DNA of 39,921 nucleotides, taken from IMG/VR virus record IMGVR_UViG_3300035034_001514, positions 1 to 39,921 of that record; one strand, written 5' to 3'. Source of the DNA: a virus. Under the pieces are notes generated by a model. That model was not told the DNA's origin. It ran no database searches and was given only the letters and a program-made list of their open reading frames with translations. Numbering within the stretch: the first letter of the stretch is position 1; every line of letters begins with the position of its first letter. Position numbers and translations under genes: made by a program. Below are positions 1 to 39,921 of this stretch, in pieces.

Positions 1-3000
1 AGAATTAGTAACAACACTTGCTGAATATCTATTAGCAGATGTTAATGGATGCTGGGGTATTAGTTCTGTATTACCACCAAATGCGTAAATATCTGTTCCC
101 CCATCTGCATATGAAGAAACAGTTCCATAAACATCTGATTGAAGTACGACTGCTTCATTTGTCAACAACGTTGTATAGGCGTCTCCACCTGATTTTATAG
201 CACCTATAGTTGTAGTATCGGTGTCTATTATTGTTCCTGAATTTGAGCCTTCTCGATAATTAACTGTGTATGTTCTTTTTATGAACTTGTTAGATGGAGA
301 AGTGACGGAATATGTATTCGATGTTGTATTTTGTAATGTAGTTGAACCAGATACAAATTCATAATAAACGCTGCCGCTTGAATTAAATACAGTCGCTGTT
401 AGTAACCAAGACGATGGATCGGGATTTGCGCTGTTTATGTCATATTCTACTAGATAATCATCAGAAATTAATTTTACATATTTGGAGTCTGCTCCTTGTG
501 CTGTAGCAGATACTGTTTCAACAATAGAAGTGGTTGCCGATGTTACCGGGTCGGTAAATGTCCAATTAAAATTCAAAGAGTTTGTAACGGTTGGTACTCC
601 TTCCGATACCGAATCACCGGCGCCTGTACTGACTGTCAATGAAACCTGAGTTTCTGTTTCTGTTCCTTCATCCCATTGCAACTTAGTTGACCCGGCTGTA
701 TATGATGGAGTCACTAATATTTCTTCCACATATAACGTAATTCCATCTGATCCAACAAAAGAAGCAGTTAATCCGGTGTTCATAGGGTTGAACGAATTAT
801 TATCATTGGTTTCTCTAAATAATATTAAACCATTATCTGAATCAACCCACCCCGTTTGTATACCATCTGTTATATCAGCCAATGCAATGGAATCATAAAC
901 TATACCAGATCCAGTATCTTCGGCATGTATTACTCTGGATCCATCAATACCTGACGCAACAAATATAGCATTATATTGAATCCCATGTGAATTTCCGACC
1001 GACACACCGGTCATACCTGTATTTAATTCTACCCCGTTTGAATATAATTTAACGTTTCCAGATGAAATACTTTCTAAAGATGAACTTGCTTTTTGCAATT
1101 GAATTTCAATAGATCCCACGCTATTTTTAATAGCAGTACCGTTCAACGCTGTAATAACATATAGTTCTCCTGTTGATCCGGTCGCACCGGCAATCGCTTT
1201 ACTGAAAGATTGCCGTTTTTTGAATTCCGACACTTCTGCTTCTGCATTTGTTACCGATATTGTATATTCAATATATGCATTGATGGCTGTCATATTAGAT
1301 GGATCGCCAACCGTTATTTCCGAACCACCCGATGTGTCAGAAAACGTACCGGCTGATATATTAGATTCGGTCAATACTGATGCTGAAAACTTATTTACAG
1401 ATGATAGAGGATGTTCAGATATTAATTGTAAATTTCCTCTATATGCTTGGATACCAGTTCCACCATCTACGTACGATGAAACATCACCACTATTAGATGT
1501 TTGAAATGTATGTGAATCATTTGTTAAGAATATGGTATGCCCGCTTTCACCATCTTGTGTTGCAAATATTGATACAGAATCCGTAGCAATTAATGAATTA
1601 TTTGCAAATCCTTCACGTGTTCTAACACGAATAGGAGTGCTTTTGAAAACAGTAGATGGTGGTGTGTATATGTATGTGTTACTAGTTGTGTTTTGTAACG
1701 TCACACTTCCGCTAATAAATTCATAATAAACGCTGCCACTGTGGCTTTGTGCAGTCGCCGTCAATGTAACGCTGGATGGGTCGGGGTTGGCTCCGACGCC
1801 ATCATATGCAATTTGATAGTCATCCGCTTCCAATCTAACTGTTTTACTAAAATCTGTTTCTATTAACCTATAAACTGTTGTTGTTGTTTGTACCCGACCG
1901 GATGATGCTGTATATACGATAGAATCTACGGATTGGGTATAATCTGCATTAGATCCCGTATATCCGGCTATATTAAGAACGGCAGCAGTATCTGATACTA
2001 TTGAAAATAATCCTGGGTAATCGAACGAATGGCTTATAGTAGAACCCGAAGCAATACTACCAGAAAACGATGATGAATAGTTTATATACGAAGCGGATGG
2101 AATTAATGTGCCTGTATTATCATATGCCTGTGATGTAAATGTTATTGGTTGTGTTTGTGTTCCTTTATTTATTGCAAATGTAATAGACTGCTGAACAGGA
2201 TTTGGATCATATGTGACACTTCCGGACGGGCCCGTTACTTTATCAAAAGTAAATATAGTTTTTGTTGGAACTAATGATATATCAGGCCCTCCCGCTGGAA
2301 CTCCATCAAATATTATTTTATCCGATTCTATTTCAACTGGAATTTTATTTGAATTTATATCAAAAAATTCTGCTCTGAATTGGAATGTTTGTTGGTTAAT
2401 AACAGATGGTGATTCTACAACGATGTTGAATGTATTTGGACTAAAGCTATTTTCTGAATATTCTATTAGAGATATTTCATTCAAATAAAATTCCCCATTA
2501 TATATAACAAAGTTTAATACCCCAGAGCCATCTTGATCTGGTATAAAGTTTTGATCGTATTCAAAAAATCCCCTATCATTTATATCAACCTTCATCGATG
2601 ATATCAACTTTCCATATTCACTAGTTTGTGATATAGCAGAAGCAGACGCTTCATTAAAAGAAGAACCAGACATATAAACTTCAAGTTCGGCTTCTTCACC
2701 GATACCAATTGCTGAAAATGATATTCTATATTCTGATACATCGTTGAATGTAGCTGGTGTGTTATAATAGAAAGAATATACATTTCCGTTTGAATAATCT
2801 GAACCGCTCAGATATACAGACCTAAACAACGTATCATCATTTTGTGTTACAGTAAGATTATTTGATGATGTTGACCAATAATTTGTAACGTCCGATTGCT
2901 TTTGGAATATTCCAGTCAGTGCTTCTATTCCAGTTTTTGCATCGTCTCTCAATATTTCATTTGGAATAATTGTAGAGTCCTGAATTAACACATAATCAGA

Positions 3001-3987
3001 TTCTATACTACCTCCGATTGACTTTCTATATAATTTAATGCGATGGACATCACCTGCAAATGTTTCCAGATCGGATATTGATACCCTAGCAAATGAACTA
3101 GATACAGAATTATCTAAAGAAAAACTTTCAGATTGATATGATGCTGTATACCCAGCCGATGTAAATTCAGTAACCGTTTGCGTATACGCAGTGGATTCTT
3201 GTACATTGGATGCTGTTATGAAATATGGGGTTCTTGCTTTAAGTGATGTGGAATTAATAATATCAGCAACAGTCGTTGAATATGATTGACTTAATGTCGG
3301 TACTGTAATTGTCCCGTTGTTTTCTAATAAACCAGACCAGGATCCTGTTCCATCATCTATAATCAGCCTATAATCTGTATTTCCTCTATAACGGAACCAG
3401 TCATCCCCATCCGGTGGTGATAGTGGAGTTCCTGTAATACTTCCCGTCTGAACAAGAATTGTTACTGATCGTTCTTTAGTAACTCGTATTATTTCGTTTA
3501 CTGAAATCGTTGGTCTTTTGAAAAACCTGACCTTGGTTTCATTTGGGAGTAATCTATTTATCTGTACACGTTTGCTCCATCTGATATTGTATATATCCTT
3601 CCATTCATCCGGTACGGGTATTGTATTTCCAGATTCATCCAAATATGTTTCCAGTTCACCGAGAATCGTAATTGTTCCTGTACCAATCGGTGTATCGTTA
3701 TAAACCCAGGCCGAAACGACTTTTGATATACCTTCATAATATTCAGGACGACCATCTGCAACTTCTGAATATACGATATCACCATTTCCATCAAGTATTT
3801 CTATCTTAACTTCTGTTCCTTGCTTTAAATGCTTTCCGCCGGCTATAAGGAATCCATTCTTTCCGCCCGTAAATGTATCTCCCAATTCTGTGACATTAAA
3901 ATATGTGGAATTGGCGGTCCTATCTTCCACAAATACTCCATATCCAGATAATCCCTTAAATTCACTAAATCTTTTTATTTTTGGCAT
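1..3987 (-). CDS. Giant tail fibre / adhesin-like structural protein (3' end outside window)
   Basis: An open frame of 1329 codons runs without a stop from ATG at 3987 to the window edge, so the C-terminus is missing. The start follows an AGAGAT ribosome binding site. The protein is rich in Ser, Thr, Gly and Asn and predicted mostly beta, with no catalytic motif seen. A domain of roughly 160 residues occurs twice, near residues 717-880 and again from about 1171 to the edge. Both copies share the landmarks NPDPSS, LTATA/LTATV, SGSVYYEF, LQNTTSNTY and a later SSYxDGGTxIxAxxGN block. Such modules (often with GSVYYEF-like cores) are familiar from long fibres of marine T4-like phages. It likely acts in host recognition or as a side fibre. 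It is divergent to the plus-strand block starting at 4095. The structural role is well supported; the exact fibre identity is unknown. Confidence 0.7.
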   Translation of the reverse strand, partial: MPKIKRFSEFKGLSGYGVFVEDRTANSTYFNVTELGDTFTGGKNGFLIAGGKHLKQGTEVKIEILDGNGDIVYSEVADGRPEYYEGISKVVSAWVYNDTPIGTGTITILGELETYLDESGNTIPVPDEWKDIYNIRWSKRVQINRLLPNETKVRFFKRPTISVNEIIRVTKERSVTILVQTGSITGTPLSPPDGDDWFRYRGNTDYRLIIDDGTGSWSGLLENNGTITVPTLSQSYSTTVADIINSTSLKARTPYFITASNVQESTAYTQTVTEFTSAGYTASYQSESFSLDNSVSSSFARVSISDLETFAGDVHRIKLYRKSIGGSIESDYVLIQDSTIIPNEILRDDAKTGIEALTGIFQKQSDVTNYWSTSSNNLTVTQNDDTLFRSVYLSGSDYSNGNVYSFYYNTPATFNDVSEYRISFSAIGIGEEAELEVYMSGSSFNEASASAISQTSEYGKLISSMKVDINDRGFFEYDQNFIPDQDGSGVLNFVIYNGEFYLNEISLIEYSENSFSPNTFNIVVESPSVINQQTFQFRAEFFDINSNKIPVEIESDKIIFDGVPAGGPDISLVPTKTIFTFDKVTGPSGSVTYDPNPVQQSITFAINKGTQTQPITFTSQAYDNTGTLIPSASYINYSSSFSGSIASGSTISHSFDYPGLFSIVSDTAAVLNIAGYTGSNADYTQSVDSIVYTASSGRVQTTTTVYRLIETDFSKTVRLEADDYQIAYDGVGANPDPSSVTLTATAQSHSGSVYYEFISGSVTLQNTTSNTYIYTPPSTVFKSTPIRVRTREGFANNSLIATDSVSIFATQDGESGHTIFLTNDSHTFQTSNSGDVSSYVDGGTGIQAYRGNLQLISEHPLSSVNKFSASVLTESNISAGTFSDTSGGSEITVGDPSNMTAINAYIEYTISVTNAEAEVSEFKKRQSFSKAIAGATGSTGELYVITALNGTAIKNSVGSIEIQLQKASSSLESISSGNVKLYSNGVELNTGMTGVSVGNSHGIQYNAIFVASGIDGSRVIHAEDTGSGIVYDSIALADITDGIQTGWVDSDNGLILFRETNDNNSFNPMNTGLTASFVGSDGITLYVEEILVTPSYTAGSTKLQWDEGTETETQVSLTVSTGAGDSVSEGVPTVTNSLNFNWTFTDPVTSATTSIVETVSATAQGADSKYVKLISDDYLVEYDINSANPDPSSWLLTATVFNSSGSVYYEFVSGSTTLQNTTSNTYSVTSPSNKFIKRTYTVNYREGSNSGTIIDTDTTTIGAIKSGGDAYTTLLTNEAVVLQSDVYGTVSSYADGGTDIYAFGGNTELIPQHPLTSANRYSASVVTNS

Positions 3988-4030
3988 GTGTATCTCTAAT
4001 CTTTAGAGTAAATATCGGGATATTTTAATA

Positions 4031-4060
4031 TTGAATGAAATCGGTGTGGTGTAGTATACT
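4031..4060 (+). promoter_or_regulatory. Sigma70-like promoter for the plus-strand replication block
   Basis: TTGAAT at 4031-4036 and TATACT at 4055-4060 are separated by 18 bp, a good match to a bacterial sigma70 promoter. It lies in the 107-bp divergent gap between the fibre gene (start 3987) and the ribbon-helix-helix gene (start 4095). This is the only place where plus-strand transcription of the three genes 4095-8357 could reasonably begin. The call rests on sequence match and position only. Confidence 0.45.
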
Positions 4061-4094
4061 ATTTTCATACAATTGTCTATTTACTATAAAGGAT

Positions 4095-4265
4095 ATGAAA
4101 AAACCATCTAAAAAGAACATTAAAATAGATGCCGAAGTGCATATGATGTTAAAGGAATATTGTGAGGAACATGGAAGAATCATGGGAAAGACAATTGAAC
4201 GACTGATAGAAGATATGTGCCGGCCTGTACCAAATGAAAGACAAAAAATACTGTTAGTTGATTGA
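4095..4265 (+). CDS. Small ribbon-helix-helix DNA-binding protein
   Basis: A 56-residue basic protein. After a Lys-rich N-terminus, KKNIKIDAEVH would form the beta strand, and the two predicted helices around MMLKEYCEEHG and MGKTIERLIEDM fit the Arc/MetJ ribbon-helix-helix fold. An in-frame ATG lies upstream at 4035, but the start at 4095 is preferred: it follows AAAGGAT directly, the upstream extension is not RHH-like, and the candidate promoter overlaps the upstream start. The stop codon overlaps the primase start by one base (TGATG), implying translational coupling. As the first gene of the block it could autoregulate the primase and recombination nuclease. That role is inferred; no operator was identified. 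Confidence 0.7.
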   Translation: MKKPSKKNIKIDAEVHMMLKEYCEEHGRIMGKTIERLIEDMCRPVPNERQKILLVD

Positions 4266-5185
4266 TGGAATATAATGAGCAACGTATTTTAGAAATTCTT
4301 AAATCACTACTTGGGTATGCATATCCCATTAGGGATGAATATAAATTTCATTGTCCATTCTGTCACCACAGAAAACCAAAGCTCCAATTAAACATTTTAT
4401 CTCAAAAATGGAATTGTTGGGTATGTTCTGCCAAGGGAAGAAGCCTTTTTTCTTTGGCCAGAAAACTAAATGCCCCCAAATCAACCCTTGATGTACTATC
4501 GGTATACTCAAAAAATACCAATACATCCAAACATATCCATGTAGATGAAGACCCCATAATACTTCTCCCCCGAGAATATATTTCATTGGAAACACCATCC
4601 AATGATATAGATTATAATATGGCATTTAATTACATCAAAAAAAGAAACATTTCTTATGAAGATATAGTGAAGTACAACATCGGATTTTGTCCCACCGGTA
4701 TTTATAAAGGACGTATTATAATTCCATCATATGACAGTAGTGGGCAATTGAATTACTTCATCGCTCGTTCATACTATCCATATGAATCATTCAAATACAA
4801 AAACCCTCCAATATCAAAAAATGTTATAGTGTTTGATTTACAAATAAATTGGAACGAACCTATTACGTTATGCGAGGGGGTATTTGATGCAATTGCTATT
4901 AAGAGAAATAGTATTCCATTGTTGGGGAAAAACATCCCAATTAAATTATATGATAAAATAATACAAGAAAAGGTTAGAAAAATATCAATAGCGCTCGATG
5001 ATGACGCAAAGGATGATTCGCTTAGGATAGCAAATAGATTGATGCGAGAGGGTATAACTGTATCTATCATCAAGCTATCCGGAAAGGACCCATCTGAAAT
5101 GGGGAATGAAGAATATGAACAAGCTTCAAACAAGTCAAAAGATTTTGGATTCTCAGATTTAATTAGAGAAAAGTTATATGGTTGA
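4265..5185 (+). CDS. DnaG-type Toprim DNA primase (T4 gp61 role)
   Basis: A 306-residue protein expected to make RNA primers for lagging-strand synthesis. The N-terminal zinc-binding module has CPFC at residues 30-33 and CWVC at 51-54. A catalytic Toprim fold follows: LCEGVFDAIA around residue 204 supplies the Glu, ALDDDAKDD near 245 supplies the acidic metal-binding cluster, and SGKDPSE near 272 completes it. Length is close to phage primases such as T4 gp61 (about 340 residues). The start is the ATG overlapping the upstream stop; a TTG one codon earlier is a less likely alternative. The 3' end overlaps the next gene by 8 bp. Adjacent recombination genes fit a replication cassette. The family call is strong; equivalence to gp61 is inferred from phage type. 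Confidence 0.85.
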   Translation: MEYNEQRILEILKSLLGYAYPIRDEYKFHCPFCHHRKPKLQLNILSQKWNCWVCSAKGRSLFSLARKLNAPKSTLDVLSVYSKNTNTSKHIHVDEDPIILLPREYISLETPSNDIDYNMAFNYIKKRNISYEDIVKYNIGFCPTGIYKGRIIIPSYDSSGQLNYFIARSYYPYESFKYKNPPISKNVIVFDLQINWNEPITLCEGVFDAIAIKRNSIPLLGKNIPIKLYDKIIQEKVRKISIALDDDAKDDSLRIANRLMREGITVSIIKLSGKDPSEMGNEEYEQASNKSKDFGFSDLIREKLYG

Positions 5186-8100
5186 TAGTACAGACATGAA
5201 TATTGGAATTGATTATGTGGATAAAATATTTCACATTGCCGATATTCACATACGAAATTTAAAGCGGCATACTGAATATAGAGATGTATTTGAATCTTTC
5301 TATAAAGAAATACAATCAAAGAAAACAAAAGACTCTATAATTTACTTGGCTGGTGATATTGTCCATGCCAAAACAGAAATGAGTCCTGAACTCATTAGGT
5401 TAGTATCGGAACTTTTTCGTCGATTAGCTGAAATATGCCCTGTTATTGTTATACCAGGAAACCACGACGCCAATCTTAATAATCCATATCGGCTTGATGT
5501 TTTATCTCCCATCGTGGAAAACATGAACAATGATCGAATTGTTTATATCAAACATTCTGGCATATATAATATTGCCAATCTCAAATTTGTTCATTATGGT
5601 ATATTTGAAGATAAAGAAGATTGGCCCGATTTATCAAATTCAGATGGAACGTATATTGGGTTATTTCACGGACCTATACACACCGCGCGAACTGATATTG
5701 GGTATGAAGTTTCTAATAGGTCAATAACAAGTGATGTGTTCACAGGCTGCCAGGCTGTTATGTGTGGTGATATCCATAAGAGACAAATAATGGAATCTTC
5801 GGATGATATGGTGGTTGTATATCCTGGTTCTATGATACAACAAAACCACGGAGAATCACTGGAAAATCATGGGTTTGTTGAATGGGATTTTGATGAAGCC
5901 GGTCATATTATTGATTGTAAGTTCGTAGATATAAAAAACAAATGGGGATACTATACACTAAACATTGATAATGGAGTGGTTCCTATTGTTGATGATATGC
6001 CGGAAATACCAAGGTTACGTATCAGAGTGACAAACACAACAGCGTCCGATTTAAAAAGAGCACTGGCTACTGTTAGGTCAAATTATAATGCCAATGAGTT
6101 TACGGTTACTCGAATGGATACGTTATCAAGACTTAATGCCGGTAATAGAGATAACAAACTAAACCTTGGAAATGTATCTGATATAGAATATCAAAATGAA
6201 CTAATTAAAGATTATCTGGATAGAAATTTATTTGTTGATGAATCTACTATCAATGATATATTTGATATTAACCGGAATCTCAACGCACAGTTGGATGAAA
6301 ATGATATAGCAAAAAATGTGAATTGGAAACCAAAAAAGTTCACATTTTCAAATATGTTTTCATATGGAGAAAACAACCATATTGATTTTACCGACATGAA
6401 GGGAGCTTATGGATTATTCGCTCCAAATGCTAGCGGAAAATCTTCTATATTTGACGCTATTTCATTTTGTATATTCGACAAGTGCAGTCGGGCGTACAAA
6501 GCAGCCCACATTATGAATAATCAAAAAAATAACTTTGAGTGTAAGCTTGAACTTGAAATAGATGGTGTATCATATTTTATTCAACGGTCGGCGAAGAGAA
6601 AGAAAGATGGTTCTGTTAAAGTAGATGTAAACTTTTGGAAAGATGTAGATGGAAACGAAATAAATTTGAATGGTGAACATAGAAGAGGAACAAATGATAT
6701 AATCCGTCGGTATATAGGTTCATATGATGATTTTGTTCTTACAACACTATCACTACAGAATAAGAATGCTATATTCATTGACAAATCACAGTCCGAACGA
6801 AAAGATCTCCTAGCACAGTTTATGGGAATTGATATATTTGATAAGTTATACCAAATCGCCGCTGAAAACATTAAGGATGTTAATTCTCAGATTCGGAAAA
6901 TGAAGTCTATTGATTATGATACTAAACTGGTTGAATATAAATCCCAACTCAAGGTTTACAAAAAGTCATATAAAAATAAGAAAAAAGAACTTAGTGATTC
7001 AAAGAAAGAATATACAATACTAACAGCGGCTAAATTAAATCTTGTTAGAGATATTGTAAAGGTAAACCCAGAAATAACAAACATTGAATCTTTAGAGAGA
7101 AATAAAAAATCCATAAGTGAAAATATAAAAAGTATTCAATCTGAATTGGATCATCTATCATTGGATATAAAAGAAAAAAAGAAATCCATTGAATCCATAA
7201 CAGCAAGAATACGTAAATATGAAAGTGAAGATATAGAAAGCCGAAACGTCGTTTATAAGGAAAAGAAAAGAAAAGAAGCCGAACTCATATTGGAAATAGA
7301 TAGTATCAGAACAGAAATAGAACGCAAAACAGAACAGTTATATGAATATGGTGGGCTGGAATATGATTTAGACTGTTCATATTGTATAGAAAACGCAGAT
7401 AAGCTGAAGTCAAGTTCTATACTTATCAAGAAAGAAAAGAAAGAATGCACTATAGAAATGAAGAAACTAATCGTAGAATCAAATGAACTATCAGATTTTA
7501 TAAAGGCTAATAGTTCCATAGAATCCGATTGGAATGATTATTCATACCTACTATCCAATAAGTCAAAAAAACAAATAGACCTTGCCAAATTAGAAAGATC
7601 GCATGCTGAAAGAAAATCAAGCATACAAAAATATCAATCATCGCTGAAGGATAACAATACATCAATAAATGAATATTATAAATTAGAAGAATCAATCAAA
7701 TCAAACAATACATTGAATAAGGAAATATCTAGTATTGATAGTGATATAGTTACATTGGATCAGAAGATTGATATGTTAAATGATGAACTTCTACGTATAA
7801 ATGGAAACCTTGCCACAACAAAAACTAATCTTGATAAGTGTAATGAAGATTTAAATTTACTGAAAGAATTAGAAAACATATACAAAACATATGAATACTA
7901 TCTTACCGCTATCAAGCGTGATGGAATTCCGTATGAATTGATTATGAAAGCATTGCCGCTTATAGAAGGAGAAGTGAATAACATTCTACAGCAAGTAGTA
8001 GACTTTGGTATGCAACTGGAAATGGATGGAAAAAGTATCAATGGAAAGCTTGTTTATGAAACATCATCTTGGCCACTTGAAATGTGTTCTGGGATGGAAA

Positions 8101-8357
8101 GGTTTATTAGTGGATTGGCCATTAGAGTTGCATTGATGAACATTTGCCATCTACCACGATCAAATTTCCTTGTTATTGATGAAGGAATGGGTACATTGGA
8201 CTCGAACAACATCAATAATTTGTCTTGGTTATTCGATTACCTAAAGGGTCAGTTTGATTACATTATGGTGATATCTCACTTGGATGTAATGCGAGACATT
8301 ATTGACAATCTAATAGAGATTAAGAAAGAAGATAAATTTAGTTCGGTAAACTACTAA
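5178..8357 (+). CDS. Single-chain Mre11-Rad50 / SbcD-SbcC recombination nuclease (T4 gp47-gp46 fusion)
   Basis: A 1059-residue protein combining the nuclease and ATPase subunits that T4 encodes as separate gp47 and gp46. Residues 1-370 are an Mre11-type metallophosphoesterase with DIH (22-24), AGDIVH (58-63), GNHD (94-97), a FHGPIH motif near 165, and GDIHKRQ. Residues 385 onward are Rad50/SbcC: Walker A APNASGKSS near 415-423, long Lys/Glu coiled coils, a CSYC zinc-hook candidate at 733-736, an ABC signature CSGMERF near 969, Walker B FLVIDEG near 998, a GTLD D-loop and an ISH switch His. It should process DNA ends for recombination-dependent replication and degrade host DNA. The start at 5178 has AGAGAAAA upstream; ATG at 5196 is possible. 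No frameshift separates the two halves. Confidence 0.93.
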   Translation: MVDSTDMNIGIDYVDKIFHIADIHIRNLKRHTEYRDVFESFYKEIQSKKTKDSIIYLAGDIVHAKTEMSPELIRLVSELFRRLAEICPVIVIPGNHDANLNNPYRLDVLSPIVENMNNDRIVYIKHSGIYNIANLKFVHYGIFEDKEDWPDLSNSDGTYIGLFHGPIHTARTDIGYEVSNRSITSDVFTGCQAVMCGDIHKRQIMESSDDMVVVYPGSMIQQNHGESLENHGFVEWDFDEAGHIIDCKFVDIKNKWGYYTLNIDNGVVPIVDDMPEIPRLRIRVTNTTASDLKRALATVRSNYNANEFTVTRMDTLSRLNAGNRDNKLNLGNVSDIEYQNELIKDYLDRNLFVDESTINDIFDINRNLNAQLDENDIAKNVNWKPKKFTFSNMFSYGENNHIDFTDMKGAYGLFAPNASGKSSIFDAISFCIFDKCSRAYKAAHIMNNQKNNFECKLELEIDGVSYFIQRSAKRKKDGSVKVDVNFWKDVDGNEINLNGEHRRGTNDIIRRYIGSYDDFVLTTLSLQNKNAIFIDKSQSERKDLLAQFMGIDIFDKLYQIAAENIKDVNSQIRKMKSIDYDTKLVEYKSQLKVYKKSYKNKKKELSDSKKEYTILTAAKLNLVRDIVKVNPEITNIESLERNKKSISENIKSIQSELDHLSLDIKEKKKSIESITARIRKYESEDIESRNVVYKEKKRKEAELILEIDSIRTEIERKTEQLYEYGGLEYDLDCSYCIENADKLKSSSILIKKEKKECTIEMKKLIVESNELSDFIKANSSIESDWNDYSYLLSNKSKKQIDLAKLERSHAERKSSIQKYQSSLKDNNTSINEYYKLEESIKSNNTLNKEISSIDSDIVTLDQKIDMLNDELLRINGNLATTKTNLDKCNEDLNLLKELENIYKTYEYYLTAIKRDGIPYELIMKALPLIEGEVNNILQQVVDFGMQLEMDGKSINGKLVYETSSWPLEMCSGMERFISGLAIRVALMNICHLPRSNFLVIDEGMGTLDSNNINNLSWLFDYLKGQFDYIMVISHLDVMRDIIDNLIEIKKEDKFSSVNY

Positions 8358-8363
8358 CAGTGT

Positions 8364-8831
8364 CTATCCAATTATTAGGTCTCTCCGAAAGAACCGACCT
8401 GCGATATTGTCGTTGATATATTCATTATCGGATTCAAGTACGCTTCTGGTGTATAATTCTTTTTCTTCATAGTACGTTAACTTCTTTTTTGAATCAACGA
8501 ACCGAATGATATTGCGATCAAATTCATCTGCCGAGCCGCTTTTTACCAGTTCTTTCATGGTGGGAGATGATCCATAGTAATTTTGCCAATCCATTTCCTT
8601 TATTACTTTCTTTTTAGCCGGTACTCTCCCTCGCATACCCAACCGTTTCCGTTCCTCTTTGATCTGTGCAAGTTCCCGTTTTCCAATCTTTACATTGCGT
8701 TCAGAAAACAACTGCTTCTTTCCAATGTATATCTGTCCACTCGGAATGTGTTTTATTTCATAGACAAAACCAATCGTATTTCCAGGCATGTCATCTATAC
8801 TGTTTATAATTTTATTTTCGAATTTCCACAT
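8364..8831 (-). CDS. GIY-YIG family nuclease-like protein
   Basis: 155 residues. The N-terminal core reads GFVYEIKHIPSG followed by IYIGKKQ at residues 21-39, matching the two halves of the GIY-YIG motif. A basic segment follows (KIGKRELAQIKEERKRLG), then NYYGSS and a C-terminal YYEEKELY motif whose Glu could be the metal ligand. Related stand-alone proteins are common in T4-type phages and are usually called homing-endonuclease-like. It is convergent with the recombination nuclease, only 6 bp between the stops, and ends the minus-strand virion block. It could be a homing enzyme or a structure-specific resolvase; the sequence does not decide. Confidence 0.7.
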   Translation of the reverse strand: MWKFENKIINSIDDMPGNTIGFVYEIKHIPSGQIYIGKKQLFSERNVKIGKRELAQIKEERKRLGMRGRVPAKKKVIKEMDWQNYYGSSPTMKELVKSGSADEFDRNIIRFVDSKKKLTYYEEKELYTRSVLESDNEYINDNIAGRFFRRDLIIG

Positions 8832-8840
8832 ATTAATTTA

Positions 8841-9755
8841 TTATATATCCAATCTAATCACAAAATTCACAGGCAAATCCGGAAGAGATTTAACAGGATT
8901 TGCTAACTTAGCAACCGCAACCATTTCTAGGTTATCGTTATATAACCCTATCGTCGTTATGTACGGGGCCAGGTAAGACCCTGTGGGGTCCAATGATGAT
9001 GAATACCCATAATCACCAAACCCACCATACGAAGCACTGTTGAACGATGAGGTGTAGTTTAAGTCATAAAAGGTTTCACCTTGACCTGGAACGTCGTACC
9101 AACCCTTTTTTCTAATAAATCCATTCCAAATACTACCCGTATCGGTAATATATGCGGTTGGATTTGTAGATACGTTAAATTCTCCATCATTTACTTCTAA
9201 GAAAATTTCCATTTCATAGATCGTTGATGTTGCCCTAAACTGTAGGTCGAAGTTTCCACTGAAAGATTCTGAATATAGAGATCCCGTGTGGGTTCCGATT
9301 ACCAACCCATGTGGATAAATAACATTACCGATCGATATTGATGATGTAACGCTATCTATAAGATTTCCTTTACCATCATCTATATATGTACGACCGGTCG
9401 CTGTATCGGTTACCTGTACCGTTGATGGTTTTATTTCTTCACCGAAGTAGATACCTGGAATACTAATTACATTACAAAAATTATGAATGGTTCGTATATT
9501 TTGTTCGTAAGTTCCTTTTTGTCCTATTATTTTGAAATTGGTATTATTCTTGTAATACATTTGATTTATACCATCAAATATAGAGCGTTTTGGTACACCA
9601 TGTGTCCTGGCTACCGATGCTGACATGAATACGCTTCCCGTTTCTTGTACACCGCGAAATACTTTTATACCGTTAGAACCTTGATCCAATTCCCACAGTT
9701 TATAAGTTTTAAATGGCCGTATAGAAACGTCCTGTGTATCTATTCGTTTAATCAT
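8841..9755 (-). CDS. Virion structural protein sharing a C-terminal domain with the 10222-11418 gene product
   Basis: A protein of about 304 residues, Gly/Ser/Tyr rich, with no enzymatic motif. The last roughly 50 residues (YITTIGLYND, then AVAKLANPVK and a terminal IRLD) align with the end of the protein at 10222-11418 (YPTTIGLYND, AVAKLSQPIK, VKLDF), so the two share a terminal module. That TIGLYND/AVAKL ending is known to me from structural proteins of cyanophage-like T4 relatives. The chosen ATG gives MIKRIDTQ; a GTG three codons upstream is possible, and neither has a clear ribosome site. A terminator lies immediately upstream, so this gene may have its own promoter. Probably a neck, tail or baseplate decoration protein. 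Confidence 0.65.
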   Translation of the reverse strand: MIKRIDTQDVSIRPFKTYKLWELDQGSNGIKVFRGVQETGSVFMSASVARTHGVPKRSIFDGINQMYYKNNTNFKIIGQKGTYEQNIRTIHNFCNVISIPGIYFGEEIKPSTVQVTDTATGRTYIDDGKGNLIDSVTSSISIGNVIYPHGLVIGTHTGSLYSESFSGNFDLQFRATSTIYEMEIFLEVNDGEFNVSTNPTAYITDTGSIWNGFIRKKGWYDVPGQGETFYDLNYTSSFNSASYGGFGDYGYSSSLDPTGSYLAPYITTIGLYNDNLEMVAVAKLANPVKSLPDLPVNFVIRLDI

Positions 9756-9770
9756 ATTTATCACATAAAT

Positions 9771-9802
9771 AAAAACCTTCCCATATAAATATGAGAAGGT
9801 TT
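9771..9802 (-). terminator. Rho-independent terminator after the 9826-10206 gene
   Basis: On the minus strand AAACCTTC pairs with GAAGGTTT, extended by CATAT/ATATG around a two-base loop, and is followed by a T-rich run (GGTTTTTATTT). It sits between the stop at 9826 and the next start near 9755, so it should end or attenuate transcription of the upstream structural genes. Confidence 0.75.
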
Positions 9803-9825
9803 AATATTGGTACTTTAATGTGTGC

Positions 9826-10206
9826 TTAACCGTAGTTATGGATAAACTTTAAAAAGCCTTTGAGGCTATTTACCAACTTATCCTCTGGTGCACCCTTTGT
9901 ACGTAATCCGTTTGATTTGAATTTGATAAAAATGTTTTCGTCGCCGGCTTCAAACTCAACATCTATACCATTTAATGATACATCAAATGTATTTTTTGAT
10001 TCATCAAATTTACCCTTAGCACCCGCGCTGACTAGAGCGTCTCTTAACTTAACATGCTGGGGTCCATATTCAGAAAAATCAGCTTTCTTAATATCAACCT
10101 TTCCTTCATCCACATTATTAGTTCGAGCACCAACCGCATCACCACCGACCGCCGGAACATCCACCAAGTTAAGGAATTGTCTCATTTCATTTATTCTATC
10201 ACGCAT
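9826..10206 (-). CDS. Small virion-module protein of unknown function
   Basis: 126 residues, soluble, mixed charge. An N-terminal RINEMRQFLNLV helix is followed by a low-complexity linker (residues about 20-35) and an alpha/beta domain ending GFLKFIHNYG. No family recognised with confidence. The start follows GAGATAACT. It lies 15 bp downstream of the larger structural gene at 10222 and just before a terminator, so it is the last gene of that transcript. The helix plus flexible linker is reminiscent of adaptor or scaffold proteins, but this is only suggestive. Confidence 0.6.
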   Translation of the reverse strand: MRDRINEMRQFLNLVDVPAVGGDAVGARTNNVDEGKVDIKKADFSEYGPQHVKLRDALVSAGAKGKFDESKNTFDVSLNGIDVEFEAGDENIFIKFKSNGLRTKGAPEDKLVNSLKGFLKFIHNYG

Positions 10207-10221
10207 AGTTATCTCTATTTA

Positions 10222-11418
10222 TTAAAAGTCCAGTTTCACCTTGACCAACGCTTCTGAATCAAATGATTTCTTAATTGGCTGGCTTAATTTCGCTACAGCT
10301 ATTATTTCATTTGCATCGTTGTATAATCCAATAGTTGTCGGATATACTCTTGGATCACCTTCCATCGTTGAATGATAGAATTGTCCAATGCTTCCTGTTG
10401 TGAATGTTGGATTATTTGAGAAATTGAATTCTCTGTTGTTCAACCTAATGAAGTAATGATTGGAACTAACGTTTTCAGTTGATCTGGCCTGAAAATCTGC
10501 TCCGCCCGATATTGCTGTGAATAACAATCGTTGATTGTATTGATATGCTGATAATGATTTATTGGGTTCTAGTTCAGAACCAACCGATGAGCTAAGAGCG
10601 GATGGATTTAATACCATAATACCAATATCGGGATAAAATAATCCATATCCCTGTCCATTATCTGCTGTTGTTGCGTAAATAGATGCAGATGGAGAACCAA
10701 GATTCAATGAACCGGATACGATATTAAATACCCTACCTGCTCTACCGACAGTATCTGACAATTTCTGTCCGGAATCATCTATTAGATCCACCATATATCC
10801 ATTAGATCCGCTAAGCTTCATTTGCCAATTTCCTGGATCCAATTTTTCTTTATATCTACTTCTCTTCACATTAACAACATATATATCATCTATATCAGTT
10901 GATCCAGCTGCCGATCCAGTCACTACGGTAAATCTAGTATCAGTTGGTTCTAGTAACAGATTCCTATATTGAGTGTATGTTGCTTTCGTTGAAAGAACAG
11001 AACTATCCGAATTGGCTAACGATGGAGAACCCTTACCACTAACATGCCCATATGCTAAAGCAAATTGAACTTCTGCTGTAGTAGATGATGTTGCTTCTTG
11101 ATATACATTTGTATAATACCTACCGCTATTTCCAGTATCCTGGGCAGATTTGGTATGGAATGTATTTAAGCTGCCGGTATTGCCCGACCACAGTCCAATA
11201 GTAACAACTTCGTTCTTTCCAGTTACTATATCATTCGGACCGAGTCGTTTAAATACACCCGTCGTTACTCCCTGTTCTGTTGTACCGACCCGTTGTCCGG
11301 ATGGCAAGAAGTCGTTGACGATACTAACAAGGGCGTTAGTATCTACGCCTGAGTTACCAGGATTTGAAATATACGCCTGAAGTCGTGCTGCTAAGTTGCC
11401 GGTTGTGTCTAATGCCAT
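10222..11418 (-). CDS. Virion structural protein with TIGLYND/AVAKL C-terminal module
   Basis: 398 residues, Ser/Gly/Asn rich and predicted beta. The N-terminus (residues 1-60) looks helical: LAARLQAYISNPG, then SIVNDFLPSGQ. The C-terminus carries NPTFTTGS, YPTTIGLYND, AVAKLSQPIKKSFD and VKLDF, which recur in the product of 8841-9755. This type of ending is typical of a baseplate or tail structural protein in marine T4-like phages. The start follows GAGGATAAATA. It is 13 bp downstream of the next structural gene. No enzymatic motif is visible. The structural assignment is firm from context and composition; its exact position in the virion is not known. Confidence 0.7.
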   Translation of the reverse strand: MALDTTGNLAARLQAYISNPGNSGVDTNALVSIVNDFLPSGQRVGTTEQGVTTGVFKRLGPNDIVTGKNEVVTIGLWSGNTGSLNTFHTKSAQDTGNSGRYYTNVYQEATSSTTAEVQFALAYGHVSGKGSPSLANSDSSVLSTKATYTQYRNLLLEPTDTRFTVVTGSAAGSTDIDDIYVVNVKRSRYKEKLDPGNWQMKLSGSNGYMVDLIDDSGQKLSDTVGRAGRVFNIVSGSLNLGSPSASIYATTADNGQGYGLFYPDIGIMVLNPSALSSSVGSELEPNKSLSAYQYNQRLLFTAISGGADFQARSTENVSSNHYFIRLNNREFNFSNNPTFTTGSIGQFYHSTMEGDPRVYPTTIGLYNDANEIIAVAKLSQPIKKSFDSEALVKVKLDF

Positions 11419-11431
11419 TATTTATCCTCTA

Positions 11432-12061
11432 TTACGATGTTGGTGCTGTAACTGTAACTGAAATTTCAGAAGTTCCACCTGTTTCGTTACCTATGATTGT
11501 AATTTTTGTTGTAACATCCGTTGTTACCTGTGAGTTTGGAATAAACTCAAACGATTTTCCTTTAACTACTTGTGCTGTTGCTAAACCAACATCTCCAAGG
11601 AAAATAGGAATAGAACCAACTGTTACCCCTTCGAGTCCTGATCCTATGATTTCTCCCGCCCGTCTATTATGTAGAATCGCAGTATATCCCAGTCTAGTAT
11701 TACCGCCGCCCGTTGTGGATGGTGCAAACGGAGTAGATCCTTGATTATATTGCCTAATTATTGTTGATATTCCAGAATCAACCTGCGGTATTCGTGTTGT
11801 TGATTTCGGTAGTGTTACCAACTTATACCTAAGAAGTTGCGTTTCGTCCGGCGTCGCTTCAACGACTGGTAGTGCTTTAATAGCACTATCGTAATATGCA
11901 GTTCCAAGAGGGTGTGCGGTATCATATAACGAATAATCAATTTCATCATCGGATAATGCAAATTGCGTAATTCCCAATCCCCGCCCGGATGAAAGTAGCT
12001 CTCTTCCCTTTTTGGTAAGAATAGCATCAACTGTAATAGTTGTGTTGTCTAAATAGGCCAT
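11432..12061 (-). CDS. Conserved T4-like virion structural protein
   Basis: 209 residues. The N-terminus MAYLDNTTITVDAILTKKGR, then GITQFALSDDEIDYSLYDTAHPLG, is a very conserved opening that I recognise from structural proteins of marine T4-type phages. The rest is beta-rich with a Gly-rich loop (TTGGGNTRLGY) and an Ig-like C-terminal strand series. It follows a 251-bp gap holding a regulatory cassette. The start ATG is preceded by AAGAGA at some distance. Probably a baseplate or tail accessory subunit; no function has been demonstrated as far as I know. Confidence 0.7.
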   Translation of the reverse strand: MAYLDNTTITVDAILTKKGRELLSSGRGLGITQFALSDDEIDYSLYDTAHPLGTAYYDSAIKALPVVEATPDETQLLRYKLVTLPKSTTRIPQVDSGISTIIRQYNQGSTPFAPSTTGGGNTRLGYTAILHNRRAGEIIGSGLEGVTVGSIPIFLGDVGLATAQVVKGKSFEFIPNSQVTTDVTTKITIIGNETGGTSEISVTVTAPTS

Positions 12062-12147
12062 AGTTTTTTCTCTTATTTGAAATCTAACATTGAACTAACA
12101 CTTCCTAAAGAAAGTGGATTCCCGAACTGAATCAACTATTGTTAAAT

Positions 12148-12264
12148 TCATATCTTCACGGGCGTAAATTTCCGTAGTCCCTGTGGTATGTTGTACATTA
12201 TTAAATATAAGTGACCACAAAATTCATCTACTCCTTCAATAAAGTGGGTTTCCTTTGTGGTCAT
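12148..12264 (-). CDS. Possible 38-residue leader peptide in an intergenic cassette
   Basis: ATG at 12264 opens a 38-codon frame starting MTTKETHFIEGVDEF and ending in TGA at 12148. Its opening resembles the first codons of cassettes at 28097 (MATKENHF) and 32634 (MTTKENHV). It lies in the untranslated gap upstream of the gene starting at 12061. Shared nucleotide sequence rather than peptide function may explain the similarity, so translation is uncertain. Confidence 0.3.
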   Translation of the reverse strand: MTTKETHFIEGVDEFCGHLYLIMYNIPQGLRKFTPVKI

Positions 12265-12272
12265 TGATAAAT
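12209..12272 (-). promoter_or_regulatory. Intergenic stem-loop cassette, copy 1
   Basis: This cassette fills part of the 251-bp gap between the giant structural gene (stop 12313) and the gene starting at 12061. On the minus strand it reads AATATTTATCAATGACCAC, then AAAGGAAACCCAC, and ends with a perfect 10-bp inverted repeat of TGACCACAAA with TTTGTGGTCA. The ATATTTATCAATGACCACAAA block recurs at 32620-32645 upstream of another gene. The AT-rich head may be a late-type promoter and the hairpin may protect or terminate RNA. No other gene is seen in this gap apart from the possible leader peptide. Confidence 0.5.
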
Positions 12273-12312
12273 ATTACTTAATTTTATTTTCATCATTCTA
12301 AGTTTAAATGGG

Positions 12313-15300
12313 TTACTCAATTTCTAATATTGGTTCAGTTTCAGAATTACCTTTCTTGTTAACCTTCAATACGCCTGGCTTAGAAATGAATGTTTCTACA
12401 GGCTTAGCATTATCAACAAAGCTATTTCCTGTTGTTTTGGACCCATCATAATAGGAATTGTTAAGTCCACGTGTAAGGTCTGTAGTAAATATCCTGTGAA
12501 ATGGTAAATACCCATCCAATCGGTCCGACCCTACTGTAAAGGATGCTGAAATGTTTAAAACATTTAGAACCTTATGTGTATCATCCACAACCACCGTTCC
12601 ATATTCACCAGCCTGTCCTTGTGTTTGTCCCGCCAATAGCTGTGATATCGAACTGGATACTGCTATATCAATCAATTCAACCTTAAATCTTTTTTGTTTA
12701 CTTTTTCCTTCTTTTGTGAATATTATGTTAGCATACCCATTCTTTGCATATATACCGAATGCCGATTGGGGTTCACCATACCCACCGCCAGGAAAAACAG
12801 GAGATAGTGATCTTGGTATTTTAAAATCTTCTTCAAACCCAACAACAGTCATTTTAGATGTTTCTTCGTAATCAACCGAAATAGATGCTGTAACGTTTGC
12901 TCTTACGGTAGCTTCATATGTTGGATAACTACCCGATACATCATTATCTGCAATCGGAGCTGGTATTGAACCAGTCCAGTACAGACTTTCTCCTGTTACT
13001 GAAATTTCATCCGTTAATTCTATAGTATCTTCGTATGTTGGATAACTACCACTTACTATAAAGTTATCATTTAAATCAACATTATTTGATTCGTATGTTG
13101 GATATTCATTTGTAAATGAACCCGTACTTGCCGCATCTATTTTACCATCCCAGAACAGATTTTCTTTTGATGGTTTTTTGTGTTGAACTTTATTTCGTTC
13201 AAGCATATGAGGTTCTATTAAAAGACCTTTCACAACTTTGGCTCTAGCAGGCTTCACATCATCTATATAATCAAAAACGGTATTATCAAATTGACGAACC
13301 AATGTGATATAGTCATATATGTTCATCCCGCTGGAATGTCTACTCCAATAGTGTTCATTTATAGCATCGAGGGATGAATAAGATGACGAATAATAATCAG
13401 CAGGATTGCCAATTTCATTCATAAAATCAAGACCGCCAAATGAACGAATTATATCACGATTAACTTCATCTGTTGGTGATATGAATATCCCAAGTTTATT
13501 GGTATCTATTGGTGACTGATCAAATTGTTTTTTAGTAATTCTAGTAGTAGTGCTGAGTTCAGCAGTATCTAATAGAGATTGAGATTCAAATCTTATTTTA
13601 TCAGTATCCGGTCTAAACCCTATGGATGGTACTTCTACAGCCGAGTCCATTTCTATGTATTCAAAATGATACGGGTCGGATGTTATAGAAGAAAAGTTAG
13701 AAGCAGTAGCGGCTGATACGTTATATCCATTGCTCCCAGTCCAAGCAAAGTTTGTTAATGATGTATTTGTGTTTAGATTTTGCGGACGTTCAAACGGTAT
13801 ACGTATTACCATGTCGCTTAATGATGATGTATAGTTATCACCGCTAATAGATTCATTATACAGTACGTGTCTATCAAATACATCTTCCGATATCGGATAT
13901 TTCCAAGCTCTAAATTCACTTACACTGCCATAAAAATCATTTCCTATTTGCATCAATGATGAAGATTCCCACATTGAATCGGGAACTGTTAATGATGCCG
14001 ATACTTCATGTGTGAATAATTCATATATTGCCTTCTTAACATACACATCAATAGAATCGGATGTTCCTGATCGTGTTCGTATCAACCCAACTGTATATAA
14101 ATCATTATCAAAAATTGGAAGCTTGGATGAAGTCACTGCTAAGTTACCAGTAGAACCAGAAACCACCAATCTTATTTTACCATTAAAATCCGATCCAGGG
14201 ACAGAATCCACATTCAATGTAACATATGAATTTGATGAATCCTTACCAGTTAATAATTGATATGACCCGCTTGTATTCAACCCAAACCCCGCAGGCCTGG
14301 TTTCCGTTCTAAATGTTATTTCAAATGCATCTGGCTTTCTTCCCAGATTAGTATCAATTATATCCAGTTCTATTTGATTGGATCCAGACATATTTAATAA
14401 CTGCGTTGGATCATCAAACGTATAATACCGCTTAACATCGGATGTTAATTTAGGTCCGCCGAATTCTTGTATTCTTATAATAGAAAGAGGGATGCCATAC
14501 ATATTGAACAATGCCCGGATTGATGCACGGGTTCCTTTTGTTTTTAATATATACGGAAGATTATTTAAAAATCTACGATGAAGCTCTTCTTCTCGTTGTT
14601 TAGCTGATGTTGTAGAATATAACGTTCCATCTTGCTTCTTACCCAATAGATAATTAACAAGATCGGTTTGCGCACCCTGTGTTCTAATTTGCCAGCCGAA
14701 TGATTCCAATAACTTTTTAACCAACTTCGTTGGAGTTCCCACATTGGAGTCATGCGAACGAACAAACATTCTACTAATGGCATCTATATGAACTTTGATT
14801 AAATCAAAGTGATGTCCCAACATAGAAACGAACAGTAAAAAGTCATCATTATTCGCATCTCGGCGGATATGTTCTGGAAGATCCTTATGTAAACTATATA
14901 AGTTATAATCATCATACAGTTCAGCAACAGCCGATTGGCTAGTATAGTAATTTGCTGATAATGATCCCGTTGATGGTTCAGCCTTTCCGTTGATCTTCGG
15001 CCAAGACGCACTTCCGGTTATGTAATATAGAAACTTTTCATACCCATCAAATGTAGCGATTATATCATTAATTTCAGTATTGTAATAGTTTATTTCGTTT
15101 CTAACTTCAATAGATGCGGATGTAGAGCCAGAATTGATAAGATTTCTATCAATTTCATGTGATTCAATGAGTCCTAATTTGTATTTAAAGTTTGTTAACC
15201 GTTCTTTGGCTGAACTATAGAACACAAAGTTTTCATAATTTGTGTAGTTTATACCAAGATCATCATCGGTTATTAACCGACCACCAATGACATCGTTTAA

Positions 15301-18300
15301 AATATCGGTTGTAATACTACCTGATACAATATATCCCGTCCCATCGAGATCCAAATCAGAAATAGATAGAAGTTCAGAATTCTTTTTGTAATTTAAAAGC
15401 TCATCATATCTTAATAATTCTGTAGATCCGTGTTTGCTAGAATCTACTAGATTAACGTTATGCAACGGAAGTCCTAAATCCGTTTGATCATCTATATTAA
15501 AATTCGGTCCTCTTAGAACCAATTCTGTGCTTGTCCTATCTTGAGTCAATTCAACTGTTGTTATGAATGGGTCTACCAGTTCATATGCAATATAATACTT
15601 ATCACGAACAGATTCCAATTCACCAAGTGGATCATATAACTTCAATATAACTGAATCATCGACATCCTTTATGTAATTTGTAATCAAGAATTCTCTCTTA
15701 GAATCTTCACTAACTAATAAGTTCCTAAGTATTTTTTTGTCATTGATTAAATCAAGAAACGATTCCTCAAGAGAAATCTGATCATTAATCGCTGGTATAA
15801 GTGCATTTATAACATCTTGAGCTGTCAGCTTGAGAGGAGCAGGCGGAGTGGCAGCTGGAACAACGGTTAGTATTGTATTACAATATACTCTAGTATTGGA
15901 TGGTGCTCCCGATGTATCGTTTGCACGCGTCGGGAATGTTTGACCTTCTATTTGAGCAAATAAATTATACGAACCATGTGGTAGATCTATACCAATACGA
16001 CGGCGTTTTAATGTAGGAACGTTGGCATTTAATATTATAACTCTACCTTCGGATGTTTCAACCCCAATTTCCACATCGGCTAATCTATCATCATTTCCAT
16101 CTTCAATTATCAATCGACCGACGTTTCGAATATCATATTCAACTGTTAGTGTATGATTTCTTTCAATAGCCGGGCTATCAATTCTAATATCTCGAATGAA
16201 GATATGCGAATCATATCCAGGTTCATCTACTACAGGAGCGGGCGGCTCAGATACCTTTTTGAATTCAACACTAATATCGACTTCCTCCGCTCTGCCGTTT
16301 TCATTAGAGGCAATAACCTTTATGTACCGACGCCCATCAGCATTCCCAAACATATCCCATGATATGTATTTTTCAAATATTCTAGGTTCAATCGAATATG
16401 GAACACTGAATTCTAAAACATTTCCATCATTAAACAGCGGTCCTGTTAGTTGTAATTTTGTGGTACGGGAATATGTAGCACTAAAAATAGGTACAGCAGC
16501 TGGTGTTTGTAGATTACGAATATTAACATCTGTTGGATTGAATGATGCATTCAATGTGGGTACATCATCTTCAACCAGATATTCTACCGTTATTATATTA
16601 TTATCTATATCAGCGCCAACTGTTATATCTGCTGTAGTTCCCGAGTAATCTACAAACGTTCCAGCGACAGGCCCACGTGGTTTAAATTTTTGTATTTTTG
16701 AAAGGTTATATTGAACCCCATTAACCGTATCGGATTGTTTTGCTCTAACTTTAAGATTAGTTCCATTTGGCCAAGATCGTTCTAACCCACTTCCAATTTC
16801 ATATGTTTCTATGACAGTTCCGGTCGAATCATATTGATCAACCACAGCCACATTATTCATAGATGCAATAGAGTCTGGTGTAATTTTGAATTTTAAAGCG
16901 TATTGTGTAGGATACACAGTATGAGCGTTACGCTTGAGAACACGAATGGGTACTGATACCGTACTGGTTCTCGTTGCTGTATTGTTTGAATTTTTTTGTT
17001 TTAGATAAACATCATTACTTATTGTAATAATGTGCTCTCCTCGTGCCACACTAAAATTACTAACCGAAACATCGATCCACACACCTTGGATGCCATTTTC
17101 TTCGTTGGTGATTATAACATTCATACCCGATGGTATCGCTGTCGGTCTGGAAACAATTCTATCTATAGTGGTGCTAACCGATGGTCTGGTTGTACTTATT
17201 TTCTTTTTCTTCGATGTTTCTCCCTGGGATTCATCTATAAGAACTTCGGTATTATTAAATGTTACATATTCATCTATTCTATCAGGCCACCCATCAGCGC
17301 TGGAATTTATTATTTTAGTAATGACAGCGCCTGCATTTTTGATATGCGCTGGTACATCATCATTAGAAAGCTTAGCATATACACTAGCATTGAACCTTAC
17401 AGCGTCTGTTCCTGATTCTTTGTACACATCTACCTGAACAATATCACCATTTAATACTGGATCGGAAAACGTAACCCTTGAATTTCCATCGGGTGGGATT
17501 ATTGATATGGTTGATCTATCTACTATAACATCTGCTGAATTGATTTTAAATAGTTGAATGGTTTTGCGTTCACCATTTTCAACATCTACAGATGCTGTCA
17601 GCTTTTCTACATAATTACTAATTTCTCTTTCAGGAAAAAATGTAATGTTTTCTGTAAATGTTTGTGTTTCCACCGTATTAGTTTTGCCGCTTACGGTTAG
17701 TGTTCCCGTTGGTGTTTCTCCAAGTTCAGAAAAATCGGTAGAGCTTATATTGAATCCAAATGTATTTCCTCTTCGTATTGCGGAAAATCTATTATCAACA
17801 CCTAAACGAGTATTTGCCCTTGGATCCTGGATGACTAACGATATGTTTGTTATTTCAAATCCAGGAAGGGCTTCACCATCAACAGAAACATCTATAATAG
17901 GTCCAGTTGATATAGAACCTTCATATGGCAATTTAAATTCTACATTAGGTACATTTACAACAGATTGTAAGGATACAGGATCCACAACTGGATTTGGTCT
18001 AACACTTGTTTCTGTTTTAACAATACCGGAAGAAAACACCAATTCGGATTTAAGAGGAATGTTATCTACACCATCTACTGCTGCACTTGCTTGTATTTGA
18101 AATTTTCCGGTACCGGTTGCTGATGATATTGTATATGTCCATCGTTCCCGGTTGTTTGATAATTTATCTATTACCGGAGAGTTACCAATAGATACACCAA
18201 TCCCATCTGAATCAACTATTTTTGGTAAAACCTTAATCGAACCAGGCTGCGACGTTTTTCTAACGGTTATGGAAAATTCAGAAACACTATTGGGTAGCAA

Positions 18301-18408
18301 TAATACAGCTTCACTGAACGATTCAATTACAGGAACGGTCCCTAATATTGCCGGAGGAGTCGATCCACCACCTGACCGGACATCTATTTTTTCTTTGTCT
18401 ATTGGCAT
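12313..18408 (-). CDS. 2031-residue baseplate/tail structural protein with Ig-like and LamG-like regions
   Basis: One of the largest genes in the window. The N-terminal half (about residues 1-850) is a chain of beta-sandwich-like segments of the kind found in fibre stalks. Residues about 880-1300 are more helical and acidic, ending in ILKTKGTRASIRALFNMYG and IPLSIIRIQEFGG, a motif seen in T4-like and related baseplate proteins. Residues about 1330-1500 resemble a concanavalin/LamG-type lectin fold (FEITFRTE through EFRAWKYPISED). Near residues 1765-1830 a short YPTYE-containing motif recurs three times. It follows the gp6-25 block, where T4 has gp7-gp10, and may replace several wedge proteins. 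Which of them it replaces cannot be told. The start ATG lies 3 bp after the upstream stop. Confidence 0.75.
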   Translation of the reverse strand: MPIDKEKIDVRSGGGSTPPAILGTVPVIESFSEAVLLLPNSVSEFSITVRKTSQPGSIKVLPKIVDSDGIGVSIGNSPVIDKLSNNRERWTYTISSATGTGKFQIQASAAVDGVDNIPLKSELVFSSGIVKTETSVRPNPVVDPVSLQSVVNVPNVEFKLPYEGSISTGPIIDVSVDGEALPGFEITNISLVIQDPRANTRLGVDNRFSAIRRGNTFGFNISSTDFSELGETPTGTLTVSGKTNTVETQTFTENITFFPEREISNYVEKLTASVDVENGERKTIQLFKINSADVIVDRSTISIIPPDGNSRVTFSDPVLNGDIVQVDVYKESGTDAVRFNASVYAKLSNDDVPAHIKNAGAVITKIINSSADGWPDRIDEYVTFNNTEVLIDESQGETSKKKKISTTRPSVSTTIDRIVSRPTAIPSGMNVIITNEENGIQGVWIDVSVSNFSVARGEHIITISNDVYLKQKNSNNTATRTSTVSVPIRVLKRNAHTVYPTQYALKFKITPDSIASMNNVAVVDQYDSTGTVIETYEIGSGLERSWPNGTNLKVRAKQSDTVNGVQYNLSKIQKFKPRGPVAGTFVDYSGTTADITVGADIDNNIITVEYLVEDDVPTLNASFNPTDVNIRNLQTPAAVPIFSATYSRTTKLQLTGPLFNDGNVLEFSVPYSIEPRIFEKYISWDMFGNADGRRYIKVIASNENGRAEEVDISVEFKKVSEPPAPVVDEPGYDSHIFIRDIRIDSPAIERNHTLTVEYDIRNVGRLIIEDGNDDRLADVEIGVETSEGRVIILNANVPTLKRRRIGIDLPHGSYNLFAQIEGQTFPTRANDTSGAPSNTRVYCNTILTVVPAATPPAPLKLTAQDVINALIPAINDQISLEESFLDLINDKKILRNLLVSEDSKREFLITNYIKDVDDSVILKLYDPLGELESVRDKYYIAYELVDPFITTVELTQDRTSTELVLRGPNFNIDDQTDLGLPLHNVNLVDSSKHGSTELLRYDELLNYKKNSELLSISDLDLDGTGYIVSGSITTDILNDVIGGRLITDDDLGINYTNYENFVFYSSAKERLTNFKYKLGLIESHEIDRNLINSGSTSASIEVRNEINYYNTEINDIIATFDGYEKFLYYITGSASWPKINGKAEPSTGSLSANYYTSQSAVAELYDDYNLYSLHKDLPEHIRRDANNDDFLLFVSMLGHHFDLIKVHIDAISRMFVRSHDSNVGTPTKLVKKLLESFGWQIRTQGAQTDLVNYLLGKKQDGTLYSTTSAKQREEELHRRFLNNLPYILKTKGTRASIRALFNMYGIPLSIIRIQEFGGPKLTSDVKRYYTFDDPTQLLNMSGSNQIELDIIDTNLGRKPDAFEITFRTETRPAGFGLNTSGSYQLLTGKDSSNSYVTLNVDSVPGSDFNGKIRLVVSGSTGNLAVTSSKLPIFDNDLYTVGLIRTRSGTSDSIDVYVKKAIYELFTHEVSASLTVPDSMWESSSLMQIGNDFYGSVSEFRAWKYPISEDVFDRHVLYNESISGDNYTSSLSDMVIRIPFERPQNLNTNTSLTNFAWTGSNGYNVSAATASNFSSITSDPYHFEYIEMDSAVEVPSIGFRPDTDKIRFESQSLLDTAELSTTTRITKKQFDQSPIDTNKLGIFISPTDEVNRDIIRSFGGLDFMNEIGNPADYYSSSYSSLDAINEHYWSRHSSGMNIYDYITLVRQFDNTVFDYIDDVKPARAKVVKGLLIEPHMLERNKVQHKKPSKENLFWDGKIDAASTGSFTNEYPTYESNNVDLNDNFIVSGSYPTYEDTIELTDEISVTGESLYWTGSIPAPIADNDVSGSYPTYEATVRANVTASISVDYEETSKMTVVGFEEDFKIPRSLSPVFPGGGYGEPQSAFGIYAKNGYANIIFTKEGKSKQKRFKVELIDIAVSSSISQLLAGQTQGQAGEYGTVVVDDTHKVLNVLNISASFTVGSDRLDGYLPFHRIFTTDLTRGLNNSYYDGSKTTGNSFVDNAKPVETFISKPGVLKVNKKGNSETEPILEIE

Positions 18409-18411
18409 TTA

Positions 18412-19365
18412 TTATATACTCATTCGGCTATTTTTTTTCTTTAATCTTTCTTTTTCTTTAAGATATCTTTTTTCCTTTTTTCTTTGTTCGGTTGCTATAT
18501 TATCAATATTGGTTGGTGTAGTGGAATATGATTCGCCAACGGCTGTACCCTCCGTTGGTGTTTGTATTTGAGATGTATCAACTACATCACTATTGATGGA
18601 TTCTGTTGGGTTTTTTAGTCTATGGTATTCTGAATCATCAAAATATAATATTATGGCTTCTTTCATAGTTGTATCAAATAACCTAATAAATTCACCGTAC
18701 GCAACAAAACCACGTTCTAGCAGCCTAAGGAGCATATTTTCTCTAGATATCCTTAAAATATTTGAAAGAACATCGGCGAATGATGTATCATCTAATTGAA
18801 AATCATTATATAACCGATCTAGAAACTCAATGTCCAACTTATTGATAGTCACTGCTGTATCTATATCATTAAATATATCATCGAGCAAAACATTGAAATC
18901 AGCAGAGTCCATTACCAAGTTTGAAAAATCAAAAAAGTCTTTTTTGATTGTTGCATTTGCAGTATCATTTTGGGTATTGTTGGGCAATAGCCGTGCTTCT
19001 GTTCTTGATAATGATATATCCTTTGCAAATACTCCAGGTAATTGATCATCGCCCACCAACAATTTCCAGAAGTTATATTCTACACGATACGTTCCGCTTT
19101 GATATCCCAATTCTTGTACTTCTAAGTCGGGTCTTATATAAAATTCCCCAGTAGCGGGATCGGTAGGCGGCGCCGCCTTTTCAAATTTTACATTTAACAG
19201 ATTGTTAGTACCATCATACACCTTTGTAACAACAACATTTTTACCATCTGCGGTAAATTCAACATTTTCCAATCCTCCCCCGAAAAAACTCAATTCTTCG
19301 GATGTTACCCGCTGTCCTCTAAAATCAACAACCGATGTATTATTTTTATAATTTTTAATTGCCAT
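18412..19365 (-). CDS. Baseplate-region structural protein
   Basis: 317 residues. The N-terminal 130 residues are beta-rich (VVDFRGQRVTSEELSFFGGG, then a YRVEYNFWKLLVG segment and DISLSRTEARL). The middle is helical and acidic (NVLLDDIFNDIDTAVTINKL to LLRLLERGFVAYGEFIRLFD). The C-terminus is a highly basic tail ending KKKNSRMSI. The start follows AAGGTG. It is separated by 3 bp on each side from its neighbours, so it is clearly part of the same operon. Its N-terminal domain resembles the N-terminal region of fibre-binding baseplate proteins in marine phages, but no named T4 counterpart is assigned. Confidence 0.65.
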   Translation of the reverse strand: MAIKNYKNNTSVVDFRGQRVTSEELSFFGGGLENVEFTADGKNVVVTKVYDGTNNLLNVKFEKAAPPTDPATGEFYIRPDLEVQELGYQSGTYRVEYNFWKLLVGDDQLPGVFAKDISLSRTEARLLPNNTQNDTANATIKKDFFDFSNLVMDSADFNVLLDDIFNDIDTAVTINKLDIEFLDRLYNDFQLDDTSFADVLSNILRISRENMLLRLLERGFVAYGEFIRLFDTTMKEAIILYFDDSEYHRLKNPTESINSDVVDTSQIQTPTEGTAVGESYSTTPTNIDNIATEQRKKEKRYLKEKERLKKKNSRMSI

Positions 19366-19368
19366 TTA

Positions 19369-20673
19369 TTACACCTTACCCAGTTCTATTCTAAGTCTTT
19401 GTTCCGCTTGTAGTAAAGCAGTATACAACGAACCATCAGGTCCTGTATCATTGGAGAATCTCTTCATGTCCTTTATTCCAGCCTTTAATAATTTAAGTAT
19501 TTCTCTTGCCTGTTCAATATATTGATCCTTTGGAGTAGAGTCGGTGGTAATAATGGCATATATTGTATTATATTCTGGTAAAAATATTCCTAATTTATTT
19601 CTTCTTGTTTTCCAATTACGTGCAACGTCCAGGCCAATACCAGCGGCTCTGTCCAGTGTTTCTGGTATTAGATTACCTCTACTTGGCCCATCCGGACCCG
19701 TTAGTGTGGTATCAGTTGATATAGTACCATCTGCTGTAGTATCTATATCATCAAATGTAGTGTTCCCCCCAACCGCATCACTTCCCCCCGATGTATTATT
19801 TCCAGATTGATTATCAACAAACTGTATTGGCCTATCAGCCAAGTTAGATACCAATTCTGTGTTTTGTGACTGTAAATCGGTGTTTTGAGATTGTAGTTGA
19901 CTGTACAGGTCGGTCAGACGATCTATTTCCAATTCTAAATTAGCATTGCGTACACTTGACCTTGCCAATTCATCTGCCAATCTGACAACTTCTGCATTTT
20001 TTGCAGTCAACACTCGTTCAAGTCTTTCTTTACATGATTGTAATGCCTCTACCAAATCAACCAAATCTTCATTATCGGCAATAACATCATCTAATTCGGA
20101 TTTTAATGCATCAATAGCCGCTTCTAATGTTTCAATTTCTTTTAATTTATTATTACATACAGCCAGTTCGTCTCTAAGGCTATTTATCAAATCTAATAAG
20201 TCAAGTATGCTCGTTGGGGTCCCAGAACCATCGGTCCCGCCAAACCCACCGCCGGGCGTGCCTACACCCACACCCGTTCCGAATCCTCCACCATCTACGG
20301 TATCATTGGGATTTATGGGAAAATCAACAGGAGGAATAAAATTTATAGTATTTATATCACCATTCGTAAGTTCAGTAATATTGAAATCAAGTATATCAGT
20401 CAAAGAACTCAAATCATACTGAGTAACCGTTTTAGAGAATCGTTTGGACCCTTTTATATTTTCAACTGATAAACTGTTAAACGTTGTAAGTCCACCAAAT
20501 AATACATTTCCTTCACCATCTGTAATTACAAGGTTTCCACCTTCATCATACATTTCATATTGAGCGTCAAGTGGCTTGCCTGTTTTGGGGTCAATATTAT
20601 ATACTCTCGATATAGCATTATCAGGTTGGAGATCTATTCTATCACTTCTATTTGGTATTGGTGATTGTGGCAT
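19369..20673 (-). CDS. Structural protein with central coiled coil
   Basis: 434 residues in three parts. Residues 1-125 form a beta-type head that includes VITDGEGNVLFGGLTTFNS. Residues 125-155 are a Gly-rich hinge. Residues 157-285 are a long coiled coil with heptad Leu/Ile, including the internal near-repeat LQSQNTDLQSQNTEL. The C-terminal 120 residues form a helical domain (WKTRRNKLGIFLPEY). This head-hinge-coil plan fits a trimeric fibre or whisker-like baseplate attachment. The start has GAGATAACAATA upstream. It is the operon partner of the genes at 18412 and 20679. No enzymatic motif. Confidence 0.65.
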   Translation of the reverse strand: MPQSPIPNRSDRIDLQPDNAISRVYNIDPKTGKPLDAQYEMYDEGGNLVITDGEGNVLFGGLTTFNSLSVENIKGSKRFSKTVTQYDLSSLTDILDFNITELTNGDINTINFIPPVDFPINPNDTVDGGGFGTGVGVGTPGGGFGGTDGSGTPTSILDLLDLINSLRDELAVCNNKLKEIETLEAAIDALKSELDDVIADNEDLVDLVEALQSCKERLERVLTAKNAEVVRLADELARSSVRNANLELEIDRLTDLYSQLQSQNTDLQSQNTELVSNLADRPIQFVDNQSGNNTSGGSDAVGGNTTFDDIDTTADGTISTDTTLTGPDGPSRGNLIPETLDRAAGIGLDVARNWKTRRNKLGIFLPEYNTIYAIITTDSTPKDQYIEQAREILKLLKAGIKDMKRFSNDTGPDGSLYTALLQAEQRLRIELGKV

Positions 20674-20678
20674 TATTG

Positions 20679-21770
20679 TTATCTCACTATTTTAAATATG
20701 TCATCTATATCATAATAATCAGTCAATCCATTTTTTGTTATTTTGATTAATACTCTATAAAATCGTTCAGGTTGTAATCCAGTTAACCACTGATCAAAAT
20801 ATGATCCACTTGCATCAACGCTCAATTGTGTGTAATCACTAAACGGTACAATTGTATGTTCAGTGTCGGCATCCTTAATTGAATAATAAGAAGCCGTCGG
20901 CAGGAATTTATTGGTATTATATGAATTTCCTGTGGTAAACGTTCTTGATGGGTATAGCTCTCTACCAAATACTCTAAATCTTGGTTTAGATTCTTGCTTA
21001 TATTCTTTTCTCAAATTCTTTATCTTCACTATTCTATCTTCATCCGTTACTTCTGCCAGTGACCCGGATACTATAGATGAAGTATCCCATGCAACTTCTA
21101 ATGTCGGGGGGAAAATTGTATTTGTATCACGTGAATAGAATTTTAATGTACCATAATCCTGTGAATCTTCTTCAACTGAAAGGGCATGCTTTAGAATGAA
21201 TCCTTCATTTGTTATAGAACCACTCAACCATTGGTGTACTATAGATGTCACATCCATACGAACATCTGCCGATTGATAATCGAACGACTGACTTGCCGTA
21301 GGCGCTGTGTACCAAGTACCCCCACCTGTACCATCGACCGATCCAGTCGTGCCGCTGGCGAGTGAACCTGTAACGATAGTGGAGCCATTCACCCATTTTG
21401 TACCGGCGTCTGCTGAGTCTCGATACAACCAGGATACTCCTGTACTCGTAACACCATCAAATTTGGTCCCGACGCCCATTTCCCAACTCTGAGATACAGG
21501 ATATGCATATATAGAATATGCCAATGGTATTTGATATGCTTCTGATATTTTTAGATTCAGATAAAATTTATGATTCTGTGATACCGTCCCATCTGATATA
21601 GATGCCGATATTGATGATATGTCGAATTTAAGCAAACCCCTCGCTATTTCACGAAGCGTATTGTTATAATACGCCTTTTCTATTTCAATGATTTCGTCAA
21701 GGCCCGTATTTTGGGTATTTTGCACACGATAAATAGATGCGTCTTTCGCGGGGTATATAAAATGATGCAT
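20679..21770 (-). CDS. DNRLRE-like beta-domain baseplate protein
   Basis: 363 residues. The first 230 residues resemble the DNRLRE/CBM96-type beta-sandwich: AKDASIYRVQNTQNTG near the start, a repeated domain core, and the diagnostic RMDVTSIVHQWLSGSI followed by NEGFILKHA and FPPTLEVAWD. The last 130 residues are a separate domain (KPRFRVFGRELYPSRTF to YYDIDDIFKIVR). It lies immediately downstream of gp6, the location of gp7/gp8 in T4, and is about the size of gp8 (334 residues), but I see no sequence motif that proves homology. The start is supported by GAGGATTAGCTAATG. Likely a wedge or fibre-anchoring subunit. Confidence 0.65.
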   Translation of the reverse strand: MHHFIYPAKDASIYRVQNTQNTGLDEIIEIEKAYYNNTLREIARGLLKFDISSISASISDGTVSQNHKFYLNLKISEAYQIPLAYSIYAYPVSQSWEMGVGTKFDGVTSTGVSWLYRDSADAGTKWVNGSTIVTGSLASGTTGSVDGTGGGTWYTAPTASQSFDYQSADVRMDVTSIVHQWLSGSITNEGFILKHALSVEEDSQDYGTLKFYSRDTNTIFPPTLEVAWDTSSIVSGSLAEVTDEDRIVKIKNLRKEYKQESKPRFRVFGRELYPSRTFTTGNSYNTNKFLPTASYYSIKDADTEHTIVPFSDYTQLSVDASGSYFDQWLTGLQPERFYRVLIKITKNGLTDYYDIDDIFKIVR

Positions 21771-21801
21771 TAGCTAATCCTCAATTCTTTAAATTTATCC
21801 A

Positions 21802-23757
21802 TTATACCACCCTACCACGTATATCCTTATTCGGATACTTAACTTCAAATATCATAGGATCAAGGCTTGGGTAAATTATCTTCCCAAGTGGTGTTGATGT
21901 GTTTGTAGATGATGTAATTCTCCGAGCAGCCTTTATATCATACCCAAATGCACCATACAACCCACCAACCAAATTTCGGATGGTGACATCCTGGATGGAT
22001 GATACACCTTCAACTGATGCCAATTCCAATTCCAATTCAGAAATATTTATTGGTTGATTGAACGTCCACTTATCAATATCGAAAAATGACCTGCACTTAT
22101 TTACAGCTTTCAATAATACTTCTTGTCTGTTGAATGATTGAAATACTGTGATAGAAAAGTCAACACCGATATTAACAACAAACCCATCAAGCATATTAAT
22201 ACCGTCAGTCACCATTCTATATTCACTCATATATGTTTTTATGTTTTGTTTTACAGCTTGGTTTATGGTCGTTAGTTTTTTATTCCTATCATATCCAAGA
22301 ACATACATATTAATTGCAAATGGATTATTCTTTTCCCTACTATTATATGCCAACCTTTCGTTGTTTTCTACTTGCCCACTTAAATCCAAATCACCATCAG
22401 GAACAACAAACACTTTAGCTATACTACCAAATCGTGGCGGCATTGATAGTGCTCTAATTTCATAATCACGCTTTGTTACCGCTCTTCCCTGGGACGCAAA
22501 CCAAGCAAGTGCATCGTTTCTTATATTTTCCAATGGTTCTTCACCACTACCACCAGTAGCGGGAATAAAGTTAGTTACTGATATTGTATCTCTTATATCG
22601 TTTAATGTAGATAATTGAGATGTGGATATATCTTCGTTTATATCTTCAAATTCCAACTTACGTACTTTAGTTAAATCATCAACAGGTACATTAGATGATA
22701 ACCCACCCCCTTCAATATACTTTACTGTTAGTGTGGTATTTGATGGTGCTTGTCCATATGTTTTTGTAGTAAAGAAGTTTTGAGGATCAATTGGATTTGA
22801 TAGTGCCTTTGCATTAGTACCAAGGCCTATATTCTTTGGCGACGGAATTAAAATTTGATCATCGGACGTTGATGTTCCGGCGCCAAACTGAATTTCTGTG
22901 TTTCCATCATCCCGCAATCTAGAAACATATCTTCTCGGTGTTTTCAACATTCTTAGTAAAAACGGAACAGAATCCTTGTAGATAGAAAGCTTTTCATCAT
23001 ATCTATTTACGTTCGGGTAATCTATATACACAAAGTCCTGTGCTAAAAATGGAACTTCATAGTATTTGTTATTATCATCATCAATTACCGACGTTATTTC
23101 AACAACTCGTTTATTATCTATAGTTAATGTTTTATATGCCGTTGCTGTTCCGATGGAAAACTGAGTTGATTTTTCTGTTCCTGCTGTTGCATCCACTTGC
23201 TTTTTAAGTAAATAAAACGATGGAACATTTGATGAATCCCTGCTATATACAGTTACTTCGGTTTGGTCAAATGAACTGCTATATGAAAAATCAATTGGAA
23301 TTTCTGTTCTGAATCGTACCGATGAATTGGATTTTGATTCAACTTCCATACCTGCCTTTATTGTTGATGCGTATGTATAATCAGGCTTAACGTTTTCTCC
23401 AGTTCCTGTTGATGGTACCAATTGATATACATTGAGCCTAGTTTTAGCTGGGGTTAATGGCTGAACCTTATATCCAAAAAACTGTGCTAAGTTGTAGATT
23501 GATTTTCTTTCCTGTGCATATCCTAATAGTGATTCTTTTAACGTATCATCCATGTAATATGATAATACATCCCCAATGTAAGCTGACATTTCTATCAGCA
23601 TCATTCCTGGAGAAGCTTCATTGAAATCGTTATACGTATCAGGGAAGTATGTCTTGGCAAAATCCTCTAGATTCTGTGTGTATTGACTAAAATCCTTATT
23701 AAGATACTTTATATCTCTTTTTTTGTTCGGATTGCTATTGGTTGGTATAAACGCCAT
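21802..23757 (-). CDS. 6: Baseplate wedge subunit gp6 (BaseplateJ-like)
   Basis: 651 residues, almost exactly the length of T4 gp6 (660). Diagnostic features are the N-terminal DIKYLNKDFSQYTQNLEDFA, then NEASPGMMLIEMSAYIGDVLSYYMDD at about residues 47-70, and the core ALAWFASQGRAVTKRDYEI characteristic of BaseplateJ/gp6 proteins, followed by VFVVPDGD. gp6 dimers join wedges into the baseplate inner ring. The order gp25-gp6 is that of T4. The start follows AAGAGTAATAG. Family assignment is secure. Confidence 0.92.
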   Translation of the reverse strand: MAFIPTNSNPNKKRDIKYLNKDFSQYTQNLEDFAKTYFPDTYNDFNEASPGMMLIEMSAYIGDVLSYYMDDTLKESLLGYAQERKSIYNLAQFFGYKVQPLTPAKTRLNVYQLVPSTGTGENVKPDYTYASTIKAGMEVESKSNSSVRFRTEIPIDFSYSSSFDQTEVTVYSRDSSNVPSFYLLKKQVDATAGTEKSTQFSIGTATAYKTLTIDNKRVVEITSVIDDDNNKYYEVPFLAQDFVYIDYPNVNRYDEKLSIYKDSVPFLLRMLKTPRRYVSRLRDDGNTEIQFGAGTSTSDDQILIPSPKNIGLGTNAKALSNPIDPQNFFTTKTYGQAPSNTTLTVKYIEGGGLSSNVPVDDLTKVRKLEFEDINEDISTSQLSTLNDIRDTISVTNFIPATGGSGEEPLENIRNDALAWFASQGRAVTKRDYEIRALSMPPRFGSIAKVFVVPDGDLDLSGQVENNERLAYNSREKNNPFAINMYVLGYDRNKKLTTINQAVKQNIKTYMSEYRMVTDGINMLDGFVVNIGVDFSITVFQSFNRQEVLLKAVNKCRSFFDIDKWTFNQPINISELELELASVEGVSSIQDVTIRNLVGGLYGAFGYDIKAARRITSSTNTSTPLGKIIYPSLDPMIFEVKYPNKDIRGRVV

Positions 23758-23769
23758 CTATTACTCTTA

Positions 23770-24207
23770 TTATGATTGTACTAAGAATGCAAGATCCTGA
23801 TATCCTACAACGTTCGGTACATAGTATGTTATTAGAACCTTCAACCTATAAATATCAACATCTACTTTTTCTCTTGTCGTACCCACATTATCTATAACGA
23901 CAAACGGTAAATATTCGTTTACAGCCGACCGAATCACTGAATCGACCTTGGATTGGATAGTATCATCATTCGGTTCAAATATAACCTTATGTAGATTTGA
24001 ACCGAATCTTGGGTTCATCGGGCGCTCACCCTTTCTTGTTAATAATAGATTTATCAAATTGATACGAATTGCGTGAGCGGTTGTGTATGTTTGTGCGAAC
24101 CAACCTGTTGTTGATTTCGCTAATGGTAAATCCAATCCAACCGCCGCATTGGCATTATGGTCCAATGGGTGTGCCGATGCTAATGATTGTGATACTATTA
24201 TTGCCAT
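23770..24207 (-). CDS. 25: Baseplate wedge subunit gp25
   Basis: 145 residues (T4 gp25 is 132). It contains the hallmark core of the gp25/TssE family: INLLLTRKGERPMNPRFGSN and LHKVIFEPND, with the ERPMNPRFG segment equivalent to the EPR motif region. The C-terminal half has the expected beta-hairpin (KVDVDIYRLKVLITYYVP). gp25 binds the sheath initiator end of the wedge and nucleates sheath assembly. It is 12 bp upstream of gp6 on the transcript and overlaps the preceding gene by one base at 24207, showing tight coupling. Confidence 0.92.
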   Translation of the reverse strand: MAIIVSQSLASAHPLDHNANAAVGLDLPLAKSTTGWFAQTYTTAHAIRINLINLLLTRKGERPMNPRFGSNLHKVIFEPNDDTIQSKVDSVIRSAVNEYLPFVVIDNVGTTREKVDVDIYRLKVLITYYVPNVVGYQDLAFLVQS

Positions 24208-24719
24208 TATTTATTAAACCGTTTTACCAATTCCGTATAATCTCTATTCATTGCTTTTTCAATTGCAGTCCCTACTGCTGAATTACTATCAATTCGTCGA
24301 CCGGAATGCCCAGCAATATTATTCACTGATTTATTTTGTTGCTGTACAGATGGAAGTGAATTCATATCATTGCTTGTAAATACATCCTTCCCCATTAAAT
24401 TGTCGTATGATTCCTGTATGGTACTACCAGGCGCAGCATCATGCATAATACCACCTTTTGTTGATTTTAAGATATTATCAAGTACTGAATTTCCCGTACG
24501 TATATCTGTTCCGTTGGATTGATTGGGATGTTTCATTGGCGTATCGATACCGCTTTCGTTCATCATATTTGGTTGTGGATTGGAAGATTCCAATATCAAT
24601 TTTAACTGATTTTCTACTTCTTCTTTAACCAAATCGGGAATCATTGCCTTAATTTTAGCTTCAATATATCTATTGAGTGCTTGAATCTTTTTATTCTTAT
24701 TCGATTTTATCCGTTTCAT
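24207..24719 (-). CDS. Conserved-looking small protein between hub and wedge genes
   Basis: 170 residues. The N-terminus is a basic amphipathic helix (KKIQALNRYIEAKIKAMIPD and EEVENQLKLILES). A long Asn/Gln/Ser/Gly-rich disordered middle follows, and a short helical end AVGTAIEKAMNRDYTELVKRF. Helix-linker-helix architecture suggests an adaptor or assembly factor, but I recognise no family. It overlaps both neighbours by one base (24207 and 24719), so its translation is coupled to gp25. Co-expression with baseplate genes supports a role in baseplate assembly. Confidence 0.6.
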   Translation of the reverse strand: MKRIKSNKNKKIQALNRYIEAKIKAMIPDLVKEEVENQLKLILESSNPQPNMMNESGIDTPMKHPNQSNGTDIRTGNSVLDNILKSTKGGIMHDAAPGSTIQESYDNLMGKDVFTSNDMNSLPSVQQQNKSVNNIAGHSGRRIDSNSAVGTAIEKAMNRDYTELVKRFNK

Positions 24720-26134
24720 TATATTGTATTGTTTTTAAGTTCAGTACCAGTATTTGTGCGTAGTATTCTATCGTTTATTTCTTTATACATCTCTACGGAT
24801 GGATTTTCAACAGCCTGGCGGAGTGTAACTCCTTGTAAATATCTACTAGAATAATCAGGCCCCGTTAACTTTTCTAAATTACCATCATCTATACTGGTTC
24901 TATAGTCTAAATATTCTGGAATATTATTATTGTCATATTCTACGCCAGAACCATCATTCTTTGATATAGAATCCAATGTATCATTGGCATCTTTTTTAAT
25001 TTTATTTTCATCTGATTTGGATGAATTTAAAGTATCAACAATGGGAACATTGAGATTATTATAAACCTGAATATCAGATGTATTGGTTACAATATCCGGT
25101 GTTGTTGTATCTTCAAAGTCTAATATACCAACCGCAGAATCAATACGATCCCGTGCAGATTGAATGTTTCCCTTTGCCCTATCGATTATGGAACCGGCAT
25201 AATCATCATTGACTGATATATCATTCAACCCACCAACGATTGCATCCAACCTATCTATGCAATCAAGATCGGCAAGAAATCTTAAACATTCATTTTTTGT
25301 TTGTGGTACCCTCCTATCAAACAGAGTGTTCACCTCAAGTTCTATTACTGTTAATTCACTATCCAGAGTTGCCAATTCCGTATCTATTGTTTCTCTATTG
25401 TCTATATCATCATCCCAATCGGGATCACAAAAATCAATATCATAATCAAATCTGCCAGGTAGACATGGTATTTTAGTGTCACCATCAAGATCAACCAAAT
25501 CTTCGGGTTCTATTTGATATTTTTCTTTAAGTGAAGATAACTGATCAAATAGGTCTCGGCATATTGCCGCTAATTGTCCCGTTGATCTACCAACAATCAA
25601 TAATGCATTATCTAATTTATTTAAGAAATCTTGTGCTTTTATAATGAGCTTGGTACCGGCGCCTGCTCCTATGAATTTTAAAATAAATTTAACTATTTTT
25701 AATGCTAATTTAATAATACGTACTATACGACGCAATCTCCGGGCATATTTAGATATTGTACCAAGAACAATAGAACATAATTTTAAAATACGGTAGCATC
25801 TTTTATATAAATTTCTACCCAATGCAAATAATCTTTGATCTAAGCTAGATACAAATCCATTAGCTCGGGCAGCAGTATCGGCGAATGACCCTGCTGTCGA
25901 AGATAAACCACCTGCGACTAGAGATATGGGATTAGAACCAGCAATCGTTGATACTTGAGTGGCAACTACATTTGTACCTAACGCTATTCTATTTATTTGG
26001 GTCAATTTTAGCTTGAATATGAAACCTCTGACTCTCTGTAACCGACCATCGGCCTTACCGATTTTTCTACCGATAATACGTAATAATCCACCACGAAGCG
26101 CTCTTCTTAGTTTTCTTATTTTGCCAAGTCCCAT
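24719..26134 (-). CDS. Baseplate-region protein with highly basic, hydrophobic N-terminus
   Basis: 471 residues of unusual composition. The first 200 are strongly basic with hydrophobic stretches (RRIVRIIKLALKIVKFILKF followed by AGAGTKLI) and look helical and possibly membrane-interacting. Residues 200-300 contain Cys pairs (KIPCLPGRFDYDIDFCDPD and CLRFLADLDCIDRLD). The C-terminal third is acidic and Asn/Asp rich. The start has GAGAAGATAG upstream. It sits between the gp5-like hub and gp25. A tail-tube-end or membrane-penetrating role during injection would fit, but no family is recognised and this is inference. Confidence 0.6.
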   Translation of the reverse strand: MGLGKIRKLRRALRGGLLRIIGRKIGKADGRLQRVRGFIFKLKLTQINRIALGTNVVATQVSTIAGSNPISLVAGGLSSTAGSFADTAARANGFVSSLDQRLFALGRNLYKRCYRILKLCSIVLGTISKYARRLRRIVRIIKLALKIVKFILKFIGAGAGTKLIIKAQDFLNKLDNALLIVGRSTGQLAAICRDLFDQLSSLKEKYQIEPEDLVDLDGDTKIPCLPGRFDYDIDFCDPDWDDDIDNRETIDTELATLDSELTVIELEVNTLFDRRVPQTKNECLRFLADLDCIDRLDAIVGGLNDISVNDDYAGSIIDRAKGNIQSARDRIDSAVGILDFEDTTTPDIVTNTSDIQVYNNLNVPIVDTLNSSKSDENKIKKDANDTLDSISKNDGSGVEYDNNNIPEYLDYRTSIDDGNLEKLTGPDYSSRYLQGVTLRQAVENPSVEMYKEINDRILRTNTGTELKNNTI

Positions 26135-26166
26135 TCTATCTTCTCATTAATTATATAGTAGGCGGA

Positions 26167-27543
26167 TTAAAGTTGTGGGTCTATCCTATTAGATCCAATA
26201 AACACTTTATCTGATAGCAAATCTCTTCTGATATCTTCTGGTATTTTTCCAGATTTAATCACAGACTGTAATACATCCTTTAAGTTACCGGCATTTTCTG
26301 CTTGCCCAGGAGCGTCATATACAGAATCAAAGTATATTTCAGATAAATCTGCGTATTGAAGTAATGCACCAAGAACGTATTCTAACAAATTAAGCATGTT
26401 TTCACCCAATACCGCAGGCTGCGATCTATCTTCTTCTGCTCCTATGTAAATATTTGGTGAATTTATATATGTGTTGTTTGCTTTAATCCTAAAGCTGGAT
26501 TTGTTAGTATTGATATCCATCCCAGCAAGGGCGTCTATGGATGTTGCTCCACCTGAATATATTATAAGATTGTTATTCGATAGTGTATAGAAATCGCCAG
26601 CTGTAGATTCCTGTATAACTCCATCGGATGATATGATAATCCGGTCTCCATCAAATCTTGATGGGTAATTATATGAAGATGTTGTAAATTGTTCCTGAAC
26701 AAACCCACCATTCTCTCTATTCACATATGGATGTTCTCTATATGTAGTGTGCGATAAATAGGCGTTTGGAGACTGTCTATCGTTTATGGATGGAAATGCC
26801 GGATTATTTATGGAAATGAATTTATTATATACCGATGGGACAAATCCACTGTAGTTGGAATCGGATGCCAATATAATAAATGAACCGGGATTGGATATGT
26901 TTTCTTCTATATTGCCTGTGATATCAGGGGCAATATTATTTGATATAACCAATGTTGGTGAAGTGAACGTTGAATCGGTCGGATTCAAATCCGTCATTCT
27001 AATGTTTGATCCATATCTACTTTGGAATATGAGATCAGATGTCAGTGGTCTTAATTTATACTGACTTCTTACTTTAAATGTGGTCCCTGGTGGTTGTGTA
27101 TTGTCTATTTCAGCATCCGGTGGAAGATTTCTCCTGATTTCAAACGACAATCTATTGACATTGCCATTATATGCCACATCTCCACGTGTTGATATTAATT
27201 CGTAAAAAATAACATTACTATCCCCACCGAATGTTCCTATTTTTACATACTCACCCTCAGCGGGGTATTGGTTTATGTTAGAATTTAATGGATATGCCTT
27301 TACATTGCCTCCTGTGTTTTTGTTCTGAGGACGACAAAGAATAGCACCTATTTCAGCATCATAATTGGATGAATCCACATTCCTACCTACATTAGAGTCA
27401 TTTCTAAACAGTTGTACGACAATTGCGGTATCAAATGGATTATACCTACCAATGATATCATAATCAGTGTGGGCATCCGTTTTTATTCTATAGTTTCTAC
27501 CAGTACTCCTAGGTTGTGTACTATACCACCCAGTTGATGACAT
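26167..27543 (-). CDS. gp5-like baseplate central hub/spike protein without lysozyme domain
   Basis: 458 residues. The N-terminal 150 residues are OB-fold-like (FDTAIVVQLFRNDS, then GEYVKIGTFGGDSN). The segment LIFQSRYGSNIRMTDL near residue 170 matches the QGRFGNSIRFG-type motif of gp5-like spikes in T4 relatives. Later a beta-rich region (DRIIISSDGVIQES, SFRIKANNTYINSPNIYIGA) resembles the beginning of a spike helix. The end is helical (MLNLLEYVLGALLQYADL). T4 gp5 carries an internal lysozyme; none of its catalytic Glu-Asp-Thr motif is visible here. It is first in the baseplate operon after a small gene and overlaps it by one base at 27543. Confidence 0.6.
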   Translation of the reverse strand: MSSTGWYSTQPRSTGRNYRIKTDAHTDYDIIGRYNPFDTAIVVQLFRNDSNVGRNVDSSNYDAEIGAILCRPQNKNTGGNVKAYPLNSNINQYPAEGEYVKIGTFGGDSNVIFYELISTRGDVAYNGNVNRLSFEIRRNLPPDAEIDNTQPPGTTFKVRSQYKLRPLTSDLIFQSRYGSNIRMTDLNPTDSTFTSPTLVISNNIAPDITGNIEENISNPGSFIILASDSNYSGFVPSVYNKFISINNPAFPSINDRQSPNAYLSHTTYREHPYVNRENGGFVQEQFTTSSYNYPSRFDGDRIIISSDGVIQESTAGDFYTLSNNNLIIYSGGATSIDALAGMDINTNKSSFRIKANNTYINSPNIYIGAEEDRSQPAVLGENMLNLLEYVLGALLQYADLSEIYFDSVYDAPGQAENAGNLKDVLQSVIKSGKIPEDIRRDLLSDKVFIGSNRIDPQL

Positions 27544-27956
27544 TATACTTCCCCAGCATTGGAACCGGAATCAGGCAATCTTTTACCTAATGTGGTCTGT
27601 GCTTCTTCAAGCGCCAGGTCCATTTCTTCTATAAGTTGTTGTTTTTCACCATCCGAAAGTTCCCATGCAGTCGCAGCATCATCCAATTCGGCAGCTTCGG
27701 ACTTCGATTCAGCAACCATAAACTTATGAATGATTTCTGTCAACTTAATAAGATGCTGGTCATTTTTCACCGCTGTATCCATATACTCTCGAATGATGGG
27801 AGCAACAACAACCATATCATTAACTGTATTGATTTTGCCAGTGAATTCTTCTATGACAGAATCAATTTTTCTATTCTTTGACCGAGTATTTAAATAAATG
27901 TCATTCAGTAAATCGGAAAAGGAAATTCCCTTGAATATTTTTTTGTCTATGTCCAT
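27543..27956 (-). CDS. Small acidic protein opening the virion operon
   Basis: 137 residues, mostly helical. DKKIFKGISFSDLLNDIYLN starts the protein, followed by two or three helices with VVVAPIIREYMDTAVKNDQ and an acidic C-terminal helix with many Glu/Ala. The start is supported by one of the best ribosome binding sites in the window, GGAGGTACAATAAACAATG. Similar small genes precede the hub gene in marine T4-like phages, but the function is not known to me. It could be a baseplate hub chaperone. Confidence 0.6.
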   Translation of the reverse strand: MDIDKKIFKGISFSDLLNDIYLNTRSKNRKIDSVIEEFTGKINTVNDMVVVAPIIREYMDTAVKNDQHLIKLTEIIHKFMVAESKSEAAELDDAATAWELSDGEKQQLIEEMDLALEEAQTTLGKRLPDSGSNAGEV

Positions 27957-27959
27957 TGT

Positions 27960-28028
27960 TTATTGTACCTCCATCCGAAATATTGCTGAATTTTTTAACG
28001 TTTTAAACTTAACCTTTCGTATTTTCAT
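27960..28028 (-). CDS. Possible 22-residue basic peptide
   Basis: A short frame starting MKIRKVKFKTLKNS and ending VQ-TAA, preceded by AGAGACTATAA. Its end overlaps the strong ribosome binding site of the gene starting at 27956, so its translation could be coupled to that gene. Composition is Lys-rich. It may be a leader peptide or chance. Confidence 0.3.
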   Translation of the reverse strand: MKIRKVKFKTLKNSAIFRMEVQ

Positions 28029-28040
28029 TTATAGTCTCTG

Positions 28041-28097
28041 CTATGTATATTTTGAACTACCAACACCCCAAAGGAAGTGATTTTCCTTTGTGGCCAT
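28041..28097 (-). CDS. Possible 18-residue leader peptide, cassette copy 2
   Basis: ATG at 28097 opens an 18-codon frame starting MATKENHFLWGVGSS, with TAG at 28041. The coding part contains an 8-bp perfect hairpin (CAAAGGAA with TTCCTTTG) and ends in the GGTAGTTCA motif shared with other cassettes. It directly follows the class-A cassette at 28100-28162. It may be translated, but the sequence may be conserved as RNA. Confidence 0.35.
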   Translation of the reverse strand: MATKENHFLWGVGSSKYT

Positions 28098-28099
28098 CT

Positions 28100-28162
28100 G
28101 TGAACTACCCACACACGCCAATGGTGATGGGATGGGTTTTACGTTCTGTTATTATAAATATA
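28100..28162 (-). promoter_or_regulatory. Promoter/stem-loop cassette (class A) for the virion operon
   Basis: On the minus strand: an AT-rich head TATTTATAATAACAG with a TATAAT -10 candidate, then AACGTAAAACCCA, about 20 bases, and GTGTGGGTAGTTCAC, so ACCCA can pair with TGGGT. The same layout recurs at 35325-35519 and 39692-39752. It lies in the gap between the sigma-factor gene's terminator and the first gene of the baseplate operon and is the best candidate start for that operon. Confidence 0.55.
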
Positions 28163-28170
28163 CAATAACA

Positions 28171-28199
28171 AAAAAGGAAAGATTTTAAGTCTTTCCTTT
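28171..28199 (-). terminator. Rho-independent terminator at the end of the sigma-factor gene
   Basis: On the minus strand AAAGGAAAGA pairs perfectly over 10 bp with TCTTTCCTTT around a 7-base loop, and the right arm runs into TTTTTTG. The hairpin overlaps the last codons of the sigma gene (stop 28185), giving a compact gene end before the next cassette. Confidence 0.85.
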
Positions 28200-29021
28200 C
28201 CAGAATACATCGTTGTATTTTTTATTTACTGAATTTATGTTTCCAAATTCTAAGTACTCTTGTAACATATCATTTACAATCTCCTTCATTGCCTTTATGA
28301 CCTTTGTTATGTGAGTAGTCTTACACCCAGTCATTTCTCGTATGTAGCAATATAGTGCTTTCTTATTAAATAACTCAAGACTATCATTTTTCCTGAACAG
28401 TTCAACTATTGCATCTGCTATTTTAATATCTCTCTTTTTATTGAAGATTGAATTTAGATTGTTTTCCCAGAATTCAATCATCAATCTGACAAACTCCGAT
28501 GAATCATCTTGTCGTTGTTTGATTTTAAAATCATCTTCAACTTCCCAGCTTTCTGGCATAGATGACATTAGAGTTTCTCTATCTCTCCACTTTTCATGAT
28601 TTTTATTATTCACCTGAATTAGATAGTTTTTACATACAATACTAAAATATGAAAATGCCTTCCCCTTCCCTTCTTGAAATTTGTGAAGGTTAAGCATTAT
28701 ATTTGATAATGTTTCCGACATTACATCGGCTGGTCTCGAATCAAAATATGAAAATCCGAATCTATTGAATATACTTTCTACCAATTTTTCCATTGGGTAT
28801 TTTATATATTCATTGTATATCTTACCCTTTACAGTAGGATCGGTCTCTTTATTAAATGCAATGATTGCATTTTCGGTTTCAAGAGTAAAGTACATGTTCT
28901 TTGTTTTTTTCCGACCACGACGACCCTTAGAATTTTTCAATTTTTCTTCTTTCTGTCTCTTTGTTTTTCCTATAATTTCATCTTGTACTAATGTTTCATA
29001 ATACTCTGAATTAATCGTCAT
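28185..29021 (-). CDS. 55: Late-transcription sigma factor, T4 gp55 type
   Basis: 278 residues from the chosen start. T4 gp55 (185 residues) is a minimal sigma70-family protein that directs host RNA polymerase to late promoters. Here the sigma region-2-like core is AFNKETDPTVKGKIYNEYI, then DVMSETLSNIMLNLHKFQEG and KGKAFSYFSIVCKNYLIQ, a highly recognisable phage sigma signature. A basic N-terminus (KGRRGRKKTK) and a roughly 100-residue helical C-terminal extension add length. The ATG at 29021 has AGGAACAGT upstream and is preferred over 29039, which lacks a site; either overlaps the preceding gene. A strong terminator follows. It should control the long virion operon. Confidence 0.85.
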   Translation of the reverse strand: MTINSEYYETLVQDEIIGKTKRQKEEKLKNSKGRRGRKKTKNMYFTLETENAIIAFNKETDPTVKGKIYNEYIKYPMEKLVESIFNRFGFSYFDSRPADVMSETLSNIMLNLHKFQEGKGKAFSYFSIVCKNYLIQVNNKNHEKWRDRETLMSSMPESWEVEDDFKIKQRQDDSSEFVRLMIEFWENNLNSIFNKKRDIKIADAIVELFRKNDSLELFNKKALYCYIREMTGCKTTHITKVIKAMKEIVNDMLQEYLEFGNINSVNKKYNDVFWKGKT

Positions 29022-29262
29022 ACTGTTCCTGTAACCCATCTGTTATTTCTTTAAGTTGCGTGAAAGCAACCCCAACTTCATCATCGGCTTCAAATGCACC
29101 GCTTCTATCTATGGTTTCCATTGTTTCTACTGCACGTATAATTTCTGTTTCCCTAGTAAAAATAAAATCTTCTAATGATTCAATTTTTACTATGGATTTG
29201 TATAGGGCATATATTAAAAACCCAATACAAAGTACAGATAACGTTGATATTATATATAGCAT
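29011..29262 (-). CDS. Small membrane-anchored protein before the late sigma factor
   Basis: 83 residues from the chosen start. One N-terminal transmembrane helix (LYIISTLSVLCIGFLIYALY) is followed by a helical acidic domain with DDEVGVAFTQLKEITDGL. An in-frame ATG at 29322 would begin inside the tmRNA 3' domain, so the downstream ATG at 29262 is preferred although its ribosome site is weak. Similar TM proteins with a DDEVG..FTQLK ending are common next to regulatory genes in marine T4-like phages. Function unknown; likely inner membrane with cytoplasmic C-terminus. Confidence 0.65.
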   Translation of the reverse strand: MLYIISTLSVLCIGFLIYALYKSIVKIESLEDFIFTRETEIIRAVETMETIDRSGAFEADDEVGVAFTQLKEITDGLQEQYDD

Positions 29263-29282
29263 GTTTTTTGTCTGTGTGTATG

Positions 29283-29638
29283 TGTGGACCCGGTCGGAGT
29301 CGAACCGACGTCCAGTCGTCATTCAATATAAAGTCATTTACAAGTATGTTTGGTCTCTTTCCTACCAACAAAGTCATCAATGAATTTATCGTTATGCATT
29401 GTTTAACGTACCGAACATTTTAATTCTATCGATATTGAATTGTTGTAGAAGTCTTTGGTAAGACCCCAGTTAATTTACACTAACTCTTCTACGGAAGCCC
29501 CTACAAGTGCCATAGCATCTTCGTAGGTAAATTCAGATGTTTCTTCTGCATTTATTTGTTTGTTGATTTTAACGTCCTTTCTAGACGACTTGCACTTTAT
29601 ACCAAATACCACGACTGTCGATTACCAGTTACGGGCCC
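29283..29638 (-). ncRNA. ssrA: Transfer-messenger RNA (tmRNA), one-piece
   Basis: A complete 356-nt tmRNA for ribosome rescue. The 5' GGGCCCG pairs over all 7 bp with 3' CGGGUCC, including the G3-U70 wobble that marks alanine acceptance, with A as discriminator. CCA is not encoded. The T arm is GTCGG-TTCGACT-CCGAC, and the 5' side has the D-loop-like CTGGTAATCGACAG. The tag frame most likely resumes at GCA (29549) and reads AEETSEFTYEDAMALVG, ending VEELV before TAA at 29475: 24 codons. The 3' half has pairing segments expected for pseudoknots. The 5' end begins 4 nt after the stop of the gene at 29643, so it must be cut from a polycistronic transcript, presumably by RNase P. Its length and layout match standard, non-permuted tmRNA. 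Confidence 0.93.
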
Positions 29639-29642
29639 ATAT

Positions 29643-29777
29643 TTAATCATCAAATTGTGAATCGTTATCAAAATATCCATCTTCTATATCTTGAATCAGT
29701 TGTAACACATCGCTGATTATGGTCCAATTTTCTTCATCTATTGCCTGTTGTAGTAGGTATATTATTCTGTCTAACAT
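29643..29777 (-). CDS. 44-residue acidic protein upstream of tmRNA
   Basis: A short gene beginning MLDRIIYLLQQAIDEENWTI and ending NDSQFDD. It is amphipathic-helical and acidic. Its start overlaps the upstream stop (TAATG), typical of translational coupling, and its stop lies 4 nt before tmRNA. No family recognised. Composition and overlap support a real gene despite its size. Confidence 0.6.
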   Translation of the reverse strand: MLDRIIYLLQQAIDEENWTIISDVLQLIQDIEDGYFDNDSQFDD

Positions 29778-30034
29778 TAAGCGTCTCCAATATCAGGATT
29801 CATAAATCCCCTTTTTGATCCAGAATAGTTAATGGTTTCATCATGTGATGATTCTCTATCCATGTCATTTTTCTTGGTTACTTCTTTTAACATAGACACT
29901 AATTCTTCCGATGTTATTATCCCTTTCATTTCCAGTAAGTATATAATAGCATCTAAATACGACGCAATGGTTTCTATTTTTTCATTTTGAATATCGATAT
30001 TGGATATCACGACCGGATCAATTTTATTCTTCAT
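29777..30034 (-). CDS. Small soluble protein of unknown function
   Basis: 85 residues. The N-terminal helix region is IETIASYLDAIIYLLEMKG, followed by ITSEELVSMLKEVTKKNDMD and a polar tail ending GFMNPDIGDA. No known family. It overlaps the next upstream gene by 11 bp and the downstream gene by one, so it belongs to the same tightly coupled operon as the deformylase. It may form a complex with its small neighbours. Confidence 0.6.
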   Translation of the reverse strand: MKNKIDPVVISNIDIQNEKIETIASYLDAIIYLLEMKGIITSEELVSMLKEVTKKNDMDRESSHDETINYSGSKRGFMNPDIGDA

Positions 30035-30410
30035 CCGTCCCGCTATCCAATTTATTCAACATATGCTTAATTTCTGCCAAAATAATTTCGGCTGGATCAT
30101 GCGGATCACTAACTGAACCAAAATCATCTAACGCATCTAACTCATTATAATATCCCAAATCCCGCAATCTATCATCAAATGACATTTCTTCTTCGTTTGA
30201 TGTAGGAAAGGCATCCATTACAGATGAAACATTATATCCCATTGACAATGCTAAATTTCTAATAATTCGCTTGAATTCCCATATTGTAGGTCCTGATAGA
30301 AGTTCTAATTCTATTCGTACGGATTCACCATATAAGGGTGCCTTCGATTCTTCATCCACTATATCATCGGTATTCAGTATGTATATAAGCTTGTCTTTAC
30401 GTACAGTCAT
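30024..30410 (-). CDS. Acidic protein of unknown function
   Basis: 128 residues, net acidic. The first 85 residues appear alpha/beta (KLIYILNTDDIVDEESKAPL, then GPTIWEFKRIIRNLALSMGY), and the C-terminal 40 are acidic helical (DPAEIILAEIKHMLNKLD). Not recognised. It overlaps genes on both sides (11 and 14 bp). Possibly a small inhibitor or adaptor of host machinery, given the surrounding takeover genes, but nothing in the sequence proves this. Confidence 0.6.
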   Translation of the reverse strand: MTVRKDKLIYILNTDDIVDEESKAPLYGESVRIELELLSGPTIWEFKRIIRNLALSMGYNVSSVMDAFPTSNEEEMSFDDRLRDLGYYNELDALDDFGSVSDPHDPAEIILAEIKHMLNKLDSGTDEE

Positions 30411-30684
30411 AATATTCCAGTGCCTTTATTTTAATCTTTTCTAGCTTCGCCATTACATCAGTATTATCAAAATAATATGATTCTAACTTAGCAATGGCAA
30501 AAAACCAATCATCCTTAGTTACAGTTACAGTGAATGTGTTACCAAGGACTGGCTTTTTTATTATTTCAACATCTACATCACCATAAACACTAGTTCTGAC
30601 AGTTTCCATCAACCTACTAAACCATTCATCTTCACTGTTGTCAATGGATTCATCAAATTTGGCAATTAGTTCATTTTCAATCAT
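30397..30684 (-). CDS. Small protein downstream of peptide deformylase
   Basis: 95 residues from the ATG at 30684, which overlaps the deformylase stop in an ATGA arrangement. An upstream in-frame ATG at 30699 would overlap more and is less likely. The protein is acidic with a beta-rich middle (VDVEIIKKPVLGNTFTVTVT) and a helical end (VMAKLEKIKIKALEYYD). No family recognised. Coupled translation implies expression with the deformylase. Confidence 0.6.
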   Translation of the reverse strand: MIENELIAKFDESIDNSEDEWFSRLMETVRTSVYGDVDVEIIKKPVLGNTFTVTVTKDDWFFAIAKLESYYFDNTDVMAKLEKIKIKALEYYDCT

Positions 30685-31310
30685 ACAACTACCTCCCATC
30701 CGTCATCTATAAGCTTAAACCCGACTTTATATTTCATAAATTCCATATTACCATCGGGTGATATGAACATATATTTTTTGTTCCTTTCAAATTTATTCAC
30801 AGAAGCTGGAGTGTTGTAATTTCTATCACGAATTGTAATACCATTCAAATGGTCTATTTCGTGCTGTACCGCAACACATTCTAAATATCCCCTGTCAGAC
30901 CAAAATGCATGCGGATCTACTTCCCAATCGGATGTATCATCGGGTCCAAATTGCAATTGACCCTCTATATTATCACATTCAACCGTTACTTCTAAGCTGC
31001 GGGATGTTTTAATTGGTTTTCGTTGTGACTTTGGTATTGATATGCACGATTCTACGTATGTATACTTATCCTCTGATGCTTCTACTATTATTGGATTAAC
31101 CAAATGAAATGGTTCCTTCACATTAACTACACATATTCTTTTATCAATTCCAATTTGATTTGCCGATAATCCCAATCCAGTATGTTTGGATAATTCCGTA
31201 AATAGAGCAGCAGCAATTATCTCCTCTTCTTTGTCTCTGAATTCTGTAACAGGAACAGCCTTTCTCAATTTATTCAAGTCTGTGACTATTCTATTTTTTG
31301 ATCTCTTCAT
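30681..31310 (-). CDS. def: Peptide deformylase
   Basis: A 209-residue metalloenzyme that removes N-formyl groups from nascent proteins. All three family motifs are present: GLGLSANQ at 45-52 (consensus GxGLAAxQ), ESCIS at 87-91 with the metal Cys89 (consensus EGCLS), and QHEIDHL at 149-155 with metal His150 and His154 and catalytic Glu151. A 20-residue insertion around 118-140 and a C-terminal extension are seen; phage deformylases are usually shorter. Marine T4-like phages often carry def, thought to favour phage or host-photosystem protein maturation. The start follows AAAAGGAATC and overlaps the upstream gene by 20 bp. Confidence 0.95.
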   Translation of the reverse strand: MKRSKNRIVTDLNKLRKAVPVTEFRDKEEEIIAAALFTELSKHTGLGLSANQIGIDKRICVVNVKEPFHLVNPIIVEASEDKYTYVESCISIPKSQRKPIKTSRSLEVTVECDNIEGQLQFGPDDTSDWEVDPHAFWSDRGYLECVAVQHEIDHLNGITIRDRNYNTPASVNKFERNKKYMFISPDGNMEFMKYKVGFKLIDDGWEVVV

Positions 31311-32355
31311 ATATGATTCCTTTTCTATCTAGTTCATCCTTGTATTTTGGTTTTAAAATAACGTCACCACCGGATGTTGTTGTCTTTAACCCAACAACAT
31401 TACCAATTGTTTCTTCATTTGTTTCATAATCTTTTCTATTCGTTATTTCTTCAATAACTTCATCATGTTTACTTACATTTATATCTAATGGATTTGTATC
31501 TATATTTGTTGATAAATTAGTATCATCGGCCATATCGCCATATACTTCATATCGACCCGAATTGGTATTATTTTTAACCGAGCCCAATGTCTTAGATTTT
31601 TTGTCTTCATCGTATGATGTAAGAAATGCTATAAAAAGAATAACAGCGAATGGATCAAATACAAATATGAGAATCATAATAAACCACTTTACTATTGTAT
31701 CAGTATCCTGCCCAAATGCAGACGCAATAAATCTAAATCCTCCAATTTCCCTTTCAACACCAACGTTGTCTTGTCCTGTTTGGAATATCAATTGATCCAA
31801 TGAATCGGCCTGTGTTCTTGATGATGAAATTCTATCATTTAATACACTTATTTCAGTATTGGCTTCATTTATAAAATCTGTGGTTTTTCTAGCATTGACC
31901 CAATTTTCACCAGCAACTAAACTGTCATATCTAATTTCTTGTCTGGTTCTGTTATCTGATAGTGTTTGAATTCTATTTTCCCATCTTGGAACATCTACCA
32001 ATACCCTTTCCTTTTGATCTTCAAGAAGGTTAACTCGTGATTCTACTTGGTTTACGCTTATTTGAGTCTGGGTGTACGCATTTGATAGGAATCCGAATAT
32101 ACCTGCCGATGTTATACTAACCAATACAACGACGCCTATAACCATATACGTTCGCATCGTTCGGCCTGTAGCCTTCCAGTGGTTGTGAAGAAAAGCAGCA
32201 GCTATTAATTTGCCAAATTCCAGTGATGATGCCATAATAATAACTTGCATGGTGGCACCACTGAATAGCAATCCCAATCCTGTAACTGAAAAATATGCTG
32301 CAACGGCCGCAATTAATAATGCAGCAATTCCGGTAAGGGCCGTCATGAATTTCAT
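31291..32355 (-). CDS. Multi-pass membrane protein with central coiled coil
   Basis: 354 residues. Transmembrane segments are visible near residues 5-30 (GIAALLIAAVAAYFSVTGLG), 35-57, 70-92 (YMVIGVVVLVSITSAGIFGF) and 220-246 (WFIMILIFVFDPFAVILFIA). Between TM3 and TM4 lies a coiled coil of about 110 residues. The C-terminal 105 residues are soluble, Asn/Asp/Lys rich and end in DRKGIIYEEIKK. This architecture is widespread in cyanophage and pelagiphage T4 relatives but has no established function. It may remodel the host inner membrane or act in superinfection exclusion. Its end overlaps deformylase by 20 bp. Confidence 0.7.
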   Translation of the reverse strand: MKFMTALTGIAALLIAAVAAYFSVTGLGLLFSGATMQVIIMASSLEFGKLIAAAFLHNHWKATGRTMRTYMVIGVVVLVSITSAGIFGFLSNAYTQTQISVNQVESRVNLLEDQKERVLVDVPRWENRIQTLSDNRTRQEIRYDSLVAGENWVNARKTTDFINEANTEISVLNDRISSSRTQADSLDQLIFQTGQDNVGVEREIGGFRFIASAFGQDTDTIVKWFIMILIFVFDPFAVILFIAFLTSYDEDKKSKTLGSVKNNTNSGRYEVYGDMADDTNLSTNIDTNPLDINVSKHDEVIEEITNRKDYETNEETIGNVVGLKTTTSGGDVILKPKYKDELDRKGIIYEEIKK

Positions 32356-32370
32356 TTTATACTCTGATAA

Positions 32371-32565
32371 TTATCGTATCAATTCTACAAATCGTTTAGA
32401 ATCTTCTAATAACTTATTGAGTCGTGTAATGATATCAGTAACTTGATCGGCGTCGGCCCGAACATGTCCCTTATCAATTCGATCTAACATATCTACATGA
32501 ATCAGAGCAGTCTCCAACTTTTTAATAGTATTGTTTAGTTTTAAATTAGTACGTTCATCATACAT
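32371..32565 (-). CDS. 64-residue helical protein of unknown function
   Basis: The start MYDERTNLKLN at 32565 is preferred because AAAGAGAT precedes it. The frame is also open upstream to ATG at 32634 (MTTKENHV), which lies in a repeated intergenic cassette and may be a leader fused in frame. The protein is a helical hairpin candidate: LNNTIKKLETALIHVDMLDR, then DQVTDIITRLNKLLEDSKRF. No family recognised. It is 15 bp upstream of the membrane-protein gene and co-transcribed with it. Confidence 0.55.
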   Translation of the reverse strand: MYDERTNLKLNNTIKKLETALIHVDMLDRIDKGHVRADADQVTDIITRLNKLLEDSKRFVELIR

Positions 32566-32591
32566 ATTGATATCTCTTTGTTTATTGTGGT

Positions 32592-32645
32592 TTTGAACTA
32601 CCACATACTGGACGTGGTTTTCTTTTGTGGTCATTGATAAATATA
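32592..32645 (-). promoter_or_regulatory. Intergenic stem-loop cassette, copy 3
   Basis: On the minus strand: ATATTTATCAATGACCACAA, then AGAAAACCACGTCC, then GTATGTGGTAGTTCAAAACC. ACCAC pairs with GTGGT. The first block matches copy 1 at 12245-12272, and the GTGGTAGTTCAAAA end matches copy 2 at 28053-28066. It follows a terminator hairpin and precedes the gene at 32371-32565, so it probably restarts transcription there. Confidence 0.5.
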
Positions 32646-32654
32646 TACAAATAC

Positions 32655-32680
32655 AAAAATGGGGACTTATGCCCCCATTC
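32655..32680 (-). terminator. Rho-independent terminator after hsp20
   Basis: On the minus strand AATGGGG pairs with CCCCATT around a short loop and is followed by TTTTTG. It lies 30 bp past the stop of the Hsp20 gene and just before cassette copy 3, separating two transcription units. Confidence 0.75.
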
Positions 32681-32709
32681 TTGATATCAACAACCACATA
32701 TATTAATTA

Positions 32710-33126
32710 TTAATGTATTTCTACTATTATGGATGTATTTTCGTTTTCTATTTGCCTGTATGGGACGCTTACGGTCAATAATCCATTCTTTACACTTGCA
32801 GCAGTTTTGGTTAAATCATAATCGATTTTGGATACCTTATGGACCATACTAATTTTTCGTTTCTTGCCGGCGATATCAACTTTTCCGGAAATATACAATG
32901 AACCATCATTAACTTCAAGGTTCAAATTAGTCTTATCAAATCCAGGAACCTTAAATAGAAATATAACGCCAATATCATCGGTAGCAACATCAGGTATTTG
33001 CTTTTTGCCTTGTTGAATATGTTCATAATCAAAATTAAATGCTCGATTCATTTCATCCAACATTTTATCAAATGAATCCTTATCAAATGAATCCAGATGA
33101 TTGAACAGTTTACTTGTTTTATACAT
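32710..33126 (-). CDS. Small heat-shock protein, Hsp20/alpha-crystallin family
   Basis: 138 residues. The alpha-crystallin domain spans about 47-138, with KVPGFDKTNLNLEVNDGSLY, then ISGKVD and the signature SVKNGLLTVSVPY (A-x-x-x-n-GVL type). The N-terminal arm is short and acidic-aromatic; the C-terminus ends IIVEIH, close to the IxI motif used for oligomer assembly. It should bind unfolding proteins without ATP, perhaps aiding phage protein assembly; hsp20 is a hallmark of cyanophage-like T4 relatives. The start is preceded by AAAAGGAGAAAAAT. A terminator follows. Confidence 0.9.
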   Translation of the reverse strand: MYKTSKLFNHLDSFDKDSFDKMLDEMNRAFNFDYEHIQQGKKQIPDVATDDIGVIFLFKVPGFDKTNLNLEVNDGSLYISGKVDIAGKKRKISMVHKVSKIDYDLTKTAASVKNGLLTVSVPYRQIENENTSIIVEIH

Positions 33127-33197
33127 ATTTTTCTCCTTTTAAAATTTAGTTTAATGATATACAAATAGCATACCAAGTGACAAATTGTCAGTATCTA

Positions 33198-33359
33198 CTA
33201 TGAGTTGAATACCCTGATATGTGTTGCTCCGTTTGGAATCTTGTCTACTTCCTGATGAATGCGTAGTCCTACTTCAATACAAGCATTATATACCTTTTTC
33301 ATCGTTTCCCATTCTTCATCTCTAGCTTTAAAGCCTGGAATGATTGTGTTCATTCCCAT
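33198..33359 (-). CDS. 53-residue protein of unknown function
   Basis: A short open frame beginning MGMNTIIPGFKARDEEWETM and ending HIRVFNS, with AAGGTATAATACT upstream of the ATG. It is a balanced, protein-like sequence: an amphipathic helix (MKKVYNACIEVGLRIHQEV) followed by a short strand. It fills the gap between the HD-domain gene and hsp20, which otherwise would be empty. Second ATG at codon 3 is also possible. No family recognised. Confidence 0.6.
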   Translation of the reverse strand: MGMNTIIPGFKARDEEWETMKKVYNACIEVGLRIHQEVDKIPNGATHIRVFNS

Positions 33360-33380
33360 AGTATTATACCTTATTTATCA

Positions 33381-34046
33381 TTAGATGTTGCTTAACTGAT
33401 CCCATTGTGTAAATTCCTGGCGACACGACATCCAATCAGCCCAGTGTATAATATATGGCAACATTGTTTTTAATTGAAAATCCTGTGAATATGATACCCA
33501 ATACTTCTTTCTCTGTTCGTTGAACAGACCATCTGCCAGCAAAATACCAAGCTGTTCTCTTTCGGTAAATGAAATATTGTAGTTATTTAAAAGCCAAATT
33601 GCCCTATCAGTAACATCGAAGTATTGAAGGTTGGGGTTGTGTGAAAAATATTCATTTTTCTTATCCTGTGCCCATTTGTCTGCCTGTGGTACATAGTATG
33701 ATTCTGTACCATTACCAAGCTTTCCAAGATCATGATGAAATGCAGCAAATGCAAGTTCTTCATCCGAGAAGTCATTTTCTAAAATGCCGCCGCCATGTAC
33801 AAATAATTTCTTCTGCATAAATGCGTTTTTGACAACATTTAAAATGTGATCAATATACCCACCTCTATATGCGGAATGAAAATGCAGCTTCCCACTTGCC
33901 GGTGCGATTGCCAACTCTAATCCCAATTCGGTATCGGAATACATATGAAGGAGAGCCTTTAATCTATCTCCTGAAAAGTTTGTTTTGATTTCGGTTATAA
34001 ACCGATCATAGTTATCTTGTAACTGTTCATCTGTGTATTTTTTCAT
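33381..34046 (-). CDS. HD-domain metal-dependent phosphohydrolase
   Basis: 221 residues. The HD signature is clear: YIDHILNVV with His67, then FHHDLGKLG with His104-His105-Asp106, plus a distal Asp in HWADWMS near the C-terminus. HD proteins cleave phosphate esters or phosphodiesters of nucleotides. The N-terminus resembles the region preceding the HD core in YhaM-like enzymes, but no OB domain is present. Similar genes are common in marine T4-like phages, possibly for nucleotide or alarmone turnover. The substrate cannot be deduced. Its start lies 32 bp after the upstream stop. Confidence 0.8.
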   Translation of the reverse strand: MKKYTDEQLQDNYDRFITEIKTNFSGDRLKALLHMYSDTELGLELAIAPASGKLHFHSAYRGGYIDHILNVVKNAFMQKKLFVHGGGILENDFSDEELAFAAFHHDLGKLGNGTESYYVPQADKWAQDKKNEYFSHNPNLQYFDVTDRAIWLLNNYNISFTEREQLGILLADGLFNEQRKKYWVSYSQDFQLKTMLPYIIHWADWMSCRQEFTQWDQLSNI

Positions 34047-34078
34047 GTAACTGTATTTATTTATTTTTACGAAACGTA

Positions 34079-34369
34079 TTAACGTACTCTTTGAATATGA
34101 ATAGGATTCTTTTTTGTTCCCATTGGCTCTTTTGTTTCCAAGTGTTTAAAATATTCACCATACTTATCCAACTTTTTAGCCTTTTCCAAATCACCATCGG
34201 TTTTAAACAAAAATGATATCATTCCTGGTCGAAATTTCTTTAGAGACCACCCGTATCTAGTATTTTTGTGCCAGATTTCATGCCAAATTATAGCATCTCT
34301 TGGGATCATAACCCTATTATCTTTGCTTTTGCTGTTCTTAGAACCCTTGGGTCTACCTCGCTTAGCCAT
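34079..34369 (-). CDS. Small basic protein with AT-hook-like N-terminus
   Basis: 96 residues. The N-terminus KRGRPKGSKNSKSK resembles an AT-hook/GRP motif that binds the minor groove of AT-rich DNA. The rest contains IIWHEIWHKNTRYGWSLKKF and a basic end KKNPIHIQRVR. HEIWH could suggest a metal site but is not a classical HExxH. It could coat or bind the AT-rich phage genome or interfere with host chromatin proteins. Not assigned to a family. Confidence 0.6.
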   Translation of the reverse strand: MAKRGRPKGSKNSKSKDNRVMIPRDAIIWHEIWHKNTRYGWSLKKFRPGMISFLFKTDGDLEKAKKLDKYGEYFKHLETKEPMGTKKNPIHIQRVR

Positions 34370-34375
34370 AATATA

Positions 34376-34552
34376 TTATTTGGTTATTTCATCATCAATA
34401 TCATCAAATATTGAATCCAAATCGATGAATGTGCTTGTTTCATCGTATGTTTCTGTGATTTTTGTTTTATACTTATCCTTCATCATAGATTTGCGCCGCT
34501 TTCGGCTGTTTCTATTTTCTTCGTTCCGTTCGTGTCTATATGTCTTTCCCAT
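34376..34552 (-). CDS. 58-residue charged protein
   Basis: The chosen start MGKTYRHERNEENRNSRKRR lies just 4 bp after the stop of the thioredoxin gene; a start upstream at 34597 would overlap that gene by about 40 bp and is less likely. The N-terminal half is strongly basic; the C-terminal half is acidic (FIDLDSIFDDIDDE). Such bipolar small proteins often bind nucleic acid or host proteins. No family recognised. Confidence 0.5.
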   Translation of the reverse strand: MGKTYRHERNEENRNSRKRRKSMMKDKYKTKITETYDETSTFIDLDSIFDDIDDEITK

Positions 34553-34556
34553 AATA

Positions 34557-35072
34557 CTATCTGAATATTTTTTCCAATTCAAGAGCCTGAACCACACCAG
34601 TTATTGATTTTGTGTTTCCATTTTCTGTAGAAAACACAGTAGTTGGTACGGATCTAACACCGTATTGTTCCGTTAATACCTTATTTGTTTCTATATCAAC
34701 CCTTTCTAATACAACGTCGGGATTGTTTTGTAGAAATCTATCATAAATTCCTTTATATATTTTACACGGACCACACCAGTCAGCATAAAAAACTGTCATC
34801 TTTTTCATATTTCTATTTTTTTTAATGTTAATTAAACTATCACATAGTTCATATTCTTCTAGTTGAATTAGACTTGGCACTATACAATCTATAAACCTTT
34901 CAACATTGTTTATATCATATGATATAACATTATCACCATCCCAATATGATACACTAATATCATCGGCATGGTGAATACAACCGCCATTGTAAATTACAGC
35001 ATTTGCTATGGAGCTCACAAAAGCGTCGGATATCAATCCACTACTTAGATCATCAATAAATTGGTCTACCAT
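34557..35072 (-). CDS. Thioredoxin-domain protein with extra N-terminal domain
   Basis: 171 residues. The C-terminal part (about 90-171) is a complete small thioredoxin: TVFYADWCGPCKIYKGIY with the redox pair Cys100 and Cys103, and the cis-Pro loop GVRSVPTTVF. Residues 1-88 form a separate domain with Cys32, Cys63 and Cys77 and the core NAVIYNGGCIHHADDISVSY, which I do not recognise. An internal ATG at codon 89 could also yield a free thioredoxin. Phage thioredoxins reduce ribonucleotide reductase or serve as glutaredoxin substitutes. The single continuous frame points to a fusion; internal initiation cannot be excluded. Confidence 0.8.
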   Translation of the reverse strand: MVDQFIDDLSSGLISDAFVSSIANAVIYNGGCIHHADDISVSYWDGDNVISYDINNVERFIDCIVPSLIQLEEYELCDSLINIKKNRNMKKMTVFYADWCGPCKIYKGIYDRFLQNNPDVVLERVDIETNKVLTEQYGVRSVPTTVFSTENGNTKSITGVVQALELEKIFR

Positions 35073-35078
35073 AACTCA

Positions 35079-35324
35079 TTAATTTTTGAAAACCAACCAA
35101 TCATCGTAACGACTGGCTATTGTATATTTGCGACCTGCTATTGATTGGGTTATAGTATTTGGTTGAGCCATATCATCATATATATCATAACCAAATAATT
35201 CATTTCTATTATCGTATAGATATGATAAGAAGCCATCAAATGACATTCCATCCATTTCATCATCCATTTCTTCATCCCAATCATCAAACATGTTATATCT
35301 CGAATAATAATGAAAATCTTTCAT
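35079..35324 (-). CDS. Very acidic small protein
   Basis: 81 residues with a strikingly acidic, aromatic N-terminal half (DDWDEEMDDEMDGMSFDGF, then YLYDNRNELFGYDIYDD) and a beta-like C-terminus (SIAGRKYTIASRYDDWLVF). This kind of DNA-mimic composition is typical of small phage inhibitors, but no family match is claimed. Its ATG immediately follows the GTGGGTAGTTCAC end of an intergenic cassette, so it is the first gene of its transcript and may be expressed early. Confidence 0.6.
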   Translation of the reverse strand: MKDFHYYSRYNMFDDWDEEMDDEMDGMSFDGFLSYLYDNRNELFGYDIYDDMAQPNTITQSIAGRKYTIASRYDDWLVFKN

Positions 35325-35519
35325 GTGAACTACCCACCATCGGCTATGTCGATGTGTTGGGCTTCGGACTTCGCAGGATGTGCATTGCTAACAATGTCTG
35401 ATTTTCCTCCTCCTTTGTGATGGACAGTACCGGGTCCATATATTTTAAGTCAATGTTAATTACTACGTTTGTCGCTTACAACCCACTGTGGGTTTTTACG
35501 CTCTGTTATTATAAATATC
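35325..35519 (-). promoter_or_regulatory. Extended promoter/stem-loop cassette (class A, long form)
   Basis: On the minus strand it opens with ATATTTATAATAACAGAGCG and AAAAACCCACAGTGGGTTG (self-complementary AACCCAC/GTGGGTT), continues for about 130 bases, and closes with CCGATGGTGGGTAGTTCAC joined to the ATG of the next gene. CGATG pairs with CATCG, and CCCAAC with the GTGGG side, near the end. A central CACAAAGGAGGAGGAAAATC block resembles cassette copy 2. A 31-codon frame at 35344-35439 begins MDPVLSITKEEENQTLL. Otherwise no gene is seen in this 208-bp gap. Confidence 0.5.
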
Positions 35520-35532
35520 AAACTATGAACTA

Positions 35533-36555
35533 TTACAATCCTAACAATTCTTCCATCCGTGTCGTTAGCAAGCTAGAATATACCTTCGGAATGTATTTGT
35601 TCAATGCTTTAGAATCTTCTTTTGTTAGAGGATTTCCATCATTTTCTTCCTTTTCAATATCAGTAATTATTTCATTTCTGAGAAATCTAAGGTCCTTCAT
35701 TTGATATTCTACTTCAAATTCACCGCGTTCATTGATCTTTTCTATCGCATGTTCAATACGAGCAATGGTTACAAACTCACAAAATTCAGAATCAATATCA
35801 GTTATATTTGTTCGCTTTGATCGCTTTGATCGCTTCGTTTGTTCTGAATATCGTTGTGTTTTAAGTTTTATAATGAATCTAGAATTAAATGCCCACAGAG
35901 AAGCAGCGAGTTCACTATCCACTGGCTTTATAACAATACCTTCTATAAAATCAGAATCAGCGACTTCCGACTTCATGGATTCAACATCCATTTTCATTAT
36001 TTCACTAACTGTTTTCTTAGTAGCAACTACTGGAACTCTTGGAACATTAAAATAATCCATCCAATAATATGCATCCCTATGTCTAAGGTAATATCCATCG
36101 TCCTGGCTTGGCTTGTACAGTACATCAAAGTATAGTACTTTCAAACCATCCCAATTATATTTGAACCCACTCTGAAGCCCATTACCACATAATTCACCAA
36201 AGAATACAAAAGAGTCTCCTGTATCATTGTATCTATCCATGCAGTACTTTACAATTTTTCTAATGATAGACTTTGTTGGGTCGTTGATTTTATTCCAATG
36301 AGGATGTGCATCATATCCAACAAACGAATCATTGCCATCCAGCATCAAATAAAAAATATTATTGCGTTGTCCGATAAATGGATCGCCGTGGTCATTGACA
36401 CCGACCCTAAAATTCTCTCCATGTATTTTTTCAGTTGCAATACATTCTAAAGCCATTAACTTTTGTGTAATGGTCAATCCTAACCTTTCACAGGCATGTG
36501 AAAGATTATTTGTATTCATAATTGAATTATACTTCATACCACTTTTTGTTTTCAT
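35533..36555 (-). CDS. RNA ligase, T4 Rnl2 family
   Basis: 340 residues, close to T4 Rnl2 (334). The nucleotidyltransferase motifs are in order: motif I EKIHGENF with nucleophile Lys43, FVFFGELCG (117-124) as motif IIIa/III, EGIVIKP (205-211) as motif IV, and IKLKTQRYSE with Lys230/Lys232 as motif V. The C-terminal 100 residues are helical as in Rnl2. It seals nicked dsRNA ends, for example in tRNA or structured RNA repair after host nuclease attack. A basic linker with three KRS-type repeats follows motif V. The start overlaps the dUTPase stop (ATGA). Confidence 0.9.
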   Translation of the reverse strand: MKTKSGMKYNSIMNTNNLSHACERLGLTITQKLMALECIATEKIHGENFRVGVNDHGDPFIGQRNNIFYLMLDGNDSFVGYDAHPHWNKINDPTKSIIRKIVKYCMDRYNDTGDSFVFFGELCGNGLQSGFKYNWDGLKVLYFDVLYKPSQDDGYYLRHRDAYYWMDYFNVPRVPVVATKKTVSEIMKMDVESMKSEVADSDFIEGIVIKPVDSELAASLWAFNSRFIIKLKTQRYSEQTKRSKRSKRTNITDIDSEFCEFVTIARIEHAIEKINERGEFEVEYQMKDLRFLRNEIITDIEKEENDGNPLTKEDSKALNKYIPKVYSSLLTTRMEELLGL

Positions 36556-37013
36556 CGTTCTTTACTTTTATTTCCTGTAGAACCGAATCCGGCAGACCCA
36601 CGTTCTGTTTCGTTTTCAAATGCATCAACGATTGCTTCATTTGATGGATTCACAACCGGAACTAATACCATCTGTGCTATTTTATCTCCTATATTAATAC
36701 GTTGAATATAATTGCTAGCATTATGAAACAGTATTTTTATTTCCCCACGATACCCAGAATCTATAACTCCCGCGTGAGTAAATAAATGTCGTTTTGATGC
36801 AATGGAACTTCTATCCTTTATTAATCCACCAATGAATGCTGGAAACTTACACGATACACCTGTTCCGATTAATTTAACGTCACCGGGGTGGAATGTTATT
36901 GCCTGATTTGAAAACAGATCATATCCCAAATCATCCGGATGGGCCCTTTCTGGTTTAGTTGCTCCTGGATTTAGTTTAAAATGTATTTCTTCCGTTGTAT
37001 TCTGTGCAAACAT
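36552..37013 (-). CDS. dut: Trimeric dUTPase
   Basis: 153 residues converting dUTP to dUMP, preventing uracil incorporation and feeding dTMP synthesis. All five motifs are seen: DDLGYDLFS near 27-35, KDRSSIA at 66-72, AGVIDSGYRGEI at 81-92 with catalytic Asp85, IGDKIAQMVL at 108-117, and the C-terminal ERGSAGFGSTG. Length and order are normal. The start has GAGGGAATATAAATT upstream. It pairs logically with dCMP deaminase downstream of 38390 in the same operon. Confidence 0.95.
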   Translation of the reverse strand: MFAQNTTEEIHFKLNPGATKPERAHPDDLGYDLFSNQAITFHPGDVKLIGTGVSCKFPAFIGGLIKDRSSIASKRHLFTHAGVIDSGYRGEIKILFHNASNYIQRINIGDKIAQMVLVPVVNPSNEAIVDAFENETERGSAGFGSTGNKSKER

Positions 37014-37016
37014 AAT

Positions 37017-37658
37017 TTATATTCCCTCGTAAATTGATAATGTGTTAACAACTGCATCTGGCTCACTTTTAAGCCAATTTGGTTTGTTTTTTAGTGCGGC
37101 TTGGTGTACAAAATGTCTAGTATTACTTTCATATGGATTCCAAGATTCATCTAACGTTAATACAACAGAAGCCATTTTCAATATTATATGCCAATTTCCA
37201 TAATTATCTGAATCATAGTCTAAATTCAAGTAAAAATTCTTCCGTCGTAATTTTTTTCTATTATTCGTTGGGTTAAATGTGGAAAATTGATATGGGTCTA
37301 ATATAACATCTTTATATGTAGACTTCCTTCTATAATTTGTATCTACTCTATTTCTAACGACCCACATAATATGATACGCTTCTTCGATGTCTTTTGTTTC
37401 TGATATTGCCACTCGTGCCAACCATAACACATCATTCATAGAAATATTCACATTATCATAATACGTTATGAAGTCAGCTATTTGTATTTTAATTGGAACA
37501 TCATCGAAAATTTTAAGAGCAAATGGAGGAATATTATCCACATTTATAAATGTTTCAACTATAGGTCCATCTGTTATGTCCATATTTGATGTATCATGTA
37601 AATACATACACGATAGAAGCATTACAAACAGAAATGATATAATATAACGGTTCATCAT
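37017..37658 (-). CDS. SleB-type cell-wall hydrolase with lipoprotein signal
   Basis: 213 residues. The N-terminus NRYIISFLFVMLLSCMYL is a signal peptide with a lipobox-like LLSC, making Cys17 a candidate lipidation site. The catalytic region at about 78-190 matches SleB/CwlJ transglycosylase-type hydrolases: LWLARVAISETKD with Glu87, WVVRNRVDTNYR and DPYQFSTFNP. The expected substrate is peptidoglycan. A phage hydrolase carried as an exported lipoprotein is unusual for T4-like lysis, whose endolysin is cytoplasmic. It may act in lysis from the periplasm or modify the wall during infection. It overlaps the upstream TM gene by 4 bp. Confidence 0.8.
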   Translation of the reverse strand: MMNRYIISFLFVMLLSCMYLHDTSNMDITDGPIVETFINVDNIPPFALKIFDDVPIKIQIADFITYYDNVNISMNDVLWLARVAISETKDIEEAYHIMWVVRNRVDTNYRRKSTYKDVILDPYQFSTFNPTNNRKKLRRKNFYLNLDYDSDNYGNWHIILKMASVVLTLDESWNPYESNTRHFVHQAALKNKPNWLKSEPDAVVNTLSIYEGI

Positions 37659-37924
37659 TCTTCGGAAATTAAACGAACTTTTGATTTCAATGCTTTTACA
37701 TCCCTATCAATGTTGTTCATTTTTGATGATAGTGAATCGGCTTCCTTTTTTATTTTTTTAGATTGTGTAGATATAATCAAAAAATTTCTGTTTATAGATT
37801 CATTTGAAGTATCCAATCTTTCAGATACAGATTCGATTCCTTTTACCGCTTCAAGTAACTGATAGTACAGATACGAAATGGTTACAGTAGATAATACAAT
37901 ATATACTATTAATATCCAAGTCAT
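37655..37924 (-). CDS. TM-anchored coiled-coil protein, partner of the SleB hydrolase
   Basis: 89 residues. One N-terminal membrane helix (TWILIVYIVLSTVTISYLYY) is followed by an uninterrupted coiled coil to residue 86 (LDTSNESINRNFLIISTQSK, then KIKKEADSLSSKMNNIDRD). It overlaps the start of the lipoprotein hydrolase by 4 bp. A membrane-anchored coiled coil next to a lipoprotein is the genetic arrangement of i-spanin/o-spanin pairs, although here the lipoprotein is an enzyme. It could be a spanin-like or regulatory subunit. That link is inferred from order only. Confidence 0.65.
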   Translation of the reverse strand: MTWILIVYIVLSTVTISYLYYQLLEAVKGIESVSERLDTSNESINRNFLIISTQSKKIKKEADSLSSKMNNIDRDVKALKSKVRLISEE

Positions 37925-37937
37925 TTTGTTAAATTGG

Positions 37938-38390
37938 TTATAAATTATTATGAGTCTCTATAACTATAGAAACTCCAGCTTCTTCGAACATTTCCATACT
38001 TCTCCTTGCCGATTCCTGCCACTTGGGTCCATTGGCACCCCCACCATCCACACAATACACTTGAATGATACCTGCGTTAATTATGCCACGTGCACAGTCA
38101 GCACAGGGTATACCACATGTCAAGTACATTCTACAACCCATTGTAGATACGCCAATCCGTGCAGCATTATAGATTGAATTTCGTTCTGCATGTTCGAACC
38201 AGTAATATTTTTCGGGCCGACCTTGCCGCTCCTGAACGTTATCATTGATACCTCTAGGAAATGAATTATACCCAGTGGATACGATTTCATTATCAGCACC
38301 TACGATCACAGCTCCTATCTGTGTGTGTTCATCTTTTGATTTAAACTTAACCTGTTCGGCTATATTAGTAAAGTATTTTGTCCATTCCAT
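37938..38390 (-). CDS. cd: dCMP deaminase (T4 gpcd family)
   Basis: 150 residues producing dUMP from dCMP. The zinc site is complete: FEHAERNS with His67 and catalytic Glu69, and GIPCADCARG with Cys96 and Cys99. TQIGAVIV and STGYNSFPRG are also conserved in phage dCMP deaminases. It supplies thymidylate synthesis alongside dUTPase from the same operon. It is somewhat shorter than T4 Cd (193 residues). A strong terminator stands just upstream, so it is the first gene of the operon that runs to the RNA ligase. No clear ribosome site was found. Confidence 0.93.
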   Translation of the reverse strand: MEWTKYFTNIAEQVKFKSKDEHTQIGAVIVGADNEIVSTGYNSFPRGINDNVQERQGRPEKYYWFEHAERNSIYNAARIGVSTMGCRMYLTCGIPCADCARGIINAGIIQVYCVDGGGANGPKWQESARRSMEMFEEAGVSIVIETHNNL

Positions 38391-38407
38391 ATTTTATACC
38401 ATATAAG

Positions 38408-38440
38408 AAAAGGTAGTAACCTTACGGGGTTACTACCTTT
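38408..38440 (-). terminator. Strong Rho-independent terminator at the end of the tRNA/RNA locus
   Basis: A 13-bp perfect stem (AAAGGTAGTAACC with GGTTACTACCTTT) around a 6-base loop, followed on the minus strand by TTTTCTTATA. It closes the transcript that carries tRNA-Gly and the upstream RNA-rich region and isolates it from the dCMP deaminase gene starting at 38390. The plus-strand side has only a weak T run, so the minus orientation is favoured. Confidence 0.85.
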
Positions 38441-38581
38441 AATTTGCTGACTTAGTGTTGCACCAGAGTTATCCGTTTGACAGTGATCGTATTTATTCTT
38501 CATGATGTTATACATCTGAATGTCAGTAATACTATGGTATACATAGTACCCATCTTAATGATTCACCACAACGTTTCATTG

Positions 38582-38652
38582 AGCGGAACCCTGGAATCGA
38601 ACCAAGCCCTCCTAACTGGAAGTTAAGCGTATCCCACTGATACCTGTTCCGC
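38582..38652 (-). tRNA. tRNA-Gly (anticodon UCC)
   Basis: 71 nt. Acceptor GCGGAAC/GTTCCGC pairs over 7 bp; D arm GTATC-loop-GATAC; anticodon arm with loop CTTCCAG giving anticodon UCC (reads GGA); T arm CTTGG-TTCGATT-CCAGG. Discriminator U is typical of tRNA-Gly. CCA is not encoded. It lies between the RNA-rich region and the terminator at 38408-38440 and would decode AT-rich phage glycine codons. The fold is complete and clear. Confidence 0.92.
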
Positions 38653-38659
38653 GAGTCAT

Positions 38660-39560
38660 AATTGTTAAAGTGCTGAGATTACACACAACCCATTGTTACC
38701 TTTGTTTCCGTACCGATTCGGTGCGACCCGATCCGTTAAAAACGTATCCACATGCCCAAGCATGTCTAACAACATTACCGCCTTTTTTAAAGTGGGGCTA
38801 TTCACTTGTCATAGTAACCATTCTCGATTATCATCATTCTCCCTGTCTTGCGAACAGTAAGTTCCTGCTAAGGAATTAGATGCAGAGTTCAATCAATTAT
38901 CGTCCGCCTTGCGAGCATCTGATAACCTCCATTCCGTATGGTGAAGGATTAGGCAATTTGATTAATTACTACCGGCGAAGTCTTTGCGTTATGAGTAATA
39001 GTAGGAATTGAACCTACAACCTTTTGTTCCTAATACAAACGCCCAACCATTGAGCATTATTACAGTTTATTAATCTACGGATACGTGCTTCGCCAGCTGC
39101 TCCGTATCCTTTTGAGATACAGAATACAACACGCATCATGCGTTTCAGGCTACCAACCCTACTGTGCCGTGCTTCAAGATTACCGGAGCATATAGGTTAC
39201 ATCCCCTTCATCTTTTGTACTGATTTTCCGCCGTTACACTGGTGATGTTCGGACTTCAATCTACATCTTACTTCATCATAGTTCGTATGTTGGAATTTGT
39301 TAAGTAGAAGTTCCCACTTCGATTTGATTCCCACCGTTGGCCAGAATCTTTATCTTTGTCAAAAGACTTAACAACCATACTTTTCCATTAGTTTCCCCAT
39401 TTCAGAAGAACATCTACCGACAAGATGCGAAGCGTATGCTTGCTTAGATGGACCAAAGTAAACTCTGGCGGGGTAGTGTAGATAACACACCCTTTCAATA
39501 TCTTGCGATATTATATCCTTTATTCCCGAAGGAACCGGACCCCAAACGGCCCGAAATTAC
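38660..39560 (-). ncRNA. Candidate giant structured noncoding RNA (GOLLD/ROOL-like class)
   Basis: About 900 bp with no convincing protein gene and a visibly less AT-rich composition than neighbouring genes. On the minus strand it contains many short perfect hairpins: TTCC-UUCG-GGAA (39523-39534), AATATC-GCAA-GATATT (39497-39512), GAAGT-GGGA-ACTTC (39307-39320), ACATGC-TTGG-GCATGT (38750-38765), CTGT..C-GCAA-G..ACAG (38843-38857), GGATACG/CGTATCC (39079-39109), and a long-range CATCTA/TAGATG pair (39411-39450). UUCG and GNRA loops are signatures of selected RNA structure. It is flanked by a promoter cassette and a terminator and contains tRNA sequences. Large ornate RNAs of the GOLLD and ROOL type are known from phages next to tRNAs. 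Membership in either class is inference; boundaries are approximate. Confidence 0.5.
38993..39064 (-). tRNA. tRNA-like sequence, apparent anticodon UAG, embedded in the structured region
   Basis: 72 nt with D arm GCTC/GGGC, anticodon stem TTTGT/ACAAA enclosing ATTAGGA (anticodon UAG, codon CUA), and a perfect T arm GTAGG-TTCAATT-CCTAC. The acceptor pairs over 6 of 7 positions, with a T-T mismatch at the end and A instead of U at position 8. Leucine tRNAs need a long variable arm, but this one has only 5 bases. It may be an atypical tRNA or a tRNA-like domain of the larger RNA. Confidence 0.55.
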
Positions 39561-39691
39561 ATTATTTTAAAGAACTAAACTTTTGTTTCCCTTTTGTGTA
39601 TATACATATACACTTACTTTAGAAAACATCATTTTTTTTAATGAAGTGTTGGTGAATCGACTATTCAACTACCCTTCGTTTTGTTTGTTAT

Positions 39692-39768
39692 GTGAACTTC
39701 CCACCAACACAAAAACGATTAGTGGGTTTTACGTTCTGTTATTATAATAATACGGCAAATTCTGTTAA
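39692..39768 (-). promoter_or_regulatory. Promoter and stem-loop cassette driving the RNA locus
   Basis: On the minus strand TTAACA (39763-39768) and TATAAT (39741-39746) are 16 bp apart, the best sigma70 match among the class-A cassettes. The conserved AACAGAACGTAAAACCCAC and GGTGGGAAGTTCAC follow, so CCCAC pairs with GTGGG. It lies upstream of the structured region and downstream of the Cys-rich gene. The stretch 39561-39691 contains only AT-rich sequence and a palindrome GTGTATA/TATACAC at 39596-39613; no gene is seen there. Confidence 0.6.
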
Positions 39769-39815
39769 AAGTCAACCCATATTATGTGAAGGTATCGGTA
39801 ATACAATATCTTTGT

Positions 39816-39921
39816 TTAGGATTCATCACATTCACACTCATCTTCAAGCTGTTCGCAATCGTAACATCGATCACATTCACACTCATCTTCAAGCTGTTCG
39901 CAATCGTAACATCGATCACAT
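39816..39921 (-). CDS. Cysteine-rich repeat protein (C-terminal end; 5' part outside window)
   Basis: An open frame enters from the right edge and ends with TAA at 39816. The visible 34 residues consist of a 15-residue unit CDRCYDCEQLEDECE present twice in full and then CDES and stop. Each unit gives CxxCxxC plus a CEC at the junction, with abundant Asp/Glu. Such spacing suits zinc or another soft metal, as in zinc-ribbon or metallothionein-like sequences. I recognise no family. The total repeat number cannot be known from here. Confidence 0.65.
   Translation of the reverse strand, partial: CDRCYDCEQLEDECECDRCYDCEQLEDECECDES
39826..39921 (-). repeat. Perfect 45-bp direct tandem repeat
   Basis: Units 39826-39870 and 39871-39915 are identical base for base, and a third begins at 39916. 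The period of 45 bp keeps frame and encodes the 15-residue Cys motif. Exact identity at synonymous positions implies recent duplication or ongoing slippage/recombination (or, at a contig edge, an assembly repeat). Confidence 0.9.

Follow-up and report, generated by a model that had tools for sequence, protein, structure and literature searches.

A hypervariable tRNA-like module in the linker of a clade of phage GOLLD RNAs

Introduction

GOLLD is a class of giant phage RNAs whose expression rises during phage lysis. Cryo-EM of one member, env-38, revealed a hollow homo-14-mer cage with inward linkers, a cage known for env-38 only, and the presence of tRNAs within GOLLD linkers has already been reported by Kretsch et al. 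(PMC12286853). ROOL RNA is comparable in being a large, ornate, cage-forming phage RNA found near tRNAs, with a disordered inward linker (PMC12286853). A mycobacterial GOLLD gene likewise contains a tRNA-like sequence, a "pseudo-tRNA" not detectably expressed as a tRNA (PMC6582537); that is one case, for which module exchange is undescribed, whereas the present analysis covers 63 distinct modules. In a different line of work, phage tRNAs were tested by others and found to counter tRNA-cleaving defences (PMC11555353 and PMC11455837), and changes in their anticodon loops have been read as serving the same end (PMC10264068). The GOLLD class itself is thus already known, and what we add is a hypervariable tRNA-like module that characterizes one of its clades. 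In the available GOLLD literature we found no description of this hypervariability or of the odd form of the module's acceptor end, CCA end, and anticodon loop, which we consider new, although an earlier report is possible.

Identification of the locus as a GOLLD RNA gene

The window analyzed here is the whole 39,921-nucleotide stretch of the IMG/VR virus record IMGVR_UViG_3300035034_001514, which is probably part of a larger phage genome. It carries dCMP deaminase, dUTPase, and RNA ligase genes, and its SbcC-like protein has its nearest relatives, at 38-39% identity, in a 484-kb phage record and in Microcystis phage Mel-JY01. At its right end we find a GOLLD RNA gene of a large tailed phage (Table 1). 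A search with Rfam cmscan matched the GOLLD model (RF02032), which spans the 3' domain only, over its full length with 161.2 bits (E = 1.4e-43; gathering score, 150), and we regard the identity of the locus as practically certain. Neither a ROOL nor a group I intron match was found in the Rfam scan of the locus at E ≤ 1, and the locus had no blastn match among 50,697 phage records. The first-pass annotation had proposed a giant RNA of the GOLLD or ROOL type or else an undescribed element; the first of these proposals is borne out for GOLLD, and the second is not, as the RNA is a divergent member of the described class. Beyond the full-length 3' domain match, it resembles other GOLLDs in having a separate, less conserved 5' domain, a phage location beside tRNAs, and a variable linker able to hold a tRNA. 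It differs in its score, 161 bits compared with 270-339 for short-linker relatives, and in its 5' domain, which lies outside Rfam and was defined from clade relatives.

Table 1. Coordinates of the GOLLD unit and its parts in the window
Feature	Start	End	Strand	Basis
Promoter-like site TTAACA-16-TATAAT, predicted	39741	39768	-	Consensus scan, 11/12 matches
GOLLD 5' domain, ~600 nt, beyond the Rfam model	39138	39735	-	Homology to relatives and covariation
GOLLD 3' domain, RF02032 positions 1-416	38670	39137	-	Rfam cmscan and covariation in 32 sequences
5' strand GGCGAAG of 7-bp long-range helix around linker	39088	39094	-	32-sequence covariation alignment
tRNA-like module in GOLLD linker	38993	39064	-	ARAGORN, Rfam tRNA (51.2 bits), tRNA layout fit
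3' strand CUUCGCC of 7-bp long-range helix around linker	38974	38980	-	32-sequence covariation alignment
tRNA-Gly(UCC), 7-bp acceptor, downstream of GOLLD within its unit	38581	38652	-	ARAGORN
Intrinsic-terminator-like hairpin, 13-bp stem, 6-nt loop, T-rich tail	38409	38440	-	Hairpin scan

Covariation among relatives, on which the earlier proposal had been made to depend, is present in both domains. For the 3' domain we aligned the window with 31 relatives (32 GOLLDs) and tested a structure composed of the Rfam structure, the tRNA arms, and a 7-bp long-range helix that encloses the linker. Changes on both sides were seen at 95 of the 124 pairs, and 81.1% of cells were paired, compared with 37-45% in slid controls; since the tested structure was derived from the window's own Rfam alignment, which gives it some advantage over its slid counterparts, the counts of covarying pairs carry more weight. 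In the long-range helix 99.6% of cells are paired, and five of the seven pairs show compensatory change. With this strong covariation and the full-length Rfam match, the locus stands beyond chance. Folding energy was uninformative as evidence for the 3' domain (z = 0.04 for the 3' half; -2.5 for the 5' half). The 5' domain aligns with the sequence that immediately precedes the 3' domain in two relatives (L242 and L218), and less strongly with that of many other clade members; in its 3'-most ~320 nt, aligned across 12 sequences, compensatory changes occur at 32 of 50 pairs predicted by RNAalifold.

The promoter-like site, the 5' domain, the 3' domain, the tRNA-Gly gene, and the terminator form a noncoding unit of about 1.3 kb, followed by the dCMP deaminase gene. 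Most of what the first-pass annotation had listed for such a unit was recovered: the sigma70-like cassette, which ranks best among 12 sites of the region in the consensus scan (the shuffled region gives a mean of 6.7 promoter-like sites at a looser 9/12 threshold); a stretch of roughly 1 kb devoid of a credible protein, in that about 1.1 kb, from the promoter-like site to 38515, holds no minus-strand ORF of at least 50 aa in an ORF scan; hairpins with GCAA and UUCG caps; a local change in composition (GC, 0.36-0.42 within the locus versus 0.28-0.36 directly downstream); the tRNA-Gly, directly downstream of GOLLD, whose Rfam tRNA score of 23.8 bits lies under the cut-off of 29; and the terminator with its 13-bp stem. 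Its bounds hold from promoter to terminator, except that its edge at 38441 was too short, as the terminator stem reaches 38409. The position of the promoter-like site predicts a transcript start near 39735. The contig end (39825-39921) is occupied by a perfect 45-bp tandem repeat in 2.2 copies; read on the minus strand, it is a cysteine-rich repeat, CDRCYDCEQLEDECE, that ends directly before the promoter-like site, and the contig may have broken within it. The window also contains a tmRNA gene (29282-29638, minus strand; Rfam RF00023, 86.5 bits), for which the predicted tag, AEETSEFTYEDAMALVGASVEELV, is unusual. As L242 and the roseophage loci L316-L319 likewise have tmRNA-family matches near GOLLD, phages with tRNA-type GOLLDs may often carry a tmRNA.

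The linker module has the form of a tRNA with an irregular acceptor end

The tRNA-like sequence that had been noticed inside the RNA proved to be a tRNA-Leu(UAG)-shaped domain within the GOLLD linker, with the anticodon loop AUUAGGA. It forms six of seven acceptor pairs, with a U1-U72 mismatch, and has no encoded CCA, which could be added posttranscriptionally. The short variable arm of a "Leu" module was considered as proof against a tRNA and rejected, as 23 free phage tRNA-Leu genes of the same loci share it.

To place this module in context, about 95 loci of the window's GOLLD clade were gathered by pattern scans of viral contigs and a subsequent profile search, and a tRNA layout was fitted to their linkers with the acceptor stem left out of the fit. 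The clade linker folds almost always as a hypervariable tRNA-like module. Its D, anticodon, and T arms (helices 6-8 of the 32-GOLLD alignment) show compensatory change and are 92-98% paired, whereas its acceptor end is irregular: pairs 1-72 to 7-66 are present in 46, 29, 73, 100, 92, 94, and 98%, respectively, of the 63 distinct modules, compared with 91-96% for every pair among the 760 distinct free tRNAs found in these loci. Anticodon loops of 8 or 9 nt occur in 10 of the 63 (16%), against loops other than 7 nt in 2 of 836 free tRNAs, and CCA is encoded in 1 of 66 modules, against 593 of 836. As the free tRNAs are ARAGORN calls and ARAGORN prefers good stems, these contrasts are somewhat overstated. 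Within the module, the T loop is conserved and the anticodon loop ranks with the most variable segments; even so, U33 is kept in 50 of 53 anticodon loops and a purine at position 37 in 52 of 53, despite the presence of 16 different anticodons among the modules. Two modules (L134 and L221) have the anticodon CUA; if functional as tRNAs, they would decode the stop codon UAG.

These observations bear on whether the linker holds an ordinary phage tRNA gene, excised by RNase P and other enzymes to supplement translation and varying through turnover of the tRNA set. The window's copy, with its 51.2 bits and six acceptor pairs, is better formed than most of its relatives and could itself be a real tRNA; full 7-bp acceptor stems (L204 and L254) and a CCA end (L258) occur in some relatives, and the module anticodons are mostly real sense anticodons. 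Against this stand the open acceptor tip of most relatives, the near-constant lack of CCA, and the enlarged loops, defects almost unseen in the free tRNAs of the same phages. Excision would moreover break an RNA enclosed by a helix, and the mycobacterial GOLLD-internal pseudo-tRNA was without detectable expression (PMC6582537). We therefore judge it unlikely that the linker is an ordinary tRNA gene; as the acceptor end mostly departs from that of a tRNA, few of the modules are likely to take part in translation.

In a few clade members the linker is reduced. Those of L318/L319 (1501-1956), L278, L230, and L241 are without a T arm and have a 5-bp hairpin with a 7-nt loop bearing U33 and purine 37. 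This is suggestive of linkers that keep just the D-like and anticodon-like arms; the anticodon-like arm is absent from the minimum-energy folds of L278, L230, and L241.

Modules differ between otherwise near-identical GOLLDs

Across the clade, module identity is nearly uncoupled from backbone identity. When identical sequences were collapsed, the 63 distinct GOLLDs yielded 13 pairs, all from metagenome assemblies, with at least 95% backbone identity. The anticodon loop, and often the whole module, differs in 10 of the 13, and all other 60-column slices average 0.95-0.99 identity in the same pairs. An earlier count, in which 25 of 28 pairs differed at a backbone identity of ≥90%, was set aside as inflated by collapsed identical linkers. 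Sliding identity plots for L254/L256, L244/L240, and L294/L309 display valleys of about 0.6-0.8 confined to the module, with flanks near 1.0. In two further pairs the change lies mainly in the loop: L309 and L289 are 93-100% identical in each 40-nt bin over about 1.45 kb, with the anticodon loop (AUUUUGA versus AUUGAUAA) as the main difference in their modules, and L227 and L235 have identical module bodies with the loops CUCUUAA and AUUGAAG. The clade loci included no near-identical relative of the window; swapping is consequently seen in its relatives only, and from these we infer module exchange in the window's own lineage.

Downstream of the 3' end of GOLLD in L294, L309, L295, L244, and L240 there is, directly adjoining, a long terminator-like stem (ACUUAUUARAUGAACACA...UGUGUUCUUYUAAUAAGUUUU). 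It is mostly conserved, and its apical part, which varies between near-identical phages, constitutes a second variable spot of these loci.

The pattern of exchange can be set against two further explanations. (i) The module might be structural filler, the linker accepting any compact fold, with tRNA genes as a handy source and variation as neutral exchange. This would fit the disordered linker of the solved GOLLD (PMC12286853), the linkers without a tRNA fold in other GOLLD branches, and the reduced linkers of the window's clade. It fits poorly with the maintenance of three tRNA arms by compensatory change and with a constant U33 and purine 37 beside a varying anticodon, and drift poorly explains loop-only changes in near-identical RNAs. 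The median best identity of modules to free tRNAs is 77%, compared with 86% for free tRNAs among themselves; being less like free tRNAs than these are like each other, the modules are not fresh captures, and recent capture from free phage tRNAs is unsupported. On balance, filler appears improbable. (ii) The anticodon loop might pair with a specific RNA in trans, such as a host tRNA, mRNA, or rRNA, and vary with its target. The variability of the loop beside a conserved T loop would agree with this, as would a ribosome pull-down with GOLLD cited by the authors of PMC12286853; the conservation of U33 and purine 37 is better explained by a tRNA-specific reader than by free pairing, and a candidate target RNA is not known. 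We hold pairing in trans to be very unlikely. Pairing of the loop within GOLLD was also considered and rejected: in near-identical pairs that differ in loop or module, no matching changes were found elsewhere in the RNA, and such pairing is therefore improbable.

A possible role as an exchangeable tRNA mimic

The retention of U33 and purine 37 suggests a partner that reads tRNAs. Our preferred reading, held tentatively and at less than even confidence, is that GOLLD is a cage-forming RNA bearing a tRNA mimic that can be exchanged and that may act as a decoy against host defences targeting tRNAs. By analogy with env-38, 14 copies of GOLLD would probably come together as a hollow cage whose linkers point inward. 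The module would remain in the cage as a mimic, displaying one chosen anticodon arm, and the tRNA-Gly encoded downstream would be set free as an ordinary tRNA. The target would be a host factor that recognizes tRNAs, most plausibly a tRNA-targeting defence nuclease, which might be trapped or distracted, and the diversity of the modules would reflect an arms race. In its most specific form, as an antidefence device whose exchangeable decoy has its anticodon arm under diversifying selection against tRNA-targeting host immunity, this proposal is possible but doubtful. A nuclease may have difficulty gaining access to a module enclosed in a cage.

The modules share with antidefence phage tRNAs (T5 tRNA-Tyr versus retron-Eco7; tRNA-Lys versus PrrC and PARIS) a phage-encoded tRNA shape and changing anticodon loops. 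Those, however, are working replacement tRNAs, whereas the majority of GOLLD modules, having no normal acceptor end, could act only as mimics. A PADLOC scan of ten window proteins identified no defence gene. The RNA ligase of the window (35533-36555, minus strand; Pfam PF09414, PHROG 548) is 27.5% identical to Escherichia phage ligases; as judged from its sequence, it is possibly a tRNA repair enzyme, which would fit with tRNA-cleaving host defences.

GOLLDs in isolated phages and significance

GOLLDs over the Rfam cut-off are present in the isolated phages Phaeobacter phage MD18, DSS3_MAL1, Roseobacter phage DSS3P8, Ruegeria phage vB_RpoS-V10, and Mesorhizobium phage Cp1R7A-A1. The linkers of MD18, DSS3_MAL1, and Cp1R7A-A1 are of the tRNA type; that of DSS3P8 and vB_RpoS-V10, both phages of Ruegeria pomeroyi DSS-3, is reduced and seemingly keeps the anticodon-like arm, and its first hairpin differs between the two (GCC..GGGC versus GUC..GGAC) with pairing preserved. 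Thus, isolated phages with both linker types make the idea testable at the bench.

What GOLLD does has been a question since the class was described, one that the cage structures did not settle, and the variable module offers a testable lead. A module swapped or relettered within an almost invariant cage marks a site of selection and predicts a partner that reads tRNAs.
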